Shown here: piece by piece, positions 1 through 64,000 of the stretch
Layout of the letters: every line of letters begins with the position of its first letter
Position numbering within the stretch: position 1 is the stretch's first letter
DNA from: Geodermatophilus sp. YIM 151500
GTDB lineage: Bacteria > Actinomycetota > Actinomycetes > Mycobacteriales > Geodermatophilaceae
Reading direction: 5' to 3'
NCBI RefSeq assembly: GCF_025716945.1
Contig: NZ_JAOVZT010000001.1
Coordinates: forward strand, 617,648-681,647
Length of the DNA stretch: 64,000 nucleotides
Notes under the pieces: generated by a model
Told to the model about the DNA's origin: nothing
Databases searched by the model: none
What the model saw: the letters and a program-made list of their open reading frames with translations, nothing else
Position numbers and translations under genes: made by a program

Positions 1-79
1 GGCCGCGTCACCGGCCGCGTCACCGGCCGCGTCACCGGCCGCGTCGCCGGCCGCGTCACCGGCCGCGTCGCCGGCCGCG
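1..79. repeat. 12-bp tandem repeat at the window edge
   Basis: Six complete copies of a 12-bp unit (ggccgcgtcacc, with a/g variation at position 10) run from base 1 to 72, and a partial seventh copy follows. The array is cut by the window edge. In the frame of the downstream lipoprotein gene it reads as a GRVT/GRVA repeat without a stop, so it could be the coding tail of an upstream gene or an intergenic repeat. The sequence does not decide this. Confidence 0.8.
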
Positions 80-132
80 CTCCGGCGGCGCGGCCCCCCG
101 CGCGCCCTCGCCTGCCCGGCCTCGGCGCCGTC

Positions 133-1236
133 GTGCCCGCCGTCCGCCGCACCGCCGCGGCCCTCGCCCTCGCGCTGGCGGCCGGCTGCACCGCGGGGAC
201 CACGCCGGGCCCCGCCCCGCCCGCAGAGCGGGGCCCGTTCAGCGAGCTCCTGGGCACCGTCGATCTCGACGCCGCCGTCGACGCCGACGTGCGCCTCTTC
301 GACCTCGCCGCCCTCCCCGGCGGCGGAGCGGTGGCCCTGCTCGGCGGCGACTCCGGTGACAGCCACCTCGTCGAGGTCGCGGCGGACGACAGCGGACCGG
401 GGATCGGCCTCGGCGTCGGCGGCGTGCGCCGCATCCCCGCCGTCCGTCCCGGCGCCGACGTCGTCGCCGCCCCCGACGGCGCCGTGCTCGTCGTCGGCAC
501 GAGCGAGGCGACCGGTGAGCTGCAGCTGCGCGCGGACGGCGGGACCACGCCGCTCGGCCCGCCCGCCGACGCCGTCGCGACCGCCCTCTCCCCCGACGGG
601 GACGACCTCTACGTCGGCGCCGGGGCCCGGCTGGTCCGGGTCGACCTGCCGACGCGGCGGACGACGGGCGTCGACGTCCCCGCCGCCGTCACGCACGTGG
701 CGACCGGCCCCGACGGCGGCCTCACCGCCCTGCTCGCACTCGACCGCGGCGACGCCGGACCCGGTGTCGCCCTCGTCCGGTACGACGCCGACCTGCGACC
801 GGCCGGTCCACCCGTCGACCTCGTCGCGGAGGGCAGCAGTGCCCGGCCCGCCGGCCTCCAGGTGACCGACGACGGCACCGCCGTCGTCGCCCTCGGCGAG
901 CAGGCCCCCGGCCCGTCGCGGCCGCGGCTGCTCACCGTCGACGACGGCCGCATCGCGACGGCGATCGACCTGCGCGGCACCGAGGACTCCGGCCTCGACC
1001 TCGCCGTCGACCCGGCCGGGCGCCACGCGCACGTGCCGCTGGCCGCCTACCAGGTCGAGCCGGCCGTGGTCACCTTCGACCTGGCGACCGGCGAGCGCGT
1101 CGGCGAGGTGGTCCTCTGCCCGACCGGGGCCGGCAGCCTCGGCGCCGTCGCGCTGGCCGCCGACGGCGGGACCCTCACCGTCTCCGGCGTCTGCCTGGGC
1201 GAGGGCCTGGCGACGACCGCCTTCGTCATCGGGTGA
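133..1236 (+). CDS. Predicted lipoprotein, beta-propeller-like
   Basis: The 367-residue product starts at GTG 133 with a lipoprotein signal peptide: RR at residues 5-6, a hydrophobic Ala/Leu stretch, then lipobox LAAGC with the modified cysteine at residue 19. It is therefore probably a lipid-anchored surface protein. The mature part has repeated blocks of the type VxxxPDG or LSPDGDxLYVG at spacings suggestive of WD40/YVTN-like propeller blades, with no enzyme motif that I recognise. The frame stays open upstream into the 12-bp repeat, so an earlier start cannot be excluded, but GTG 133 places the signal peptide correctly. The gene ends just before the converging diguanylate cyclase gene. Function unknown. 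Confidence 0.75.
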   Translation: MPAVRRTAAALALALAAGCTAGTTPGPAPPAERGPFSELLGTVDLDAAVDADVRLFDLAALPGGGAVALLGGDSGDSHLVEVAADDSGPGIGLGVGGVRRIPAVRPGADVVAAPDGAVLVVGTSEATGELQLRADGGTTPLGPPADAVATALSPDGDDLYVGAGARLVRVDLPTRRTTGVDVPAAVTHVATGPDGGLTALLALDRGDAGPGVALVRYDADLRPAGPPVDLVAEGSSARPAGLQVTDDGTAVVALGEQAPGPSRPRLLTVDDGRIATAIDLRGTEDSGLDLAVDPAGRHAHVPLAAYQVEPAVVTFDLATGERVGEVVLCPTGAGSLGAVALAADGGTLTVSGVCLGEGLATTAFVIG

Positions 1237-1280
1237 CCGGCGGCCCGGGGCCGCGGCCCGGGGCTCCCCCTGGAAGCTCG

Positions 1281-2525
1281 CTACGCCGACAGGTCCTCGT
1301 CCTCCACGACGTGCAGCACCCCGCGCCCGCGCTCCTTGGCGCCGTACATCGCGCGGTCCGCCACCGACAGCACCGCCTCGAGCGTCGTCCCCGGCCCGGC
1401 CATGGCCAGGCCGATGCTGGCCGAGATCCGCACGGTCCGCCGTCCCACGTCGACCTCGTCCACGAGGGCGGCCGCGAGCCGGTGGCCGAGGGTCTCCGCC
1501 GTGGCCCGGTCGACCCCGGGCAGGATGGCGGCGAACTCGTCGCCGCCCAGCCGCCCCACGACGGCCCCCGGGACGACGTCGAGGACGGAGCACCGCAGCC
1601 GGTCGGCGAGCCGCACGAGCAGCTGGTCACCGACGGCGTGCCCGCCGCGGTCGTTGACCTCCTTGAAGCGGTCGAGGTCGACGAACAGCACGGCGCCGCC
1701 CCCGTACAGGGCCGCCCGGCCGGCGTCCAGGAGGTGACCGCGGTTGGCCAGCCCGGTCAGGGGGTCCTGCCGGGCGGTGCGCAGCAGCGACCGCCGCCAC
1801 CCGTCGGCCTCGGTCGCGACGGCGGTGAGCCGGTCCACGGCCTCCCGCAGACCCAGCAGCTGCTGCGCGTCGGCCGACGGCGACAGCTCCCTCACCGCCT
1901 GGGCGAGCAGGTCGAGGACGGCGTCCAGGGGCTGCCGCGTCGCCACCGCCTCCAGCGCCCGCCCCTGGACGGCGAGCAGGCCGGCGTCCCACCGGTGCGC
2001 GGCCACCTGCCGCCGCAGGGAGAGCACGCTGCGCACGAGCCGGACCTGGATCTCCAGCACGTCCTGCTCCGCCGCGGTGAACTCCCGCGGCTCGTCGTCG
2101 AAGACGCCCAGCGAGCCGAGGACGAAGCCGTCCTCGTCGATCAGCGGCACACCCAGGTACGCGCGGATCGCGCCGGCCACCACGGCCGGGTTCTCCCGGA
2201 GGACCGGGTGGTCGAGCGCGTCGGGCACCCGCAGCGGGGCGCGCAGGGCCACGACGTACGCGCAGAACGAGAGCTCGTCGGCGACGTGCGAGTGCGGCGC
2301 GCCCACCCCGCGCTCGGCGGGGAAGCACTGCTCGTCCGGGCCGACGAGGTTGATGATCGCGATCGGCGCGCGCACCGCCCGCGCCATGTACGCCACCACC
2401 GCGTCGAGGTCCGAGACGCCGGCGTGGCCGGGCAGCCGGTAGCTGTCGATCGCCGCCAGGCGCTCCGGTTCGGCAACGGCCGGGCGGGGGTCGGGCAGGA
2501 CGGGCGACGGCACGCCGGTGGTCAC
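1281..2525 (-). CDS. GAF-domain diguanylate cyclase (GGDEF)
   Basis: The 414-residue protein has an N-terminal GAF sensor domain of the kind with FCAYVV and [19 protein letters not shown] (about residues 25-175), a short helical linker, and a C-terminal GGDEF domain beginning at DPLTGLANR. The active-site signature GGDEF is intact, preceded by VVGRL, and the metal/substrate region [12 protein letters not shown] is present, so it should make cyclic di-GMP from two GTP. I see no RxxD inhibitory site before GGDEF. There is no EAL domain; an EAL protein is encoded separately at 4175-5053. The start is GTG and the gene ends with TAG, which matters when judging the TAG at 18766-18768. Confidence 0.88.
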
Positions 2526-2585
2526 GCGGCGGAACCCTAGCTGCCGACGGTCACCCGGTGAACACGCTGCGGCGCGCTTCCGGAA

Positions 2586-2603
2586 CGTTCATGTACCTGA
2601 ACG
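2586..2603. promoter_or_regulatory. Inverted repeat in a divergent promoter region
   Basis: CGTTCA and TGAACG arms of 6 bp are separated by 6 bp, within the 203-bp region between the divergent GGDEF gene (start 2525) and the reductase gene (start 2729). It could be an operator, but no regulator is encoded next to it, so the assignment rests on symmetry alone. Confidence 0.3.
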
Positions 2604-2728
2604 CCGGGCCCGCCCGCTCGCGCCCCGGCTCCTCCCGCGCCCCCGCCTGCGTCGGCGGGGACGGGCTCCCGCGAAGATCGTCAAGCGCTCAACCTGCGCC
2701 CACGCCGTTCGTCGCCCAGGCTGGGTGC

Positions 2729-3766
2729 ATGGCGAACGACACCTCCGGATCCGGCTACGTCGAGCAGGGCGGCTACGAGCGGGACACGCAGTACCTCGCC
2801 GACCGGATCACCGCCGACGGGTCGAGCGGCTGGCCGGTCGAGCCCGACCGCTACCGGCTGGTCGTCGCCCGCGCGTGCCCGTGGGCCAACCGTGCGGTCA
2901 TCGTGCGCCGGCTGCTGGGCCTCGAGGACGTCATCTCCATGGGCATCTGCGGTCCGGTGCACGACGAGCGCAGCTGGACCTTCGACCTCGATCCCGGCGG
3001 CCGCGACCCGGTGCTCGGCTACGAGCGGCTGGAGGAGGCCTTCCTCGCCCGCGACCCCGGGTATGCGAAGGGCATCACGGTGCCGGCGATGGTCGACGTC
3101 CCGACGGGAGCCGTCGTCACCAACGACTTCCCGCAGATGACGCTCGACTTCTCCACCGAGTGGGCGAAGTTCCACCGCGACGGCGCGCCCGACCTCTACC
3201 CCGACGAGCTGCGCGACGAGATGGACGACGTCATGCGGCGCGTCTACACCGAGATCAACAACGGCGTGTACCGCTGCGGCTTCGCCGGCGACCAGACGGC
3301 CTACGACGAGGCCTACGCGCGGTTGTTCGCCACCCTGGACTGGCTCGAGGAGCGGCTGTCCGGGCGGCGGTACCTGATGGGCGGGCACGTCACCGAGGCC
3401 GACGTCCGCCTGTTCACGACGCTCGCCCGCTTCGACGCCGTCTACCACGGCCACTTCAAGTGCAACCGGCAGAAGCTGGCCGAGTTCCCCGCGCTGTGGG
3501 GCTACGCGCGCGACCTGTTCCAGACCCCCGGCTTCGGCGACACCATCGATTTCCCGCAGATCAAGGAGCACTACTACGTCGTCCACGCCGACATCAATCC
3601 GACGCAGATCATCCCGGCCGGTCCCGACACGTCGGTCTGGTTGACCCCGCACGGCCGCGAGGAGCTCGGCGGGTCGCCCTTCGGCGACGGCACCCCGCCC
3701 GGACCGCCGTCGGCGGAGGAGACGGTGCCGGCCGAGCACGGGCCGGGCGGCATCCCGCACCGCTGA
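2729..3766 (+). CDS. Glutathionyl-hydroquinone-reductase-like GST-fold protein
   Basis: The 345-residue protein resembles the ECM4/YqjG family (Xi-class glutathione transferases, S-glutathionyl-hydroquinone reductases). The thioredoxin-fold domain carries the catalytic motif ACPWANR with Cys50, followed by GVYRCGF and the all-helical C-terminal half with RYLMGGHVTEADVRLF and HFKCN. Family members reductively remove a thiol from quinone conjugates. Most actinobacteria use mycothiol rather than glutathione, so the physiological thiol here is uncertain. I chose ATG 2729 because the family N-terminus begins close to that point; an ATG at 2558 is in frame but would add an unrelated low-complexity leader. 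A 22-bp sequence overlapping the stop is repeated downstream. Confidence 0.85.
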   Translation: MANDTSGSGYVEQGGYERDTQYLADRITADGSSGWPVEPDRYRLVVARACPWANRAVIVRRLLGLEDVISMGICGPVHDERSWTFDLDPGGRDPVLGYERLEEAFLARDPGYAKGITVPAMVDVPTGAVVTNDFPQMTLDFSTEWAKFHRDGAPDLYPDELRDEMDDVMRRVYTEINNGVYRCGFAGDQTAYDEAYARLFATLDWLEERLSGRRYLMGGHVTEADVRLFTTLARFDAVYHGHFKCNRQKLAEFPALWGYARDLFQTPGFGDTIDFPQIKEHYYVVHADINPTQIIPAGPDTSVWLTPHGREELGGSPFGDGTPPGPPSAEETVPAEHGPGGIPHR

Positions 3767-3813
3767 GCCCGGACCGGGTGGCTCTCCCGCGCCGCTGAGC
3801 CCGGACCGGGTGG
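3760..3813. repeat. 22-bp direct repeat over a gene end
   Basis: The 22 bp spanning the stop codon of the reductase gene (3760-3781) recur exactly at 3792-3813, a period of 32 bp. This looks like a small slippage duplication of the gene end. The second copy is noncoding. Confidence 0.75.
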
Positions 3814-3846
3814 CGTCCCCGCGCCCGGGGACCGTGGCCGGCGCGG

Positions 3847-4092
3847 TCAGCTCCCGGACTGCGGCGTCCAGGCCCCCGTCGACAGCTTCTGGAACACCAC
3901 GCCGAGGGCCTGCAGCAGCGTCAGGGACTCGAGTGTTCGCAGCCGCGAGGCCTCGGCCTGCACCTCGGCCCAGCTCACCTCCGGCGCGGACTCGCGGAAC
4001 AGCTTCCGCGCCTCGGCCAGGGCCTGGGAGACGCCGGTGAGGCAGACGTCGGGCCCGAACAGGGGCCGCACGCCGATCGGTTCGATGCGCAT
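3847..4092 (-). CDS. Small hypothetical protein (81 aa)
   Basis: An 81-residue frame starts at ATG 4092 and ends with TGA. The product is predicted helical (QALAEARKLFRE, EVQAEASRLRTLESLTLLQALGVVFQKL) with no signal peptide or membrane segment. I do not recognise a domain. It lies 82 bp downstream of the EAL gene on the same strand and could be cotranscribed with it. Amino-acid composition and codon positions look like a real gene, but the Shine-Dalgarno is weak and the size is small, so confidence is moderate. Confidence 0.5.
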   Translation of the reverse strand: MRIEPIGVRPLFGPDVCLTGVSQALAEARKLFRESAPEVSWAEVQAEASRLRTLESLTLLQALGVVFQKLSTGAWTPQSGS

Positions 4093-4174
4093 GGGCCCGA
4101 CGCTAGGAACCGGACCGCAAGGAATCCGCAGGGAAGCGGTGAGGAAGGCGCGAGATCCGCCGGCCGGCCGCGGA

Positions 4175-5053
4175 TCAGACGACGGCGGCCCGCTCCCGCT
4201 CCATGCCGTTGGTACTGCCCGTGAGGCACTCGGCCAGCGGATCGGCGGCGGCGAACAGCCACCCCTGCGCCGTCGGGCAGCCCATGCCGAGGAGCGCGGC
4301 CCGCTGCTCCTCGGTCTCCACGCCGACCACCGTCACCGCGAGGCCGGCCTCGCCGGCGAGGTCGACCAGCCGCTGGACGACGGCGCGGTCGCGGCCGCTG
4401 CCGAGGAAGCCGGCCACGTAGCAGCGGTCGATCTTCACCCCGTCGGCTGCGACCGCCCGCAGCCGCCGCAGCGAGATCCCGCTGCCGGCGTCGTCGACGA
4501 CGACCGCCACGCCGGCGTCCCGCAGCTGCCCGATCGGCCGCGCCGCGCCGTGCAGGTCGTCGACGACGAGCGCCTCGGGCACCTCGATCCGCACGAGCGA
4601 CGGCGGCAGGCCCGCCTTGCTGGCCGCGTCGACCAGCAGCTCGGGCAGGCCGGGCGCCAGCACCCGCTCGGCGCTCACGTTCACGTGCAGTGCGATGGCC
4701 GCCGCGTCGTGGCTGAGGGCTCGCCGGTGCGCGGCGAAGTCCGCGATCGCAGTGCGCAGCACCCAGTCGTCGAGCAGCGGCAGCTCGCCCGCGCGCGCCA
4801 GGTCGGCCAGGAAGGTCTCCGGCGTCAGCAGCCCGCCCCGCGGGTGCCACCAGCGGACCAGCGCCTCCACGGCGACCGGCGCCGCATCGGCGAGCCCGAC
4901 GAGCGGCTGGTACCGGAGCTGGAGCTCACCGCGTGCGGACGCGCGGCCGACGGTCGACTCGGCGTGCTCCACGGAGCGGGCGCTCCGGGGCGAGGGGATG
5001 TGCATGGCGGCTGCCTCGTGCTCCGCAGGGCCGGCGGGGGATCGGGAGTTCAT
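4175..5053 (-). CDS. EAL-domain protein (putative c-di-GMP phosphodiesterase)
   Basis: A single EAL domain of about 250 residues. The signature appears as VEALVRWWHP; other family blocks are present in order: HVNVSAERV, RIEVPEALVVDD, VVVDDAGSG, VKIDRCYV, VVGVETEEQ and QGWLFAAADPLAE. The fifth block normally reads DDFGTG and the KID block is intact, so metal binding is plausible although several positions are variant. The expected role is hydrolysis of cyclic di-GMP, opposing the GGDEF protein at 1281-2525. I chose ATG 5053 (292 aa). An ATG at 5005 has a better GAGG Shine-Dalgarno and also keeps the whole domain, so the start is uncertain; a longer frame to 5203 has an unconvincing Arg/Gly leader. 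Confidence 0.82.
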   Translation of the reverse strand: MNSRSPAGPAEHEAAAMHIPSPRSARSVEHAESTVGRASARGELQLRYQPLVGLADAAPVAVEALVRWWHPRGGLLTPETFLADLARAGELPLLDDWVLRTAIADFAAHRRALSHDAAAIALHVNVSAERVLAPGLPELLVDAASKAGLPPSLVRIEVPEALVVDDLHGAARPIGQLRDAGVAVVVDDAGSGISLRRLRAVAADGVKIDRCYVAGFLGSGRDRAVVQRLVDLAGEAGLAVTVVGVETEEQRAALLGMGCPTAQGWLFAAADPLAECLTGSTNGMERERAAVV

Positions 5054-5221
5054 ACCGGAGGGACACGCTACGGAGTGGGACGCCGGCGGAGTGTCGCCCG
5101 AGCCGGGGTCGCCACCCTCCCGGGTCAGGCGCCCGCCGTCGCGGCGATCGGCCGGCCCGCCGTCCCGACGGCACAGCGCGGGAGACCGCCGTCCCGATCG
5201 CACGCCTGGGCGGCGCCGGCA

Positions 5222-6634
5222 TCAGACCGCCGTCGGCATCCGGTCCGACGGGCGGCGGCGGACCGAGCGCACCGTGCGCACGGCGTTGCGGGCCCGGTCG
5301 AAGACCGGCCCGGTGTCCCACAGCGGCCGTCCCGGCCGCACCGGCGCGGCGGCGGTCGGCACCGGCGCCTCGGCCGCCCGGGCGGCGGCCAGCGCGGTCG
5401 CCTCGGCCTCCGCGAGCGCCGCCCGCCGCCGGGCCAGGATGGCCTCCTTGCGGCGGTCGATCCGCTCCCGCTCGGCCAGCACGAGCAGCTCCTCGTTGGC
5501 CATGGCCACGGTCCGGCGCGACTGCTGCTGCAGCTCCTCGATGTCGACGTCACCGGCATCGCGCAGCGCGGCCAGCCGGTCGTAGGCGCTCGGCGGGCCG
5601 AAGTTGAGCAGCAGCTTCATCAGCACCGGCAGGATCTCGATGCACATGAACAGCAGCGAGAGCATGGCCTGTGCCGCCGCGAGCGTGGCGTTGCGGTCAC
5701 CGAGGCGATCGAGCGCCTCCAGCCGCATGAGCAGCCCGCCGGCGCCCTCGTTGGTCGCGTCGAACGCGTCCTGCAGGCGGTCCTGATCGGCGGTGAGCCG
5801 GGTCAGCTCGGCCTTGTCGGTGGCCAGCGACGCCGCGGCCAGCTCGGCACTGCGCGCCTCGGCCGCCGCGGCCGCCGCCGTCGCCGCGTCGAGCTCCGCG
5901 CGGGCGCTGTCGACCGCGGACGCCTGCGCGTCGGCGGCCGCGCGGGCCTGCTGGAAGGCCAGGCCGGTGCCCGCGTCGCCGGTGCCGCAGGTGCCGTCGA
6001 GCTCGCACTGCGCCCTGGCCTCGAGCTCGCGCTCGGTGCCGACGGCCGCGTCGTAGGCGGCCTGCTTGGCGGCCAGCTCGCCCTGCACGTCGGCCAGCTC
6101 GGGATCGCTCCTGCCCCCGCTGGCGACGATGGCCTCTCCGTCGGCGATCCGCTGCTCCAGCTCGGGCAGGTGGGCGAAGCGCGCGTCGCCCTCCAGCCCG
6201 GCGCGGTAGGCGTCGGCGGCCTCGGCCTGCATCGTCACGATCTCGGTGTCGATCTCGCGGTGGAACACCTGCAGCGTCAGCGGCGTCGCGATGACGACGC
6301 CCAGCACGAGGGCCAGCCCGACCCGCGGGACGGCGAGCAGCAGGTTCCGCTTGAGCGACGCGTCGTGCGCCATGCCGACCAGGAGCATCCGGTCGAGGTT
6401 GACCACGACGGCGCCCCAGCCCAGGCCGACCAGCAGGGCCAGCGGCCACCAGACGCCCAGCGCCATGGCGACGGCGAACGCCGCCGACAGCACGGCCAGC
6501 CCGCCGGTGCTGAGCAGCACGCCGCCCAGCGCGACGAACCGCGGCCGCGCGCCGGGCGCCGCGGCCAGGACGTCGGGCCGCGCGCCGCCGAGCGCCGCCA
6601 GTCCGTTGCCGATCGACCGCAGTGGAGCTGCCAT
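5222..6634 (-). CDS. DUF4407 membrane protein
   Basis: The 470-residue protein has the layout of the DUF4407 family. Two membrane segments lie near the N-terminus (about residues 33-75), with the family-typical WGAVVVNLDRMLL just after them. A third hydrophobic segment lies about residues 100-120 (VGLALVLGVVIATPLTL). A long Ala/Glu-rich, coiled-coil-like region follows, then a fourth segment near 310-330 (LLFMCIEILPVLMKLL). A cytoplasmic Arg/Glu-rich tail follows. No biochemical function is known to me for the family. The divergent neighbour starts at 6938. Confidence 0.85.
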   Translation of the reverse strand: MAAPLRSIGNGLAALGGARPDVLAAAPGARPRFVALGGVLLSTGGLAVLSAAFAVAMALGVWWPLALLVGLGWGAVVVNLDRMLLVGMAHDASLKRNLLLAVPRVGLALVLGVVIATPLTLQVFHREIDTEIVTMQAEAADAYRAGLEGDARFAHLPELEQRIADGEAIVASGGRSDPELADVQGELAAKQAAYDAAVGTERELEARAQCELDGTCGTGDAGTGLAFQQARAAADAQASAVDSARAELDAATAAAAAAEARSAELAAASLATDKAELTRLTADQDRLQDAFDATNEGAGGLLMRLEALDRLGDRNATLAAAQAMLSLLFMCIEILPVLMKLLLNFGPPSAYDRLAALRDAGDVDIEELQQQSRRTVAMANEELLVLAERERIDRRKEAILARRRAALAEAEATALAAARAAEAPVPTAAAPVRPGRPLWDTGPVFDRARNAVRTVRSVRRRPSDRMPTAV

Positions 6635-6937
6635 GCAGAGCCATCCCCCAGGCGACGGGGGTCGTGGAGCAGCCGCCGCCTCCCCTGCCTCATCGGCAGT
6701 CCGGGCAGGTCACCGAACGACCAGGTCGGTGATCGCCGTCGCACGGCCGATCAGGAGCCGGCACCGCTCCGGCGGCTCCCGGAGCCACCCCTGCCCGGTG
6801 CGTCGGCGGAGGCCGACCGCCGCTGATAGCACGTCCCACGGCTGTCCGACCTCGGCCGGCGGGCCGGGCCTGTGGACGCCGTCCCCGCCTGTGGACGGCG
6901 CCCGCGCGACGACGCCCTCCGGTGCAGGGTCCGGCGC
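6635..6937. other. 303-bp divergent intergenic region
   Basis: This region separates the DUF4407 gene (minus) from the next plus-strand gene. It contains a direct repeat of a 14-bp segment beginning GCCTGTGGACG (near 6868 and 6887), but I see no convincing promoter, RNA gene or short reading frame. Confidence 0.5.
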
Positions 6938-7408
6938 ATGACGACTCCCCCGATGACCCAGGTGCCGGTCCGCTCCGGCCTCGCGCTGACCCGACGCTGG
7001 GCCGCGCTGCTCTCGCCGCCGGTGTTCTCCGCCCGCAGCCTCTGGATGACGTGGCTCGACGGCGACGGCGTCCAGCTACCGCTGGTGCTGCCGATCGACG
7101 ACTTCCCGTCCCGGCCGGACCTGGCGGCCCTCGACGGCCTGCGGCAACTGCACGACGACGGCCTGCGGCAACTGCACGACACCGTGGCGGAGCTGTACCT
7201 GGCCGATGGGGGCCACCTCGCCCTGGCGCTCTGCCGGCCCGGCGAGTGCGTCATGGACGGGGACGACGACGAGTGGGCCGAGCTCCTGCGCGAGGCGTTG
7301 GACGACCATCGGATCGACCAGACCTGGAGCCTGCACCTGGCCGCGGGTGGCCGGGTGGTGCCGCTCGTCGAGGCCCCCGCGCGGACCTGGGGCGGGCCGT
7401 CGTCGTGA
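6938..7408 (+). CDS. Hypothetical protein (156 aa) with internal duplication
   Basis: The soluble, acidic 156-residue protein from ATG 6938 begins MTTPPMTQVPVRSGLAL. It matches no family I can name. The sequence WLDGDGVQLPLVLPIDD and the acidic DGDDDEW segment suggest a compact globular protein. Residues 66-81 consist of an exact 8-residue duplication, encoded by a 24-bp tandem repeat. The stop overlaps the start of the next gene by 4 bp (GTGA), so the two are probably translated together. An ATG at 6872 is in frame but would add an Arg-rich leader of low plausibility. Confidence 0.65.
   Translation: MTTPPMTQVPVRSGLALTRRWAALLSPPVFSARSLWMTWLDGDGVQLPLVLPIDDFPSRPDLAALDGLRQLHDDGLRQLHDTVAELYLADGGHLALALCRPGECVMDGDDDEWAELLREALDDHRIDQTWSLHLAAGGRVVPLVEAPARTWGGPSS
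7133..7180 (+). repeat. In-frame 24-bp tandem duplication
   Basis: The 24 bp at 7133-7156 are repeated exactly at 7157-7180, duplicating eight codons (DGLRQLHD) without disturbing the frame. The copies show no divergence, so the event appears recent. Confidence 0.9.
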
Positions 7409-8085
7409 CGCAACCCGTGCGACCTGCGGACCGCAGCCGGCCCGTCGACGGCGTCGACGGCGTCGACGGCGCTGCGCCGGCGGTTCCCGCGCCGAGCTGG
7501 CGGGCGGGTCCGACGGCGAGCTGGCCGACCGGTCCCGCGGCGGGCCGGCCGGCTGATCCGGCGGCGGGCTGGCCGACCGATCCGACGGCGGGCGCCGGCG
7601 CGCCGCACCCACGGGCTGCGCCGCCGGAGCGCCCGGACGGCACCGTTCTGGAGCCCATACGCCGCCGCATCTCGCGGCGGGTGCTGGCCCTGGCCGTGGG
7701 GGCTCCGCTCCTCGTGGTGGTGACCTCCTTCGTGGCCTTCGACGCCCCCTCGGAGCCACCGAGCCCACGGGCGGCTGCCGAGGAGTACTTCGAGGCCATC
7801 ACCGCCGAGCGTTGGGACGTGGCCTGGGACCTGCTGTGCTCCGCCGACCGGCGGGACGAGCAGGCGCGCAGGCGCTACATCGACCACTGGGAAGAGTCCG
7901 CGCGCCTCCTGCCGCCCCTCGGAGATGACCCCTTCACCGCCGCGCGGGTTCGCCCTGACGAGCGATCCTCGGTGCCGGCCTTCTTCGTCGAGATGGTGCT
8001 GCCCGAGGACTACGGCTCACTTCCGCTCGGTGAGGTCCACGTCGTCTGGGAGGACGACGCGTTCCATGTCTGCTTCGACGCGTGA
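7405..8085 (+). CDS. Single-pass membrane protein with Pro/Ala-rich N-terminus
   Basis: The 226-residue product starts at GTG 7405, overlapping the previous stop. Residues 1-80 are low complexity (repeated VDG, then Pro/Ala/Gly/Trp blocks), residues about 90-108 form one transmembrane helix (VLALAVGAPLLVVVTSFVAF), and the rest is an extracytoplasmic domain beginning AAAEEYFEAITAERWDVAWDLLC. This start resembles NTF2-like/DUF4878-type domains found behind membrane anchors in actinobacteria, but I cannot name the family firmly. It probably works with the preceding cytoplasmic protein. The DNA of the N-terminal part contains 9-bp repeats (GTCGACGGC three times near 7443). Confidence 0.65.
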   Translation: MTQPVRPADRSRPVDGVDGVDGAAPAVPAPSWRAGPTASWPTGPAAGRPADPAAGWPTDPTAGAGAPHPRAAPPERPDGTVLEPIRRRISRRVLALAVGAPLLVVVTSFVAFDAPSEPPSPRAAAEEYFEAITAERWDVAWDLLCSADRRDEQARRRYIDHWEESARLLPPLGDDPFTAARVRPDERSSVPAFFVEMVLPEDYGSLPLGEVHVVWEDDAFHVCFDA

Positions 8086-8214
8086 CGGCCCCTGATGTCC
8101 CGGAGGCCTCCGTCCGCGCCCTGGGAGTCGTGCCTCCCGCGTTGACGCGGTGGCCGAGTCGTGCCCCGCGTGACGGGGTCGGAGAGCCGCCCCCCGCCGT
8201 GGCACCGGTGAACG

Positions 8215-8946
8215 TCAGACGACGCGGATGCGCAGCCGGCGGAAGCCGCGCCCCTTGTTCTCCATCTTGGTCACCTCGACCCGGCCGACCATCGACGTCG
8301 AGGCGACGTGCGTGCCGCCGTCCGCCTGGGTGTCCAGCCCGACGATGTCGACGATCCGCACCACCTCGATGTCCGGCGGCAGCAGGTTGGTCGCCGTCCG
8401 GATGATGTCCGGGATCGCGAACGCCTCGTCCCGCGGCAACGTCTTCACCTCGATCGGCCGGTCCGCGGAGATCTCGGCGTTGACGGCCTCGGCGACGCGG
8501 TCCTTGAAGTCGGCGGGCACCTCGGCGAGGTCGAAATCCATCCGGGCGGTCAGCGGCTCCATGTTCCCGCCGGTCACCAGGGCACCGAAGTCGCGGAACA
8601 CCACACCGGTCAGCACGTGCAGCCCGCTGTGCGTGCGCATGAGCTGGGTGCGCCGCTCGTCGTCGAGCGCTCCTCGGACCGCGGTGCCGACCGGTGGCAC
8701 CGGATCGCCCTCGACCGGGACGAGGTACAGCTCGTCACCCTTGCGCGTGCCGGCGATGCGCGTGCGGACCCCACCCCACAGCAGCACGCCCTCGTCCGGC
8801 GGCTGCCCGCCACCGCCGGGGTAGAAGGCCGACCGGTCGAGCACGATGCCCTGATCCGGGTCGGCCGACAGCACGACGGCGTCCCACTCGCGCAGCGTGG
8901 CGTCGTCCAGGTCGAGTCGGTGGGTGTGCCCGTGCGCAGTGGTCAT
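8215..8946 (-). CDS. AlaX-like alanyl-tRNA editing protein
   Basis: The 243-residue protein from ATG 8946 resembles free-standing AlaRS editing domains, which hydrolyse mischarged Ser- or Gly-tRNA(Ala). Family features include FYPGGGGQPPDEG, the first zinc motif HSGLH (His106, His110) and the closing block GGTHVASTSMVGRVEV. The second zinc motif, normally CxxxH, reads DGGTH (Asp209, His213), so Asp replaces the usual Cys ligand. I chose ATG 8946 over an upstream in-frame start at 8994 because the family begins close to this Met. The gene faces away from the HNH gene that follows. Confidence 0.85.
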   Translation of the reverse strand: MTTAHGHTHRLDLDDATLREWDAVVLSADPDQGIVLDRSAFYPGGGGQPPDEGVLLWGGVRTRIAGTRKGDELYLVPVEGDPVPPVGTAVRGALDDERRTQLMRTHSGLHVLTGVVFRDFGALVTGGNMEPLTARMDFDLAEVPADFKDRVAEAVNAEISADRPIEVKTLPRDEAFAIPDIIRTATNLLPPDIEVVRIVDIVGLDTQADGGTHVASTSMVGRVEVTKMENKGRGFRRLRIRVV

Positions 8947-9143
8947 TGCTGCATGCTGCCCGGCGCACCGACCCATCGGCAGCCCGCCCGGCACCGTGAC
9001 GAGGGACGCCGGCCTGAGCTGCGGAAACTGTCGTACCCGTCTTCTACGGTGCGGTCATGTGGGCAGACGAGCCGCCGCGGGAACCCGTCGAGTGGACGCC
9101 GTGCCCGGTGCTGCCCTAAGACCTCGCGCCGGAGCTGTCCGAC

Positions 9144-10685
9144 ATGGAGCTGGTGTCCGACATCTGGGCCGCCGACGCGCACGCCGCCCGCGAGCACGCG
9201 CGCAAGGCCGAGGCGATCGCCCGGTTGGCCCGGCGCCGCCGTCGTGACGCACTGGCCGAGCGCGGCGACCGCGGAGGACGTGGCCTCGACTCCCGCATGC
9301 TGGTGCACCCGGTGCTGGCCGAGGTGTCCGAGGACTTCGTGGCCGAGCTGGCGCTGATCCGCAACTGCTCACCGTCCGAAGCGGAGGCGCTGGCGGTGGA
9401 GGCCATCCTGCTGACCACCTCGCTGCAGCCCACCTGGTCGGAGCTGTACGCGGGACGCATCGACGTCCGCAAGATGCGCGCGGTCGTCGACCTGCTCGGC
9501 CAGGTCGACCCCGAGGTGGCGGCCCGCGTGCAGCAGCGCGTGCTGCCCAAGGCCGAGCAGCGCACGGTCGCCTGGCTGCGCGCTACGATCCACCGGCAGC
9601 TGGCCCGCCTCGACTCCGAGGCGGTCGACCGCCGGCGTGCCGAGAAGGCCAGGCAGGCCGACGTGCGCGCCCACCCGGTCGGCGACGGCATGAGCCAGCT
9701 CGTCGCCGATCTGCCCACCCCGGCAGCCGCGGCGTGCGCCGATGCGGTCGACCAGTACGCCAAGCTGTTGCGGGCCGACGGTGACACGCGGCCCATCGGC
9801 ATGCTGCGCGCGAGCGTGCTGCACGACCTCATCCTGCGCCCGTGGGACACCAGCCGGCCGCCGGTCACCGCCGTCCTGAGCATCCATGCGCCCCTGCCTT
9901 CGCTGCATCCGGCCCTCCCATCACCGGCCACGAGCGCCGCCGCCCCGGCCGACGCCGGCGCGGCAGCATCGACCGGACCGCTCGCCGGAGGTCAGCGAGC
10001 TGCACGGCCCGACGGGCAGCCGGCGTGCGAGGTCAACGGGCAGGTGGTCACCGCCGAGCAGTGCCGCGCGCTGCTCCAGGAGTTGGACATGCTCGGCGTA
10101 CGGCAGGCACCGCCCGGTGGCTGCGTGCAGGTCGCCATCGGTGACCCCGCCACCGGTCGGCTGGTCGCCGTGGCCACCCGTCGCGAGCTGCGGCGCGCCG
10201 CCGGGAGCGGCCGCCGGCGACGGCGGCGCGGCGCAGCCACGCGCACCACGATCGGCGCCGCGGCTGCCACCGGTGACGGCGTCGGCCTCACCTCGGCCGA
10301 CGGGTCGGGCTTGCGTCCGCCTCCGGCGACGACCTCCTACTCCCCGACCGCGGCCCAGCGCAGGTTCGTCACGGTCCGCGACCGGCACTGCCGCATGCCC
10401 GGTTGCCGCCGCCGTCCCGGTCGGCTCGACATCGACCATGCGGTCGCGCATGCCGATGGCGGGGCCACCGACTGTTGCAATCTCTGCTGTCTGTGCCGTA
10501 CCCACCACCGGATCAAGACCTTCGCCCGCGGGTGGCGCTTCGAGTTCCTCAGCGATGGCCGCCTGATCGTCCGAACTCCCAGCGGGGTCACCCGCACCAC
10601 CGCCCCACCCGGCTACTGCTGGGACGACGAACCCGATCCGCCCTGGCTCGACGAGCAGGCGCCGCCCGATCCGCTCCTGGTGTAG
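9144..10685 (+). CDS. DUF222 (13E12) HNH endonuclease-like protein
   Basis: The 513-residue protein has the DUF222/13E12 N-terminal domain (ELYAGRIDVRKMRAVVDLL, QADVRAHPVGDGMSQLVADLP, ADGDTRPIGMLRASVLHDLI). A Cys-containing HNH nuclease domain lies at the C-terminus (CRMPGC, LDIDHAVAHADGG, CLCRTHHRIK). Such genes occur in many copies in Geodermatophilaceae and some other actinobacteria; the cellular role is unclear. ATG 9144 has a GGAG Shine-Dalgarno 9 nt upstream. An earlier ATG at 9057 with family-like codons is in frame but runs into TAA at 9117-9119, so the natural N-terminus may be truncated. The gene ends with TAG. Confidence 0.85.
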   Translation: MELVSDIWAADAHAAREHARKAEAIARLARRRRRDALAERGDRGGRGLDSRMLVHPVLAEVSEDFVAELALIRNCSPSEAEALAVEAILLTTSLQPTWSELYAGRIDVRKMRAVVDLLGQVDPEVAARVQQRVLPKAEQRTVAWLRATIHRQLARLDSEAVDRRRAEKARQADVRAHPVGDGMSQLVADLPTPAAAACADAVDQYAKLLRADGDTRPIGMLRASVLHDLILRPWDTSRPPVTAVLSIHAPLPSLHPALPSPATSAAAPADAGAAASTGPLAGGQRAARPDGQPACEVNGQVVTAEQCRALLQELDMLGVRQAPPGGCVQVAIGDPATGRLVAVATRRELRRAAGSGRRRRRRGAATRTTIGAAAATGDGVGLTSADGSGLRPPPATTSYSPTAAQRRFVTVRDRHCRMPGCRRRPGRLDIDHAVAHADGGATDCCNLCCLCRTHHRIKTFARGWRFEFLSDGRLIVRTPSGVTRTTAPPGYCWDDEPDPPWLDEQAPPDPLLV

Positions 10686-10891
10686 TGGTCGCGTGCCCGC
10701 GAGCGTGCCGCCAACGGGGTCGAGACCATGGAGTCGTCTTCGACGCTCGCGAGACAGAAGTGCGCCGCGACCGTCCGGCGGCCGCCATCGCGTCGTGGCG
10801 CCGGACCGTTGTGGACCCCGGAGGACGCGAGGAGGCTGTGCCGCGCGGCGACGCCGCTGGGGCGCCGCCCGCGTCCTGGAAGGAGGGCGGC

Positions 10892-11515
10892 ATGTACGCC
10901 CGCTCAGTCATCGTCCACGCCGACCCGCAGCGGATCGACGACGGCCTTGCCTACCTGCGTGACGAGGCGATGCCGGTCGTCCAGGACACCCCGGGTTGCG
11001 TCGGGATGTCCATGCTCTGCGACCGCGACTCCGGCCGGTGCATCGCCACCACGGCATGGGAGTCCGAGGAGGCGATGCGCGCCAGCGCGGAGAGCCTGCG
11101 GCACCTGCGCGAGCGCTTCGCCGACGTCCTGGGCGGCACGATGGAGGTGCAGCAGTGGGAGGTCGCCGGGATGCATCGACGGCGGCCGGCCGGGGAGGGC
11201 GCGTGCACCCGCGTCACCTGGAGCCGCGCCCGCGACGCCAGCCAGGTCGACCACATCATCGAGTCCTGGAAGGCGACCATGCCCATGCGGCTGGACGAGA
11301 TGGACGGCTTCTGCAGCGTCAGCCTCATGGTCGACCGGGGCACCGCAAGGGCAGCATCGGCTGTCACGTACGAGAGCCGCGACGCGCTCGATCGGTCGCG
11401 CTCGGCCGCCCAGGCCATGCGCGACCAGTTCGTCACCGCCATGGACGTCGAGGTCACCGAGGTCGCCGAGTTCGAGCTCGCCTTCGCCCACCTCCGCGTA
11501 CCCGAGATGGCCTGA
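10892..11515 (+). CDS. Tandem ABM-like (dimeric alpha-beta barrel) protein
   Basis: The 207-residue protein from ATG 10892 has a near-perfect AGGAGG Shine-Dalgarno 5 nt upstream. It contains two similar halves, each with the pattern of antibiotic-biosynthesis-monooxygenase/ferredoxin-like barrels. The first has MYARSVIVHADPQRIDDGL, TPGCVGMSMLCDRDSGRCIATTAWESEEAM and RHLRERFADVLGG. The second has CTRVTWSRARDASQVDHII, MDGFCSVSLMVDRGTARAASAVTYESRDAL and MRDQFVTAM. Such folds are used for small monooxygenases or simply binding. There is no catalytic signature from which to name a substrate. It stands alone between the HNH and phosphatase genes. Confidence 0.7.
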   Translation: MYARSVIVHADPQRIDDGLAYLRDEAMPVVQDTPGCVGMSMLCDRDSGRCIATTAWESEEAMRASAESLRHLRERFADVLGGTMEVQQWEVAGMHRRRPAGEGACTRVTWSRARDASQVDHIIESWKATMPMRLDEMDGFCSVSLMVDRGTARAASAVTYESRDALDRSRSAAQAMRDQFVTAMDVEVTEVAEFELAFAHLRVPEMA

Positions 11516-11655
11516 CCGGAGGTTGCCGGTGCGTGCGGCGACCGCCCGCACGCACCGGCGCCTGCTGGCACCGACGGCTCATCGTGGGCGTAACGTCCTG
11601 GACCGACCTCCTGTCGCATGGAGCGCCCGCGGCGGCGAGAAGGGCTGGGCGGGGC

Positions 11656-13257
11656 GTGACCGAGTGGGGTAGCGCGCCCGGCGGCGGCAGCGAGCGCGCC
11701 CTCGAGGCGATGCCGATCGGCCTCATCGTCGTCGACACCGACTGGCGCGTGTCGTACATCAACTCCGCCGGTGAGGCCGTCGTCGGCTACACCCGGCAGC
11801 AGCTGGTCGGCATGTCCTACTGGGAGGCGTTCCCGGCCAACGTCGACAACGAGTTCGGCCGTACCTACCGCGAGGTCGCGGCGACCGGCCGACCGGCGAT
11901 GGTCGAGGCCTTCTACCCCGACCCGCTGAACAAGTGGTTCGAGGTCCGCGCCGTCCCCGGGCCCGCCGGCCTGTCGCTCTACTTCACCGAGGTCACCGAG
12001 CGCCGGCTCGCCCAGGAGCGGCTCGCGCTGCTGGCCCGCGTCGGTGTCGAGCTCGCCGCCACCCTCGACGCCACCGCCGCGGCCGCCCGGATCCCCGGGC
12101 TCGTCGCACCCATCCTCTCCTCCTGGTGCGCACTCACGCTCGTCCGGGACGACGGCACGCTCCGCGACATCGGCAGCTGGCACCCCGACCCCGAGGTCCG
12201 CCCGCTCGTGCAGCGCTACGCCGCCGCAGCCGCGCACGCCCCGGCACCCGGGTCGTCTGTCACCCGCGTGCTCGACTCCGGCTCCCCCGTCGTCGAGACC
12301 GGCGGAGCGCTGACCGTTCCTCACGACTGCGACGAGTCCGTCGCGGCCGTGCTCGCCGAGCTCGCCCCCGGCACGCTCACCGTGCTGCCCGTGCGCGGCC
12401 GCGACCGGACGCTCGGCGCGCTCTCCCTCGGCACCAACCGCCTCCGACCCGTCGCGCCCGGCGACGTCACGACCGCCCAGGAGGTCGCCGACCGGCTCGG
12501 CCTCGCGCTGGACAACGCGCGCCTCTACGACCAGCAGCGCCGACTCGCCGAGGAGCTGCAGCGCAGCCTGCTCACCGCGCCACCCGAGTCCGACGTCGCG
12601 GAGATCGCCGTCCGCTACCTGCCCGCGGCCGAGGCCGCCCGCGTGGGCGGCGACTGGTACGACTCCTTCCTGCACCCCGTCGGCGCCACCGCGTTCGTGA
12701 TCGGCGACGTCGTCGGGCACGACACCGCCGCGGCTGCCGCCATGGGGCAGCTCCGCAGCCTGCTGCGTGGCGTCGCCGTGGCCACCCGCGCGGGCCCGGC
12801 CGGCATGCTCAGCGCCCTGGACGCCGCGATCACCCAGCTGCAGATGCGGACCTACGCGACGGCGGCCGTCGCCTGCCTCTCGCGCGACGGGGACGGGCGG
12901 GCGACGCTGCTGTGGGCCAACGCCGGTCACCCGACACCCCTCGTGCTGTCGGCCGACGGCGGCGTGTGCGAGCTGGGCGGCGGTCGCGGCGAGCTCATGC
13001 TCGGTGTGGACGCGGCCGCGACGCGCACGGACACCGAGACCGTGCTCGATCCCGGCGCGACCGTGCTCCTCTACACGGACGGGCTCGTCGAGAGACGTAC
13101 CGGTCACCTCGATGCCGGCACGGCCGTGCTGCGCGCCGCGCTGCACGAGCTGCGCCACCTGCCACTCGAGCAGCTCTGCGACGCGCTGCTCGACCGGCTG
13201 GTCGAGGGACGCCCCGAGGACGACGTCGCGCTCGTCGCCCTCCGCGTCCGCAGCTGA
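11656..13257 (+). CDS. PAS-GAF-SpoIIE PP2C-type serine phosphatase
   Basis: The 533-residue protein from GTG 11656 has three domains in order. The first is a PAS sensor (about residues 15-115; AMPIGLIVVDTDWRVSYINSAGE). The second is a GAF domain (about 130-285, ending ADRLGLALDNARLYDQQRRLAEELQRSLL). The third is a SpoIIE/PP2C phosphatase domain starting VRYLPAAEAARVGGDWYDSF, with metal-binding acidic residues in GGDWYD, IGDVVGHD, LYTDGLVE and PEDDVALV. These proteins typically dephosphorylate STAS anti-anti-sigma factors to release stress sigma factors. A STAS protein is encoded at 57175-57543 but is not adjacent, so the partner is unknown. There is no membrane segment. Confidence 0.88.
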   Translation: MTEWGSAPGGGSERALEAMPIGLIVVDTDWRVSYINSAGEAVVGYTRQQLVGMSYWEAFPANVDNEFGRTYREVAATGRPAMVEAFYPDPLNKWFEVRAVPGPAGLSLYFTEVTERRLAQERLALLARVGVELAATLDATAAAARIPGLVAPILSSWCALTLVRDDGTLRDIGSWHPDPEVRPLVQRYAAAAAHAPAPGSSVTRVLDSGSPVVETGGALTVPHDCDESVAAVLAELAPGTLTVLPVRGRDRTLGALSLGTNRLRPVAPGDVTTAQEVADRLGLALDNARLYDQQRRLAEELQRSLLTAPPESDVAEIAVRYLPAAEAARVGGDWYDSFLHPVGATAFVIGDVVGHDTAAAAAMGQLRSLLRGVAVATRAGPAGMLSALDAAITQLQMRTYATAAVACLSRDGDGRATLLWANAGHPTPLVLSADGGVCELGGGRGELMLGVDAAATRTDTETVLDPGATVLLYTDGLVERRTGHLDAGTAVLRAALHELRHLPLEQLCDALLDRLVEGRPEDDVALVALRVRS

Positions 13258-13367
13258 CCCGCCCGTCGTGCCGTCTGACCACATGCCGGACGGCGCGGTG
13301 TCGCCCGATCGGGCCACCGTCCACAGGCCGTCAGCGGACGACGGTCCGCGCTGGCTAGTCTCCGGCC

Positions 13368-13979
13368 GTGCGTGATCACCGACTCCGGGCAGGGCAGCAA
13401 CCTCGACGGCTGGCCGTGCTCGGCTTCGCGGCTGCCGTCCTGGTGCTGACCGGCTGCAGCGAGGCGCCGCAGCAGCCGGCCGCGGTCGACGCCGCACCGA
13501 CGTCGGCATCCGCGTCCCCCACGGAGGAGGAGCTGCCGCCGCTCGGCCCTCCGGATTTCCCGGTCCCCGACGAGGCCCGTACTCAGGACGAAGCCGGCGC
13601 CGAGGCCTTCCTCCGCTACTACATCGAGCTCATCAACCGTCAGCAAGCTGTTCCGGACGGTCAGCCGCTCCGCGACCTCGGTCCTGACTGCAGGGAGTGT
13701 CATGTAATTGCGCAGCGGTTCGATGACGCCGCGGCGGCGGGATACAAACTAGAAGGCGGACAACTCTCAATTACAAGCGATCTTGGGACGAAGGCATCAC
13801 CCAATGAGGCGGAGATTGCCTTCATAGCCCGCGCCGAAGCGGCCGCCGCGTATGGAATGACAGGGACGCCCATCGCCGGCCTTCAGTACCCGGCGCAGGA
13901 GGCGTTGTCCTCGGGTCTCGGCGTGGTCTGGTCGCCTACGGATGAGTCCTGGCTAGTGAGCAAGTTAACGATCGGATGA
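13368..13979 (+). CDS. DUF6318 family lipoprotein
   Basis: The 203-residue protein starts at GTG 13368 and has a signal peptide with lipobox VLTGC (Cys30), followed by a Ser/Thr/Ala/Pro-rich linker. The domain contains AEAFLRYYIELINRQQ and the paired-cysteine block LGPDCRECHVIAQRF, which I recognise as DUF6318, an actinobacterial lipoprotein family of unknown function. The 5' third is typical GC-rich DNA; from about 13635 onward A/T-ending codons become common (for example ATA, AAA, ACA), unlike neighbouring genes. The stop overlaps the next start by 4 bp (ATGA). Confidence 0.8.
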   Translation: MRDHRLRAGQQPRRLAVLGFAAAVLVLTGCSEAPQQPAAVDAAPTSASASPTEEELPPLGPPDFPVPDEARTQDEAGAEAFLRYYIELINRQQAVPDGQPLRDLGPDCRECHVIAQRFDDAAAAGYKLEGGQLSITSDLGTKASPNEAEIAFIARAEAAAAYGMTGTPIAGLQYPAQEALSSGLGVVWSPTDESWLVSKLTIG

Positions 13980-14881
13980 CGAGATCACTGCGTCGTGTCG
14001 CCTTGGCCGTATCGACCATAGCAGGATTGACTGTCCTACCCGCCGACATTGCGCTTGCCTGCCCATTTAGCTCATGTCCCGAGGTCGATTTAAAGCATGG
14101 CTCCGCAACGGTAAACCTGTCCCGTGACATCGCCGGGCAATTATACAAGCAGGGTGACGATCAAATCGCCGACTATCAATGGCGCCTGCAACACATGTGC
14201 ACCATCTCCGATGCAGAGAGAGGCGGCTGTTCAGCCACGAACTTCCAGTCATGTCCTGAGCCGCCCGGACGTGTTGTCAGATACCTAGTGCTTGAGCGGC
14301 GACCCATTGTTCGCCCTGATGGCACAGTGGCAGACGGTCTCGTCCCACCATCTGGTCTTCAACCTGGTTCCCCGATGGGCGCCTGGACGGAAGTCAGGCG
14401 CGGGTGCTTGGACATCACCGTGCTCAACCCGCCGCCGAGTCCGGGCGAGGTCTACAGCTACTTCCGCCGCCTGCCGCTGCCCCAACTGGCGGCACGACAC
14501 CAGCCGCCGGGCAACGGCCTGAGCAACCTGCCGGTGATCTTCTACACCGACGCCCCGACGACGCAGACCTTCACCGTCGACGTGCGCGGCTTCGACGTGG
14601 TCATCGACGCCCGTGCCGTCGAGTTCACCTGGCGCACCGGTGACCCGGCCCGACCGACCATCACCACGACCGACCCGGGCGCGCCCTACCCCGACCACAC
14701 CATCACCCACGACTACCGGTCGGGCACCTACACCGCGTCGCTCACGGTCACGTGGGCCGGTGACTTCTCCATCGACGGCGGTCCCTCGACCGCCATCCCC
14801 GGCACCACCACGACCGACGGCCCGGCCGACACCTTCTCCGTCCTCCAGGCCCGGCCCGTCCTCGTCGACCCCTACCGCTGA
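13976..14881 (+). CDS. Secreted protein with PKD-like domain
   Basis: The 301-residue protein from ATG 13976 begins with a Sec signal peptide (RSLRRVALAVSTIAGLTVLP, cleavage probably after ALA near residue 28). The middle contains several cysteines (CPFSSC, CTISDAERGGC, SCPEPPGR) and the last 120 residues look like a PKD/Ig-type beta domain (VEFTWRTGDP, HDYRSGTYTASLTVTWAGDF). I cannot assign a function. It is translationally coupled to the DUF6318 lipoprotein and is probably exported with it. Codon use in the first 400 bp is markedly A/T-rich and returns to the GC-rich norm from about 14400. Confidence 0.72.
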   Translation: MTRSLRRVALAVSTIAGLTVLPADIALACPFSSCPEVDLKHGSATVNLSRDIAGQLYKQGDDQIADYQWRLQHMCTISDAERGGCSATNFQSCPEPPGRVVRYLVLERRPIVRPDGTVADGLVPPSGLQPGSPMGAWTEVRRGCLDITVLNPPPSPGEVYSYFRRLPLPQLAARHQPPGNGLSNLPVIFYTDAPTTQTFTVDVRGFDVVIDARAVEFTWRTGDPARPTITTTDPGAPYPDHTITHDYRSGTYTASLTVTWAGDFSIDGGPSTAIPGTTTTDGPADTFSVLQARPVLVDPYR

Positions 14882-15018
14882 CCGCACATGCCGGCCCGCG
14901 GCACCGACACGGCTCACCGGACCTCCCAGTCGACCTCCGGGACGGCTTGGCGAAACTGTGGGGAGAGCCCACCCGCCACCGTTCCGCACCACAGCCGCCA
15001 CGCACCACGGGAGAGAAC

Positions 15019-15075
15019 GTGAGCACTGCGCCGTCCCGCACGCCCGCGACCGGCACCTCCGGTGAGCGCCGGTGA
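15019..15075 (+). CDS. Possible 18-codon leader ORF
   Basis: A short frame GTG 15019 to TGA 15073-15075 has a purine-rich Shine-Dalgarno (GGGAGAG) 4-5 nt before the start and encodes MSTAPSRTPATGTSGERR. Its stop overlaps GTG 15072 of the dehydrogenase gene by the common GTGA arrangement. The downstream gene itself has no comparable ribosome-binding site, so coupling through this frame is plausible. Alternatively the match is chance in GC-rich DNA. Confidence 0.35.
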   Translation: MSTAPSRTPATGTSGERR

Positions 15076-16184
15076 GCGACGCACGGCCGGCCTCCCGGCG
15101 CTTCCCCGCCGACCTGCTCCACCGCCAGGTCACCTCCGTGCTCAGCGCCTGGGGCATGCCCGACGACCTGGTCGAGACCACCGCCGCCGTCATGGTCGAC
15201 ACCGACCTCGCCGGCATCGACTCGCACGGCATCCAGATGCTCACCACGTACGAGACGCTCCTCCGCCGCGGCGAACTGCAACCCGCCGCCCGGCCCGCAG
15301 TCGTCAGGGAATCCGCCGTCTCCGCCCTGGTGGACGGTCGCGCCGGCCTCGGCCACCCCGCCGCCGCCATGGGCATGCGGCTCGCCGTCGACAAGGCCCG
15401 CGAGGCCGGCGTCGGCCTGGTCGGCGTCCGCAACTCGCACCACTTCGGCGCCGCCGGCCACTACGCCGCCATCGCCGCCGACCAGGGCATGCTCGGCCTC
15501 GTCACCACGACCACGCGGCAGATCGTCGGCGTCCCCACCCGCGGCGCCCTCCCCCGCCTCGGCACCAACCCGATCGCGTTCGCCGCGCCCACCGGACCCG
15601 GCCGGCCACCGTTCCTGCTCGACATGTCGACCACAACGGTCGCCGTCAACAAGGTCAGGGTCTACGAGCTCAACGACCGCCCGCTGCCCACCGGCTGGGT
15701 GCTCGACGGCGCCGGCCGGTCGGTCACCGACCCCGCCGCCGCGGTCCGCCAGATCAACGACTCCACCGAGGGCGGCCTCACCGCGCTCGGCGGCGAGGCC
15801 GACAAGGGCAGCCACAAGGGCTACGGCCTCGGCGTCGCCGTCCAGATCCTCGCCGGGGTCCTCACCGGCTCCTCCTTCGGGCCGCTCCGCGAGCCCGGCG
15901 GTCCCGCCGACATCGGCCACTTCTTCATGGCTCTCGACCCGCACCTGTTCCGGGACGGCGACGACTTCACCGCCGACCTCGACGCGGTCGTCGACGTCCT
16001 CCACGACACCCCGCCGGCCGACCCCGACCTCCCCGTCCTCGTCGCCGGCGATCCGGAGGCGATCAGCCGGGCCGAGCGCGCCCGCACCGGCATCCCCGTG
16101 CCCGACGCGCTCGTCGAGCGCATCCGCGGCCTGTGCGACCGCGCCGGTGTGCCGTTCCTCCTCGACGGGCCGGCGCCGGGCTGA
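15072..16184 (+). CDS. Ldh2-family malate/L-lactate-type dehydrogenase
   Basis: The 370-residue protein belongs to the Ldh2/YlbC family of NAD(P)-dependent 2-oxoacid reductases (malate, L-lactate, L-sulfolactate or ureidoglycolate dehydrogenases). Family blocks are clear: DTDLAGIDSHGIQMLTTYE with the catalytic-region SHG, VGVRNSHHFGAAGHYA, PRLGTNPIAFAAP, LLDMSTTTVAVNKV, PTGWVLD and SHKGYGLGVAVQILAGVLTG. The substrate cannot be read from the sequence. GTG 15072 overlaps the stop of a small leader-like frame. The next gene converges on it 36 bp later. A second Ldh2 domain is part of a fusion protein at 34758-36962. Confidence 0.88.
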   Translation: MSDARPASRRFPADLLHRQVTSVLSAWGMPDDLVETTAAVMVDTDLAGIDSHGIQMLTTYETLLRRGELQPAARPAVVRESAVSALVDGRAGLGHPAAAMGMRLAVDKAREAGVGLVGVRNSHHFGAAGHYAAIAADQGMLGLVTTTTRQIVGVPTRGALPRLGTNPIAFAAPTGPGRPPFLLDMSTTTVAVNKVRVYELNDRPLPTGWVLDGAGRSVTDPAAAVRQINDSTEGGLTALGGEADKGSHKGYGLGVAVQILAGVLTGSSFGPLREPGGPADIGHFFMALDPHLFRDGDDFTADLDAVVDVLHDTPPADPDLPVLVAGDPEAISRAERARTGIPVPDALVERIRGLCDRAGVPFLLDGPAPG

Positions 16185-16220
16185 CCGGTACGCGGGGGTG
16201 ACCGGCGCAGGGCTGACCGG

Positions 16221-17339
16221 CTACAGCGGCACCACCGGCGCCGTCACCGACCGGGTGCCACCCGACCAGCCGGGGAGCAGCAGCATCTTCACGCCCACGC
16301 CGCCGGTCACCACCAGGTGCAGGTCGGACGGCGACGGCGCCACCGCCAGCCCCTCGAGCACCGCGGGATCGGTCGGGAACCCGCCGCCGGACGACGCCGA
16401 CCCGGACCGCACCGACCCGGACGACGTCGAAGCGGACCGCGCCGACCCCGACGCCAGCGACGCCACCAGCTCCGCCGCACCCGCCCGCAGCTGCGCGCCG
16501 CCCCGGTCGAACAGGTGCCGCGCGATCTCGTCCGGGCCCCAGCCGCGGTCGGCCAGGAAGCCCGCCAGCTCCGGCGGCAGCAGCAGCACCGAGTCGTACT
16601 GCGCCGCCCGCCGAGGGTCTCCCGCCGCCAACCCCACCGCGGCCAGCGCCGCCGCGACCGGGGCCAGCAGCGTCTCGGCGTCCCGGTACCCCAGGCCCGG
16701 CAGCACCTCGACCGTCCCGGCCACGCCGAGCACCGTCACCGCGTCGCCGCTGACTCCCCGCCGCGCGGCCAGCGACGGCCACGGGCCGTCCTCGCCCTCC
16801 GCCGTGCAGCAGGTCAACTTGGCGGGTTGTCCATGGGTCGACATGTCGGTGAGTCCACTCGTCGCCCCGCCGATCCCGGCCAGCGCCAGTGCCACCGCCC
16901 GACCGACGCACACGTTGGCCCGGCTGCCCGGCCCGAGCCCGTTGCCTCGCGAGGTCATCCCGAGCCGCGCCGCCACGGGGCCGTGCACCAGCACGCCCAC
17001 CGCGGCCGCCCCGGTCGTGGTCGACATCCCCAGCAGGTTCACCCCGGCGTCCAGGGCCGACCGCGCCGCGGCCACCACCACCGGCAGCTCCGCCGGCCGG
17101 CACCCGGCCAGCACCGCGTACCAGGCAACCGCCCGCGCGGTCAGGTCGCCGCCCAGCGCCGGCACCCGGCCGTACACCAGGTCCGGCGCCTCCACGTCGG
17201 CGAGCATCGCGGCCAGCCGCGCGCGGGTCGGCGGCACAACCGGCAGCCCGTCGCCGTGCCCGGCCTCGAGCAGCCGCTCCAACACCTCGACCGGGTCGGC
17301 GTCGTCGGCCACGACCGGCAGGCCGGTCGGACCGGTCAC
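16221..17339 (-). CDS. Paralogue 2 of the UGSC-operon partner protein
   Basis: The 372-residue protein is clearly homologous to the product of 17478-18500. Shared blocks are GDGLPVVPPTRARL, AGCRPAELPVVVAAARSAL, GPGSRANVCVGRAVALAL, IGGATSGLTDMSTHGQPAK and LHLVVTGGVGVK. I do not know an enzymatic assignment, but such proteins are encoded next to UGSC-type (seleno)proteins here. The Cys in AGCRPA is conserved between the two; the paired cysteines NCGTNCFG of the paralogue are absent (GNGLGPGS instead). Residues about 295-327 are a Ser/Gly/Ala-rich low-complexity insert. The gene is the last of the operon, is separated from its paralogue by a tandem repeat array, and ends with TAG. Confidence 0.72.
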   Translation of the reverse strand: MTGPTGLPVVADDADPVEVLERLLEAGHGDGLPVVPPTRARLAAMLADVEAPDLVYGRVPALGGDLTARAVAWYAVLAGCRPAELPVVVAAARSALDAGVNLLGMSTTTGAAAVGVLVHGPVAARLGMTSRGNGLGPGSRANVCVGRAVALALAGIGGATSGLTDMSTHGQPAKLTCCTAEGEDGPWPSLAARRGVSGDAVTVLGVAGTVEVLPGLGYRDAETLLAPVAAALAAVGLAAGDPRRAAQYDSVLLLPPELAGFLADRGWGPDEIARHLFDRGGAQLRAGAAELVASLASGSARSASTSSGSVRSGSASSGGGFPTDPAVLEGLAVAPSPSDLHLVVTGGVGVKMLLLPGWSGGTRSVTAPVVPL

Positions 17340-17450
17340 GCCGGCGCTCCGTCCGGCGCGGCCGTCACGCCGGCGGCCCGTCCGGCGCGGCCGTCACGCC
17401 GGCGGCCCGTCCGGCGCGGCCGTCACGCCGGCGATCCGTCGGGCGCCGCC
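17335..17450. repeat. 29-bp tandem repeat, four copies
   Basis: Units of 29 bp begin at 17335, 17364, 17393 and 17422 (core GTCACGCCGGCG, then CCGTCCGGCGCGGCC), and a fifth start is visible at 17451. Copies two and three are identical; the first and fourth carry a few substitutions. The array fills most of the 138-bp gap between the two paralogous minus-strand genes and slightly overlaps the start codon of the downstream one. There are no unique spacers, so it is not a CRISPR array. Confidence 0.9.
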
Positions 17451-17477
17451 GTCACGCCGCCACCGGGCCGCGCTCGG

Positions 17478-18500
17478 TCATGCCGGCACGGCCCGCGACA
17501 CCGCCGCCGTCGCCCCGAACGACGGGATCCACGCCGAGTGCTTCCCCGCTCCCCCGGCCACCAGTACGTGCAGCTGCTCCGGACCGGTGCTCACCGTGTA
17601 CGCGTCGCCGTCGGGCACGACCCCCCAGTCCTCGAACTGCTTGCGGTTGTTCGCCGACACCTTCGCCACCGGGATCCGCGCCTGCTCCCACAGCCGCTGC
17701 TGCAGCGCCGGCACCGTCCACCCGTCGCGCGCCAGGGTCGCCGCGTGCTCCGGCCCCAGCACCAGGAAGTGCGGACCCTTCACGTACACGTTGTTCGACC
17801 CCGGCTGCGCCATCACCCCGGAGATGGTCAGCAGCAGGTCCTCGGCCGACGTCCCGCCGTGGTCGTTGACGTTGTGCGGGCCCTCCGTGGCCGCCACCGT
17901 CACCACCGACTCGCCGGGCGCGAAGCCGCGCCGCGCCGAGTACGGCTCGAACGGGCTCTCCTCCTCGTTCTCGCCGAAGCAGAACGTGTACTTCGCCGGC
18001 CCGCCCTGCGTCGAGCGGTCCATCGAGCCCGGCCGCGCGCCGCCGATGTTCGTCGTCACCAGCTGCACCGCCCGGCCGATCACCGCGTTGGCCCGCGTGC
18101 CCTGGCCGAAGCAGTTCGTGCCGCAGTTGACCCGCAGCGCGGTGCGCACCGGCCCGGACACGACCACCAGCGGCGCGCACGGGTGCGTCGTCGCCAGCAC
18201 GCCGTGCAGGTTGTACTCGGGCGCCTGCAGCGCCCGCACCGCGGCGAGCACCACCGGCACGTCGGCCGGCCGGCAGCCGGCCATCACGCAGTTGGCCGCG
18301 AAGCTCTCAGGCGTCGGCACCAGCCCGGACGGCGGCAGCGGACCGAGCTCCAGCTCGACGCCGTCCAACGCGCGCAGCGCCGCCTCCACCCGGGCCGGCG
18401 TCGGCGCGACCAGCGGCAGCCCGTCGCCCCAGCCGCGCCGCAGCGCCTCGTCCTGCCAGTCGTCCTCGGTGATGCCCGGCAGGTCCAGCACCGCGCTCAC
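17478..18500 (-). CDS. Paralogue 1 of the UGSC-operon partner protein
   Basis: The 340-residue protein starts at GTG 18500, only 13 bp after the stop of the UGSC-domain gene. Recognisable blocks are WGDGLPLVAPTPARVE, NCVMAGCRPADVPVVLAAVRAL, NCGTNCFGQGTRANAVIGRAVQLV, NIGGARPGSMDRSTQGGPAKYTFCFGENEEE and the closing LHVLVAGGAGKHSAW. It is related to 16221-17339. Several cysteines (AGC, NCGTNC, TFCF) could take part in redox chemistry. I cannot name the family with certainty. Tight linkage to the (seleno)protein gene suggests that the three products act in one reaction. Confidence 0.75.
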   Translation of the reverse strand: MSAVLDLPGITEDDWQDEALRRGWGDGLPLVAPTPARVEAALRALDGVELELGPLPPSGLVPTPESFAANCVMAGCRPADVPVVLAAVRALQAPEYNLHGVLATTHPCAPLVVVSGPVRTALRVNCGTNCFGQGTRANAVIGRAVQLVTTNIGGARPGSMDRSTQGGPAKYTFCFGENEEESPFEPYSARRGFAPGESVVTVAATEGPHNVNDHGGTSAEDLLLTISGVMAQPGSNNVYVKGPHFLVLGPEHAATLARDGWTVPALQQRLWEQARIPVAKVSANNRKQFEDWGVVPDGDAYTVSTGPEQLHVLVAGGAGKHSAWIPSFGATAAVSRAVPA

Positions 18501-18513
18501 GATCGCACCCCCG

Positions 18514-19995
18514 TCACGACGACCCCCGCGCCTCGTCGGCCACCGCCAGCAGCTCCCCCGTCGCGGCCTCGACCCGCGACGCGAGCTCGGCCTCGTTCAG
18601 CCCGCCCACCGGGTGCGGCACGACGACGAACCGCGGCGACACCCGCTGCGCCTGCGCCTGCGCGCGCACCAGCGGCAGGAAGCTCTCGGTCACCACCAGC
18701 GGCGCCACCACGCCGCGCTTCTCCAGCTGCACCGAGTCGTGGAGACTCCACGACGAGCACGAGCCCTAATCACCGACCGCGACCAGCACCATCTTGAACC
18801 GCTCGGACAGCCAGTCGATGGTGTCCTTGTCGGCGGCCACCGACGCGTTCGGCTTGCTCGCGAACCCCAGCTCGGGCAGCGCCCAGTGCTCCTGCAACCG
18901 CGCACCCAGGCCCTGCAGCAGCTCGGTCGCGTTCGGCTTGGAGTTGCTGAACAACGCCACCTGCGACCAGTCCGCGGTGCCCCCGCTCGCCATCGCCGCC
19001 GCCTCGTCGGCCGGCGGCACCCCGTGGGTCGGGTCGACCACGCGCAGCCCGCCGGCCGGCGGCGCAGCAGCCGGCGTGGGTCCGGCGCCCGACCGCAGCG
19101 CCGCCACGGCCGCCCGCCCCGCGGCCGCGCCGTCGGCCTCCGCCGCCGGCAGCTCCTCGACCGCACCGGCGCGCGCGTCGCCGGCCACGAACAGGTTCCG
19201 GACGGCGGTCCGGCCGCCCTGCTCGGCGACCAGCCGGCCCGCCCCGTCGACCGGCAGCCCCTCGACCAACGCCTCCGGTCCGCGTCGCCCGACGTAGGGG
19301 AACACCCCGCGCACCGTCAGCTCCCGCTCGCCGTCGACGGTCCGGACGACGACGCCCGACAGCACGCCCTCGCCGCGCAACCCCACGACCGACGCGCCGG
19401 CGAGCACCTCGACGTTCTCCACGGCCGCCAGCCGCGCCGCCCGGGACGCCGACCACCGCGGCTCCCCCGGCACCAGCACCGTCACCGCCGACGCCAGGCC
19501 GGCCAGCTCGAGCGCCTCCTCGGCGGTCCACTCGTCGTCGCCGACCACGGCCACCGGCGCGCCGCGGAACAGCGGCCCGTCGCACCCGGCGCACGTCGAC
19601 ACCCCGCGCCCGGCCAGCTCCGCCTCGCCGGGCAGCCCCAGCCGCCCGGGCCCGAGGCCGGTGGCCACGACGACGGCGTCGGCGGTGATCTCGCCGTCGG
19701 CGGTGTCCAGCCGCAGCGGCCCCTCGCCGTGCACCCGCGTCACCTGCGCGTACCGGACCGCCACCCCGGCGGCCTCCGCCCGCTCGACCAGCCGGGCCAT
19801 CAGGTCCGGGCCGGAGCCGGTGAAGCCCGGCACGCCGTGCACCGCGGTCAGGTTGACCAGCTGCCCGCCCGGCGCCAGCTGGTCGAACACGGCGACGTCC
19901 AGCCCCGCGCCCGCGGCCTCGGTCGCCGCGGCGAGCCCGGCGGTGCCGGCCCCCACGACGGCGACGTCCCAGTGCGCGTCCCGCCCGGCGCTCAC
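18514..19995 (-). CDS. Flavoprotein-UGSC fusion, putative UAG-encoded selenoprotein
   Basis: The frame is GTG 19995 to TGA 18514-18516, with one internal TAG at 18766-18768. Residues 1-300 form a thioredoxin-reductase-like FAD/NAD(P)H domain: GAGTAGLAAA (15-24), VVVATGLGP, redox motif CAGC at 135-138, and the FAD-binding NLFVAGDARAGAVEELPAAEADG region. Residues about 317-493 match UGSC (seleno)proteins: LFSNSKPNATELL, then VAVGD, the TAG codon as residue 410, GSCSSWSLHDSVQLEKRG, and FVVVPHPVGG. The family carries Sec or Cys immediately before GSC. I infer selenocysteine at UAG; total length would be 493 residues. The start overlaps the upstream stop (GTGA), and the downstream partner gene follows after 13 bp. 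The alternative is a nonsense mutation ending the protein at residue 409. Confidence 0.8.
18728..18768 (-). promoter_or_regulatory. UAG recoding site with SECIS-like hairpin
   Basis: Read on the minus strand, the TAG codon (18768-18766) is followed 19 nt later by a three-base loop GTC closed by a perfect 7-bp stem, TCGTGGA/TCCACGA (18753-18737). One more G-C pair lies below the stem, then an internal loop, then TGC/GCA pairing (18759-18757 with 18730-18728). Bacterial SECIS elements lie within the coding region just after the Sec codon, with a small apical loop that has G near its 5' side, about 16-37 nt from the codon. This hairpin meets those rules. It overlaps the conserved SWSLHDS codons, so part of the structure could be coincidence of coding constraint. 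Confidence 0.65.
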
Positions 19996-21071
19996 GCCGT
20001 CACCAACCCGGTCGAGATCCGCGGCCACAGCTCGTCGGCGCCGGCCTCGGCCAGCCGCCGGCCCAGCTCGCGGTTCCACCAGCGCTCGGAGCCGAACTCG
20101 TCGCGCCACGACCACAGCCGCCGCGACAGCTGGCCCAGCTCGTACTCCTTGGTCATCCCGATCGCGCCGTGCGCCTGGTGCGAGTGCCGGGCCGCCGTCG
20201 TCGCCGCCTCCGACGCCACCGCCTTCGCCGAGGCGACGTCGGCGAACGACGGGTCGGGCCGCGCGTTGCCGGCCGCCACCTGGACGGCGAGCTGCGCCAG
20301 CTGCGCCTCCTCGGCGATGGTCACCAGGTGCGCCTGCACCGCCTGGAAGCGGGCCACCGGCCGGCCGAACTGGTGCCGCTCGCCGGTGTAGCGGACCGTC
20401 AGGTCGCTGACCCGGGCCAGCGCGCCGGAGATCAGCGCCGCCCGGGCCAGGGCGCCGCGCAGCCGCAAGGCGTCGGCGTGCACCCCAGGCGGCGCCTCGG
20501 CCACGGCGTCGTCGGGCAGCGCCCCGCCGTCCCAGGTCAGGGTGTCGCGCGGCTCGTCCGCGAGGTTGCGCCCCGGCGTCACCGACGCCGACGACGTCGG
20601 CGCCGACACCACGTACGTGCTCCCGCCGGACGGCGCCAGCAGCACCACCCGCTCGGCCCGACCGCCCCACGGCACCCGGTGCACCCGCGCCGACAACGAC
20701 CACGAGCCGGGCCCGCCGGTGAGCGACACCGTGTCGTCGGGCCGGCCCACCGCCACCGACAGCGGCCCCTCCGGCAGCTCCAGCCCGGCCGCGCCGAGCG
20801 CCCAGCCGCCGAGCAGCCCGGCCTCGGCCAGCGGCACCGGCGCGGCGAACCGGCCGGCGACCGCGAGCAGCGCGCAGGCGTCGGCGACGTCGCCCCCCGA
20901 CCCGCCGGCCTCCTCGGGCACTGACACGTACGGGAAGCCGGACTCGGCCAGCGCGTCCCACAGCCGCGCCGACCAGCCGGAGCCCTCCGCGGCGACGACG
21001 TCCTCGGGCGTGCACAGATCGCCGAACAGGCCGGTCGCGACCTCGACCAGCATCGAGCGGTCGTCACTCAT
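19992..21071 (-). CDS. Acyl-CoA dehydrogenase (small subunit type)
   Basis: The 359-residue protein from ATG 21071 belongs to the acyl-CoA dehydrogenase superfamily. The N-terminal part is short and divergent, the C-terminal helical domain is typical: QFGRPVARFQAVQAHL, HQAHGAIGMTKEYELGQLSRRLWSWRDE. It lacks the clear SEPxxGSD flavin-binding strand of its upstream neighbour, which is common in the partner subunits of actinobacterial heteromeric FadE pairs. It overlaps the neighbouring genes on both sides by 4 bp (ATGA upstream, GTGA downstream), so its product is probably made in fixed ratio with the 21068-22219 protein and the UGSC flavoprotein. Confidence 0.85.
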   Translation of the reverse strand: MSDDRSMLVEVATGLFGDLCTPEDVVAAEGSGWSARLWDALAESGFPYVSVPEEAGGSGGDVADACALLAVAGRFAAPVPLAEAGLLGGWALGAAGLELPEGPLSVAVGRPDDTVSLTGGPGSWSLSARVHRVPWGGRAERVVLLAPSGGSTYVVSAPTSSASVTPGRNLADEPRDTLTWDGGALPDDAVAEAPPGVHADALRLRGALARAALISGALARVSDLTVRYTGERHQFGRPVARFQAVQAHLVTIAEEAQLAQLAVQVAAGNARPDPSFADVASAKAVASEAATTAARHSHQAHGAIGMTKEYELGQLSRRLWSWRDEFGSERWWNRELGRRLAEAGADELWPRISTGLVTA

Positions 21072-22219
21072 CGACCCAGTCCCTTCGCCGCGACCCCGCG
21101 CAGGATCTCGTTGGTGCCGCCCCGCAGCGTGTACGACGGCGCGGTCAGCACCGCCTCGGCGAGCAGCGCCTCGAACAGCGAGGCCGACCCGGCGTCCAGC
21201 TCGGTCTCGACAGCGGCCCGCAGCGCCTCGACCACCTCCTGCTCGAAGCGGGTGCCGATCTCCTTGACCAGCGCCGCCTCCACCGCGGGCGCCTCCCCGG
21301 CGTCCAGCGCGCGGGCCACCGACAGCGACATCTGCCGGATGGCCCGGTAGCGCGAGGCCAGCCGGCCGAGCACGACGGCCTCGTCGTCCGTGGCGTGCTT
21401 GCCGGCGTCGCGCCCCGGACCCTCGCGCAGCCACTCGCGCAGCAGGGGGAACGTCGACAGCCAGCGGTCGGGACCGCTGCGCTCGTAGGCCAGCTCGCTG
21501 GTCACCTGCTGCCAGCCGCTGCCCAGCTCGCCGAGGACCATCTCGTCGGGGACGAACACGTCCTCCAGCGCCACCTCGTTGAAGTGGTGCGACCCGTCGA
21601 GGTACGGGATCGGCGAGACGCGCACCCCGTCGGCGTGCAGGTCGACGATCAGCTGCGACAGGCCGGCGTGCTTGCTGCCCTCCTCCGGCGGGGACGTGCG
21701 GCAGAGCACGGCGAACCAGTGGTTCCGGTGCGCCTCGCTGGTCCACACCTTGGTGCCGGTGACCCGCCAGCCGCCCTCGACCCTCGTCGCCCGGGTGCGC
21801 ACCGAGGCCAGGTCGGAGCCCGAGTCGGGCTCGCTCATCCCGAGGCTGAAGTAGATCTCGCCGGCCGCGATGCCGGGCAGGAAGCGGCGGCGCTGCTCCT
21901 CGGTCCCGAACTGCAGCAGCGTCGGCCCGGTCTGCCGGTCGGCGACGAAGTGCGCGCCGATCGGCGCGCCGGCGGCCAGCAGCTCCTCGGCGACGACGAA
22001 CCGGTCGACCGCGCTGCGGCCGTGCCCGCCGTACTCGGGCGGGATCGCCATGCCCACCCAGCCGCGGGCGGCCAGCTTCCTGGAGAACTCCGGGGCGTGC
22101 CGGCCGGCGAAGCCCAGCGCCGGCCGCGAACCGGCCGGCAGCTCGGCGGCGAGGAACTCGCGCACCTCGGCGCGCAGCGCCTCCTCGGCGGCGGTCAGCG
22201 ACGTGACGGCGAAGTGCAT
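21068..22219 (-). CDS. Acyl-CoA dehydrogenase (large subunit type)
   Basis: A 383-residue acyl-CoA dehydrogenase introducing an alpha-beta double bond in an acyl-CoA with FAD. Key blocks are GWVGMAIPPEYGGHGRS, FSLGMSEPDSGSDLASVRTRA (flavin/substrate loop), VTGTKVWTSEAHRNHW, the helical-domain ELAYERSGPDRWLST, and the closing LRGGTNEILRGVAAKGLGR. It is followed with a 4-bp overlap by a second, divergent dehydrogenase, so a heteromeric enzyme like the mycobacterial FadE pairs is likely. The equivalent pair at 47694-49986 has the same order. Confidence 0.9.
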   Translation of the reverse strand: MHFAVTSLTAAEEALRAEVREFLAAELPAGSRPALGFAGRHAPEFSRKLAARGWVGMAIPPEYGGHGRSAVDRFVVAEELLAAGAPIGAHFVADRQTGPTLLQFGTEEQRRRFLPGIAAGEIYFSLGMSEPDSGSDLASVRTRATRVEGGWRVTGTKVWTSEAHRNHWFAVLCRTSPPEEGSKHAGLSQLIVDLHADGVRVSPIPYLDGSHHFNEVALEDVFVPDEMVLGELGSGWQQVTSELAYERSGPDRWLSTFPLLREWLREGPGRDAGKHATDDEAVVLGRLASRYRAIRQMSLSVARALDAGEAPAVEAALVKEIGTRFEQEVVEALRAAVETELDAGSASLFEALLAEAVLTAPSYTLRGGTNEILRGVAAKGLGR

Positions 22220-22249
22220 GCGGGGCGCTCCCTGGGTCGACCGGGCCGG

Positions 22250-22987
22250 TCAGGCCGTCTCGCGGCGGCGCTGCGACCACATCTGCGTGGCCCGCTCGAA
22301 GTGCAGGGCCGCCTCCCAGCCGATCCCCGGCGGGCCGGCCTCGGTGCGGAACGACCGCGCCGCCTCCCGGGCCAGCTCGGGGTCCTTCGCCGCGCGGCCG
22401 GCCAGCTCCATCGCGAGGTCCTCGACCTCCTCGTCGGGCACCGCGCGCCAGGCCAGCCCGATCTCGGCGGCCCGCGTGCCGCTGATCTCCTCGCTGAACA
22501 GGCCCATCGCCGCGGTCGCCTCGCGGCCGGCGGTGCGGCTGGAGATGGTGAAGTAGCCGCCGCCGGGGTGCAGCCCGATGCGCAGGAAGCCGGCGAGGAG
22601 CCGGGCGGTCTCGCTGACGATGCGCAGGTCGGTGGCGAGCGCCAGGTTGATCCCGGCGCCCACCGCGGCGCCGCGGACGGCGGCGATGGTCGGCACCGCC
22701 AGCGTGCCCACCCGGCGGAAGGCGGAGTAGACCGCGCCGAGCTCCTTATAGGTCGTGTCCTCGGCCTGGTCGGCGCCCGGCGTCCAGCGCCGCCGGTCGG
22801 CACCGGAGCAGAACGTGCCGCCGGCGCCGCGGACCACCGCCGCGCCGATCGCCGGGTCGGCGTCGACCTCCTCGCACAGCGCGGAGAGCTGCATGCCCAT
22901 CTCCGGCGTCAGGCCGTTCTTGACGTCGTGGTTGTCGACGGTGAGCACGGCGATGCCGCCCTGCTTGTCCAGGTGGACCTGTCCCAC
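22250..22987 (-). CDS. Enoyl-CoA hydratase/isomerase family protein
   Basis: The 245-residue crotonase-fold protein starts at GTG 22987 with an AGAGGGA Shine-Dalgarno. The CoA-binding and oxyanion-hole blocks are present: GAGGTFCSGADRRRW and AAVRGAAVGAGINLALATDLRIV. The position of the second catalytic glutamate lies in the segment FLRIGLHPGGGYFT, where the usual acidic residue is not obvious, so hydratase activity is not certain and isomerase or hydrolase chemistry is possible. Position in the operon between the acyl-CoA synthetase and the dehydrogenases supports a role in beta-oxidation of a specific acid. Confidence 0.87.
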   Translation of the reverse strand: MGQVHLDKQGGIAVLTVDNHDVKNGLTPEMGMQLSALCEEVDADPAIGAAVVRGAGGTFCSGADRRRWTPGADQAEDTTYKELGAVYSAFRRVGTLAVPTIAAVRGAAVGAGINLALATDLRIVSETARLLAGFLRIGLHPGGGYFTISSRTAGREATAAMGLFSEEISGTRAAEIGLAWRAVPDEEVEDLAMELAGRAAKDPELAREAARSFRTEAGPPGIGWEAALHFERATQMWSQRRRETA

Positions 22988-23050
22988 GTCTGTCCCTCTC
23001 GGTCGGTCACGCCGGTGCGACCTGCTCGCCCGGCGGTGCTGCCGGTGGCG

Positions 23051-25198
23051 CTACTCCCCGAGCGGCGCCTTCGGTCCGGTGGTGGTGCGCACGAGCACGT
23101 CGACGGCGGCGGCACCGCGCCCCCGCCCGGCGACGATGAGCGGGTTGACCTCGAGCTCGGCGAGCCGGTCGCCGCCGGCGACCACGGCCCGGGAGAGCCG
23201 GACGACGGCGTCGACGGCGGCAGGCACGTCGGCGGGCTCGGCGCCGCGGAACCCGGCGAGCAGCGGCCAGGCCTTGAGGCCGCGCAGCATCTCCCACGCC
23301 TTCTCCGGCGGAACCGGGGCGAGGGCGGAGGCGATGTCGCGGTACAGCTCGGTGGTCACCCCGCCCAGGCCGACGGTGATGACCGGCGGGAATCCGTCGC
23401 GTCCGGCGGTCGCGCCGAGGATCAGCTCGGTGCCCGGGGGGATCAGCTCCTGCACCAGGACTCCGGCGACGTCGGGCACCCGGTGCCGCCGCGCGGCGGC
23501 CGTCAGCTCGGCGAAGACCTGCGCGGCCTCCTCCGTCCGGACGCCGACTCGGACCCCGCCCACGTCGCTCTTGTGCGCCAGGTCGCCGGCCTCGAGCTTG
23601 AGCACGCCCGGCCCGTCCAGGGAGGCGACCGCCTTCTCCGCCTCCTCGGCCGTGGTGACCAGCGTGGACGACGGCTGCGCGATGCCGATCGCGCGGAGCA
23701 GCGCCGGGCCGTCGACCGGCGACGTCGCGACCAGCCGCCGCACCTCGTCGGCCGGCACGTCCGGCGCGGCCGGCAGCACCGGCGGCGTGCCGCGGTGCGG
23801 CGGCGGGGCCATCCGGGCGGCGCAGCGCGCGATGTCGCCGACCGAGCCGAAGACCGGGATGCCCGCCTCCTTGAACGCCGCGCGCCCCTCGACGGTGAGC
23901 TCCTGCCCGGCGATCCACCCGACCAGCAGCGGCACCGGCAGCGAGCGGGCGGTGGTGACCAGGTCCTCGGCCAGCCGGGCGCCGGCCTCACCGACGACCA
24001 TGGTCACGAACACGGCGACCGCGTCGACCGAGGGGTCGTCGGCGACGATGCGGCACACGTCGCCGAAGGCGTGCGCGCCGCGGTTGAACAGCTGCGCGGT
24101 GACGTCGACCGGGTTGGCCAGCGCACCGAACGGCGGGATGAGCGGGCGCAGTCGGTCCTGCGTCGCGGCCGAGAGCTCCGGCATCTCCAGGCCGAGCTCC
24201 TCGGTGAGGTCGGCGGCCAGGCTGCCCGCCCCGCCGGAGGTCGTGACGACGGCGATCCGCCGGCCCTCCGGCCGCCTCCCCTGCGCGAGGACGGCGGCCA
24301 CCGACAGCAGCTCGTCGATGTCGTCGACCAGGACGACGCCGTGCTCCTGGCTGGTGAGCACGAAGGCCACGTCGTCGCCGAGCATCGACCCGGTGTGGCT
24401 GGCCACGGCCCGCCGCCCGGCCGACGACCGGCCCGACCGCAGGACGACCAGGTGCTTGCCGACGGCCCGCGCCTGCCGGGCCAGCGCGGCGTAGCCGGCG
24501 CCGTCGCCGGTGGCCTCGACGTACAGCATGAGCACCCGGACGGCCGGGTCCTCCAGGAGCTCGCGGCCGACCTCGACCAGGTCCAGGTCGGCCTGGTTGC
24601 CGGTGCTCGCCCAGGCGGCCAGCCCCAGGCCCATGTCGGTGGCCAGGTCGAGCACCGAGCCGCCGACGGCGCCGCTCTGCCCGACGTAGGCGACGCCGGA
24701 GTCGTGCGCGAGCGGGCGGTCGGCGGCGGCGGTGAAGGTCGCGACGACGCCGGTCGGCGCGTAGAGGAAGCCCTGGCAGTTGGGGCCGAGCACCCGGACG
24801 CCGGTCTCCTCCGCGACCGCGGCCAGCCGCTGCTGCAGCGCGACGCCCTCCGCGCCGACCTCGGCGAAGCCGGACGCGTAGACCACGGCGGTGCTGGCGC
24901 CGATCGCGGCGGTCTGCCGGATGGCGTCCTCGACCCGCTCGGCGGCGACCAGCACCAGCACCAGGTCGACCGGCCCCGGGACGTCGGCCAGCGTCGGGTA
25001 GCACCGCTGCCCGACCAGTTCGTCGTAGTTCGGGTTGACCGGGTAGATGCCGCCCGCGTAGCCGTGGTCGACCAGGTAGCGCAGCGGCCGGGACATCAGG
25101 TTCTCGCTGCGGCCGGAGATGCCCAGCAGCGCGATGCCGCGCGGGCGGAGCAGCGCCTGCAGGCCCCGGGGATGGGCGGCGGGCGGCTGCTCGGGCAT
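23051..25198 (-). CDS. Acetate/acyl-CoA ligase (ADP-forming) family protein
   Basis: The 715-residue protein fuses the alpha and beta parts of NDP-forming acyl-CoA synthetases. An N-terminal CoA-binding Rossmann domain (RGIALLGISGRSENLMSRPL, GGIYPVNPNYDELVGQRCYPT) comes first. Succinyl-CoA-synthetase-like domains follow, with SGAVGGSVLDLATD and the phospho-histidine loop RAVASHTGSMLGDD. A C-terminal ATP-grasp domain ends the protein (GVLKLEAGDLAHKSDVGGVRVGV, ITVGLGGVTTELYRDIA, LAELEVNPLIV). It should activate a carboxylic acid to its CoA thioester with ATP. I chose ATG 25198 because the family starts there; longer in-frame DNA crosses the promoter and operator. First gene of the operon; ends with TAG. 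Confidence 0.88.
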   Translation of the reverse strand: MPEQPPAAHPRGLQALLRPRGIALLGISGRSENLMSRPLRYLVDHGYAGGIYPVNPNYDELVGQRCYPTLADVPGPVDLVLVLVAAERVEDAIRQTAAIGASTAVVYASGFAEVGAEGVALQQRLAAVAEETGVRVLGPNCQGFLYAPTGVVATFTAAADRPLAHDSGVAYVGQSGAVGGSVLDLATDMGLGLAAWASTGNQADLDLVEVGRELLEDPAVRVLMLYVEATGDGAGYAALARQARAVGKHLVVLRSGRSSAGRRAVASHTGSMLGDDVAFVLTSQEHGVVLVDDIDELLSVAAVLAQGRRPEGRRIAVVTTSGGAGSLAADLTEELGLEMPELSAATQDRLRPLIPPFGALANPVDVTAQLFNRGAHAFGDVCRIVADDPSVDAVAVFVTMVVGEAGARLAEDLVTTARSLPVPLLVGWIAGQELTVEGRAAFKEAGIPVFGSVGDIARCAARMAPPPHRGTPPVLPAAPDVPADEVRRLVATSPVDGPALLRAIGIAQPSSTLVTTAEEAEKAVASLDGPGVLKLEAGDLAHKSDVGGVRVGVRTEEAAQVFAELTAAARRHRVPDVAGVLVQELIPPGTELILGATAGRDGFPPVITVGLGGVTTELYRDIASALAPVPPEKAWEMLRGLKAWPLLAGFRGAEPADVPAAVDAVVRLSRAVVAGGDRLAELEVNPLIVAGRGRGAAAVDVLVRTTTGPKAPLGE

Positions 25199-25261
25199 GG
25201 GGAGGCGCACCTTCCACGGAGGGACCACGAGGGGATGACGGGGGGCTCGCCCGCCAGCTAA

Positions 25262-25285
25262 GTTGACGTCGACGTCAATGTCAAC
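25262..25285. promoter_or_regulatory. Palindromic operator between synthetase operon and TetR gene
   Basis: TTGACGTCGACGTCAA at 25263-25278 is a perfect 16-bp palindrome. It is nested in a wider GTTGAC...GTCAAC arrangement (25262-25285). It lies 65 bp upstream of the acyl-CoA synthetase start and 51 bp upstream of the TetR start, as expected for autoregulated divergent control. The TTGACG element could also be a -35 box. Confidence 0.7.
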
Positions 25286-25328
25286 GGCGACCGGACGGTG
25301 CCGCTCTCGCGACCCCAGGGGGACGACC

Positions 25329-26069
25329 GTGCCACCCACCAGCCCGGGTGCCACCGCAGCCGGCGGCCCGACCCGGCCGCCCGCCGGCGCCGGCGTGGCG
25401 GCGCCGCCGACGACCCTGCCGACCACCGAGCGCGGGCGGCGGCAGCGCGAGCGGCTGCTGGCCGCGGCCCGGGTGGTGTTCGAGCGCGACGGCTTCCTCG
25501 ACGCGCGGGTCACCGACATCTCGGCCGAGGCCGGCGTCGCGCACGGAAGCTTCTACACGTACTTCGGCTCGAAGACCGCCGTGTTCCGGGCCCTGCTGGC
25601 GGCCACCATGGACGAGCTGTACGACACCCTGCGGGTCGGGACCGCGGACTCCGGCGCTCCCACCGCGGATGCGCCCGCGCCGGCCGGCACCCGCTCGGCG
25701 GAGGAGGCCGTCCGGCGGGTCGAGCGGGCCAACCGCCGCTTCGTGGCGATGTACCGCGAGAACACCGCGCTGATGGCGCTGTTCGAGCAGGTGACCACGT
25801 TCGACCCGGAGGTGCGTGCGCTGCGCCAGGCCGCCCGCGAACGGATGGTCGGCCGGGTCCGGCACAGCATCGAGCAATTGCAGACCGACGGCCTGGTCGC
25901 CGCCGACCTCGACGCCGAGTACAGCGCGCACGCCCTCGTCGCCATGGTCAGCGGGCTGGTGCACTACTGGCTGGTGCTCGACGGCGACTTCGAGGAGGAG
26001 CGGCTCGTCGCCACGCTCACCCGCCTCTGGACGACGTCCCTCGGCCTCGCCCCCACCCCGACCGTCTGA
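25329..26069 (+). CDS. TetR-family transcriptional regulator
   Basis: The 246-residue regulator has an N-terminal low-complexity stretch (residues 1-35) before the TetR DNA-binding domain: RGRRQRERLLAAARVVFERDGF, with the helix-turn-helix at about 61-81 (VTDISAEAGVAHGSFYTYFG). The C-terminal ligand domain contains NRRFVAMYRENTALMALFEQ and SALVAMVSGLVHYWL-like helices. I chose GTG 25329 because AGGGGG lies about 7 nt upstream; an ATG at 25263 would start inside the palindromic operator. It is divergent from the acyl-CoA synthetase operon and very likely represses that operon and itself, with an acyl-CoA or free acid as inducer. Confidence 0.88.
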   Translation: MPPTSPGATAAGGPTRPPAGAGVAAPPTTLPTTERGRRQRERLLAAARVVFERDGFLDARVTDISAEAGVAHGSFYTYFGSKTAVFRALLAATMDELYDTLRVGTADSGAPTADAPAPAGTRSAEEAVRRVERANRRFVAMYRENTALMALFEQVTTFDPEVRALRQAARERMVGRVRHSIEQLQTDGLVAADLDAEYSAHALVAMVSGLVHYWLVLDGDFEEERLVATLTRLWTTSLGLAPTPTV

Positions 26070-26105
26070 CGTCCCGCTCCCCGGTCGGTGCCCACCCGCG
26101 CTGCT

Positions 26106-26151
26106 CGTGCTCTGGGTGCGCGGCGCACCCAGCGGACGCACCCAGAGCACG
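26106..26151. terminator. Convergent-gene hairpin with two alternative folds
   Basis: Perfect 15-bp arms CGTGCTCTGGGTGCG (26106-26120) and its complement (26137-26151) can pair. The first arm can instead form a tighter 9-bp hairpin with the CGCACCCAG at 26124-26132 around a 3-base loop. It sits between the ends of the converging TetR and FAH genes, so a bidirectional transcription terminator is likely. There is no U tract, as is usual in GC-rich actinobacteria. Confidence 0.6.
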
Positions 26152-26183
26152 ACCTGCGCCGGACCAGCCTCGGCCGGGCGGCA

Positions 26184-26960
26184 TCAGCCCCCGGCGATCC
26201 GCGTCGTGAGGGTGCCGATGCCGTCGATGGTCACGCTGACCTCGTCCCCGCGCTGCAGCGAGCCGACGCCCGCGGGCGTGCCGGTCAGCACGACGTCGCC
26301 GGGCAGCAGGGTCATCGCCTGGCTGATCCACGACACGCACGCGCCGACGTCCCGCAGCATGTCGGCGGTCGTGCCGTCCTGGCGCACCTCGCCGTTCACC
26401 GTCGACCGCAGCGGCAGCGCGGACGGGTCCAGCTCGGTCTCCACCCACGGCCCCAGCGGGCAGGCGCCGTCAAAGCCCTTGCCGCGGGTCCACTGGCCCT
26501 CGGACTTCTGGATGTCGCGCATCGTCAGGTCGTTGGCCACCGTGTAGCCGAACACGTACCCGTCGACGTCCTCGGGCGCGACCGCGCTGCAGGTCCGGCC
26601 GATCACGACCGCCAGCTCGCCCTCGAAGTGCAGGTCCTTCGTGAGCCGCGGGTAGGTCACCTGCGCGTCCGGACCGACCACCGACGTCGACGGCTTGAGG
26701 AACACGATGGGGATCTCCGGCACCTCGTTGCCGAGCTCCTTGGCGTGCTCGGCGTAGTTGCGGCCGAAGGCCACGACCTTGCTCGGCTCCACCGGCGCCA
26801 GCAGGCTCACCTCGGTGAGCGGGGTGCGCTCCTCCGTCGTCCGGACGCCGTCGTACGGGGCACCCTGGAGGCGGACGACGGCCGCCGCGTCGCCGTCCCC
26901 CTCCACGACGCCGTAGGACGCCGGACCGCCGCCGGCGGGGCTGTAACGGGCGATGCGCAT
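26184..26960 (-). CDS. Fumarylacetoacetate hydrolase (FAH) family protein
   Basis: A 258-residue FAH-superfamily protein. The conserved core is complete: KVVAFGRNYAEHAKELG, IVFLKPSTSVVGP, LHFEGELAVVIGRT (metal-binding Glu pair), YTVANDLTMRDIQ (metal Asp) and LLPGDVVLTGTPAGVG. The family performs hydrolysis of 1,3-diketo or acylpyruvate bonds, or decarboxylation and isomerisation of related 2-oxoacids. It is the last gene of the minus-strand set 29598-26184, with the SDR gene ending 2 bp upstream of its ATG. A second FAH protein is encoded two genes upstream; their division of labour is unknown. Confidence 0.9.
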   Translation of the reverse strand: MRIARYSPAGGGPASYGVVEGDGDAAAVVRLQGAPYDGVRTTEERTPLTEVSLLAPVEPSKVVAFGRNYAEHAKELGNEVPEIPIVFLKPSTSVVGPDAQVTYPRLTKDLHFEGELAVVIGRTCSAVAPEDVDGYVFGYTVANDLTMRDIQKSEGQWTRGKGFDGACPLGPWVETELDPSALPLRSTVNGEVRQDGTTADMLRDVGACVSWISQAMTLLPGDVVLTGTPAGVGSLQRGDEVSVTIDGIGTLTTRIAGG

Positions 26961-26962
26961 CG

Positions 26963-27751
26963 TCAGATCGCCTTCACCATGCCGCCGTCGACCAGGAAGT
27001 TCTGCCCGGTCAGGTAGGTGTTCGCGCCCGAGACGAGGAACGCGGCCACCTTGGCGAACTCCTCCGCGGTGCCGTAGCGGCCCAGCGGGATGGCCTTCTC
27101 CGTCTGCGCGCGGACCTCCTCGACCGAGATGCCGGCGGTCGTGGCGCGGTTCGCGTCGAGCGAGGCCACCCGGTCGGTGGCGATGCGGCCCGGGCCCACC
27201 GTGTTGACCAGCACGCCGTGCGGGGCGAACTCCAGCGCGACCGACTTGGCCAGGCCGAGGATCGCCACCCGGTAGGTGTTCGACAGCAGCAGGTTCTCGA
27301 TGGGCTGCTTGATCGACGACGACGCGATGGTGACGATCCGGCCCCAGCCCTGCTCGCGCATGTGCCCGAGGACCCCGCGGAACAGCCGCACGGTGGACAG
27401 CAGGTTGAGCTCGAAGGCCTCCTGCCAGGCGGCGTCGTCGAGCGCGTCGAAGCCGCCGGGCCGCGGGCCGCCGGCGTTGTTCACCAGCACGTCGACCCCG
27501 CCGAGCCGCGCGCGGGTCTCGGCGAGCAGCCGGTCGAGGTCGTCGCCGCTCGACACGTCGGCCGGGCAGTGCTCGACCTGCGCGCCGGTCTCCTCGGCGA
27601 TCTCGGCGGCGGTCTTCTCCAGCTGCTCGGCGCTGCGCGCGGAGATCATCACCCGCGCGCCCTCGGCGGCCAGCTGCCGGGCGGTCGCGCGACCCAGCCC
27701 CTTGCTGGCGGCGGTGACGAGGGCGACCTTGCCGGTCAGTTCGAGGTCCAC
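26963..27751 (-). CDS. Short-chain dehydrogenase/reductase (SDR)
   Basis: A 262-residue classical SDR. Residues 7-20 carry the cofactor motif TAASKGLGRA, NNAGG follows at about 90, the catalytic region has TIASSSIKQP and the active-site segment SNTYRVAILGLAKSVA. The Tyr-x-x-x-Lys motif reads Y-R-V-A-I instead, so the usual lysine position is Ile. That may indicate altered or lost dehydrogenase activity, although some SDR subgroups tolerate change. The C-terminus FLVDGGMVKAI is family-typical. Sitting between two FAH genes, it suggests a sugar-acid or aromatic-acid oxidation step. Confidence 0.83.
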   Translation of the reverse strand: MDLELTGKVALVTAASKGLGRATARQLAAEGARVMISARSAEQLEKTAAEIAEETGAQVEHCPADVSSGDDLDRLLAETRARLGGVDVLVNNAGGPRPGGFDALDDAAWQEAFELNLLSTVRLFRGVLGHMREQGWGRIVTIASSSIKQPIENLLLSNTYRVAILGLAKSVALEFAPHGVLVNTVGPGRIATDRVASLDANRATTAGISVEEVRAQTEKAIPLGRYGTAEEFAKVAAFLVSGANTYLTGQNFLVDGGMVKAI

Positions 27752-27776
27752 GTGCGTCCTCCGGGTAGTCGGTGAA

Positions 27777-28640
27777 TCAGGCGACGGGGTTGGACAGGTC
27801 GCGGAAGCCGGTGATGGTCACGCCGGCGGTGTCACCGGGGCGGATGTGCACGGCGCCGGGCGTCCCGGTCGAGATGATGTCGCCGGGCAGCAGCGTCATC
27901 ACCTTCGAGTGGAAGCTGACCAGCCACCACGGCCGGAAGGTCATGTTCGAGACGACGTTGCGCCGGTGCTCGCGCCCGTTGTGGATCGTCGCCACCTCGA
28001 GGGCGTCGACGTCGGCCACCTCGTCGGTGGTGACCAGCTCCGGGCCGAAGCTGAAGAAGGTGTCGAAGCTCTTCGACCGGGTGAGGTAGCGCGGGTTCTT
28101 CTCGAGGATGTCCTCGGCGGTCATGTCGACGATCGTGGTGAACCCGGCGACGACCGAGGGCGCGTCGGCCTCCTCGACGTCCTTGCACTCCCGGCCGATG
28201 ACCACGCCCAGCTCGCCCTCGGCCGTCGTCCGCTGCGACTGCGGCGGGATCCGGATCTCGTCACCCGGTCCGATGATCGACGTGTCGGGCTTCAGGAAGC
28301 TGGCCGGCTCGGTCGAGGGCGCCTTCTCCGACAGGTCGGCGGCGTGCTCGACGTAGTTCAGCCCGATGCCCCAGATCTTGCGCGGCCGCCGGTAGAGCGG
28401 CGCGTAGCGCAGTTCGTCCTGCGGCAGCACCAGCCCGTCGAGCCGGCCGGCGTCCGCGTCCGACAGGCCGCCGACCCAGTCGCGCAGCTCCGCCAGCCGG
28501 CCGGCCTCCAGCAGCTCCAGCACGGTCGCCGGCCAGGACGTGCCGAACGCGTCGTTGACCGCGGGCAGCGGCGCCGCGCCCGCGGGGCGGACGACCGCGC
28601 CGGGCTCGGCGCCGTCGAGGCGGAGGGTGGTCAGTCGCAC
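27777..28640 (-). CDS. FAH family protein with extended N-terminus
   Basis: The 287-residue FAH-superfamily protein has an N-terminal 80-residue extension (GLVLPQDELRYAPLYRRPRKIWGIGLNYVEH) before the hydrolase core. The core shows EPASFLKPDTSIIGPGDEI, GELGVVIGRECKDVEEADA, GFTTIVDMTAEDIL and LLPGDIISTGTPGAV. The metal ligand positions (Glu, Glu, Asp) look intact. It is distinct from the 26184-26960 protein and probably uses a different substrate. The operon context includes a DHDPS-family protein upstream, consistent with breakdown of a 2-oxo-3-deoxy acid, but this is inference from neighbours. Confidence 0.87.
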   Translation of the reverse strand: MRLTTLRLDGAEPGAVVRPAGAAPLPAVNDAFGTSWPATVLELLEAGRLAELRDWVGGLSDADAGRLDGLVLPQDELRYAPLYRRPRKIWGIGLNYVEHAADLSEKAPSTEPASFLKPDTSIIGPGDEIRIPPQSQRTTAEGELGVVIGRECKDVEEADAPSVVAGFTTIVDMTAEDILEKNPRYLTRSKSFDTFFSFGPELVTTDEVADVDALEVATIHNGREHRRNVVSNMTFRPWWLVSFHSKVMTLLPGDIISTGTPGAVHIRPGDTAGVTITGFRDLSNPVA

Positions 28641-28710
28641 GGAGGAGTGCCTCCCGTCAGGGGGGGTGGGTTCGGGTTCCCGGCGTGGCGCCGGGTCGTC
28701 GGGCCGCCGG

Positions 28711-29598
28711 CTACAGGCCGACGGCGGCGATGAGGTCGTCGAGCTCGGCGAGGGTCAGCTCGTCGACCGGCGGGGCCGGGAACCGCGCGTGCGGCGAGGC
28801 GATCGCGCCGCGGCGGGCGAACACCTGCTTGCGGATGGTCACCCCGCCCACACCCAGCTGGGCCTCGTAGCGGATCAGCGGCAGGTGCCGGAAGAACCAC
28901 TCCTGCGCCGCCTTGCGGTCACCGGCGGTGAACAGCTCGTAGGTGCGCACGAGGACCTGCGGGAAACCGAAACCGGTCATGATGCCGTCGGCGCCGCGCA
29001 GCAGCTCCTCGTACAGGTAGACGCCGCCGAGCCCGCCGAAGATGCCGACCGGGCCCTTGGCCTTGCTCTTGACCGCTGTCACCTTGGGCAGCGTCGGGGT
29101 CTCCTCGAGCTTGAGGTACCGGCAGCCCTCGATCTCGTCGAGCAGCCGCACGATGAACGGCGCCGGCATGGTCACCCCGGTGTTGACCGGCTCGTCCTGG
29201 ACGACGACCGGCACGGACACCGCCTCGGCGACGACCCGGAAGTGCTCGAAGACCAGGTCGAGGTTCTTCACGTTGTCCGGCGCGGCCAGCATGACCGCCG
29301 CGGCGCCGGCGTCCTCGGCCCGCCGCGCGTAGTCCAGCGCCATCCGCGTCGCCCGCGCCGACACCCCGGCCACGACCGGCACCCGCCCGGCGGTCGCGTC
29401 GACGTAGCGGCGCAGCACCCGCTCCCGCTCCTCGTCGAGCAGCTTGGCCGCCTCACCCATGATGCCGAGGATGGTCAGGCCGTGGGCGCCGGCGCCGAGG
29501 TAGTCCTCGACGAGGGTGTCGATGCTGCGCTCGTCGACCTCGCCGTCGTCGGTGAACGGGGTCAGTGTGATCGGCAGCACACCGCGGAGCTCGGTCAC
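28711..29598 (-). CDS. Dihydrodipicolinate synthase (DHDPS/NAL) family protein
   Basis: A 295-residue class I aldolase-like TIM barrel. The Schiff-base lysine is in CRYLKLEETPT and the phosphate/pyruvate loop reads LGIMGEAAKLLDEER. The position normally occupied by catalytic YNxP is QDEPVNTG, so the usual tyrosine is Gln; members with QD at this place exist in a subfamily distinct from DapA. It is therefore unlikely to be the lysine-biosynthesis enzyme and may be a dehydratase or aldolase of 2-oxo acids. The start is GTG 29598, facing the divergent oxidase gene across 151 bp. The gene ends with TAG. Confidence 0.85.
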   Translation of the reverse strand: MTELRGVLPITLTPFTDDGEVDERSIDTLVEDYLGAGAHGLTILGIMGEAAKLLDEERERVLRRYVDATAGRVPVVAGVSARATRMALDYARRAEDAGAAAVMLAAPDNVKNLDLVFEHFRVVAEAVSVPVVVQDEPVNTGVTMPAPFIVRLLDEIEGCRYLKLEETPTLPKVTAVKSKAKGPVGIFGGLGGVYLYEELLRGADGIMTGFGFPQVLVRTYELFTAGDRKAAQEWFFRHLPLIRYEAQLGVGGVTIRKQVFARRGAIASPHARFPAPPVDELTLAELDDLIAAVGL

Positions 29599-29749
29599 CG
29601 GGAGCTACCCTGCTGGCACGGACGGCGGACGGCGGGGCCTGTCGCTGTGGGCGTGATCACGACGTTCACCGTATCGGCCCCCGACCTGGCCCGAGACCGC
29701 ACCCCGGGAGCCGCCCGGGGCCCCGCCGCCCGACCGGGACGGGAGGACC

Positions 29750-30991
29750 ATGGCCGGCACCGCCAGCAGGACCCGCTACGCCGTCGTCGGCGGCGGCATC
29801 ATCGGCGCCGCCGTCGCGCGCCGCCTGCTCGAGCTGCGGCCCGACGCGCACGTCACCCTCCTGGAGAAGGAGGACCGGCTCGCCGCGCACCAGACCGGCC
29901 GCAACAGCGGGGTCGTGCACGCCGGCCTCTACTACCAGCCGGGCTCGCTGAAGGCGACGCTGTGCCGCCGCGGCGTCGGCCTGCTCGAGGAGTTCTGCGC
30001 CGAGAAGGGCCTGCCCTACGACGAGATCGGCAAGGTGCTCGTCGCGCTCGACGCCGAGGAGGAGCAGCGGCTCGGGGCCATCGCCGAGCGGGCCCGCGCC
30101 AACGGCGTCCCCGGCATCCGGATCATCGACCGCGCCGAGCTGCGCGAGCTGGAGCCGCACGTCACCGGGATCGCCGGGCTGCACTCGCCGTCCACCGCGA
30201 TCGTCGACTACGTCGCGGTCACCCGGGAGCTGGCCGCCGACGCGCAGGCCCGCGGCGCCCTCGTCCGCACCGGCTTCCCGGTCACGGCCATCCAGCACAC
30301 CACCGGCGGCACCGACGAGGAGGTCGTGCTGCGCGGAGCCTCCGGCGAGGAGGTCGTCGCCGACCGGGTGCTGCTGTGCGCCGGGCTGCACGTCGACCGC
30401 CTCGCGACGCTGGCCGGCGACGTCGACGCCCCGCGCATCGTGCCCTTCCGCGGCGAGTACTACGCGCTGTCACCCGAGAAGCGGAAGCTGGTCAACGGTC
30501 TGGTCTACCCGGTGCCCGACCCGCGGTACCCGTTCCTCGGGGTGCACCTGACCCCGCGGGTCGACGGCGAGGTGCTGGTCGGCCCGAACGCCGTGCTCGC
30601 ACTGGCCCGCGAGGGCTACACCTGGCGCACGGTCTCGCCGGCGGACCTCGTCGACATCGTCCGCTACGCCGGCTTCCGCCGGTTCGCCAGGCAGCACTGG
30701 CGCACCGGCATCGGCGAGATGCGCGGCTCGCTGTCCAAGCGGGCCTTCACCGCGGCCGCGCGGCGCTACGTGCCCGAGCTGACCGTCGACGACCTGGTGC
30801 CCTCGACCGCGGGCATCCGGGCGCAGGCGCTGGAGGCCGACGGCGGGCTGGTCGACGACTTCCGCATCACGCAGAAGGGCGCGGTCGTCGCCGTCCGGAA
30901 CGCGCCCTCCCCCGCCGCGACCTCCTCGCTGGCCATCGCCGAGCACCTCGTCGACGTCGTCCTGGCCGACGGCGCCGCCTCGGCGGCGTGA
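29750..30991 (+). CDS. lhgO: L-2-hydroxyglutarate oxidase-like FAD enzyme
   Basis: A 413-residue DAO-family flavoprotein. The FAD motif YAVVGGGIIGAAVARRLLEL begins at residue 10, followed by EKEDRLAAHQTGRNSGVVHAGLYY, which is characteristic of LhgO. The C-terminal substrate region includes YPFLGVHLTPRVDGEVLVGPNA and the closing VRNAPSPAATSSLAIAEHLV. LhgO oxidises L-2-hydroxyglutarate to 2-oxoglutarate, passing electrons to quinone. The gene is divergent from the aldolase/FAH operon and 16 bp before an MFS gene, so a related 2-hydroxy acid may be the natural substrate. The gene symbol reflects family resemblance rather than proven identity. Confidence 0.82.
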   Translation: MAGTASRTRYAVVGGGIIGAAVARRLLELRPDAHVTLLEKEDRLAAHQTGRNSGVVHAGLYYQPGSLKATLCRRGVGLLEEFCAEKGLPYDEIGKVLVALDAEEEQRLGAIAERARANGVPGIRIIDRAELRELEPHVTGIAGLHSPSTAIVDYVAVTRELAADAQARGALVRTGFPVTAIQHTTGGTDEEVVLRGASGEEVVADRVLLCAGLHVDRLATLAGDVDAPRIVPFRGEYYALSPEKRKLVNGLVYPVPDPRYPFLGVHLTPRVDGEVLVGPNAVLALAREGYTWRTVSPADLVDIVRYAGFRRFARQHWRTGIGEMRGSLSKRAFTAAARRYVPELTVDDLVPSTAGIRAQALEADGGLVDDFRITQKGAVVAVRNAPSPAATSSLAIAEHLVDVVLADGAASAA

Positions 30992-31007
30992 CCCCCGCCC
31001 CCGGGGA

Positions 31008-32270
31008 GTGACCGGCCTCCCGCGCCGCGGCCGGGCCCGCCGCCCGGTGGGCTCGGCGGCGGCCGCGACCGCGGCGGTCACCGTGACCACCGTCGGCGTG
31101 CTGCCGGCCTACCTGGTGGGCGTGCTCTCGGTGCAGCTGAGCGCGGACCTCGGCTTCGGCCCCTCGCTGCTCGGCGTGCTGGTCGCCTCGTTCTTCGCGA
31201 CGTCGGCGGTGTCGGCGTTCACCGCGGGCGCGCTGGTGCGCCGCGTCGGCACGGTGGCCGTGGTCCGGCTGTCGGCCGGACTGGCCGCCGCGTCGCTGGT
31301 CGTCGCCCTGCTCGCCCGGGACGTCGCGGTGCTGGTCGGCGCCCTGGTCGTCGCCGGCTGGGGCAACGGCATCGGCCAGCCGGCGAGCAACGACCTCATC
31401 GCCCGCGCGGTGTCGATGCCGCGCCAGGGGCTGGCCTACGGGCTGAAGCAGGCCGCCATCCCGCTCGCCACGCTGCTGGCCGGCGCGGCCATCCCGCTGG
31501 TCGCCATCCCGCTCGGCTGGCGGGCCGCGTTCGCCATCGCCGCCGGGCTCACCGTCGTCGTCCTGCTGTCGGTGCCCTCTGCGTCGCGGCTCGGGACGCG
31601 CGCCGCGTCGCAGCCGACCGAGGCCGCCGGCCCGTTCCGGCGGGCGCCGCTGTTCGTGCTGGCCGCGGGGCTGGCGCTGGGCGCGGGCACCGGCAACGCG
31701 ATGGGCTCCTTCCTCGTCGTCACCGCCGTCGACGCCGGCATCGCGCCGTCGACCGCTGGTGTGCTCGCCGCGGTGGCCAGCGCCGGGGGCGCGGCCATGC
31801 GCGTGGTCATGGGCTGGCTGGCCGACCGCGTGCGCACCCGGTGGCTGCTGGTCGTGGCGGCGCAGATGGCGCTCGGCGGGATGGCCTACGCGCTGCTCGG
31901 CACCGGCGTCGAGGCGCTCATCGCGGCGGGGGCGGTGCTGGGCTACTGCACCGGCTGGGCGTGGGCGGGCCTGTCGACCTTCGCCATCACCCGGATGCAC
32001 CACGGCATGGCGGCGCAGGCCACCTCGATCACCCAGGGCGGCATGGGGCTGGGCGCGGCGGCGGGCCCGCTGCTCTTCGGCGCCGTCGTCGCGGCCACCT
32101 CGTACGCGACCGCCTGGTACGGCACCGCGGCCTTCGCCGTCCTCGCCGGGGTCGTCATCGTGATCGGCCGGCGGATGCTGATGCGCGACCGGCCCGCGCT
32201 CGTCGAGGCCCACCGCGCCCGCCGCGCCGGCCGGACCCGTCGCCGCAGGAGGGTGCCCGCCGCCCGGTGA
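31008..32270 (+). CDS. MFS transporter
   Basis: A 420-residue major facilitator with about twelve predicted helices, first helix near residues 22-45 (VTVTTVGVLPAYLVGVLSVQL). The loop between helices 2 and 3 and the segment YGLKQAAIPLATLLAGAAIP are typical of the cyanate/organic-acid MFS branch. The C-terminal tail is Arg-rich. It follows the oxidase gene by 16 bp and ends 25 bp from the converging dehydrogenase gene. It probably imports the substrate of the neighbouring catabolic genes. It is paralogous to 33500-34765 (shared GxGxAxxQPAxNxxIxxxV and GxKQxxIPxATLLxGxA motifs). Confidence 0.87.
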   Translation: MTGLPRRGRARRPVGSAAAATAAVTVTTVGVLPAYLVGVLSVQLSADLGFGPSLLGVLVASFFATSAVSAFTAGALVRRVGTVAVVRLSAGLAAASLVVALLARDVAVLVGALVVAGWGNGIGQPASNDLIARAVSMPRQGLAYGLKQAAIPLATLLAGAAIPLVAIPLGWRAAFAIAAGLTVVVLLSVPSASRLGTRAASQPTEAAGPFRRAPLFVLAAGLALGAGTGNAMGSFLVVTAVDAGIAPSTAGVLAAVASAGGAAMRVVMGWLADRVRTRWLLVVAAQMALGGMAYALLGTGVEALIAAGAVLGYCTGWAWAGLSTFAITRMHHGMAAQATSITQGGMGLGAAAGPLLFGAVVAATSYATAWYGTAAFAVLAGVVIVIGRRMLMRDRPALVEAHRARRAGRTRRRRRVPAAR

Positions 32271-32295
32271 CCGCCGACGCGGCGCTCCCGGTCGC

Positions 32296-33198
32296 TCAGC
32301 CCGCCGGCGGGCCCTCGGGCAGGCCGCGGAGGACGGCGAGCGCCTCGTCCAGCGAGGCGGGGACGTCGCCGGCCGCCCGCCCGGCCGCGGCCAGCCCGCG
32401 GGCGGTGCGCTCCTGCCGGGCCACGAGCGCGTCGGACATCAGCGGCTCGACGCCGGCCCCGCTCACCGTCTCGCGCACCATCCGCGCCTCGACCTGGCGG
32501 CGCCCCGCGTGCCCGACGTGCGTGGTCACGAGCATCGCGGCGAAGTCGCGGGTGGGCCACCGGTCGAGCGTCTCCTCGACGATCGCCATGAGCGGCTCGA
32601 CCACGTCCAGCTCGCGGGCGGCCAGCAGCGCCTCGACCCACAGGCACTCCATGCCCTTGACCACCACGCTGCGCAGCATCTTCAGCGCGGCGGCCCCGCC
32701 GACCGCGTCGCCGACGACGACCGTGCGCAGGCCCGCCCCGGCGAGCAGCCGGGCGGCCTCGGCGGCGTCCGGCCCGGCCAGCGAGATCGGGATGCGCGCA
32801 CCGTCGAGCTGGATGCCGCCGCCGGTCATCACGCCGTCGACCACCCGGGTGCCGGTCAGCGCGGCGGCCACGGCGTGCTTGGCCGCGGGCGTCGTCGAGT
32901 TCAGGTCGACGTACAGCTGACCGGGCCGGGCGTGCGGCGCGAAGGACTCGGCGGCCGCCACCGCGGTGGCCGGGGTGACCAGCGACAGGACGACGTCGCA
33001 GCCGGCCAGCCCGCCGACGTCGTCGACCGGGGTCGCTCCGGCGGCGCGCACCTCGTCGGCCAGGGACGGCCCCCGGCCGGGGTCGGCCAGCACCCGGTCG
33101 TGGACGGCGAGGTCGACGCCGTCGGCCGCGGCGAGCGCACCGCCGATCACCCGCCCGGCCTCGCCGAACCCGATGAGCCCCCACCGGCGGGCGGTCAC
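32296..33198 (-). CDS. 6PGDH/HIBADH-like NAD(P)-dependent dehydrogenase (DUF1932)
   Basis: The 300-residue protein starts at GTG 33198 with a Rossmann motif GLIGFGEAGRVIGGAL. The middle carries the family segments VVLSLVTPATAVAAAESFAPHA, YVDLNSTTPAAKHAVAAAL and GVMTGGGIQLDGARIPISLAG. The C-terminal helical domain has a lysine at the expected catalytic place in LKMLRSVVVKGMECLWVEAL, as in 3-hydroxyisobutyrate and 6-phosphogluconate dehydrogenases with a DUF1932 C-terminus. It overlaps the RraA remnant by 4 bp (GTGA) and is the last gene of the TRAP-TAXI operon. In other genomes such dehydrogenases pair with RraA/4-carboxy-4-hydroxy-2-oxoadipate aldolases. Confidence 0.85.
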   Translation of the reverse strand: MTARRWGLIGFGEAGRVIGGALAAADGVDLAVHDRVLADPGRGPSLADEVRAAGATPVDDVGGLAGCDVVLSLVTPATAVAAAESFAPHARPGQLYVDLNSTTPAAKHAVAAALTGTRVVDGVMTGGGIQLDGARIPISLAGPDAAEAARLLAGAGLRTVVVGDAVGGAAALKMLRSVVVKGMECLWVEALLAARELDVVEPLMAIVEETLDRWPTRDFAAMLVTTHVGHAGRRQVEARMVRETVSGAGVEPLMSDALVARQERTARGLAAAGRAAGDVPASLDEALAVLRGLPEGPPAG

Positions 33199-33476
33199 GA
33201 CGGCACCTCCGCGACGCGCACCTCGGTGAGCGCGGCGGTCACCCACGACCGGTCGAGCGTGCCGGCGGCGATGTCGGCGGACATCGCCTCCTCCATCCGC
33301 AGCCGCTGATCGCCCGCCGCGACCACCTCGGCCACCCGCTCGGCGGGCACGACCACCACCCCGTCGGCGTCGCCGACGAGCACGTCGCCGGGTTCGGCGA
33401 GGTCCGGCGCGCCGGCGCGGGTCAGCAGGTCGTCGTCCGGTCGCGGGCCGCGCGGGTGCAGCCGGCAGGTGCTCAT
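33195..33476 (-). pseudogene. Truncated RraA-family (aldolase) remnant
   Basis: A 93-residue frame from ATG 33476. Residues 20-93 match only the C-terminal part of the RraA/demethylmenaquinone-methyltransferase-like fold found in 4-carboxy-4-hydroxy-2-oxoadipate aldolases: PGDVLVGDADGVVVVPAERVAEVV, then a tail like that of full aldolases. The family is normally about 210-230 residues; the N-terminal half with the catalytic GDxxxxG/Arg-Asp centre is missing. The first 15 residues look unrelated. The frame is intact and coupled to the next gene, so a protein may still be made, but the aldolase activity should be lost. Confidence 0.7.
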
Positions 33477-33499
33477 GGGGTCCTCCTCGGGTCGGGCGC

Positions 33500-34765
33500 T
33501 CAGCCGGCGGGCGCCGGCAGCGCGCCCCGGGTGGGTCGGGACAGATCGGGCACCGGACCCGGCGGGCGACGCAGCCGCAGCGATGCGACCGGCAGCCCAC
33601 GGGCGCGGCGGACGATGCGCCGGCCCAGCCGCACGGTCAGCGCGGCGGCCAGGCTCAGCGCGGCGGTCGTGAGCCAGGCGGCGGTGTAGGAGCCGAGCTG
33701 GGCGACGACGCCGAACAGCACCGGCCCGCCGGCCGCCCCGAGGGAGAGGCCGGTCTGCACGAAGCCGGTCACGCGCGCCGCCGCCGCGCGGTTGTCCTTG
33801 ACGATCGCGAAGTGGTACAGGCCGGTCCACGCCCAGCCCAGCACGTAGGCGAGCACCGCTCCGGCCAGGAAGGGCACCTGGGCGCCGGTCGCCAGCAGGC
33901 CGTAGCCCAGCGCGCCGCCGGTGAGCAGGTTGGCGATGAACACCCAGCGGCTGCGCGAGGGGTGCCGGTCGGCCAGCCAGCCGAACCCGATCCGGACGCC
34001 GAGCCCGAGCACCGAGCAGCCGGCGAAGAGCACGCCGGCAGTGCCCGGCGCGAAGCCGGCGGCGACGGCCGAGTCGACCAGGAAGACCCCGATCGACGTC
34101 GAGGCGGCCGCGCCGAGGAAGCCGCCGAGGGTGAGCACGACCAGCCCGTTGCGCGGGAGCCCCTTGTCCGGGCCCCGGGCGGCCGCGCCGGCAGCACCCT
34201 GCCGGGTGTCGCGGCGGCTGACCGCGGTGGTGACGAGGACCGCGAGCGCCAGCACCGCGGCCGCGCCCATCGCCCAGCGCCAGCCGAGCACCAGGGCCAG
34301 GCTCGGCACGGCCAGCCCGCCGAGCAATGTGGCCGCCGGGATCGACGACTGCTTGACGCCGAACGCCACGCCGAGCCGGTGCTCGGTCACCAGCTCGGAG
34401 ATGCCGAGGTTGGCCGCCGGCTGCGCCACCGCGTTGCCGAGCCCGCCCAGCGCCAGCGCGGCGATCAGCCAGCCGGGTGACCGCGCGGCGGCGATCGCCG
34501 ACAGCGACAGCATCGACAGCCCGGCGGCCAGCGCCGCGCCGCGGCGGGACCCCAGCCGCTGCACCAGCCGGCCGCCGGGCCGCGCGAGCGATCCGGACAC
34601 GGCGAACAGGGTGGACGCGGCGAAGCCGAAGAAGCCCAGCCCGATGCCGAGGTCGGCGCGGATCTGCACGGCCAGCGCCCCGACGAAGAAGGCGGGCAGC
34701 ACGCCGAGCACCGAGACGGCGACCGCCTGGAGCACCGCCCGGGCCGGAGCCCGCCGCTCACCCAC
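33500..34765 (-). CDS. MFS transporter
   Basis: A 421-residue major facilitator with about twelve helices (first: AVAVSVLGVLPAFFVGALAVQI). The motif-A-like loop GSRRGAALAAGLSML and the segment FGVKQSSIPAATLLGGLAVP match the paralogue at 31008-32270. Its GTG start overlaps the end of the upstream fusion gene by 8 bp, so it is co-translated with the TRAP-TAXI operon. The presence of both an MFS and a TRAP carrier suggests separate handling of substrate and product or two related acids. Confidence 0.87.
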   Translation of the reverse strand: MGERRAPARAVLQAVAVSVLGVLPAFFVGALAVQIRADLGIGLGFFGFAASTLFAVSGSLARPGGRLVQRLGSRRGAALAAGLSMLSLSAIAAARSPGWLIAALALGGLGNAVAQPAANLGISELVTEHRLGVAFGVKQSSIPAATLLGGLAVPSLALVLGWRWAMGAAAVLALAVLVTTAVSRRDTRQGAAGAAARGPDKGLPRNGLVVLTLGGFLGAAASTSIGVFLVDSAVAAGFAPGTAGVLFAGCSVLGLGVRIGFGWLADRHPSRSRWVFIANLLTGGALGYGLLATGAQVPFLAGAVLAYVLGWAWTGLYHFAIVKDNRAAAARVTGFVQTGLSLGAAGGPVLFGVVAQLGSYTAAWLTTAALSLAAALTVRLGRRIVRRARGLPVASLRLRRPPGPVPDLSRPTRGALPAPAG

Positions 34766-36962
34766 GGACGACGGCGTCGAGCGGGCGGCCCACCTGCTCG
34801 GCCAGCGCGTGCAGTGCCCGGTGCGTCTCGGCGTCCAGCGGCACCCCTCGCTCGCGCCGCCGCGCCCGCTCGGCGGCCGCCCGCTGGCCGGGGGTGCGCA
34901 CCGGCAGGTCCTCGTCGACCGGGGCCAGCGCCCGCAGCCCGTCGAGCAGCTCCCGGGCGCCGGTCCGCACCGCCCCCGGGTCGCCGAGCCGCGCCGGGTC
35001 GAGCACGGCGACGAGGTGGCTGACGTCGGGGTGCCCGCCGCCGGCGCGGAAGGTCAGGTTGCCGACGCCGGGCCCGGTGGGGCCGTGAGCGAGCACGGCG
35101 GTGAGGATCTCGACCAGCAGCCCGAGCCCGTAGCCCTTGTGGCTGGACCGCTCGCGGTCGCTGCCCAGGGGCAGCAGCGCTCCCTTGGCCGGGTAGACCG
35201 CGGCCGGATCGGTGGTCGGCCGCCCCTCCGGGTCGATGCCCCAGCCCAGCGGCACCCGCTTCCCGGCGCGCAGCGCGATCTCGAACTTGCCGCCGGCCAC
35301 CGCGGAGGTGGCCATGTCGAACACCATCGGCTCCTCCCCGGCGACGGGCAGCCCCAGCGCCAGCGGGTTGGTGCCGAGGTAGGGCCGGGCCGCCCCGGTC
35401 GGGGCGACCACCGGGCCGGTGTTGGTGGCGGCCAGCCCGACCAGCCCGAGCTGGGCCGCCTCGTACGCGTACGCCCCGCTCGGCCCGTGGTGGCTGCTGT
35501 TGCGCACGTTGACCCAGCCGATGCCGTGGGTGCGCGCCCGGGCCACCGCCTCGGCCAGCGCCACCCGGCTGACCGGGTGGCCGAGCAGGTGGCACCCGTC
35601 GACGAGGGCGACCGCCCCGCCGTCGGAGTGCACGACCGGCTCCCCGTCCGGAACGATGACCCCGGTGCGCAGCGCCTGCACGTACGCCGGGAGCCGGGCG
35701 ATGCCGTGCGAGTCGATCCCCGACAGGTCGGCGTAGCCGAGCACCTCGGCGACGTCGCGGGCGTACGCCGGCCGGACGCCGACCGCCTCGAGCACGTCGG
35801 CGGTCCAGCCGGCCAGCGCGTCGGCCGGCACCCGCACCTCCGGCTCGTGCACCTCCACCGGCAGCGCCGTCCCGGGCGCGGGCACGCCCGGCGCCGCGGC
35901 ATCCGCCGGCGTCGGCCCGGGGGCGTCGAAGGCGGCGAGCACGGCGTCGGCGACCGTCGCCGTCGACACCGGATCGACCCCCTCGGGGGCGAGGTCGTAG
36001 GTCCACGGGCCGGTGCGCAGCACCGTGCGGGTCGCGGCGCGCAGCCGCGCACCGGCCTCGCGGGTGGCGTCGAAGTGCTGCAGCAGGGCGACCAGCGCGA
36101 GGAAGCCGCCGAGCGGGTCGGCCTGGTCGCGGCCGGCCCTCCGCGGCGCCGAGCCGTGGGCCGGCTCGAACAACCCGACGCAGCGGCCGCGCGCCGGCTC
36201 CCCCGGGTGGATCGACGCCGAGCCGCACAGCGCCGGCGACCCGGCCCGCCCGGCGGCCAGGTCGGAGAGGATGTCGCCGAGGAGCCCCTCGGTGACGATG
36301 ACCGCGGGCACCTCGGCCCCGGCGCCGAGCTCGTAGGCCGCGCGGTCGACGTACCGGTGCTCGACCGCGACCCCGCGGGCGGCGGCCACCTCGCCGGCCA
36401 CCTGCCGCCACAGCCGGCCGGTCGCGTACAGGTTCGCCTTGTCGACCGACACCAGCCGTCCCCCGCCGCGCTGCGCGAGCACGTCGCAGCCTAGGTGCAC
36501 GACCTCGGCCACCCGCCCGGGCGTCAACCGCAGCACGTCGGCGGCCTCGCCGCCATCGGCGCTGTACGTGCGGTCGGCCGCGCCGCCGTAGGAACCGCCG
36601 ATCAGGTTCCGGACGACGGTCAGGTCGCTGGTCTCGTCGACCGGGATCTCCCGCACCGAGATGCGCAGGTCGTACCGCTCGCGCAGCCGGTGCAGCGCGA
36701 CCTCCGGACGGGGGCAGACGTCGGCCGGCACGCGCGGGTCCTCACCGACCGCACCGAGCAGGATCGCGTCGGCCGCGTCGCAGGCGGCCAGCGTCTCCTC
36801 GGGCAGCACCGATCCGGTGTCGCGGGCGGCGGTCGCGCCCACCGGCCACGGGCCGGTCACCTCGACCAGCCCGCGATCGGCCAGCCCGCGCAGCAGCCGC
36901 GCCGGACCGTCGAGCACCTCCGCGCCGACGCCGTCGCCGGGCAGCAGCGCAACCCGGATCAC
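34758..36962 (-). CDS. Fusion: isopropylmalate/isocitrate-type dehydrogenase + Ldh2 dehydrogenase
   Basis: One uninterrupted 734-residue frame from GTG 36962. Residues 1 to about 345 are a beta-decarboxylating dehydrogenase like LeuB, tartrate or isocitrate dehydrogenases: VALLPGDGVGAEV, SVDKANLYATGRLWRQ (catalytic Lys), GLLGDILSDLAAGRAGS (metal Asp) and PAHGSAPRRAGRDQADPLGG. A Pro/Ala linker (about 348-372) leads to a complete Ldh2 domain: YADLSGIDSHGIARLP, VNVRNSSHHGPSGAYA, YLGTNPLALGLP and SSHKGYGLGLLVEIL. Both halves keep family catalytic blocks. I am not aware of this combination being common. Overlaps with both neighbours (GTGA upstream, 8 bp downstream) place it firmly in the TRAP-TAXI operon. 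Confidence 0.85.
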   Translation of the reverse strand: MIRVALLPGDGVGAEVLDGPARLLRGLADRGLVEVTGPWPVGATAARDTGSVLPEETLAACDAADAILLGAVGEDPRVPADVCPRPEVALHRLRERYDLRISVREIPVDETSDLTVVRNLIGGSYGGAADRTYSADGGEAADVLRLTPGRVAEVVHLGCDVLAQRGGGRLVSVDKANLYATGRLWRQVAGEVAAARGVAVEHRYVDRAAYELGAGAEVPAVIVTEGLLGDILSDLAAGRAGSPALCGSASIHPGEPARGRCVGLFEPAHGSAPRRAGRDQADPLGGFLALVALLQHFDATREAGARLRAATRTVLRTGPWTYDLAPEGVDPVSTATVADAVLAAFDAPGPTPADAAAPGVPAPGTALPVEVHEPEVRVPADALAGWTADVLEAVGVRPAYARDVAEVLGYADLSGIDSHGIARLPAYVQALRTGVIVPDGEPVVHSDGGAVALVDGCHLLGHPVSRVALAEAVARARTHGIGWVNVRNSSHHGPSGAYAYEAAQLGLVGLAATNTGPVVAPTGAARPYLGTNPLALGLPVAGEEPMVFDMATSAVAGGKFEIALRAGKRVPLGWGIDPEGRPTTDPAAVYPAKGALLPLGSDRERSSHKGYGLGLLVEILTAVLAHGPTGPGVGNLTFRAGGGHPDVSHLVAVLDPARLGDPGAVRTGARELLDGLRALAPVDEDLPVRTPGQRAAAERARRRERGVPLDAETHRALHALAEQVGRPLDAVVRG

Positions 36963-37792
36963 CGCTGCACCAACCGCCGGCCCACGGTGGTCATGATCGT
37001 CTCGGCGTCCGACTCGCCCACCGTGCGCTGCAGGTCCGCCAGCCACCCGGGCAGCGCCTCGGGCATCGTGGGGTAGGAGGCGTGCCCCAGGTCGCCGCCG
37101 AACGCGAGCAGCTCGTGCGGGTACACCTCGCCCAGGCTGATCGACCCCGGGCCGTCGGTGAGGATGTCGGGCAGGATGCCCAGCTCGAGCACCACGCCGA
37201 GCTCGCGCAGTTCGGGCACCGCGGCGTCGTCCCAGCGCAGGAACGGCATCTTCGGGTGGTTGAGCAGCATCCGGGTGATCCCTGCCGCCCGGGCCGCGCG
37301 GAACAGCACCAGCGCCTCGGCGCAGGTCAGGTGGCCCGAGGCGAGCACCAGGTCGTGCGCGGCCACCACGTCGAGCACGTCGCGCCAGGCGGGCAGCAGC
37401 CGGCCGCCGTCGAGCACGTCGACCCGGGTGAACGCCAGGCCCTTGTGCACCGACAGCTCCGGGTCCGCCGCCGCGGCGATGTGCGCCGGTGCCGACACCG
37501 TCGGCATCCACACCACGCGCGCGCCGAGCCGGGCGGCCACCTCGACGGCGTCGGCGTTGGCCCCGCCGACCGGCGAGTTCAGCACGATCCCGCCGACCAC
37601 CTCGATGCCGTCGGTCTCGCCCCGCGACGCGGCCAGCGCGGCCCGCTCCGCCGTCGAACCCTCGTGAGCCTTGAGGACGGCGAAGTCGACGCCGACGGTG
37701 CCGTGCGCGCCCAGCACCTCGTGGTCGAGGCCGTGCCGCTGGACCAGGCTGGGCGCGCCGTGCACGTGCAGGTCGGCGACCCCCGAGATCAC
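36959..37792 (-). CDS. DUF6282 family protein (amidohydrolase-like)
   Basis: A 277-residue protein from GTG 37792. It begins with ADLHVHGAPS, a metal-binding HxH motif as in amidohydrolase/PHP-type barrels, and continues with FAVLKAHEGST, GIVLNSPVGGANADAVEVAARLGARVVWMPTVSAPAH, SGHLTCAEALVLFRAARAAG and LLNHPKMPFL. I recognise this as DUF6282, in which the conserved His residues (HVH, SGH, NHP) probably bind metal. The reaction is unknown, but a hydrolase step on the imported compound is plausible. It overlaps the permease gene and the fusion gene by 4 bp each. Confidence 0.82.
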   Translation of the reverse strand: MISGVADLHVHGAPSLVQRHGLDHEVLGAHGTVGVDFAVLKAHEGSTAERAALAASRGETDGIEVVGGIVLNSPVGGANADAVEVAARLGARVVWMPTVSAPAHIAAAADPELSVHKGLAFTRVDVLDGGRLLPAWRDVLDVVAAHDLVLASGHLTCAEALVLFRAARAAGITRMLLNHPKMPFLRWDDAAVPELRELGVVLELGILPDILTDGPGSISLGEVYPHELLAFGGDLGHASYPTMPEALPGWLADLQRTVGESDAETIMTTVGRRLVQR

Positions 37793-40050
37793 TTCTCCGT
37801 CCGCGGGGCGCCCGCGGGGAACGCCTCCGTGGAGGGTTCCGGCGGCGAGGCCGGACCATCCCCCGACGGCTTCCCGCCGCCGAGGGCGTCGACCGTCGTC
37901 GTGCTCCCGGTCGCCGCGGGCTCCGGGGTGCCCGCGCCGGCTGTGGTGCTCGGCCGCTCGCGGTGCCGGCGCAGGTTGACCAGGTGCACCGCCACACCGG
38001 CGGCGGCGAAGCCGGCACCGATGAGGATCGCGGTCGGCTCCATGACCAGCAGCGCGACCGCGGCGACGAAGAACAGCACCCGCTCGGGGATGCGCGCCGG
38101 GCCGAGCAGCCACGACCCGGTGACCACGGCCAGGCAGGCCACCGCGACGACGGCGGTCGTGAAGGCGACCGCCACCGTGCCGATGCCGCCCTCGAACAGC
38201 AGGCCGATGCCGTTCGGGGAGAGCACGAAGATGAACGGCACCAGGAAGGCCGGCAGCGTGTACTTCCAGGTCAGCCACATGGTGCGCACCGGCTTGCCAC
38301 CGGTGATGGCGGCGGCGGCGAACGGCGAGAGGGCCGTCGGCGGGGACACCTCGCTGAGCACCGCGTAGTAGAAGATGAACATCGCCGCGGCGAACGGCTC
38401 CACGCCCACCTGCTGCAGCGCCGGCGAGATGACGACGAACGAGATGATGAAGCTCGCCGTCACCGGCACCGCGAGGCCGAGCAGCACGACGACGATCGCC
38501 GAGAAGATCGCCGTGAGCACGACGTTGCCGTTGGAGAAGTCCACGATGATCCCGGCGAGGCGCAGCGCCAGGCCGGTGAGGGTCATGACGCCGACGATCA
38601 GGCCGGCGACGGCCATGACCGGGATCACCGACAGCGCGCCGGTGGCGCCCTGGCTGAGCGCCTGCCAGATCCGCTTGGGCGTGAACCACGACTGCCGGTC
38701 GAAGAAGGCGAGCACGAACGCCAGCGCCGTGGCGTAGACGACCGCGCGGAACGGGGTGTAGCCCAGCACGAGGAAAAGCACGATCGCGCCCAGCGAGCTG
38801 AAGTGGTACCCGTAGCGCAGCAGCAGCTTCCACGCCGACTGGGTCTCGATGTCGACCACGTGGGTCTTGTGCCGGCGGGCGTCCATCTCGATCGCCAGGA
38901 TGATCCCGAGGTAGTACAGGATCGTCGGGATCGTCGCCCAGATCAGCACCTCGAGGTAGGAGACCTGCAGGTACTCGGCGATGATGAAGGCCGCCGCGCC
39001 CAGGGTCGGCGGCGACAGGATGGCGCCGATGCCGGCCGCGGCGAGCACGCCACCGCCGTGCTCGGCCGGGTAGCCCGCTCGCTTCAGCAGCGGCCAGGAG
39101 ATGCCACCGAGGGTGACCGTCGTGGCGACGCCGGAGCCGGACACCGTGCCGAGCAGGAAGCCGGAGAGGGTCACCGTGCGGCCCGGGCCGGCCGGGGACT
39201 GGCCGAAGGCGGCGAAGGACAGGTCGATGAAGAAGCGGGTCGCGCCGGAGGCGGCCAGGACGGCGCCGTAGATGGTGAACAGGATGATGTAGGTCGCCGC
39301 CACGTCGAGCGGGGTGCCGAAGACGCCCTGGGTGCCCATGATGTTGTGCCCGACCAGCCGGGGCCACTGGAAGTCGGCGGTCGTGAACGGGGAGGGCATC
39401 GAGGCGCCGAAATAGGCGTAGGCGAGGAAGCCGAGCACCACGACCGGCACGAGGACGCCGACGGTGCGGCGGGCGGCCTCGAGGGTGAGCAGGATGAGGA
39501 TCGTGCCCATCACGAGGTCGAGGTCGGTGGGCAGGATCGCCCGCCGGAAGAAGCCCTGCCAGTCGTTGACGATGTAGAGCGGCGGCACCAGCGACAGGCC
39601 GGCGAGCACCCAGTCCAGGACGTTCGGGTTGTCGCGCTTGCCGGCGGCGCGGTCGGTCGCCGACCGGCCCCAGCCGCGGTAGGTCAGGAAGGTGAGGAAC
39701 AGCCCGAGGCCCAGGAACAGCGGCAGGTAGACCTGCCGCGGCATCGGGTTGAAGACCCAGTAGAGGGCGAACAGCGACAGCGCGACGCCGAAGACGGCGG
39801 TGATGTGCCCGGGGATGCCCGACAGCGTCCGCGCGGGCTTCTCCGCCTCGAACTCGGCGAGCAGCTTCTCCTCGTCGATCATGTCCGGGTCGTCGGCCGG
39901 CGGCGCGTTCTTCGACTGGTGGAGCGTCGCCGCGTCGAGGACGCCGCCCTGCCGGTGGGCGGCGTGGTGCGCGACGTCGTGCCGCAGGTGATCGGCGCGG
40001 GCCTCGTCGTCCTCGGCGGAACGCGCCCGTGCGCGGCCGGGCAGTCTCAT
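37789..40050 (-). CDS. TRAP transporter fused permease (TAXI-type, 4TM-12TM)
   Basis: A 753-residue membrane protein combining the small (4TM) and large (12TM) TRAP subunits, as is usual for TAXI systems. A cytoplasmic N-terminus of about 75 residues is followed by hydrophobic segments at VFGVALSLFALYWVF, VYLPLFLGLGLFLTFL and so on. The large-subunit signatures include SGSGVATTVTLGGISWPLLKRAGY, AAGIGAILSPPTLGAAAFIIAEYL and EVSPPTALSPFAAAAITGG. It imports an organic acid or related anion using the Na+/H+ gradient. A Pro/Thr/Ala-rich cytoplasmic tail of 60 residues ends the protein. The partner binding protein is at 40666-41682. Confidence 0.92.
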   Translation of the reverse strand: MRLPGRARARSAEDDEARADHLRHDVAHHAAHRQGGVLDAATLHQSKNAPPADDPDMIDEEKLLAEFEAEKPARTLSGIPGHITAVFGVALSLFALYWVFNPMPRQVYLPLFLGLGLFLTFLTYRGWGRSATDRAAGKRDNPNVLDWVLAGLSLVPPLYIVNDWQGFFRRAILPTDLDLVMGTILILLTLEAARRTVGVLVPVVVLGFLAYAYFGASMPSPFTTADFQWPRLVGHNIMGTQGVFGTPLDVAATYIILFTIYGAVLAASGATRFFIDLSFAAFGQSPAGPGRTVTLSGFLLGTVSGSGVATTVTLGGISWPLLKRAGYPAEHGGGVLAAAGIGAILSPPTLGAAAFIIAEYLQVSYLEVLIWATIPTILYYLGIILAIEMDARRHKTHVVDIETQSAWKLLLRYGYHFSSLGAIVLFLVLGYTPFRAVVYATALAFVLAFFDRQSWFTPKRIWQALSQGATGALSVIPVMAVAGLIVGVMTLTGLALRLAGIIVDFSNGNVVLTAIFSAIVVVLLGLAVPVTASFIISFVVISPALQQVGVEPFAAAMFIFYYAVLSEVSPPTALSPFAAAAITGGKPVRTMWLTWKYTLPAFLVPFIFVLSPNGIGLLFEGGIGTVAVAFTTAVVAVACLAVVTGSWLLGPARIPERVLFFVAAVALLVMEPTAILIGAGFAAAGVAVHLVNLRRHRERPSTTAGAGTPEPAATGSTTTVDALGGGKPSGDGPASPPEPSTEAFPAGAPRTEK

Positions 40051-40052
40051 CT

Positions 40053-40619
40053 CTACTCCTCGATCTCCAGTAGCACGGTCGGGTCCTCGCCGGTCACCAG
40101 CCGCCAGATCGGGACGGGATCGGCACCCGGGACGTACAGCGTCCGTTCGCCCAGGTCGGTCGCGGCGATGTTGAGGACGTCGAAGACGGCGGGCCGGGCC
40201 GGGTCGGGCTCGGCCACGTGGTCGAGCCGGTCACCGGGTCGGGCCGGGCGGGGCGGCCCGGGGACGGCGTAGTACTCCTCGAGCACCGCGACCTGCTCGG
40301 CGGCGATCTCGACGAGCGCGAAGCGGCCGTCGCGCAGCACGCGGTACCGCTCCTCGGCGAGCGTGCCGTAGATGCTGTTGCGGTAGCCGACGGCGAACCG
40401 GTCGCCGTCGAGGGGGACGCGGGCGACCAGCCCGCCGTCCGGGGTGCGCACGGTGACGGCCGGCCCGCCGGCCCCGGCTCCGCCGGCCGTGACCAGCGCC
40501 CCCGCCGCGACCAGCAGGGCGAGCAGCAGCGCGACCACCGCGGCCGGACGGGCGCCCCGGCGACGCCGGGGCACAGCCGTGCTGCCGGGGCCGGACGACG
40601 GTCCGGCACCCGGCAGCAC
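40053..40619 (-). CDS. DUF1850 protein of the TRAP-TAXI system
   Basis: The 188-residue frame contains one N-terminal membrane anchor (AAVVALLLALLVAAGALVTAGG) and an extracytoplasmic domain with VGYRNSIYGTLAEERYRVL and EYYAVPG, matching DUF1850, small proteins routinely encoded between TAXI binding proteins and permeases. The role is presumed accessory to transport. The start is uncertain: GTG 40619 is used here, GTG 40574 is an alternative, and neither has a strong Shine-Dalgarno. The gene ends with TAG 3 bp upstream of the permease ATG. Confidence 0.75.
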   Translation of the reverse strand: MLPGAGPSSGPGSTAVPRRRRGARPAAVVALLLALLVAAGALVTAGGAGAGGPAVTVRTPDGGLVARVPLDGDRFAVGYRNSIYGTLAEERYRVLRDGRFALVEIAAEQVAVLEEYYAVPGPPRPARPGDRLDHVAEPDPARPAVFDVLNIAATDLGERTLYVPGADPVPIWRLVTGEDPTVLLEIEE

Positions 40620-40665
40620 GGCGGTGTCCAGGGTCAGGCCCCCGGTCCGGCGGCCGCCGCGCGGC

Positions 40666-41682
40666 TCAGCCGACCTCGTCGAAGTAGGTCTGGGCTCCCG
40701 GGCAGGTCTCGATGAAGCCGATCTCGCCCGCCGTGGTGGCGTCGAGCTCCTCGGCCGCCGGGTGCACGGTGATGAGCTGCTCCTGGTTCTCGAAGATCGT
40801 CCGCGTGATGGCCTCCTGCAGGGCCTCGTCCATGTCGCTGCGCACGACGAGGATGTTGGGCGAGACGACGTTCGGCACGGCCTCGTCGACGCCCTCGTAG
40901 GTGCCGGCGGGGATGTCGGCCTCGAAGTAGTACTCCCCGTACTCGGCCGCCAGGTCCTCGGCGTACTGGCCGGTCGGGAGCAGGACCAGCTCGTTGGTGC
41001 TGGCCAGGTCGACGATCGCCCCGGTGGGCAGGCCGCCGGACCAGGCGCCGGCGTCGATCGTGCCGTCCTGCAGCGCGGCGACGGTCTCGGCGACACCCAG
41101 CTGCGCCCGCTCGATGTCGGCCTGCGGGTCCAGCCCGGCCGCCTGCATGATCCGGTCGGCCGTGACCTCGGACGCCGAGCCGACCGCACCCGGCGACACG
41201 CGCTTGCCGCGCAGGTCCTCGATCGAGGTGATGCCGGTCTCGGCGGTCGTGAAGAAGTGCACGAAGTTGTTGTAGAGGTTGCCGAGCGCGCAGATCTCCA
41301 GGGGCTCGGTGAACGTGTTCTGCCCGGCCGCGGCGTCCGCGACGACGTCACCCAGGCCCAGGGCGAGCTGCGCCTGGCCCGACTGCAGCAGCTGCATGTT
41401 GTCGACGGAGGCGTTCGTCTCCTGGACGGTCACCGTGAGACCGGGGACCTGCGCGGAGAGCACGTTCGCGATGCCGCCGCCGTAGGGGTAGTACACGCCG
41501 CCGGTGCCGCCGGTGGCGAAGGTCAGGCTCTCGTTGAACTCCTGGGTGTCGCCGCCGCCGGCGGCCTCGCCGCCACCGCCTTCGTCACCACCGCACGCCG
41601 TGAGGGCGAGGCTGGCCGCGATGCCCGCGGCGAGCACCAGTCGGGACCGCCGCCGTGCGGCGGCGCGGGGCAGAGAGGTCAT
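40666..41682 (-). CDS. TAXI-family TRAP solute-binding lipoprotein
   Basis: The 338-residue protein has a lipoprotein signal peptide ending in LALTACGG (Cys30) and a Gly-rich spacer. The ligand-binding domain of TAXI proteins follows: FATGGTGGVYYPYGGGIANVL, VQETNASVDNMQLLQSGQAQLALGLGDVV, RGKRVSPGAVGSASEVTADRIMQAAGL and DAGAWSGGLPTGAIVDLAS. It captures an organic-anion substrate outside the membrane for the fused permease at 37789-40050. First gene of an eight-gene minus-strand set, divergent from a GntR regulator across 197 bp. Confidence 0.92.
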   Translation of the reverse strand: MTSLPRAAARRRSRLVLAAGIAASLALTACGGDEGGGGEAAGGGDTQEFNESLTFATGGTGGVYYPYGGGIANVLSAQVPGLTVTVQETNASVDNMQLLQSGQAQLALGLGDVVADAAAGQNTFTEPLEICALGNLYNNFVHFFTTAETGITSIEDLRGKRVSPGAVGSASEVTADRIMQAAGLDPQADIERAQLGVAETVAALQDGTIDAGAWSGGLPTGAIVDLASTNELVLLPTGQYAEDLAAEYGEYYFEADIPAGTYEGVDEAVPNVVSPNILVVRSDMDEALQEAITRTIFENQEQLITVHPAAEELDATTAGEIGFIETCPGAQTYFDEVG

Positions 41683-41821
41683 CGTCGGCCTTCCTGTGCG
41701 TTGCTCGGAGAGTGCCGCCCGACCCGGGACGCGGGCGCCAGGCAGGCGCCGGACGGCTCACGTCGCCGGCCGGCGGCCGGTTGGTGTCCCGAGTGAAGCA
41801 GCTCACACGAGGATCTGTCTA

Positions 41822-41832
41822 TTGTTTACGAT
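41822..41832 (+). promoter_or_regulatory. Candidate -10 box / GntR operator
   Basis: An A/T-rich patch in the 197-bp divergent region holds TTGTTTACGA (41822-41831), similar to the t.GT-AC.a core of FadR-type GntR operators. TACGAT at 41827-41832 is a TAnnnT -10 candidate for the regulator, whose GTG lies 48 bp downstream. I see no good -35 element. The overlap of the two would suit autoregulation. Confidence 0.35.
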
Positions 41833-41879
41833 GTTGTGACCTGGGGCGCCGGCTCCGGGAGTCTACGGAGGTGGCGGCC

Positions 41880-42710
41880 GTGGTCGATCCTTCCCCCATC
41901 CACGCCGTTCCGCTGCGCGAGCACGTGTACGAGCGCCTGCAGGAGATGTTGATCGCCCGTGTCCTGCCGCCCGGTGGCCACCTCGTGGAGGAGCGCCTGG
42001 CCGGCCAGCTGGGGGTCAGCCGCGGTCCGGTGCGCGAGGCGCTGCAGCGCCTGCACCGCGACGGGTGGGTGACCCTCCGGCCGCGCTACGGCGCCTTCGT
42101 CAACCAGCCCACGCCCGACCAGGTCACCGAGTTCTTCGAGGCCCGCGAGCTGCTGGAGAGCTGGGCGGCCTCGCTGGCCGCGCAGCGCTGCACGGACGGC
42201 GACGGCGCGGCCCTGCTGCGCATCTGCGACGAGGCCGACGAGGGCCTGCGCACCGGCCGGGCGGCCGGGGAGATGGCCGCGCTGACCGCGCGGTTCCACA
42301 CCACGGTGCTCGAGATCGCCCGCAACCACATCCTGCTGGAGTTCGGTCGCCAGCTCTCCCACCGCAGCCGCTGGTTCTTCGCCCCGCTGGTGAGCTCGCT
42401 GGCCCCGCGCGCCTGGGAGGAGCACCGCGCGGTGGCCGAGCTGATCGGTTCGGGCCGGGCGGACGAGGCGGCGGCGGCCATGCGCACCCACATCAGCGAG
42501 TCCCGCGACGCCTACCTGGAGACCCAGCCGGTGGCGCCCGACGGCGGGGCGGACGCCGCGGTGCCGGCCGCCGCGGTGCCGGCCGCCGCGGTGCCGGCCG
42601 CCGCGGTGCCGGACGCCGCGGTGCCGCACGCCGCGGTGCCGGACGCTGCGCCCGTCGGCGCGGGGCGGCCCGCCGGCGACGCGCTCCCGTCCCGGGCGGC
42701 ACCGACCTGA
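41880..42710 (+). CDS. GntR-family (FCD) transcriptional regulator
   Basis: The 276-residue regulator starts at GTG 41880, with GGAGG 8 nt upstream. The winged helix-turn-helix is at residues about 10-75 (LREHVYERLQEMLIARVLPPGGHLVEERLAGQLGVSRGPVREAL). The FCD effector domain follows with possible metal ligands in FEARELLE, RFHTTVLEIARN, EEHRAVAELI and THISESRDAYL. It is divergent from the TRAP-TAXI operon and probably controls it in response to an organic acid. The last 60 residues are an AAVPA repeat tail encoded by 15-bp repeats, unusual for the family and probably disordered. Confidence 0.88.
   Translation: MVDPSPIHAVPLREHVYERLQEMLIARVLPPGGHLVEERLAGQLGVSRGPVREALQRLHRDGWVTLRPRYGAFVNQPTPDQVTEFFEARELLESWAASLAAQRCTDGDGAALLRICDEADEGLRTGRAAGEMAALTARFHTTVLEIARNHILLEFGRQLSHRSRWFFAPLVSSLAPRAWEEHRAVAELIGSGRADEAAAAMRTHISESRDAYLETQPVAPDGGADAAVPAAAVPAAAVPAAAVPDAAVPHAAVPDAAPVGAGRPAGDALPSRAAPT
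42551..42650 (+). repeat. 15-bp coding tandem repeat (AAVPA)
   Basis: About six 15-bp units (core GCCGCGGTGCCG plus GCC/GAC/CAC) encode repeated AAVPA/DAAVP in the GntR C-terminal tail. Early units are identical, later ones carry substitutions. Confidence 0.85.
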
Positions 42711-42729
42711 GCGGCACCCCCGTCCGCGA

Positions 42730-42856
42730 GCGGACCCTCGCGGACGGGACCATCGCGCCCGGGACCGTCCCGGTCGAGACCCACCACGAACGGGACCACC
42801 GCGAACGGGACCACCGCGAACGGGACCATCGCGAACGGGACCATCCCGGGCGACAC
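42730..42856. repeat. 15-bp intergenic tandem repeat
   Basis: Units of CGCGAACGGGACCAC (15 bp), four well conserved between about 42787 and 42845, with degenerate copies on both sides starting near 42732. The array fills the gap between the GntR and SDR genes and is unrelated in sequence to the coding repeat just upstream, although the period is the same. Confidence 0.8.
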
Positions 42857-42902
42857 CCATGCCGTGCCGCCGCCCGGCGGCACGGCCCGAGAGAGGAGAA
42901 CC

Positions 42903-43664
42903 GTGGAGAGCGATTCGGTGGTGCTGGTGACCGGCGCGTCCAGCGGGATCGGACAGGCCTGCGTCGATGCGTTCCTGCGCGAGGGCGCGCGGGTGATCGC
43001 TGCGGCCCGGCGCGGCGACCGCCTGGAGCACATGCGTGAGGGCCGCGAGGACCGCGTGCTGCCGCTGACGATGGACGTGCGCCACCGGGCGGAGGTCACC
43101 GCCGCGCTCGACGGCCTCCCCGACGACTGGTCGACGATCGACGTCCTGGTGAACAACGCCGGCCTGGCCGCCGGCCGGGGGCCGGTGCACACCGACGACC
43201 CCGACGACTGGGACCGGATGCTCGACACCAACGTGCGCGGACTGCTCAACGTGTCGTCCTGGGTGCTGCCGCGGATGGTGGAGCGGGGGTCCGGTCACGT
43301 CATCAACATCGGGTCGAACGCCGGCCGCGAGGTCTACCCGGGCGGCACGGTCTACTGCGCGTCCAAGGCCGCCGTGGAGCGGATCACCCGCGGCATGCGC
43401 ATGGATGTCCTCGGCAGCGGCGTCCGGATCAGCCAGGTCGACCCGGGCATGGTGCAGACCGAGTTCTCCACGGTGCGCTTCCACGGCGACGAGGCCGCGG
43501 CGGCCAAGGTGTACGAGGGGCTGACACCGCTGAAGGCCGAGGACATCGCCGACGTCGTCACCTGGGTCGCCTCGCGGCCGCCGCACGTCGTCGTCGCCGA
43601 CGTCCTGGTCTACCCGCTGGACCAGGCCGGGTCGGGCAAGTTCGCCCCGCGGCGGGCGGGGTGA
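42903..43664 (+). CDS. SDR, YdfG-type 3-hydroxy acid dehydrogenase
   Basis: A 253-residue classical SDR. GTG 42903 is preceded by GAGAGGAGAA. The cofactor motif VTGASSGIGQA, the structural NNAGLAAGRGP, the catalytic INIGSNAGREVYPGGTVYCASKAA (Ser, Tyr, Lys all present) and the VDPGMVQTEFS loop resemble YdfG/serine-dehydrogenase enzymes, which oxidise 3-hydroxy acids with NADP+. The protein is followed after 64 bp by an MFS gene on the same strand. A repeat-rich 190-bp gap separates it from the GntR gene, so joint control is uncertain. Confidence 0.87.
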   Translation: MESDSVVLVTGASSGIGQACVDAFLREGARVIAAARRGDRLEHMREGREDRVLPLTMDVRHRAEVTAALDGLPDDWSTIDVLVNNAGLAAGRGPVHTDDPDDWDRMLDTNVRGLLNVSSWVLPRMVERGSGHVINIGSNAGREVYPGGTVYCASKAAVERITRGMRMDVLGSGVRISQVDPGMVQTEFSTVRFHGDEAAAAKVYEGLTPLKAEDIADVVTWVASRPPHVVVADVLVYPLDQAGSGKFAPRRAG

Positions 43665-43728
43665 GCGCGCGCTGAGCGCGCCGGGCACGGCAACCCGGCC
43701 GCGGCGCCGGGACTTCCCCGGCTGGCGG

Positions 43729-45012
43729 ATGGTGTGGACGGTCTCGGCGACCGAGACCGTCGCCTACGGCGTGCTCTTCTACAGCTTCGCGGTGTTCCTC
43801 GTGCCGATGCGCGCCGAGCTCGGCGCGAGCACGGCGGAGCTGTCCGGCGCGCTCACCCTGTCGATGGCGCTGACCGGTGTCGCCGCCGTCGGCGCGGGCC
43901 GGTGGCTGGACCGGCACGGACCGCGCGGGCTCATGACCGCGGGCAGCCTGCTGGCCGCCGCCTCCGTCGTCGGCTGGTCGCAGGCGCGCGACCTGCCGCA
44001 GCTCTACCTGGCCTTCGCCGGCATCGGCATCGCCGGTGCGGCCGTGCTGTACGAGCCCGCCTACGCGCTCATCAACACCTGGTTCCGGCGCGACCGCCCG
44101 GCCGCGCTGGCCACCCTGACCGTGGTCGCCGGTTTCGCCTCGACGATCTTCCTGCCGACGTCGCAGGCGCTCGTCGACGCGCTCGGCTGGCGGAGCGCGC
44201 TGCTCGTGCTGGCCGGGCTGGTCGCGCTGTGCGCGCTACCGCACGCACTGGTGCTGCGTCGGGCGCCGGCCGACCTGGGGCTGGCCCCGGACGGCGGCGC
44301 GGCGCGGCCCGCCGGGGCGGCGCTGTCCGCCGGCGCCTCGCCGTCTGCCGGCGCCTTCCCGGCTCCGGGTCCGGAGCCGGAGCCGGAGCGGGGATCGGGG
44401 ACGGCGGCGGCCGCGCCGGGAGCCGCCTGGCGTCGGCCCGCCGTCCGCCGGCTGACGCTGGCCGCGTCCATCGAGATGGTCGCGATCATGGCGGTGGCGG
44501 TGCACCTGGTCGCCTTCCTCCGCGGCAACGGCGCGGGCGCGACCGTCGCCGCCGTGGCCACCGGTGCGCTGGGCGCGCTGTCGGTGGCCGGCCGGCTGGT
44601 GCTGACCGGGCTCGGCCGCCGGGTGGGCATGGCGCGGCTGACCGCGGCGCTGGTCGCCGGGCAGGCGGTCGGCGTCCTCCTGCTGCTGGTCCTGCCGCGG
44701 CCGGTGGGCATCCCGGCGTTCGTGCTGCTGTTCGGCCTGGGCTTCGGCGTCATGCACATCGCCCGGCCGGCGCTGCTCGGCAGCTACGTGCCGACCGCCG
44801 TCTTCGGCCGCGTGTCGGGCGCCCAGACGCTGGCGACCCAGGCGGGCCGGGTCGTCGCCCCGGTGTCGGCCGGCCTGCTGATCGGCGCGGCGGGCTACGA
44901 GGTCACCTTCGCCGCGGTCGGGGCGTGCGCGCTGGCCGCGGCCGCGCTCGTGGTGGCCGCCGAACGGGCGCACGCCGCCGAGCGGTCGCGCGCGGCCGTG
45001 CCGCGGACCTGA
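43729..45012 (+). CDS. MFS transporter (oxalate/formate-antiporter-like branch)
   Basis: A 427-residue facilitator with about twelve helices: helix 1 TETVAYGVLFYSFAVFLVPM, then a motif-A loop GRWLDRHGPRGLM, and YEPAYALINTWFRRDRPAALATLTVVAGFASTIFLP, common in monocarboxylate-type MFS proteins. A Pro/Ala/Glu-rich central loop (about 185-225) separates the halves. In-frame codons upstream of ATG 43729 read DFPGWR, which is the usual N-terminus of this branch, but only a CTG (43672) is available as an earlier start; translation may begin there. Partner of the SDR just upstream. Confidence 0.85.
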   Translation: MVWTVSATETVAYGVLFYSFAVFLVPMRAELGASTAELSGALTLSMALTGVAAVGAGRWLDRHGPRGLMTAGSLLAAASVVGWSQARDLPQLYLAFAGIGIAGAAVLYEPAYALINTWFRRDRPAALATLTVVAGFASTIFLPTSQALVDALGWRSALLVLAGLVALCALPHALVLRRAPADLGLAPDGGAARPAGAALSAGASPSAGAFPAPGPEPEPERGSGTAAAAPGAAWRRPAVRRLTLAASIEMVAIMAVAVHLVAFLRGNGAGATVAAVATGALGALSVAGRLVLTGLGRRVGMARLTAALVAGQAVGVLLLLVLPRPVGIPAFVLLFGLGFGVMHIARPALLGSYVPTAVFGRVSGAQTLATQAGRVVAPVSAGLLIGAAGYEVTFAAVGACALAAAALVVAAERAHAAERSRAAVPRT

Positions 45013-45036
45013 CCGCCGCCACGTCCGCGCCCGGCG

Positions 45037-46272
45037 TCAGGCCGGCGGGCCGGCCTCGGTCTCCCCCGCCGGGTGGTGCGGCTTGCCGGTGGCCTCGGCG
45101 ATGCGGGCCTCGTCGAGGCCCAGCGCGCCGAGCACCTCCGCGGTGTGCGCGCCGAGCGGCGGCGCGCCGGGCAGAACCGGCGCCCCGCTGCGGGCGAAGG
45201 TCCAGGGCAGCCGGGCCTGCACGAGCGGGCCCTCGGTCGGGTGGTCGACCTGCTCGAACAGCCCGACGGCGGCGAGGTGCTCGTCGGCGAAGAGGTCCTC
45301 GACGGTGTTGACCGGCATGGCTGGGATGGCGTGCTCGTCGAAGGCGGTCTGCCAGTGGGCGGTCGGCTTCTCCGCCAGCTTCTCGTCGACGAGCCGGTAC
45401 AGCTCGTCGATGCGCTCGGTGCGGCCCCGGATGGTCGCCAGTTGCGGATCGGCGGCCAGGTCGCGCCGGTCGACCAGCGTGAAGAAGCTGCGCCACTGCG
45501 CATCGGTGTAGATGAGCACCGCGATGGTGCCGTCGGCGGTGCGGTAGGGGCGGCGGTAGGGGGATGCCGTCCGCGCGTACCCGGTGCCGCCGGTGCGCCC
45601 GGCGTAGACCCGGGCGCCCTGCTGCTCCATGAGCAGGAAGGTGGCCATCGACTCGAACATGGGGACCTCGACGGCCTGGCCGCGGCCGGACACCGAGCGC
45701 TCGTGCAGCGCGGCGAGGATCGCGGCCAGCGCCATCACGCCGACGGTCTTGTCGACCATCTGGGTGCGCACGTACTGCGGGTCGCCGTCCGCCCCGCCCT
45801 GGACGGCGGCCAGCCCCGACACCCCCTGCACGACGTCGTCGTAGGCCGGCCGGTCGCGGTACGGCCCCGCGGCGCCGTAGCCGACGGCCGAGCAGTGCAC
45901 GATCCGCGGGTTGCGGGCCAGCACGGTGCCCGCGTCGATGCGCAGCTTGGCCGCCGCCCGTGGGCGCATGTTGTGCAGCAGCACGTCGGCGCGGTCGACC
46001 AGCAGGTCGAACGCCTCGCGGCCGGCATCGGTGGTCAGGTCGAGCACGACCGACCGCTTGCCCCGGTTGAAGTTGAGGAACGTCGGACCCAGGCCGGAGT
46101 GCCGCTCGTCGGCGACGTACCGGATGATGTCGCCCTCCGGCGGCTCGACCTTGACGACCCTGGCGCCCATCTGGGCCAGCAGCTCGCCGCAGTACGGGCC
46201 GAGGAACGTCGAGGTCACGTCGAGCACGGTGAGGTCGGCCAGCGGCCCGGCGGCCGCCGAGGGGTCGCTCAC
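45037..46272 (-). CDS. Class III CoA-transferase (CaiB/BaiF family)
   Basis: The 411-residue protein starts at GTG 46272. Family blocks are LADLTVLDVTSTFLGPYCGELLAQMGARVVKVEPPEGD, FLNFNRGKRSVVLDL, LLHNMRPRAAAKL, GYGAAGPYRDRPAYDDVVQGVSGL (catalytic Asp region) and the C-terminal AIPAMPVNTVEDLFADEHL. These enzymes move CoA between carboxylic acids. The gene converges with the MFS gene at 45012, and the divergent neighbour is a decayed HNH gene. Without clear operon partners its acids cannot be named; the acyl-CoA dehydrogenases nearby (47694-49986) are candidates for linked function. Confidence 0.9.
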   Translation of the reverse strand: MSDPSAAAGPLADLTVLDVTSTFLGPYCGELLAQMGARVVKVEPPEGDIIRYVADERHSGLGPTFLNFNRGKRSVVLDLTTDAGREAFDLLVDRADVLLHNMRPRAAAKLRIDAGTVLARNPRIVHCSAVGYGAAGPYRDRPAYDDVVQGVSGLAAVQGGADGDPQYVRTQMVDKTVGVMALAAILAALHERSVSGRGQAVEVPMFESMATFLLMEQQGARVYAGRTGGTGYARTASPYRRPYRTADGTIAVLIYTDAQWRSFFTLVDRRDLAADPQLATIRGRTERIDELYRLVDEKLAEKPTAHWQTAFDEHAIPAMPVNTVEDLFADEHLAAVGLFEQVDHPTEGPLVQARLPWTFARSGAPVLPGAPPLGAHTAEVLGALGLDEARIAEATGKPHHPAGETEAGPPA

Positions 46273-46490
46273 CGCCCGTCCGCGGAGGTCATCGGCGCTC
46301 GCACGGGGCTCACCGTAGCGACAGCCGGCCGTGGGCCAGGTCCGGCCGTCGGCGGTTGACCGGCGTTGACCACGACTCCCGACCTGTGAGCCCACCGGGG
46401 CCACCGGGGGTCCGCCGCACCGGAACGCCGAGAAGTGTCGTACCTCGTACGTGCGTTCGGCCCGTGGAGCGGATCGGTGGTCGGCGGTCG

Positions 46491-47642
46491 GTGGAGGGGC
46501 TGCTGCTCGACTGGTCGATCGCCCGGCCCCGGCCCGGCCGCCGGCTGCCCGTGGGTCTGCCGAGCCGCGAGCAGAAGGCCGCCGAGCTGCAGCGGGTGCA
46601 GGCGGAGAAGGCCTCGATCGCCGCCTACGAGGCCGAACTGGTGCTCGGCCTGGCCGACGACGCCCCCGACACCCTCGACCCGCCGCCCGACCACCCCGGC
46701 GCCCGGCGCGGCTCCCGGGCGCCGGACGCCGAGCTGCCCGGGGTCAGCGAGTTCTTCGTGCCCGAGCTGGCCGTGGTGCTCGGCTGCGGCCGGGGCACCG
46801 CCGCCCACCTCGCGCACCGGGCCCGGGCCTACCGGGAGAACCTGCCGGCCACGTGGGCCGCGCTGGCCGCCGGCGACCTGGACGAGCCGCGGGCCAGGGT
46901 CCTCGCCCCTCGCACCTGGAGGGCATGAGCACGCTGGCCGCCGAGCTGCCCACCCCGGTGTCGGCCGAGTGCCTGGACACCGTCGACCAGCTCGCCGCCA
47001 TGCTCAGGGCCGACGGCGACCCCCGCCCGATCGGCGCGCTGCGGGCCGTGGTGCTGGCCGACCTGATCCGCCGGCCGTGGAACACCCGGCTGCCCGCGGG
47101 CCACCACCACCCCCGAGCAGCTCGAGCAGCGGGCCCGGCGCGGCTGCCCCGCCCACCCCGACCGCGACTGCGGCTGCCCGCTGCTGGACCGCCCGGCGGC
47201 GACCGCGGCCTACGCGCCCACCGCCGCCCAGTGCGTGTTCATCGACGCGCGCGACCGCGCCTGCCGGTGCCCGAACTGCGGGCAGCGGGCCGGCTGGGCC
47301 GACCACGACCACGTCGTCCCGCACGCGGTCGGCGGCCGGACGACCTGCGAGAGCCTGTGCTGCCGGTGCCGCAGCCACCACCGGCTCAAGACGCTGGCCC
47401 GCGGCTGGCGGTTAGTCCTGGACGACGACGGCACCCTGCACGTGACCACCCCCTCGGGCATCACCCGCACCACCCGCCCACCCGGCCTCCGGCCACCGGT
47501 ACCCGAACCACCCGGAACACCACCCGCGACCGGGACACCGGTGCCCCAGCCACCGGTGCCCGAGCCACCGGTGACCGAGCCGCCGGGGACACCACCCGCG
47601 ACCGGGACACCGCACCCGGACGACGACCCGCCGCCCTTCTGA
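46491..47642 (+). pseudogene. Decayed DUF222-HNH endonuclease gene
   Basis: Three frames carry pieces of one DUF222/HNH protein in the right order. Bases 46491-46928 hold the N-terminal part (VEGLLLDWSI, VPELAVVLGCGRGTAAHL, GDLDEPRARVLAP). About 46925-47085 in another frame holds MSTLAAELPTPVSAECL to VLADLIRRPWNTRLPA. About 47100-47642, back in the first frame, holds QLEQRARRGCPAHPDRDC and the HNH core CRCPNCGQRAGWADHDHVVPHAVGG to SHHRLKTLARGWR. A block of roughly 100 residues present in the intact homologue at 9144-10685 is missing at the first junction. The first change is a deletion with frame shift, and a second shift follows. The tail is a Pro/Thr repeat. Confidence 0.82.
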
Positions 47643-47693
47643 CCACCGGCGCAGGTCGGCTCGTCGCCATGCCCGACGACCGACAGGGCACCG

Positions 47694-48743
47694 TCACACC
47701 GCGCGGGTCAGGGCTCCCCAGAGGTCGTCGCCGCTCCGGGCCACCAGCCCGGCGCCGAGCACCCGTGCCCAGTGCAGCTCGCTGCCGGCCTCGTCGCGCC
47801 AGGACCACAGGCGCCTGGTGAGGTGGTGCAGCCGGTACTCCTGGGTGAAGCCGATCGCACCGTGCACCTGGTGCCCCAGCCCGGCGACCACCTCCACCGC
47901 GGCGCCGGCCCGAACCTTCGCGGCCGCGGCGGCGATCGTCAGGTCGCCGCCGTGCTCCAGCACCTGGACGGCGGCGTCGGTCAGCGCGGCCGCCGCGGTG
48001 ACCTCGCCGGCCATCTGCGCCAGCTCGACCTGCACCGCCTGGAACCTGCCCAGCGGGCGGCCGAACTGCTGCCGCTCACCGGCGTACTGCACCGTCCAGG
48101 CCAGCACCTGCTCGGCCGCGGCGGACAGCTGCACGGCCCGGGCGAGCGCGTGGCGGGCACGCAGCTCCTCCGCCTGCTCGAAGGTCAGCTCGGCGGCGTC
48201 GGCTGGTGTCCCGTCGAACACGACCGAGCCACGCGGCTCGCCGGCGAGGTTGCGCGCGTCGCTGGCGTCGAGCCCGTCGGCCGCGACGCGGGCGAGCACG
48301 GGTCCCGACGGGCCCGCCGCCAGCACGGCGAGGTGCGCGGCGACGCCCGACCAGGGGATGTCGGTGGCGGTGCCGGTGAGCGACCAGCCACCGTCGGACC
48401 GCTCGGCGGTGACCGCCCCCGCGGCCGCGACCGAGAGCGGCTCCTCCGGGGAGGGCAGGTCCAGCCCGGCGGCGAGCAGCGCCGGCCCGGCCACCAGGAT
48501 CTGCTCGGCCACCGGCACCGCCGCCGCGCCCGCGGCGAGGGTGCGCACGACGGCCACGGCGTCGGCCGGCTCGCCCCCCGAGCCGCCGGCCTCCTCGGGC
48601 AGCCCGACACCGGTGAGCCCCGCCTCGGCCAGGTCGCGCCACAGCCCGTCGTCCCACGGGCGCTCCGGTGACAGCACGAACGGCTCGTGCCCGGCGAGGA
48701 TGTCGCGGACGGTCTCGACGACGAGGTCCTGGTCGGAGGCCAT
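47694..48743 (-). CDS. Acyl-CoA dehydrogenase (small subunit type)
   Basis: A 349-residue acyl-CoA dehydrogenase from ATG 48743 with Shine-Dalgarno GGAGG. The N-terminal domain is divergent; the C-terminal helices keep YAGERQQFGRPLGRFQAVQVELAQ and HQVHGAIGFTQEYRLHHLTRRLWSWRDE. It closely parallels the 19992-21071 protein and, like it, follows a large-type dehydrogenase. A 25-codon frame bridges the two genes here. Probably one half of a heteromeric FadE-type complex. Confidence 0.87.
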   Translation of the reverse strand: MASDQDLVVETVRDILAGHEPFVLSPERPWDDGLWRDLAEAGLTGVGLPEEAGGSGGEPADAVAVVRTLAAGAAAVPVAEQILVAGPALLAAGLDLPSPEEPLSVAAAGAVTAERSDGGWSLTGTATDIPWSGVAAHLAVLAAGPSGPVLARVAADGLDASDARNLAGEPRGSVVFDGTPADAAELTFEQAEELRARHALARAVQLSAAAEQVLAWTVQYAGERQQFGRPLGRFQAVQVELAQMAGEVTAAAALTDAAVQVLEHGGDLTIAAAAAKVRAGAAVEVVAGLGHQVHGAIGFTQEYRLHHLTRRLWSWRDEAGSELHWARVLGAGLVARSGDDLWGALTRAV

Positions 48744-48820
48744 CAGCGCTCCACCTCCTGCTCGACTCCGGCCTCGTTCCGCTCCTCGGTCGCCGGCGCT
48801 CCCGGCTCGGCCGTCGTCAT
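48743..48820 (-). CDS. 25-codon ORF coupling two dehydrogenase genes
   Basis: ATG 48820 to TGA 48743-48745. The start overlaps the upstream dehydrogenase stop (ATGA), and the stop overlaps the downstream dehydrogenase ATG (TGATG). The peptide, MTTAEPGAPATEERNEAGVEQEVER by codon, is acidic and shows no domain. The Shine-Dalgarno of the downstream gene lies within its last codons. Exact fit at both ends suggests it is translated and keeps ribosomes coupled. It could also be a gene remnant. Confidence 0.45.
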   Translation of the reverse strand: MTTAEPGAPATEERNEAGVEQEVER

Positions 48821-49986
48821 CGCAGCCCCAGCCCGCGGGCCACGATCCCCTTGAGGATCTCGTTCGTGCCGCCGCGCAGCGTGTAGCCGGGCGCGTGCAG
48901 CTGCGCCTCGGCCATCGCCCGGCCCAGCGGATCGGGCGACTCCAGCGACGGCACCACCTCGAGCACCGCACGGATCTCGTCGACGACGTCCTGCTCGAAC
49001 GTCGTCCCGACGTCCTTGACCAGCGCCGCGGGGATGTCGGGCAGCTCGCCGCGGTCCAGGGCGGCGGCGATGCGCAGCGACAGCTGGCGCAACGCGAGCA
49101 GCCGGGCCGACAGCCGGCCGAGGGCGGCCAGCTGGGCCGGGTCGCCGGTCTCCGCGGCGCGCCGCCCGAACTCGGCCAGCAGCGGGTAGGTGGACAGGAA
49201 GCGCTCCGGTCCGGAGCGCTCGAACGCCAGCTCCGCGGTCACCTGGTGCCAGCCGGCGCCCTCCTCCCCCAGCAGCATGTCACCGGGGACGACGGCGTCG
49301 TCGAAGACCACCTCGTTGAAGTGGTGCCCGCCGTCGAGGATGCGGATCGGGTTGATCGAGATGCCCGGCAGCGACAGGTCGACCAGCAGCTGGGTGAGGC
49401 CCTGGTGCTTGCCGCGGGGGCCCTCCCCCGGCGGGCCGGTGCGCACCAGCACGATGCCGTAGTGGCTGTGGTGGGCGTTCGACGTCCAGACCTTGGCACC
49501 GTTGACCACCCAGTCGCCGGCGCCGTTGCGGGCCGCGCGGGTCCGGATGCTGGCGAGGTCGGACCCGGAGTCCGGCTCGCTCATGCCGATGACGAAGTAG
49601 CACTCGCCCGCCGCGATGCGCGGCAGGATCTCCTTGCGCTGCTCCTCGGTCCCGTAGCGCAGCAGGTTGGGGCCCGACTGCCGGTCGGCGATCCAGTGCG
49701 CGGCGACCGGGGCGCCGGCGGCCAGCAGCTCCTCGGTGACGGCGTAGCGTTCCATCGCCGTCCGCTCGTGCCCGCCGTACTCCTTCGGCCAGGTCATGCC
49801 GAGCCACCCGCGGGCGCCCAGCTTGCGGCTGAACGCGGGATCGACACCGGACAACCAGGTGTCGACGTGCGTCGTGAAGGTGCCGGCCTCCCGCTCCGCG
49901 GCGAGGAACTCGCGCACCTCCTGCCGGACGCGTTCCGCGGCGTCGGACCGCGGCGGTGGCGCCAGCGTCAACGAGGTGCTGCTCAT
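48817..49986 (-). CDS. Acyl-CoA dehydrogenase (large subunit type)
   Basis: A 389-residue acyl-CoA dehydrogenase. Conserved parts are GWLGMTWPKEYGGHERTAMERY, FVIGMSEPDSGSDLASIRTRA, VVNGAKVWTSNAHHSHYG, ELAFERSGPERFLSTYPLL and YTLRGGTNEILKGIVARGLGL. It oxidises an acyl-CoA with FAD. High similarity in every block to the 21068-22219 protein shows that the two pairs derive from a common duplication or transfer. The gene is first in a three-frame unit with 48743-48820 and 47694-48743. Confidence 0.9.
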   Translation of the reverse strand: MSSTSLTLAPPPRSDAAERVRQEVREFLAAEREAGTFTTHVDTWLSGVDPAFSRKLGARGWLGMTWPKEYGGHERTAMERYAVTEELLAAGAPVAAHWIADRQSGPNLLRYGTEEQRKEILPRIAAGECYFVIGMSEPDSGSDLASIRTRAARNGAGDWVVNGAKVWTSNAHHSHYGIVLVRTGPPGEGPRGKHQGLTQLLVDLSLPGISINPIRILDGGHHFNEVVFDDAVVPGDMLLGEEGAGWHQVTAELAFERSGPERFLSTYPLLAEFGRRAAETGDPAQLAALGRLSARLLALRQLSLRIAAALDRGELPDIPAALVKDVGTTFEQDVVDEIRAVLEVVPSLESPDPLGRAMAEAQLHAPGYTLRGGTNEILKGIVARGLGLR

Positions 49987-50100
49987 GGTCGGCGACTCCC
50001 CACGTCGGTGTGGTCCTGCCCGTCCCGTTCTACACGGGGACGGCGACCCCCCGCCGCCCGGAAGCCGGTCGGTCCTCCGTGGCCGCAGCCGGACCGCCGG

Positions 50101-50457
50101 TCAATCCTCCGGGACCGCGGCCTGTCCCTCGCCGTCCCGGGGCTCGCGCGGGCGGACCAGCTCGCGCAGTTCGCCGGCGACGTCGCCGGCCGCCACGGTC
50201 AGCGAGCTGAGCGCGCCGCTGACCAGCCGGCGCACGCCGGCGCCGTCGAGGCCGAGGACGGAGCCGAGGCCGGCGGCGACGTCGAGCCCGGCGAGCGGTC
50301 CGGGGAGCACCGTGCCCGGGCCCCGCTCGGCCAGCTCCGGTGACCAGCGCATCGCGTCGCCGGACACCGACCAGTCACCGGTCGAGCCGTCGATCGCGTC
50401 GGCCACCGGATCGGGGACGGCCGCGCCGGCGGCCGCCGACCGGGGCGCCTCGTCCAT
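50101..50457 (-). CDS. Hypothetical protein (118 aa)
   Basis: A 118-residue frame from ATG 50457 with an Ala/Gly/Pro-rich composition. A central segment (LAGLDVAAGLGSVLGLDGAGVRRLVSGALSSL) may form one amphipathic or weakly hydrophobic helix. No recognisable domain. It lies 117 bp downstream of the RsbP-like gene on the same strand. The composition fits a coding sequence, but nothing indicates its role. Confidence 0.5.
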   Translation of the reverse strand: MDEAPRSAAAGAAVPDPVADAIDGSTGDWSVSGDAMRWSPELAERGPGTVLPGPLAGLDVAAGLGSVLGLDGAGVRRLVSGALSSLTVAAGDVAGELRELVRPREPRDGEGQAAVPED

Positions 50458-50574
50458 GCCCGCCTCCTGCCGTGGGGGACACGCCCATCGTCACCCCTGG
50501 GCGGTCCGGGTGGGAACCGACGGGGCTCCCGATCCGCGCGCAGTGACGCTGCTGGGGGCCCCGCTCGCGCTGGG

Positions 50575-52818
50575 TCACCGCCGCTCGGCGCGGGTCAGGG
50601 CCAGCAGCGCGATGTCGTCGGCGCGGTGGTCGCCCGCCAGGTCGGCGAGCAGCCGGTCGCACAGCCGGTCGGGGTCGTCGCCGGCCTCGGCCGCGACCGC
50701 CAGGACCCGGTCCAGGCCGGCGTCGATGTCGGTCGTGCGGCTCTCCACGAGACCGTCGGTGAACAGCAGCAGCGTGGCCCCCGGGACCAGCTCGGCCGCC
50801 CACTCGACGGCCGGCGACGGCGGCGCGCCGAGCATGGGCGCGGGCGGCACGGGCAGCAGCTCGGACCGGCCGCCGGCGATCAGCACCGGCGGCGGGTGTC
50901 CGGCCGAGGCCAGGCGCAGGCACCCCGACTGCAGGTCGAGGGTGGCGAACAGCGCCGTGGCCATGCGCTGCAGACCCAGGAACGGCCACCCCTTCTGCAA
51001 CCGGTCGACGACGGCCGCCGGCTCGGGGCGCTCGGCGAGCATGGCCCGGTAGACGCTGCGCAGCTGCCCCATCGTCGCCGCGGCGGTGATGTCGTGGCCC
51101 ACGACGTCGCCGACCGCCAGCGCCACGGTCGACCCGGGCACCACCGCCACGTCGTAGAAGTCGCCGCCGACGTCGACCCCGTGGCTGGCCGCGACGTAGC
51201 GCACCGCCACCGACAGCCCGGGCACCGACGGCGGTGCCGGCGGCAGCAGGAAGGCCTGCAGCGTGTGCGACGTGACCGCCTCGAACTCGTACCGCTGCGC
51301 CTTGTCCAGCACCTGCGCCACCTGCAGCGCGAGCTGTTCGGCCACCTCGACGTCGGCCGGGGTGAACGGTCCGCGCCGGGAGTCGTTCCCGAGCGTGATC
51401 GCGCCCAGCACCCGCCCGCCCACGCGCAGGGGCACGCTGACGAGGCTGACCAGCTCGAGCCGGCGGGCGACCTCGGCGTGCCGCGGGCCGGTGGTGATGC
51501 GCGTGAGCGCGGCCTCGTCGAGCCGGCGCACCCAGTGGGTGCGGCCGTCGGCCAGCGCCCGCGAGGCGGGGTGCACCGGATGCCGGCCGGGCAGGTGCGC
51601 CTCGCGCAGCTCGTCCAGGAGCGCCTGCCGGTCCGGATCGGCGTGGCGGGCGGCCGGCCGGGTCGGGCCGGAGTCGCCGACGAGGTCGACGACCGCCGCC
51701 GTGGCCAGCCGCCGGACGGTCAGGTCGGCCAGCCGCTGCACGGTCTCCGTCACGCTGGAGGCCTCGGCCATCAGCCGGGCCGCCTCCAGCAGGAGCGCCG
51801 ACCGCTGGGCCTGGCGCGCCGTCTCCTCGTGCAACCGGGCGCGCTCGAGCGCCTGGCCGGCCTGCCGCCCCAGCGTTGCCAGCAGCTCCAGGTCGGCGTC
51901 CGTCCGCACCGGTTCCGCGCCGGGCTCGGTCGGGTCGATCAGGCCCTCGTCGGGGGCGCCGAGCGCGATCACCAGCACCCCGAGGTAGTGGCTGTCGGCC
52001 GACACGGGGACGACGACGAGCCCGGTGAGCGCGGCCTCCTGCATCGCGGCCGCCATGGCCGGCCGCCGGCTGCGCAGCCCCTCGTCGAGCGGGACCGGTC
52101 GCACACCCTCGGCGAGCGTGAGCACCAGCCGGCCGCGCGCCGCCGCCTCCAGCTCGGCCAGGAGGTCCGCCGCCAACCCGCTCGACCGGGCGACGCCCAG
52201 CGTCGGCTCGTCGCCGTCCGTCCCGCCCAGCAGCACCAGCGCGGCGCCGCGCGCCCGGAGGGCCGCCCGGCCGCGCTCGACCACCACGGCGGCGACGTCG
52301 TCGACCGTGACGGCGGCCGCCAGGGCCGAGACGAGCTCGTGCAGCGTCCGGGCGCGGTGCTCGAGCCGCTCGGCCTTCCGCCGGGCGGAGAGCAGCTGCT
52401 CCTCGTACCGCCGCCGGTCCGCGGCTTCGAACAGGGTCGCCCGCACGAGCAGCGGCTGCCCCTCGTCGTCGCGCACCTCGACCGCGTTGAGCAGGCAGGG
52501 CAGGACCGAGCCGTCGGTCCGGAGGACGTCCACGGCGATCTCCCGGACGGCGCCGCGCATCCGCAGCAGCGGCGCGACGTTGGTCTCGTGGAAGACCCGG
52601 CTGCCCACGGCGAACAGGTCGGTCAGCCGGGCGCCCACCACGTCGGCGGCGACCCGCCCGGTCCAGGCGCACAGCGTCCGGTTCACCTTGACGACGCGGC
52701 CGTCGGGGGTGGCGGAGACGTAACCGACGGGTGCGTCCTCGTAGACGTCGGCGGGGTCCTCGTCGAGCGACCGGTGACCGCGCTCGGATTCGTCGAGCGG
52801 GCGGTGGGTCCCGGTCAT
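50575..52818 (-). CDS. rsbP: RsbP-like PAS-GAF-GAF-SpoIIE phosphatase
   Basis: The 747-residue protein contains a PAS domain (about residues 25-130; EDAPVGYVSATPDGRVVKVNRTLCAWTG). A helical linker and two GAF-like domains follow (about 165-320 and 350-500, ending FTPADVEVAEQLALQVAQVLDKAQ). A C-terminal SpoIIE PP2C domain has metal-binding acidic residues in GVDVGGDFYDVAV, VGDVVGHD, FTDGLVES and HRADDIALLAL. In Bacillus, RsbP with RsbQ dephosphorylates an anti-anti-sigma factor during energy stress. The ATG overlaps the stop of the RsbQ-like gene by 4 bp, which is the reason for the symbol; Bacillus RsbP itself has PAS-PP2C only, without GAF domains. Confidence 0.85.
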   Translation of the reverse strand: MTGTHRPLDESERGHRSLDEDPADVYEDAPVGYVSATPDGRVVKVNRTLCAWTGRVAADVVGARLTDLFAVGSRVFHETNVAPLLRMRGAVREIAVDVLRTDGSVLPCLLNAVEVRDDEGQPLLVRATLFEAADRRRYEEQLLSARRKAERLEHRARTLHELVSALAAAVTVDDVAAVVVERGRAALRARGAALVLLGGTDGDEPTLGVARSSGLAADLLAELEAAARGRLVLTLAEGVRPVPLDEGLRSRRPAMAAAMQEAALTGLVVVPVSADSHYLGVLVIALGAPDEGLIDPTEPGAEPVRTDADLELLATLGRQAGQALERARLHEETARQAQRSALLLEAARLMAEASSVTETVQRLADLTVRRLATAAVVDLVGDSGPTRPAARHADPDRQALLDELREAHLPGRHPVHPASRALADGRTHWVRRLDEAALTRITTGPRHAEVARRLELVSLVSVPLRVGGRVLGAITLGNDSRRGPFTPADVEVAEQLALQVAQVLDKAQRYEFEAVTSHTLQAFLLPPAPPSVPGLSVAVRYVAASHGVDVGGDFYDVAVVPGSTVALAVGDVVGHDITAAATMGQLRSVYRAMLAERPEPAAVVDRLQKGWPFLGLQRMATALFATLDLQSGCLRLASAGHPPPVLIAGGRSELLPVPPAPMLGAPPSPAVEWAAELVPGATLLLFTDGLVESRTTDIDAGLDRVLAVAAEAGDDPDRLCDRLLADLAGDHRADDIALLALTRAERR

Positions 52819-53612
52819 CGGCCGAGGAAGGCGCGGATGGCGGCGGTCGTCTCCTCCGGCGCGCTCAGCTGCGGGCAGTGACCGGTCGCGCGCAGCTGGA
52901 CGAAGGAGCTGTCCGGCACGTGCGCGTGCACGTACCGGCCGACGGGCACCGGCGCGATGACGTCCTCGCTGCACTGCAGCACGAGGGTGGGTACGGCGAC
53001 GCGCGGCAGATCGGCGCGGTTGTCGGACAGGAAGGTCACCCGGGCCAGGTGGCCGACGACGTCCGGGTCGGACCGGCAGAACAGCTCGGCCAGCTCGCCG
53101 GCCAGCTCGGGCCGGTCGGGGTTGGCCATGATGACCGGCGCCATCGCCGCCGCCCAGCCGACGTGGTTGGCCGCCTGGGCGGCCAGCAGGTCGGCGATGT
53201 CGGCCCGGCTGAACCCGCCGACGTAGTCGCCCTCGTCGACGTACCGCGGGCTCGGGCCGACCATGACCAGCGCACCGAAGAGCTCCGGCGCCTCCTGGAC
53301 GGCCAGCGCGCCGATCATCGCGCTCACCGAGTGGCCCACCAGGACGGCATCGCGCAGGTCGAGCTCCCGGCACACCTCGACGACGTCGGCCGCCCAGCCG
53401 GCGAGCGAGCCGTGCCGGTCGGGGTCGTAGGCGGACCGGTCGGCGCCGCCGTGCCCGGCGAGGTCGAGCAGCACGACCCGGTAGTCGGCGGCGAGGTCCG
53501 GCAGGACGAGCCGCCACATCGACTGGTCGCAGCCCAGCCCGTGCACGAGGACGAGCGGCCGGCCGTCGGGCGCCCCGGCGACCCGCACGTTGTGGCGTGC
53601 GAGGACGCTCAT
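52815..53612 (-). CDS. rsbQ: RsbQ-like alpha/beta hydrolase
   Basis: A 265-residue alpha/beta hydrolase that matches Bacillus RsbQ over its whole length, as I recall that sequence: LVHGLGCDQSMWRLV, LVGHSVSAMIGALAVQEAPELF, VMVGPSPRYVDEGDYVGGF, LQCSEDVIAPVPVGRYVHAH and ATGHCPQLS. The catalytic triad is Ser95, Asp217 and His245. RsbQ is needed to activate the RsbP phosphatase, probably by supplying or processing a small ligand sensed by PAS. The two genes are coupled by ATGA. Plant receptors D14/KAI2 belong to the same group. Confidence 0.9.
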   Translation of the reverse strand: MSVLARHNVRVAGAPDGRPLVLVHGLGCDQSMWRLVLPDLAADYRVVLLDLAGHGGADRSAYDPDRHGSLAGWAADVVEVCRELDLRDAVLVGHSVSAMIGALAVQEAPELFGALVMVGPSPRYVDEGDYVGGFSRADIADLLAAQAANHVGWAAAMAPVIMANPDRPELAGELAELFCRSDPDVVGHLARVTFLSDNRADLPRVAVPTLVLQCSEDVIAPVPVGRYVHAHVPDSSFVQLRATGHCPQLSAPEETTAAIRAFLGR

Positions 53613-53734
53613 GCGCCGAACCTACGGGACGGCGACGGCGGATCAAGCCCTCCGCTCGCACGGACCGGACGCCCCGGTCGAGCGGACGCGGCTGCCGCCG
53701 GACGGTGCCACCGGCGGCGTCCCAGGAGGGGCCG

Positions 53735-53962
53735 TCAGTAGCGGGAGGTGCCGCAGTCGGCGCAGCGCTTGCGGGGCGCCCGCGTCTCACCCCGGCAGTT
53801 CGGGCAGCTCCACGTCTCGGCCTCCGGCACGGACGCCCGCACACCGGCGCGGCCGCGGTCCAGCGCCGAGGCCCGCCCGGTCCCCGACGTCGGCCCGCCG
53901 GCCGCCGTCCGTGCCGGCCCGGGCGCCGGGTCGCTCCCGGGCACGCTCGTGGTGGTGACCAT
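53735..53962 (-). CDS. Small zinc-ribbon protein (75 aa)
   Basis: The 75-residue protein from ATG 53962 has a disordered Pro/Gly/Thr-rich N-terminal part. A C-terminal zinc ribbon follows with two Cys pairs, WSCPNCRG and KRCADCGTSRY, separated by a basic turn. The spacing suits a rubredoxin-like or RanBP2-like knuckle binding one zinc. The function is unknown. It is upstream of and co-directional with rsbQ, with 122 bp between. Confidence 0.6.
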   Translation of the reverse strand: MVTTTSVPGSDPAPGPARTAAGGPTSGTGRASALDRGRAGVRASVPEAETWSCPNCRGETRAPRKRCADCGTSRY

Positions 53963-54141
53963 GATCCCTCCGTCCTGGGCTCGCGGGACCTCGTCGTCCT
54001 CCGTCGCACCCGACGGTAGGCAGCGGTCGTGACGCGCCGGTGTCGCGGAGTTTGCGTCGGCGTGGCCGGTCGTCCCGGGCGCACCAGTGGCACCGCGCCC
54101 GGTGCCGTCCTCCGATCCGGCGCGGGGCCGAGCCGGAGGGC

Positions 54142-54795
54142 TCAGCCGCAGCCGCCGGCGCCGCACGCGCAGCCGGCGCAACCGGCGGGGCGCGCCGGCT
54201 CGGGCCCGGCGGCGACGGCCCGGAGGTTCACCGCGGCCAGCAGGACCGGGACGGCGAGCACGGCCACGGCCAGCGCGGTGACCACCGTCGCGACGCCGGC
54301 GGCCCGGTCCCAGCCCTGGAGGGTCCCCGTGGCGACGAGCGCGCCGGTGACCAGCACCGACCACACGAGCAGGGCCAGGCCGCCGCGCCGGGGCGTGCCC
54401 CGGCGGGTGAGCAGCCCGAGCGCCGCGCCGAGCAGCAGCACCGGGACGGCGACCAGCAGCACCCGACCGGCCAGCGCCGAGGGCACCAGGGCGACGGCGA
54501 CCGCGGCGGCGCCGACGACCAGCACGACCCCGCCCAGCGACCCGGCCGAGCCGGCCAGGTCGGGGACGTCGCCCAGCGAGCCGGACCGGGCGCCGCGCAC
54601 CAGCAGTGCGCCGCGGACGGCGAGGAACAGGCCGACCGCGCCGAGCAGCAGCCGCGCACCGCCGCCGTCCCAGACGACCGCGGTGCCCGCGACGGCGAGC
54701 ATCGCCAGGCCCAGCGCCAGCCACCGCGGCCAGGTGCGCCGGGCCACGGCGGGGGTCGTCTGCGCGGTCAGGATGCCGGAGGGGGCGGTCGTCAC
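54142..54795 (-). CDS. Multi-pass membrane protein with Cys-rich tail
   Basis: The 217-residue protein from GTG 54795 has about six hydrophobic segments (WLALGLAMLAVAGTAVVW, LLLGAVGLFLAVRGALLV, GGVVLVVGAAAVAVALVP, LLVAVPVLLLGAALGLL, ALLVWSVLVTGALVATG, TALAVAVLAVPVLLAAVNL). It ends with a Cys/Gly motif GCAGCACGAGGCG containing four cysteines, which may bind a metal. I do not recognise the family. GTG 54795 fits the start of the first helix better than the GTG-initiated longer frame from 54894. Confidence 0.6.
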   Translation of the reverse strand: MTTAPSGILTAQTTPAVARRTWPRWLALGLAMLAVAGTAVVWDGGGARLLLGAVGLFLAVRGALLVRGARSGSLGDVPDLAGSAGSLGGVVLVVGAAAVAVALVPSALAGRVLLVAVPVLLLGAALGLLTRRGTPRRGGLALLVWSVLVTGALVATGTLQGWDRAAGVATVVTALAVAVLAVPVLLAAVNLRAVAAGPEPARPAGCAGCACGAGGCG

Positions 54796-54973
54796 GGCTG
54801 CCAGTGTCCCCCACCGGCCGGCGGGCCGGACGCGCCCGTCCGGGCTCCGGTCGCCCGGTGGCCCGCCCCGCCGCCCGCCTCCTCCGCTGGTCACCGACGC
54901 GGATCGACCGGCGGGCCGTCCGGGGCTGTGCCACGCTCAGGTGTTCCCCCACCGCGGTCGGAAGGAGCGGGTC

Positions 54974-55816
54974 ATGAACGCGCGCAGGACCGCGGGGTCG
55001 GCGGCCGGGCAGGCCGCGCACAGCGACGCGCTGGAGCACCTGGCCCGCGTGGGCCTGATCGCCTACGGCGTGGTGCACCTGCTCGTCGCGTGGCTGGCGC
55101 TGCAGCTGGCGTGGGGCGGCGGAGGGGGCGAACCGGCCGACCAGTCCGGCGCCCTGGCCACGCTCGCGGAGACCCCGGTCGGCGGCCCGCTGCTGTGGGT
55201 GGTCGGGCTGGGCCTGGTGGCGCTGGCCGCGTGGCAGGCCGCCGAGGTCGCCCGCTGGCGGCACGGCTGGTCGGCGTCCGGGGAGGACCGCAAGAAGGCC
55301 CTGTGGAAGTCGGGCAAGGCGCTGGCCAAGGCGGTGGTCTACGGCGCGCTCGGCGTCCTCGCGCTGCGCTTCGCGACCGGCGGCGGGCAGTCCAGCGGCG
55401 GGCAGCAGCAGCAGACGGCCGCGGGCGTGCTCGGCTGGCCGGGCGGGCAGTGGATCGTCGGCGCCGCCGGGCTGGTCGTCATCGGCATCGGCGTCCACCA
55501 CGTCCACAAGGGCCTGTCCAAGGGCTTCCTGAAGGAGATCGACACGTCCAGGTCCGACGCGCGGGCCCGGCGGTTGGTCACCCGCGTCGGCCAGGTCGGG
55601 TACCCGGGCAAGGGCGTCGCCCTGCTGCTGGTCGGCGGCCTGGTCGTCTGGGCCGCGGTCACCTACGACCCGCAGAAGGCCGGCGGCCTGGACGCCGCGC
55701 TGCGCACCCTCCAGCAGGCCCCGTTCGGCTGGGCGCTGCTCACCCTCGTCGCGATCGGCATCGCCGCGTTCGGCGTCTTCTGCTTTGCCCGGGCCCGCTA
55801 CCCGGAGCGGCGGTGA
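54974..55816 (+). CDS. DUF1206 membrane protein
   Basis: A 280-residue integral membrane protein from ATG 54974, with GGAG 6 nt upstream. The three repeated two-helix units of DUF1206 are visible: ARVGLIAYGVVHLLVAWLALQL, GKALAKAVVYGALGVLALRF and GQVGYPGKGVALLLVGGLVVW, each opening with a xxGxxxYGxxx-type motif. Loops between them contain DQSGALATL-like and DAALRTLQQAPFG segments. The family is widespread in actinobacteria and uncharacterised. Confidence 0.88.
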   Translation: MNARRTAGSAAGQAAHSDALEHLARVGLIAYGVVHLLVAWLALQLAWGGGGGEPADQSGALATLAETPVGGPLLWVVGLGLVALAAWQAAEVARWRHGWSASGEDRKKALWKSGKALAKAVVYGALGVLALRFATGGGQSSGGQQQQTAAGVLGWPGGQWIVGAAGLVVIGIGVHHVHKGLSKGFLKEIDTSRSDARARRLVTRVGQVGYPGKGVALLLVGGLVVWAAVTYDPQKAGGLDAALRTLQQAPFGWALLTLVAIGIAAFGVFCFARARYPERR

Positions 55817-55882
55817 GCCGCCGGGGCGGGCATCAGGTCCTCCCCACGACCCGACTCCGCGCCCCGGTCCGCTCCGCGCTCG

Positions 55883-57097
55883 TCAGGTGACCCGCTCGAA
55901 GACCGCGGCCAGCCCCTGACCCCCGCCGATGCACATGGTCTCCAGGCCGTAGCGGGCGCCGCGGCGGTCCATCTCGCGCAGCAGCGTGGCCAGGATGCGC
56001 CCGCCGGTGGCGCCGACGGGGTGGCCGAGGGAGATGCCCGACCCGTTGACGTTGGTACGTGCGAAGTCGGACTCGGTGAACCCCCACTCGCGGGTCACGG
56101 CGAGCACCTGGCTGGCGAAGGCCTCGTTCAGCTCGATCAGGTCGACGTCGGCGAGCTTGAGATCGGCGGCGGCCAGGGCCTTGGCGGTGGCCGGCACCGG
56201 GCCGATGCCCATCGTCGCCGGCGGCACGCCACCGATGCCCCACGACACCAGCCGGGCGAGCGGGCGGAGGCCGAGCTCGGCGGCCCGGTCCGGGTGCGTG
56301 ACAACGCAGATCGCGGCCCCGTCGTTCTGGCCGCTGGCGTTGCCGGCGGTGACGGTGGCCTCCGGGTCGTCGCGGCCCAGGATCGGCCGCAGCCTCGCCA
56401 GCGTCTCGACGGACGAGTCGGCACGGATGTGCTCGTCGCGGTCGACGACCGTGTCGCCCTTCCGGCCGGGAACGGTCACCGGCACGAGCTCCTCGGCGAA
56501 GCGGCCGGCGTCGGTGGCCGCGGCGGCCCGTTGGTGGCTGCGGACGGCGTACTCGTCCTGCTCCTCGCGGCCGATCCGGTACTCGCGGCGCAGGTTCTCG
56601 GCGGTCTCCAGCATGCCGCCGGGCACCGGGTGGTTCTTCCCGCCGGCGGTCACGCGGCCGCGGGCCAGCCCGTCGTGCAGCAGGACGCCGGGGCCGGCCT
56701 TCACGCCCCAGCGCATGGCGGTCGAGTAGAACGGCGCGTTGCTCATCGACTCGGCGCCGCCGGCGAGGACGACGTCCGACGCCCCCGAGGAGACCTGCAT
56801 CGCCGCGTACAGCACCGCCTGCAGGCCCGAGCCGCAGCGCCGGTCGATCTGGATGCCGGTCGCGGTCACCGGCAGCCCGGCGTCGAGGGCGGCGACGCGC
56901 CCGATCGCCGGCGCATCCATCGTCGGGTAGCAGTGGCCGAGGACGACGTCGTCGACCGACTCCGGCGGCAGTCCGGTGCGCTCGAGCAGCGCCCGGATCA
57001 CGGTGCTGGCGAGGTCGACGGCCGGCACGTCGCGCAGCGACCCGCCGAAGCCGCCCACCGGTGTCCGCAACGGTTCGCAGATGACGGCATCGCGCAC
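55883..57097 (-). CDS. Acetyl-CoA C-acyltransferase (thiolase)
   Basis: A 404-residue thiolase from GTG 57097. Active-site residues are in place: the acylated cysteine in IDRRCGSGLQAVL (Cys88), the HPVGATGGR histidine near residue 360 and the second cysteine in TMCIGGGQGLA near 390. Typical blocks LIELNEAFASQVLAV and VNGSGISLGHP are present. It cleaves 3-oxoacyl-CoA or condenses two acyl-CoA units. No beta-oxidation partner is adjacent; the dehydrogenase pairs in this window could supply substrate. A 77-bp gap separates it from the STAS gene, which ends upstream on the same strand. Confidence 0.92.
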   Translation of the reverse strand: MRDAVICEPLRTPVGGFGGSLRDVPAVDLASTVIRALLERTGLPPESVDDVVLGHCYPTMDAPAIGRVAALDAGLPVTATGIQIDRRCGSGLQAVLYAAMQVSSGASDVVLAGGAESMSNAPFYSTAMRWGVKAGPGVLLHDGLARGRVTAGGKNHPVPGGMLETAENLRREYRIGREEQDEYAVRSHQRAAAATDAGRFAEELVPVTVPGRKGDTVVDRDEHIRADSSVETLARLRPILGRDDPEATVTAGNASGQNDGAAICVVTHPDRAAELGLRPLARLVSWGIGGVPPATMGIGPVPATAKALAAADLKLADVDLIELNEAFASQVLAVTREWGFTESDFARTNVNGSGISLGHPVGATGGRILATLLREMDRRGARYGLETMCIGGGQGLAAVFERVT

Positions 57098-57174
57098 GGG
57101 AACCCCCTGGTCGACCGGCAGTGTGTGCCCAGTCTGCCCCCGCGGCCGGGGGCCGCGGGAAGGGGGTCGGTCGG

Positions 57175-57543
57175 TCAGGCGGCGCTGCCGGTGCCCGGCT
57201 CCACCTGGACGACGCCGAGGAGCTCCCACAGCCCGGTGATCTGCAGCGGCCGGATCACCGCGCGCGAGGAGGCCAGCACGCGCAGCCGGACGTCGTCGCG
57301 CGCGGCCCGACGGTGCGCCGCGGCCAGCGCGGAGAGGCCCGCGGAGTCGAGGAAGGTCACCAGGTCGAGGTCGACGGTCACCTCGCGGGCGCCACCGTCG
57401 AGCACGGTGTCGAGGTGGCGACGCAGCAGCGGGGCCGAGGAGGAGTCGATCTCCCCCATGGCGGTGACCCGGACCTGCGCCGCGGATCCGGAGACGGTCA
57501 CGGAGACGAGGTCGCTGGTGGGGTCGATGGAGGTTGCGGTCAC
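57175..57543 (-). CDS. STAS-domain anti-sigma factor antagonist
   Basis: A 122-residue protein made of one STAS domain: VRVTAMGEIDSSSAPLLRRHLD, EVTVDLDLVTFLDSAGLSALAAAHRRA and RLRVLASSRAVIRPLQITGLWELLG. The phosphorylatable serine is Ser67 in FLDSAGL. Such proteins bind an anti-sigma kinase when unphosphorylated. SpoIIE-type phosphatases that could act on it are encoded at 11656-13257 and 50575-52818. No kinase gene is nearby. Confidence 0.88.
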   Translation of the reverse strand: MTATSIDPTSDLVSVTVSGSAAQVRVTAMGEIDSSSAPLLRRHLDTVLDGGAREVTVDLDLVTFLDSAGLSALAAAHRRAARDDVRLRVLASSRAVIRPLQITGLWELLGVVQVEPGTGSAA

Positions 57544-57651
57544 GGGTGCACCTCTCAGTAGTGGTGCCTGCCGGTCGGGGCCGACGGTGGACCTCGGACG
57601 CTCGAGGCACCAGCCCGAGCGAGGCGGCTCGTGTGTTCAACCGCATCCCGG

Positions 57652-57681
57652 ACCCTAGGGTCGGAAGCCCCTGTTTGGCAA
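57652..57681 (-). promoter_or_regulatory. Candidate promoter of the STAS gene
   Basis: On the minus strand TTGCCA (57681-57676) and TAGGGT (57657-57652) are spaced by 18 bp and lie about 110 bp upstream of the STAS start. This fits an actinobacterial -35/-10 pair with a TAnnnT -10. Confidence 0.35.
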
Positions 57682-57769
57682 GGGAGCGCAAGATAGTTGT
57701 GCCCCACCAGTCACAGGTGCTTCGCGGCGGCTCGCGGCGGCTCGCATCCCGGCGCGGATACTGCTAGGC

Positions 57770-58078
57770 GTGCCGACCGCTCCCGCCTCCCGCAGGACGA
57801 CCGTGCTCGTCGTCGCCGCGTGCGCGGCCGGCGCGGTCCTCGCGTTCCTGCTGCTCGACCCCGTGCTCGCCGCGGCCCTGACCATCGGCGGCACGACGCT
57901 GGCCCTGGTCGCCCTGCTGGCCCGCGACTGGGACCGGCACCCCGACTTCGAGCAACGCGAGCTCGCCCGCGCCCGCCGCCGGGCGGTGAAGCGCGAGCGC
58001 ACCACGGAGGCCCGGGCCCGCGACCGCGCCCGGTGGGAGGCGTACCAGGCGAAGAAGGCCGGCCGCCGCCCGGGGTGA
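57770..58078 (+). CDS. Small membrane protein (102 aa)
   Basis: A 102-residue frame from GTG 57770. Two adjacent membrane helices (TTVLVVAACAAGAVLAFLLL and AAALTIGGTTLALVALLA, residues 10-50) are followed by a very basic, helical cytoplasmic tail rich in Arg, Ala and Glu. No family assignment. It converges with the sacsin-like gene at 58124 and is divergent from the STAS gene. Confidence 0.6.
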   Translation: MPTAPASRRTTVLVVAACAAGAVLAFLLLDPVLAAALTIGGTTLALVALLARDWDRHPDFEQRELARARRRAVKRERTTEARARDRARWEAYQAKKAGRRPG

Positions 58079-58123
58079 CCGCCGTCCGCGTGCCCGGCCG
58101 TCGTGCCCCGCACCGGACGGTGA

Positions 58124-61100
58124 TCACCCCCGGGAACCGCCACCGAGGCTGTCGTCGGCAGCCAGCTCGTCGGCCCGTTCGGGGCAGGCGAACGCTTCGG
58201 CGAGCGCCTGGCGCCTCCCCCACGCCCCGCACCGCCAGGCCAGCGCCCGGCCCAGCGCCGCCGGGCTGCCGTCGACGTGGTCGACGCCGTCCTCCGGCCA
58301 CCAGGCCACCGCGCGGCCGCCCACGGTCAGCCGCTCGTGCACCGCGACGCCACCACCGAGCGCACCGCCGCCCTGCGCACTCCTGCCCCGCGCACCCCCG
58401 CCGGGCGCCCCGTCGTCCAGGGCGGGGCGGCCGAGCCGGGCGGCGGCCAGGCCAGCACCGGGCAGCGCGCTCCACGCCAGCCGCCGCGCCGGGCTGCTCG
58501 TCACCGACGCGCGCACCACCTCCGAGGCCAGCGGCAGGTCGAGCAGGTCGGCCACCGGTCCAGGGGCGCCGCCGGAGGGCACGAGCGGCGCATCGACCAG
58601 TGGCTGCAACCACGGTGCGTCGAGCACGACGGCGTCGCCGACCACCCGGTCGGGGCCGACCCGGACCCGCGCGGGCGGGTCGACCGCGACCCCGTCCAGC
58701 GCCGCGGCCAGCCGGGCGTGCACCTCGCGCAGCACGTCGGGACGCACCGTGCGGGCGGGGTCGCCGAGCCGCCGCAGCAGGTCCAGCGCGCCGTCCACGT
58801 CGCCCAGCACGTCGGCCACCGAGGCCGGCGGCGCGAGCAGCTCCAGCAGGTCGGGCGGCAGGTCGGCCGGCTCGTACAGTCCCTGCAACTCGGCGCCGTC
58901 GGGGTGCCGGAGGCGGTCGGGCCGCCGTCCCGCGAGCACCGGGCGGGTCCGCAGCCACCAGCGCAGGTACGACGGCGCCGTGACCGGCCCGAGCCGGACG
59001 TCGTCCCGGGTCACCGGCGGCAGCGCCGCCAGCAGCGGCAGCGCGGCCGCCCAGTCGGTGACCAGCTCCAGGTCGCGGACGGCGGTCACCTCCGGCCACG
59101 CCGGCGCAGGTTCCCCCGGCGGCAGCCGGTCGAGGACGGCGTCGACCCACTCCTCGACGGCGTCGACGTCGAGGTCGTCCGGGTCCTCGGCGCGGACGAC
59201 GGCGAAGGTGTCGAGCACGCCGACCGCCCGCAGCACCGCCGGGTCGGCGCCGGCGGCGACGTCCGGGTCGAGCGTGCCCAGCGCGTCCCCGGCGACCGCG
59301 CCGGCCAGCGGGGAGCCGGGCAGCACCAGCTCCCCCGCCGGCGCCCAGCCGCCGTCGGCGTCGGGCAGCGCGAGCTCGGCCAGCCAGGGCAGCTCGCCGG
59401 GGCGGACGCCGGCCGCCGCCACAAGCGCCAGCACGGCCCCGGCCAGCTCCTCGGGGTCCTCGCCGTCGACCTCGTCGAGGGCGTCGAGCGAGCCCTCGAC
59501 CGCGGCCCGCACCGCCGGGTCGGCGAGCACCCCCGCCGCGGTGGCGGGCTGCGCGCCCAGGCGCTCGAGCACCCGCCGCGCCGCGGGCGACCCGGCGGCC
59601 CCGGGCGCGGCCAGCCGCAGCCGCAGCGGTCCGAGCCGGTCGACCGGCAGCGCGGGATCGGGCAGCAGCACGCCCGCCGGGGCGTGCGCGGTGCGCCCGT
59701 CGGCCAGCGGCACCGGGAGCGCGGCCAGCTCGTCGCGGTCGGCGCCGTCCAGCGCGGCGTACAGCCGAGCCCACCACGCCGGCGGGCGGGCGACGCCGCG
59801 CACCGCCTCCACCACGTCGGCCAGGCGGAGCCGCCGCACGCCGAGGGCGGCCAGGGCGGGCAGACCGGACGGCGCCGACCAGCCGGCCGGCAGCAGACCG
59901 GGCAGCACGTCGGCCAGCGCCGCGACCCGCTCGTCGGTGGCGTCGTCGAGCGCCGCCGCCCGCTCCGGACGCAGCCGGTGGCCGTCCCGCTCGCCGGGCA
60001 GCCACGCCGTGCCGCGCAGCCGGTCGAGCACCGCCGTCCCCAGCGCGGCGTCGAGCTCGGCGCCGGCCAGGCCGACCCGGGGCACCAGCGCGAGCACCCC
60101 CGGATCGGCCGGCAGCGCCGTGAGCAGGTCGGCGTAGGCGTCCGCGGCCGCCGCGACCAGCGCGTCGGTGACCGGGCCGGGCAGCACGTGCCGCCGGTCG
60201 GGGCCGAGCGGGAAGGGCGCGATCAGCCGCACGGGCAGCGACAGCGGCTCGTCGCTCGGCGTGGGGGCGTGCACGAGCTGGCGCAGCGGCAGCGGTCGAG
60301 GGCGGCCGTCGTCGTCCAGCGGCACGGCGCAGGTGACCGTCCAGCCGCGGCGGGCGCGTTCCTCGACCGGCCGGTCGGCCAGCAGCGCGGGGTCCAGCTC
60401 GCCGGTGCGCCGCACCACCTGCCAGCGCGTCGTCGTCGCGCCGTCGGTGATCCCCGCGACCGCGGCCGCGCCCGGCCCGCCGGCGGGCGCCGGGGCGTCC
60501 ACCGACAGGGTGCGGACGGCGCCGTCGCGGACCACCTCGACCGCGCCGAGCCCGGGCAGCGCGAGCAGCAGCTCGGCCGGCAGCTCGTCGAGCGCCGCGA
60601 CCACCGCGGACCGGGAGCCCGAGCGCAGCGGCAGCACCACCTCGGTCGCGAAACCCTCCGGCGGGGCGCCGTCCGCGGGCCACGGCAGCCGCAGCACCGG
60701 CACCGCCCCGTCCCGGCGGGCCAGCTCGTCGGCCAGCGACGGCACCACCGCCACCTCCGCCCGCGTGCCCGCGGCGCTGAACCGGACCCCGCCCGAGGTG
60801 GAGATCAGCGCCGGCTCGTCGCTGACCGCGAGCACCGCGGCGAAGCCGACCCCGAACCGGCCGACGCCGCCGGGCTCGTCGCGCTTGGCCGAGGCCCGCA
60901 GCGTGGCCAGCGCCTGCACGCCGTCGGCGTCCAGCGGGGCTCCGGTGTTGGCCGCCCGCAGCACCTCGCCGGCCAGCTCGAGCCGCAGCCGCCCGGGCGT
61001 GCCCGCGCGCAGCGCGGCGTCGGCCGCGTTCTGCGCCAGTTCCACCAGCAACCGGTCGCGGTAGCCACCGCGGACCAGGTCCTCCTCGGCGTTGGCGTCC

Positions 61101-61198
61101 TCGCGGAAGCGGGCCGGCGAGGCGGCCCACGCGGCCAGCACGCGGGCGCGGATCGCCGCGGTGTCGAAGGGGTCGGCGGCGGTCACGCGCGCCAGCAT
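58124..61198 (-). CDS. Sacsin N-terminal ATPase-like (GHKL) protein
   Basis: A large protein (1024 residues from ATG 61198; a GTG at 61240 would add 14). The N-terminus is an Hsp90/GHKL-type ATP-binding domain as in sacsin repeats: RDRLLVELAQNAADAA (N box), then LRAANTGAPLDADGVQALATLRASAK and GVGRFGVGFAAVLAVSD (G2-like box). The remaining 850 residues are Leu/Ala/Pro-rich, with repeated DxLRxLGxxxAT and LPxPLADGR blocks resembling the solenoid found in actinobacterial sacsin-like proteins. A chaperone or ATP-switch role is possible but unproven. The divergent ALDH gene starts 110 bp away. Confidence 0.82.
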   Translation of the reverse strand: MLARVTAADPFDTAAIRARVLAAWAASPARFREDANAEEDLVRGGYRDRLLVELAQNAADAALRAGTPGRLRLELAGEVLRAANTGAPLDADGVQALATLRASAKRDEPGGVGRFGVGFAAVLAVSDEPALISTSGGVRFSAAGTRAEVAVVPSLADELARRDGAVPVLRLPWPADGAPPEGFATEVVLPLRSGSRSAVVAALDELPAELLLALPGLGAVEVVRDGAVRTLSVDAPAPAGGPGAAAVAGITDGATTTRWQVVRRTGELDPALLADRPVEERARRGWTVTCAVPLDDDGRPRPLPLRQLVHAPTPSDEPLSLPVRLIAPFPLGPDRRHVLPGPVTDALVAAAADAYADLLTALPADPGVLALVPRVGLAGAELDAALGTAVLDRLRGTAWLPGERDGHRLRPERAAALDDATDERVAALADVLPGLLPAGWSAPSGLPALAALGVRRLRLADVVEAVRGVARPPAWWARLYAALDGADRDELAALPVPLADGRTAHAPAGVLLPDPALPVDRLGPLRLRLAAPGAAGSPAARRVLERLGAQPATAAGVLADPAVRAAVEGSLDALDEVDGEDPEELAGAVLALVAAAGVRPGELPWLAELALPDADGGWAPAGELVLPGSPLAGAVAGDALGTLDPDVAAGADPAVLRAVGVLDTFAVVRAEDPDDLDVDAVEEWVDAVLDRLPPGEPAPAWPEVTAVRDLELVTDWAAALPLLAALPPVTRDDVRLGPVTAPSYLRWWLRTRPVLAGRRPDRLRHPDGAELQGLYEPADLPPDLLELLAPPASVADVLGDVDGALDLLRRLGDPARTVRPDVLREVHARLAAALDGVAVDPPARVRVGPDRVVGDAVVLDAPWLQPLVDAPLVPSGGAPGPVADLLDLPLASEVVRASVTSSPARRLAWSALPGAGLAAARLGRPALDDGAPGGGARGRSAQGGGALGGGVAVHERLTVGGRAVAWWPEDGVDHVDGSPAALGRALAWRCGAWGRRQALAEAFACPERADELAADDSLGGGSRG

Positions 61199-61308
61199 GG
61201 CAGCGCGGACGACGGCGTCCGCGGAGGGCGGGCGGACCACCGGCGGGCGGATCGGCGGGGTCCGGCTCGGCCCGCCGACGGTCCGCTACGCGCCGGTAAC
61301 CTCGCGTC

Positions 61309-62862
61309 ATGTCGCTCGCCGAGGAGATGCACCGGGCCGGTCGGGCCGCCGCCGGCACGGTCGACCCGCACGGCGCGCCGGGGACGTTCGCGTCGACCGA
61401 CCCCGCCAGCGGCGCGGTCGTCGGCGTGTTCCCGGTGCACGACGCCGACACCGTCCGGGCGACCGTGGCCCGTGCCCGGATCGCCGCCGAGCACTGGCGG
61501 GCGCTCGGTCCGGACGGGCGCCGGCGGCGGCTGGCCGCGTGGCGCGGCTACCTGGCCCGGCGCGTCCACGAGCTGGCCGAGCTGGTGCACCGGGAGAGCG
61601 GCAAGCCGCACGCCGACGCCGTCCTCGAGATCTGCCTGGCCGTCGACTCCGTCGCGTGGGCCGGCCGGCACGCGCGGAGGGTGCTCGGCCCGCGGCGGGT
61701 GCGTCCCGGCCTGCTGTCGGTCAACCACGCCGCCTCCGTCGAGTACCAGCCGCTGGGCGTCGTCGGCGTCATCGGGCCGTGGAACTACCCGGTGTTCACG
61801 CCGATGGGTTCGATCGCCTACGCGCTGGCGGCCGGCAACGCCGTCGTGTTCAAGCCCTCCGAGCACACCCCCGCGGTGGGCACCTGGCTGGCCACCGCGT
61901 GGCGGGCGGCGGTGCCCGACTGCGCCGACGCCTTCCTGGTCGTCACCGGCTCCGGTGGGACCGGGGCCGCGCTGTGCCGGGCGCCGGTCGACAAGCTGGC
62001 CTTCACCGGCTCGGCGGCCACGGGTCGGGCGGTCATGGCCGCCTGCGCCGAGACGCTCACGCCGGTGCTCATGGAGTGCGGCGGCAAGGACGCGATGATC
62101 GTCGACCACGACGCCGACGTGGCCGCCGCCGCCGATGCCGCCGTCTGGGGCGCGATGAGCAACGCCGGGCAGACCTGCATCGGCATCGAGCGGGTGTACG
62201 CGACCGCGGCGGTCTACGACAGGTTCGTCGCCGAGGTCACCGCGCGGGCGGCCCGGCTGCGCCCGGGCTCGGACGACGAGGCCGCGTACGGACCGATGAC
62301 GACGGCCGGGCAGGCCGACGTCGTCCGCCGGCACCTGGCCGACGCCGTGTCGTCGGGCGGGCGCGCGGTCACCGGGGGCGGCGTCGACGGCGGCCCGGAC
62401 CACGGCAGGTACGTGCGGCCCACCGTGCTGCTCGACGTGCCCGACGACTCGGCCGCGGTGACGGAGGAGACGTTCGGCCCCACGCTGACCGTGACCCGGG
62501 TCCGCGACGCCGAGGAGGCGCTCGCGCGGGCGAACGCCACCGCGTACGGGCTGGCCGGTGCGGTGTTCTCCGGCTCCCGCCGCCGGGGAGTGGACCTCGC
62601 CCGGCGGATGCGCAGCGGCATGACCTCGGTCAACGCAGTGCTCGCCTTCGCCGCGGTGCCGGCGCTGCCCTTCGGCGGTGTCGGCGAGAGCGGCTTCGGA
62701 CGCGTCCACGGCGAGGACGGGCTGCGGGAGTTCGCCCGCGCCAAGGCGGTCACCCGGCGCCGCTTCACCCTGCCCGTCGAGCTGATGAGCTTCGGCCGGC
62801 CGGCCGGCGCCGCCGACGCCCTGGCCCGGGTGGTCGGCCTCGTGCACGGCCGGCACCGGTGA
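61309..62862 (+). CDS. Aldehyde dehydrogenase (NAD(P)+)
   Basis: A 517-residue ALDH. All catalytic landmarks are visible: GPWNYP (Asn159), the cofactor lysine in VVFKPSEHTP (Lys182), FTGSAATGR, the general base in MECGGKDAM (Glu256), and the nucleophile in GQTCIGIERV (Cys290), followed by EETFGPTL and PFGGVGESGFGR. It oxidises an aldehyde to the acid; MECGGKD instead of LELGGK places it with succinate-semialdehyde or benzaldehyde-type groups. The next gene overlaps by 4 bp (GTGA), so an alcohol-to-aldehyde-to-acid route with the GMC enzyme is likely. Confidence 0.93.
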   Translation: MSLAEEMHRAGRAAAGTVDPHGAPGTFASTDPASGAVVGVFPVHDADTVRATVARARIAAEHWRALGPDGRRRRLAAWRGYLARRVHELAELVHRESGKPHADAVLEICLAVDSVAWAGRHARRVLGPRRVRPGLLSVNHAASVEYQPLGVVGVIGPWNYPVFTPMGSIAYALAAGNAVVFKPSEHTPAVGTWLATAWRAAVPDCADAFLVVTGSGGTGAALCRAPVDKLAFTGSAATGRAVMAACAETLTPVLMECGGKDAMIVDHDADVAAAADAAVWGAMSNAGQTCIGIERVYATAAVYDRFVAEVTARAARLRPGSDDEAAYGPMTTAGQADVVRRHLADAVSSGGRAVTGGGVDGGPDHGRYVRPTVLLDVPDDSAAVTEETFGPTLTVTRVRDAEEALARANATAYGLAGAVFSGSRRRGVDLARRMRSGMTSVNAVLAFAAVPALPFGGVGESGFGRVHGEDGLREFARAKAVTRRRFTLPVELMSFGRPAGAADALARVVGLVHGRHR

Positions 62863-64000
62863 CCGCCACCCCTCCCGCCGGTTCCGGCCTTGACCGGCGC
62901 CGGGGCAGCGGCGTCGGCCACCACCGCCGCACGGATGGCGGGGTGGAGAAGTTCGACGTGGTCGTCGTCGGTGCCGGGTCGGCCGGCTGCGCCCTCGCCG
63001 GACGGCTGACCGAGGACCCGTCGCTGCGCGTGCTGCTGCTGGAGGCCGGCGGCTCGGACGACGTGCTCGAGGTCAGGGTTCCGGCCGGCTGCCACAAGCT
63101 GTGGCGCACCCGCCGCGACTGGGGATACACGACCGAGCCGCAGCCGGGCCTCGGGGGGCGGCGGCTGTACTGGCCACGGGGCAAGCTGCTCGGCGGGTCG
63201 TCGTCGATGAACGCGATGATCTACGTGCGCGGTGCCGCGGCCGACTACGACGAGTGGGCTGCGCTGACCGGCGACGGCAGCTGGTCCTACGAGCACGTGC
63301 TGCCGCTGTTCCGGCGCAGCGAGGACAACGCCCGCGGCGCCGACCGCTGGCACGGCGTCGGCGGGCCGCTGCGGGTCGAGGACCTCCGCTCGCCGCACCC
63401 CTGGACGCGCGCGGTGATCGCGGCGGCGCAGGCCGTCGGCCACCCGCGCAACGACGACTTCAACGGCGCGGTCCAGGACGGCGTCGGGCCGTACCAGGTC
63501 ACGCAGCGGCGGGGTCGCCGGTGGTCGGCCGCGGACGCCTACCTGCACCCGGCGGCCGGGCGGCCCGGCCTGACCGTGCGCACCGGCGCGCTGGCCACCC
63601 GGGTGGTGGTGGAGCGCGGCCGGGCCGTCGGCGTGGAGTACCGCCACCGGGGCCGCACCCGGACGGCGCGGGCGGCGGCCGAGGTGGTGCTCGCCGGCGG
63701 GGCGGTGAACAGCCCGCAGCTGCTCCTGCTCTCCGGCATCGGGCCGGCCGAGCACCTGGGCTCCGTGGGCGTCGACGTCGTCCACGACCTGCCCGGCGTG
63801 GGCGCGGGCCTGCAGGACCACCCCGTCGTGCCGGTGATCTGGCACGTGCGCTCCGGGAAGTCGCTGCTCCGGGCCGAGTCCCCGTCGGGGTACGCGCGGT
63901 GGTTCGCCGCCCGCCGCGGCCCGCTCACCTCCAACCTGGCCGAGTCGGGGTTGTTCGCCCGGTCGGCGCCCGCCCTCCCCGGGTGCGACCTGCAGTTCCA
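62859..64000 (+). CDS. GMC oxidoreductase (choline/alcohol dehydrogenase type), partial
   Basis: The gene is cut by the window edge after about 380 codons. It carries the GMC flavoprotein N-terminus FDVVVVGAGSAGCALAGRLTEDP, the LEAGG strand, the signature YWPRGKLLGGSSSMNAMIYVRG, and the second signature VVLAGGAVNSPQLLLLSGIGP. GMC enzymes oxidise alcohols such as choline or polyethylene glycol with FAD. I place the start at GTG 62859, which overlaps the aldehyde dehydrogenase stop as GTGA and reads MTATPPAGSG; GTG 62943, directly before KFDVVV, is the alternative. The active-site histidines lie beyond the window. Confidence 0.88.
   Translation, partial: MTATPPAGSGLDRRRGSGVGHHRRTDGGVEKFDVVVVGAGSAGCALAGRLTEDPSLRVLLLEAGGSDDVLEVRVPAGCHKLWRTRRDWGYTTEPQPGLGGRRLYWPRGKLLGGSSSMNAMIYVRGAAADYDEWAALTGDGSWSYEHVLPLFRRSEDNARGADRWHGVGGPLRVEDLRSPHPWTRAVIAAAQAVGHPRNDDFNGAVQDGVGPYQVTQRRGRRWSAADAYLHPAAGRPGLTVRTGALATRVVVERGRAVGVEYRHRGRTRTARAAAEVVLAGGAVNSPQLLLLSGIGPAEHLGSVGVDVVHDLPGVGAGLQDHPVVPVIWHVRSGKSLLRAESPSGYARWFAARRGPLTSNLAESGLFARSAPALPGCDLQF

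Follow-up and report, generated by a model that had tools for sequence, protein, structure and literature searches.

A gene predicted to encode a UAG-programmed thioredoxin reductase-like UGSC selenoprotein, and the move of the selenocysteine codon in Geodermatophilaceae

Background

The natural use of UAG as a selenocysteine (Sec) codon is rare, and represents a clear case of a codon changing its meaning along with its tRNA. The UAG-programmed selenoproteins of Geodermatophilaceae were reportedly confirmed by 75Se labelling or mass spectrometry in the 2016 work of Mukai and colleagues. In bacteria the element that marks a Sec codon, the bSECIS, is a hairpin just downstream of the codon with a G-containing apical loop.

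The sections of PMC5330540 available to us describe a tRNA-Sec with the anticodon CUA in three Geodermatophilaceae genomes, credit UAG-Sec formate dehydrogenases and UGSC proteins to Mukai 2016, and add an AhpC selenoprotein with Sec-TAG in Blastococcus saxobsidens DD2. The phenomenon, UGSC proteins included, is therefore already known for this family of soil actinobacteria, and the report to which the first-pass annotation of the present DNA had pointed is recognizable in this account. Judged from the same sections, the locus described here resembles the Mukai et al. 2016 system in the bacterial family, the CUA tRNA-Sec, the UAG at the Sec site and the UGSC-motif selenoproteins, while the difference is that the switch is here surveyed over 112 genomes. 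It shares the codon, the tRNA type and the bacterial family with the DD2 AhpC as reported there, but it is another gene and belongs to a different protein family. Our literature search, which left most subscription journals outside its reach, returned no title on a family-wide survey, on a fusion of thioredoxin reductase (TrxR) and UGSC domains or on the solute-binding protein (SBP) treated below. Hence three points are apparently new: the placement of the switch on one branch with an unchanged hairpin, the TrxR-UGSC fusion, which among the best 80 of 399 loci is confined to those with TAG, and the family-5 SBP as a candidate selenoprotein of the sel cluster.

Results and discussion

A TrxR-UGSC gene with one internal UAG

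The gene lies on the minus strand of the window, by which we mean the whole 64-kb stretch of DNA that was analysed. Its frame of 493 codons runs from a GTG at 19995 to a TGA at 18516-18514 and contains a TAG as the sole internal stop (Table 1). The surrounding codons (GTC GCG GTC GGT GAT TAG GGC TCG TGC) read VAVGD-[TAG]-GSCSSWSLHDSVQLEKRG, with the TAG at the place of U in the GD-U-GSC motif; termination there would leave a product of 409 aa. It had been claimed beforehand that a TAG at this position interrupts a flavoprotein frame and sits in the motif GD-[TAG]-GSC after VAVGD. Rereading of the codons gives the same position and the same motif, preceded by a TrxR-like domain and covered by the UGSC domain of PF24696.

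Table 1. Positions of the features in the window and, for the solute-binding protein, in locus L021
Feature	Coordinates	Strand	Details
TrxR-UGSC fusion gene	18514..19995	minus	493 aa with UAG read; predicted GTG start, TGA stop
Thioredoxin-reductase-like FAD/NAD(P) domain	19108..19971	minus	residues 9-296; TIGR01292 E 5.6e-57, Pyr_redox_2 (PF07992) E 2.9e-29
CAGC, CxxC redox motif of TrxR domain	19582..19593	minus	intact in sequence
UGSC domain	18544..19041	minus	residues 319-484; PF24696 E 1.1e-36
In-frame UAG, predicted selenocysteine codon	18766..18768	minus	residue 410/493; Sec/Cys column among relatives
bSECIS-like hairpin GUCGUGGA-GUC-UCCACGAC	18736..18754	minus	loop 18744-18746, 19 nt after UAG
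NB1, conserved neighbour of UGSC genes	17478..18500	minus	340 aa
NB2, paralogue of NB1	16221..17339	minus	372 aa; ends in TAG
Family-5 SBP (P0003), L021 (G000:C49)	2868-4556; TAG 3351-3353		between selC and selA; PF00496 E 9.3e-44

The N-terminal domain scores 192.8 bits against the TIGR01292 equivalog, below its cut-off of 343.45, and is therefore classed as TrxR-like rather than filed as TrxR. The predicted structure of the whole protein (pLDDT 87.7) matches TrxR in Foldseek with E about 1e-27, and the best 50 structure matches listed are all of the TrxR type, including AhpF; a viral structure library yielded nothing further. The motif C..CDG is present in 14/14 TAG homologue frames examined (one of 15 loci was omitted by the motif filter). 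The UGSC domain, which spans the UAG, reaches 127 bits with PF24696 (gathering cut-off 25) and 112.8 bits with NF041046, below the cut-off of 125, so the protein is filed under the Pfam domain family and not under the NF041046 equivalog. By sequence, this domain has two weak, chance-like matches among solved structures. The locus thus shares with the described UGSC family (NF041046/PF24696) the domain, the GD-U-GSC motif and a column of Sec or Cys, and differs from it by a UAG instead of a UGA as Sec codon, by the fused TrxR part and by a score short of the NF041046 cut-off.

The Sec column in homologues

A search with a pattern that left the Sec column free gave 399 confirmed loci, of which the best 80 were named. 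Among these 80, TAG is found in 15/15 loci of Geodermatophilaceae (Geodermatophilus, Blastococcus and Modestobacter) and TGA in 65/65 of the others, which belong mostly to Proteobacteria and include Pseudonocardia, Actinomycetospora, strains and MAGs labelled Rhizobiales or Hyphomicrobiales, Reyranella, Acetobacteraceae and others. This distribution indicates that Sec is retained across the lineages and that its codon varies between them. A family search, which matched 53/112 family genomes, supplied 30 loci with 23 TAG and 7 Cys at the Sec column (most rows of the other matches carry one TAG), and a class search with matches in 16/394 genomes supplied 25 loci with 3 TAG, 1 TGA and 21 Cys. An alignment of UGSC homologues had been suggested as a check, and all relatives that were read have UAG, UGA or Cys at this column.

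The arrangement of the domains also follows the codon. Among the best 80 of the 399 loci, TrxR and UGSC share a single frame in all 15 TAG loci, and the TGA loci have a separate TrxR frame just upstream (61/65), a TrxR frame elsewhere (1) or none (3). The fusion therefore looks particular to the TAG lineage.

tRNA-Sec and sel genes

The genome that contains the window (G000; 4.77 Mb, 99.8% complete) has a tRNA-Sec at C49:2601-2692 with the anticodon CUA (ARAGORN cta; RF01852 66.4 bits, cut-off 47). It is the single tRNA-Sec detected there: RF01852 has eight matches in all, and the remaining seven prove to be tRNAs for Ser, Leu, Thr, Met and Gly. No tRNA-Sec with UCA was found in the genome, and UAG should accordingly be its sole Sec codon. 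The genes selA (334.4 bits), selB (274.6) and selD (387.1) all score above their cut-offs and cluster with the tRNA-Sec within the initial 7.8 kb of contig C49, so that both a selC with the anticodon CUA and the three sel genes, which the first-pass annotation had proposed to look for, are present. The tRNA differs from the UCA tRNA-Sec of a relative (G074) at 8/92 positions: both changed anticodon letters, one compensated anticodon-stem pair and four positions elsewhere. ARAGORN names the CUA tRNA-Sec 'tRNA-Pyl' (L001 1501-1592 and other CUA loci), which is an annotation trap. Together with standard-code gene calls, which cut such genes, this label makes the proteins easily missed.

The hairpin after the UAG

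The stem of the hairpin has 8 bp (18754-18747 paired with 18743-18736) and begins 11 nt past the TAG. The hairpin and its GTC loop had been noticed before, but the earlier description of a 7-bp stem starting at 19 nt needs correction, 19 nt being the distance to the loop. Its folding energy is unremarkable (z -1.76; 12/200 shuffles equally good), and there is no excess of stability over synonymous recodings, 44/200 of which are as low in energy; the mean energy z against such recodings is +0.28 for 9 distinct TAG stretches and -0.46 for 40 TGA stretches. After this null result the energy criterion was dropped, and the evidence for the hairpin is the conservation of its codons.

Across 82 distinct homologous genes (18 TAG and 64 TGA; the motif filter excluded loci with VAVAD instead of VAVGD, and close relatives do not count as independent) the codons of the hairpin show little or no synonymous change. 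Ser +7 is AGT in 82/82, while AGT makes up 1/120 of the in-frame Ser codons outside the hairpin in TAG genes and 17/412 in TGA genes; likewise, Ser +5 is TCG in 82/82, Asp +10 is GAC in 82/82 and His +9 is CAC in 80/82. This comparison of synonymous changes among relatives, another of the checks suggested earlier, demonstrates that the hairpin is conserved as nucleotides. This conservation exceeds chance, as does the specificity seen in the scan of the window below. No covariation was found in the UGSC stem because it hardly varies. In six TAG paralogue loci (L071, L072, L078, L081, L087 and L250) the loop and its distance are kept and the stem letters have changed, as in GUCGUGCA-GUG-UGCACGAC. 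The geometry and the conserved nucleotides fit a bSECIS, in agreement with the spacing and loop type first claimed for it, and binding by SelB is predicted. Moreover, the core is identical in UAG and UGA genes: the codon moved and the hairpin did not.

A scan of the window for internal stops with coding-like composition on both sides, a simple filter rather than gene calls, gave 12 sites. The UGSC TAG alone is followed, at the appropriate distance, by an 8-bp hairpin with a GU loop. A second stop (28087, plus strand) has a 6-bp hairpin, and for the remaining ten the rule of the script finds no hairpin. Nor does a SECIS-like hairpin follow the terminal TAG of NB2 by the hairpin-scan rule. Given this TAG, and given that TAG terminates 6/30 of the window's ORFs selected by composition (TGA the other 24), UAG is also still a stop.

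How the UAG may be read

The product of the gene is in all probability a selenoprotein with a UAG-programmed selenocysteine, as first supposed from the letters; the CUA tRNA, the sel genes, the identity of the column and the nucleotide-level conservation of the hairpin, all read in the DNA together with the codon itself, support this prediction. We infer a route of Sec insertion in which SelA and SelD would make Sec-tRNA-Sec with the anticodon CUA, and SelB would bind the hairpin just past the codon and bring this tRNA to the UAG, while UAG codons that lack such a hairpin would still terminate genes. The product would be a thioredoxin-reductase-like flavoprotein with its own UGSC domain. Electrons would probably pass from NADPH through FAD and the CAGC disulfide to the Sec-x-x-Cys pair, and then to a putative substrate; the linkage of a CxxC flavoprotein to a U-x-x-C domain suggests direct reduction of the latter.

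It is highly improbable that the TAG is an ordinary stop, be it in a broken or mis-sequenced gene or at the end of a truncated flavoprotein followed by an untranslated remnant. A standard-code gene call does end at this codon, and TAG closes some ORFs of the window as noted above. However, the TAG recurs in 18 close orthologues from other family genomes (73-81% identity) and in the 15 named loci, a set that may overlap with the 18, the downstream domain is conserved and coding-like, and relatives have TGA or Cys at exactly that column; the ordinary-stop reading is already contradicted by this conservation. Equally hard to credit is the decoding of UAG as pyrrolysine, or an unspecific amber read-through, given that the tRNA scores as tRNA-Sec well beyond the cut-off, has four of its few differences from the UCA tRNA-Sec of G074 in the anticodon arm, lies beside selDAB and serves a column that is Sec or Cys in relatives. 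The anticodon CUA and the ARAGORN label would suit pyrrolysine, as would the pyrrolysine-screen table of PMC3639795, in the part available to us, where Geodermatophilus obscurus has a tRNA 'Verified by Infernal*' with the footnote 'No UAG-anticodon'.

A partial reading as Sec is a variant of the best explanation, in which the 409-residue flavoprotein and the 493-residue selenoprotein would both be functional, perhaps by selenium supply. We consider it conceivable but rather unlikely. The TrxR domain is complete ahead of the UAG, and, according to the sections seen of PMC8124441, release factor 2 and Sec insertion are in competition at UGA; yet the separate TrxR frame in 61/65 TGA loci (best 80 of 399) implies that the UGSC domain is no optional tail of the flavoprotein.

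The code switch in the family

A tRNA-Sec was detected in 108/112 family genomes at E <= 1e-9, and the four genomes without one are at most 82% complete. The anticodon is CUA only in 100 of the 108 (genus codes g1-g5 and g9-g12), UCA only in seven (g6-g8) and both in one; no other genome of the 112 shares the genus code of G000. In other families 29/29 tRNA-Sec have UCA (best-scoring 29 loci of the order search). A SelA tree of 82 genomes, 78 with CUA (including the one with both) and 4 with UCA (g7 and g8, as no g6 SelA was available), can be explained by a single code change, the UCA rows being placed on one side of a branch with support 100 (quick method, no outgroup). Since UCA and CUA differ by two bases, an intermediate with UUA or CCA must have existed if these were changed one by one.

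The genome with both anticodons (G059) carries its UCA copy in L082 (G059:C17, 1173-1263, minus). On this 69-kb contig SelA, SelB, SelD and SBP gave no match at E <= 1e-3, and a simple scan, which flagged one TAG, yielded no TGA Sec candidate. The UCA tRNA-Sec lies close to a transposase-like ORF, named by eye. Formate dehydrogenases (E <= 1e-150, 85/112 genomes matched) have no TAG inside, and the published UAG type was not reproduced at that cut-off; an internal stop is found only in G072 and G074, as TGA.

We lean, with some reserve, towards a single step at the base of most Geodermatophilaceae that replaced UGA by UAG as the Sec codon of all selenoprotein genes and left the hairpin unchanged, together with a new selenoprotein family encoded in the sel cluster of some of these genomes. 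The latter would be a family-5 SBP read through UAG, with an N-terminus that by eye is not signal-peptide-like, perhaps for selenium or metal handling. Because the family has both UCA and CUA genera, and a homologous gene with TGA and TAG next to the same hairpin, the migration of a recoded codon is directly testable before and after the event.

A candidate selenoprotein in the sel cluster

The SBP gene between selC and selA (Table 1) has its TAG in the context GEGHW-[TAG]-VID with a hairpin downstream, and its product matches SBP_bac_5 and NikA-type models. It or a relative is found in 14/112 family genomes (E <= 1e-40), and none was found in the 393 other genomes of the class sample at E <= 1e-60. 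A close kind (73-89% identity) occurs in seven genomes, G000 included, and adjoins selC and selA in six of them; the contigs of the seventh (G096) do not show the arrangement. These copies are whole in 5/7 and interrupted past the Sec site in G058 and G048, which speaks against an essential role. The relatives of a second kind, at 43-50% identity, have a stop codon at the site wherever it is covered.

The two kinds together comprise 17 distinct copies, 15 with TAG, each from a CUA genome, one with TGA (G074, UCA) and one with TAA. As an independent gene, the SBP shows the same UGA/UAG switch as UGSC. UAA was rejected as a Sec codon: the TAA copy (L109, G075:C70), from a genome with a UCA tRNA-Sec, has residues 6-25 and 27-531 in different frames, an extra in-frame TAG and a weak hairpin, and is probably a decaying copy or an assembly fault. 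Most copies retain a hairpin whose loop lies at 20 nt from the codon. Its covariation is limited to one pair changed on both sides in 3/10 sequences, and 372/500 shuffles gave as many pairs.

We regard the SBP as a candidate new selenoprotein, putatively UAG-programmed. The selenoprotein-family table of PMC13188914, in the portion seen, contains SaoX (NF040735), SaoB (NF040727) and other transport proteins, and no family-5 SBP was noticed in that portion. SaoX and SaoB are, on that partial view, substrate-binding proteins with a predicted Sec, like the candidate SBP, which differs in its UAG codon, its place between selC and selA and its SBP_bac_5/NikA type; it has no match to either model at E <= 0.001. 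In the literature, as far as accessible, nothing was found for selenocysteine with SBP_bac_5, and selenoprotein with solute-binding protein led to Planctomycetes work.

Neighbouring genes

Neither NB1 nor NB2 matches any Pfam or NCBIfam model at E <= 0.001. The predicted model of NB1 is confident (pLDDT 87.1) and has no PDB match below E 0.39, and its sequence has no match among solved structures. Of the 80 named UGSC loci, 77 have a TrxR-like match nearby and 79 have NB1, several contigs ending close by, and the association of NB1 and NB2 with UGSC genes is conserved from Actinomycetota to Alphaproteobacteria. Upstream of the fusion gene, at 19992-22987 on the minus strand of the window, are two acyl-CoA dehydrogenase-like genes and one enoyl-CoA hydratase-like gene.
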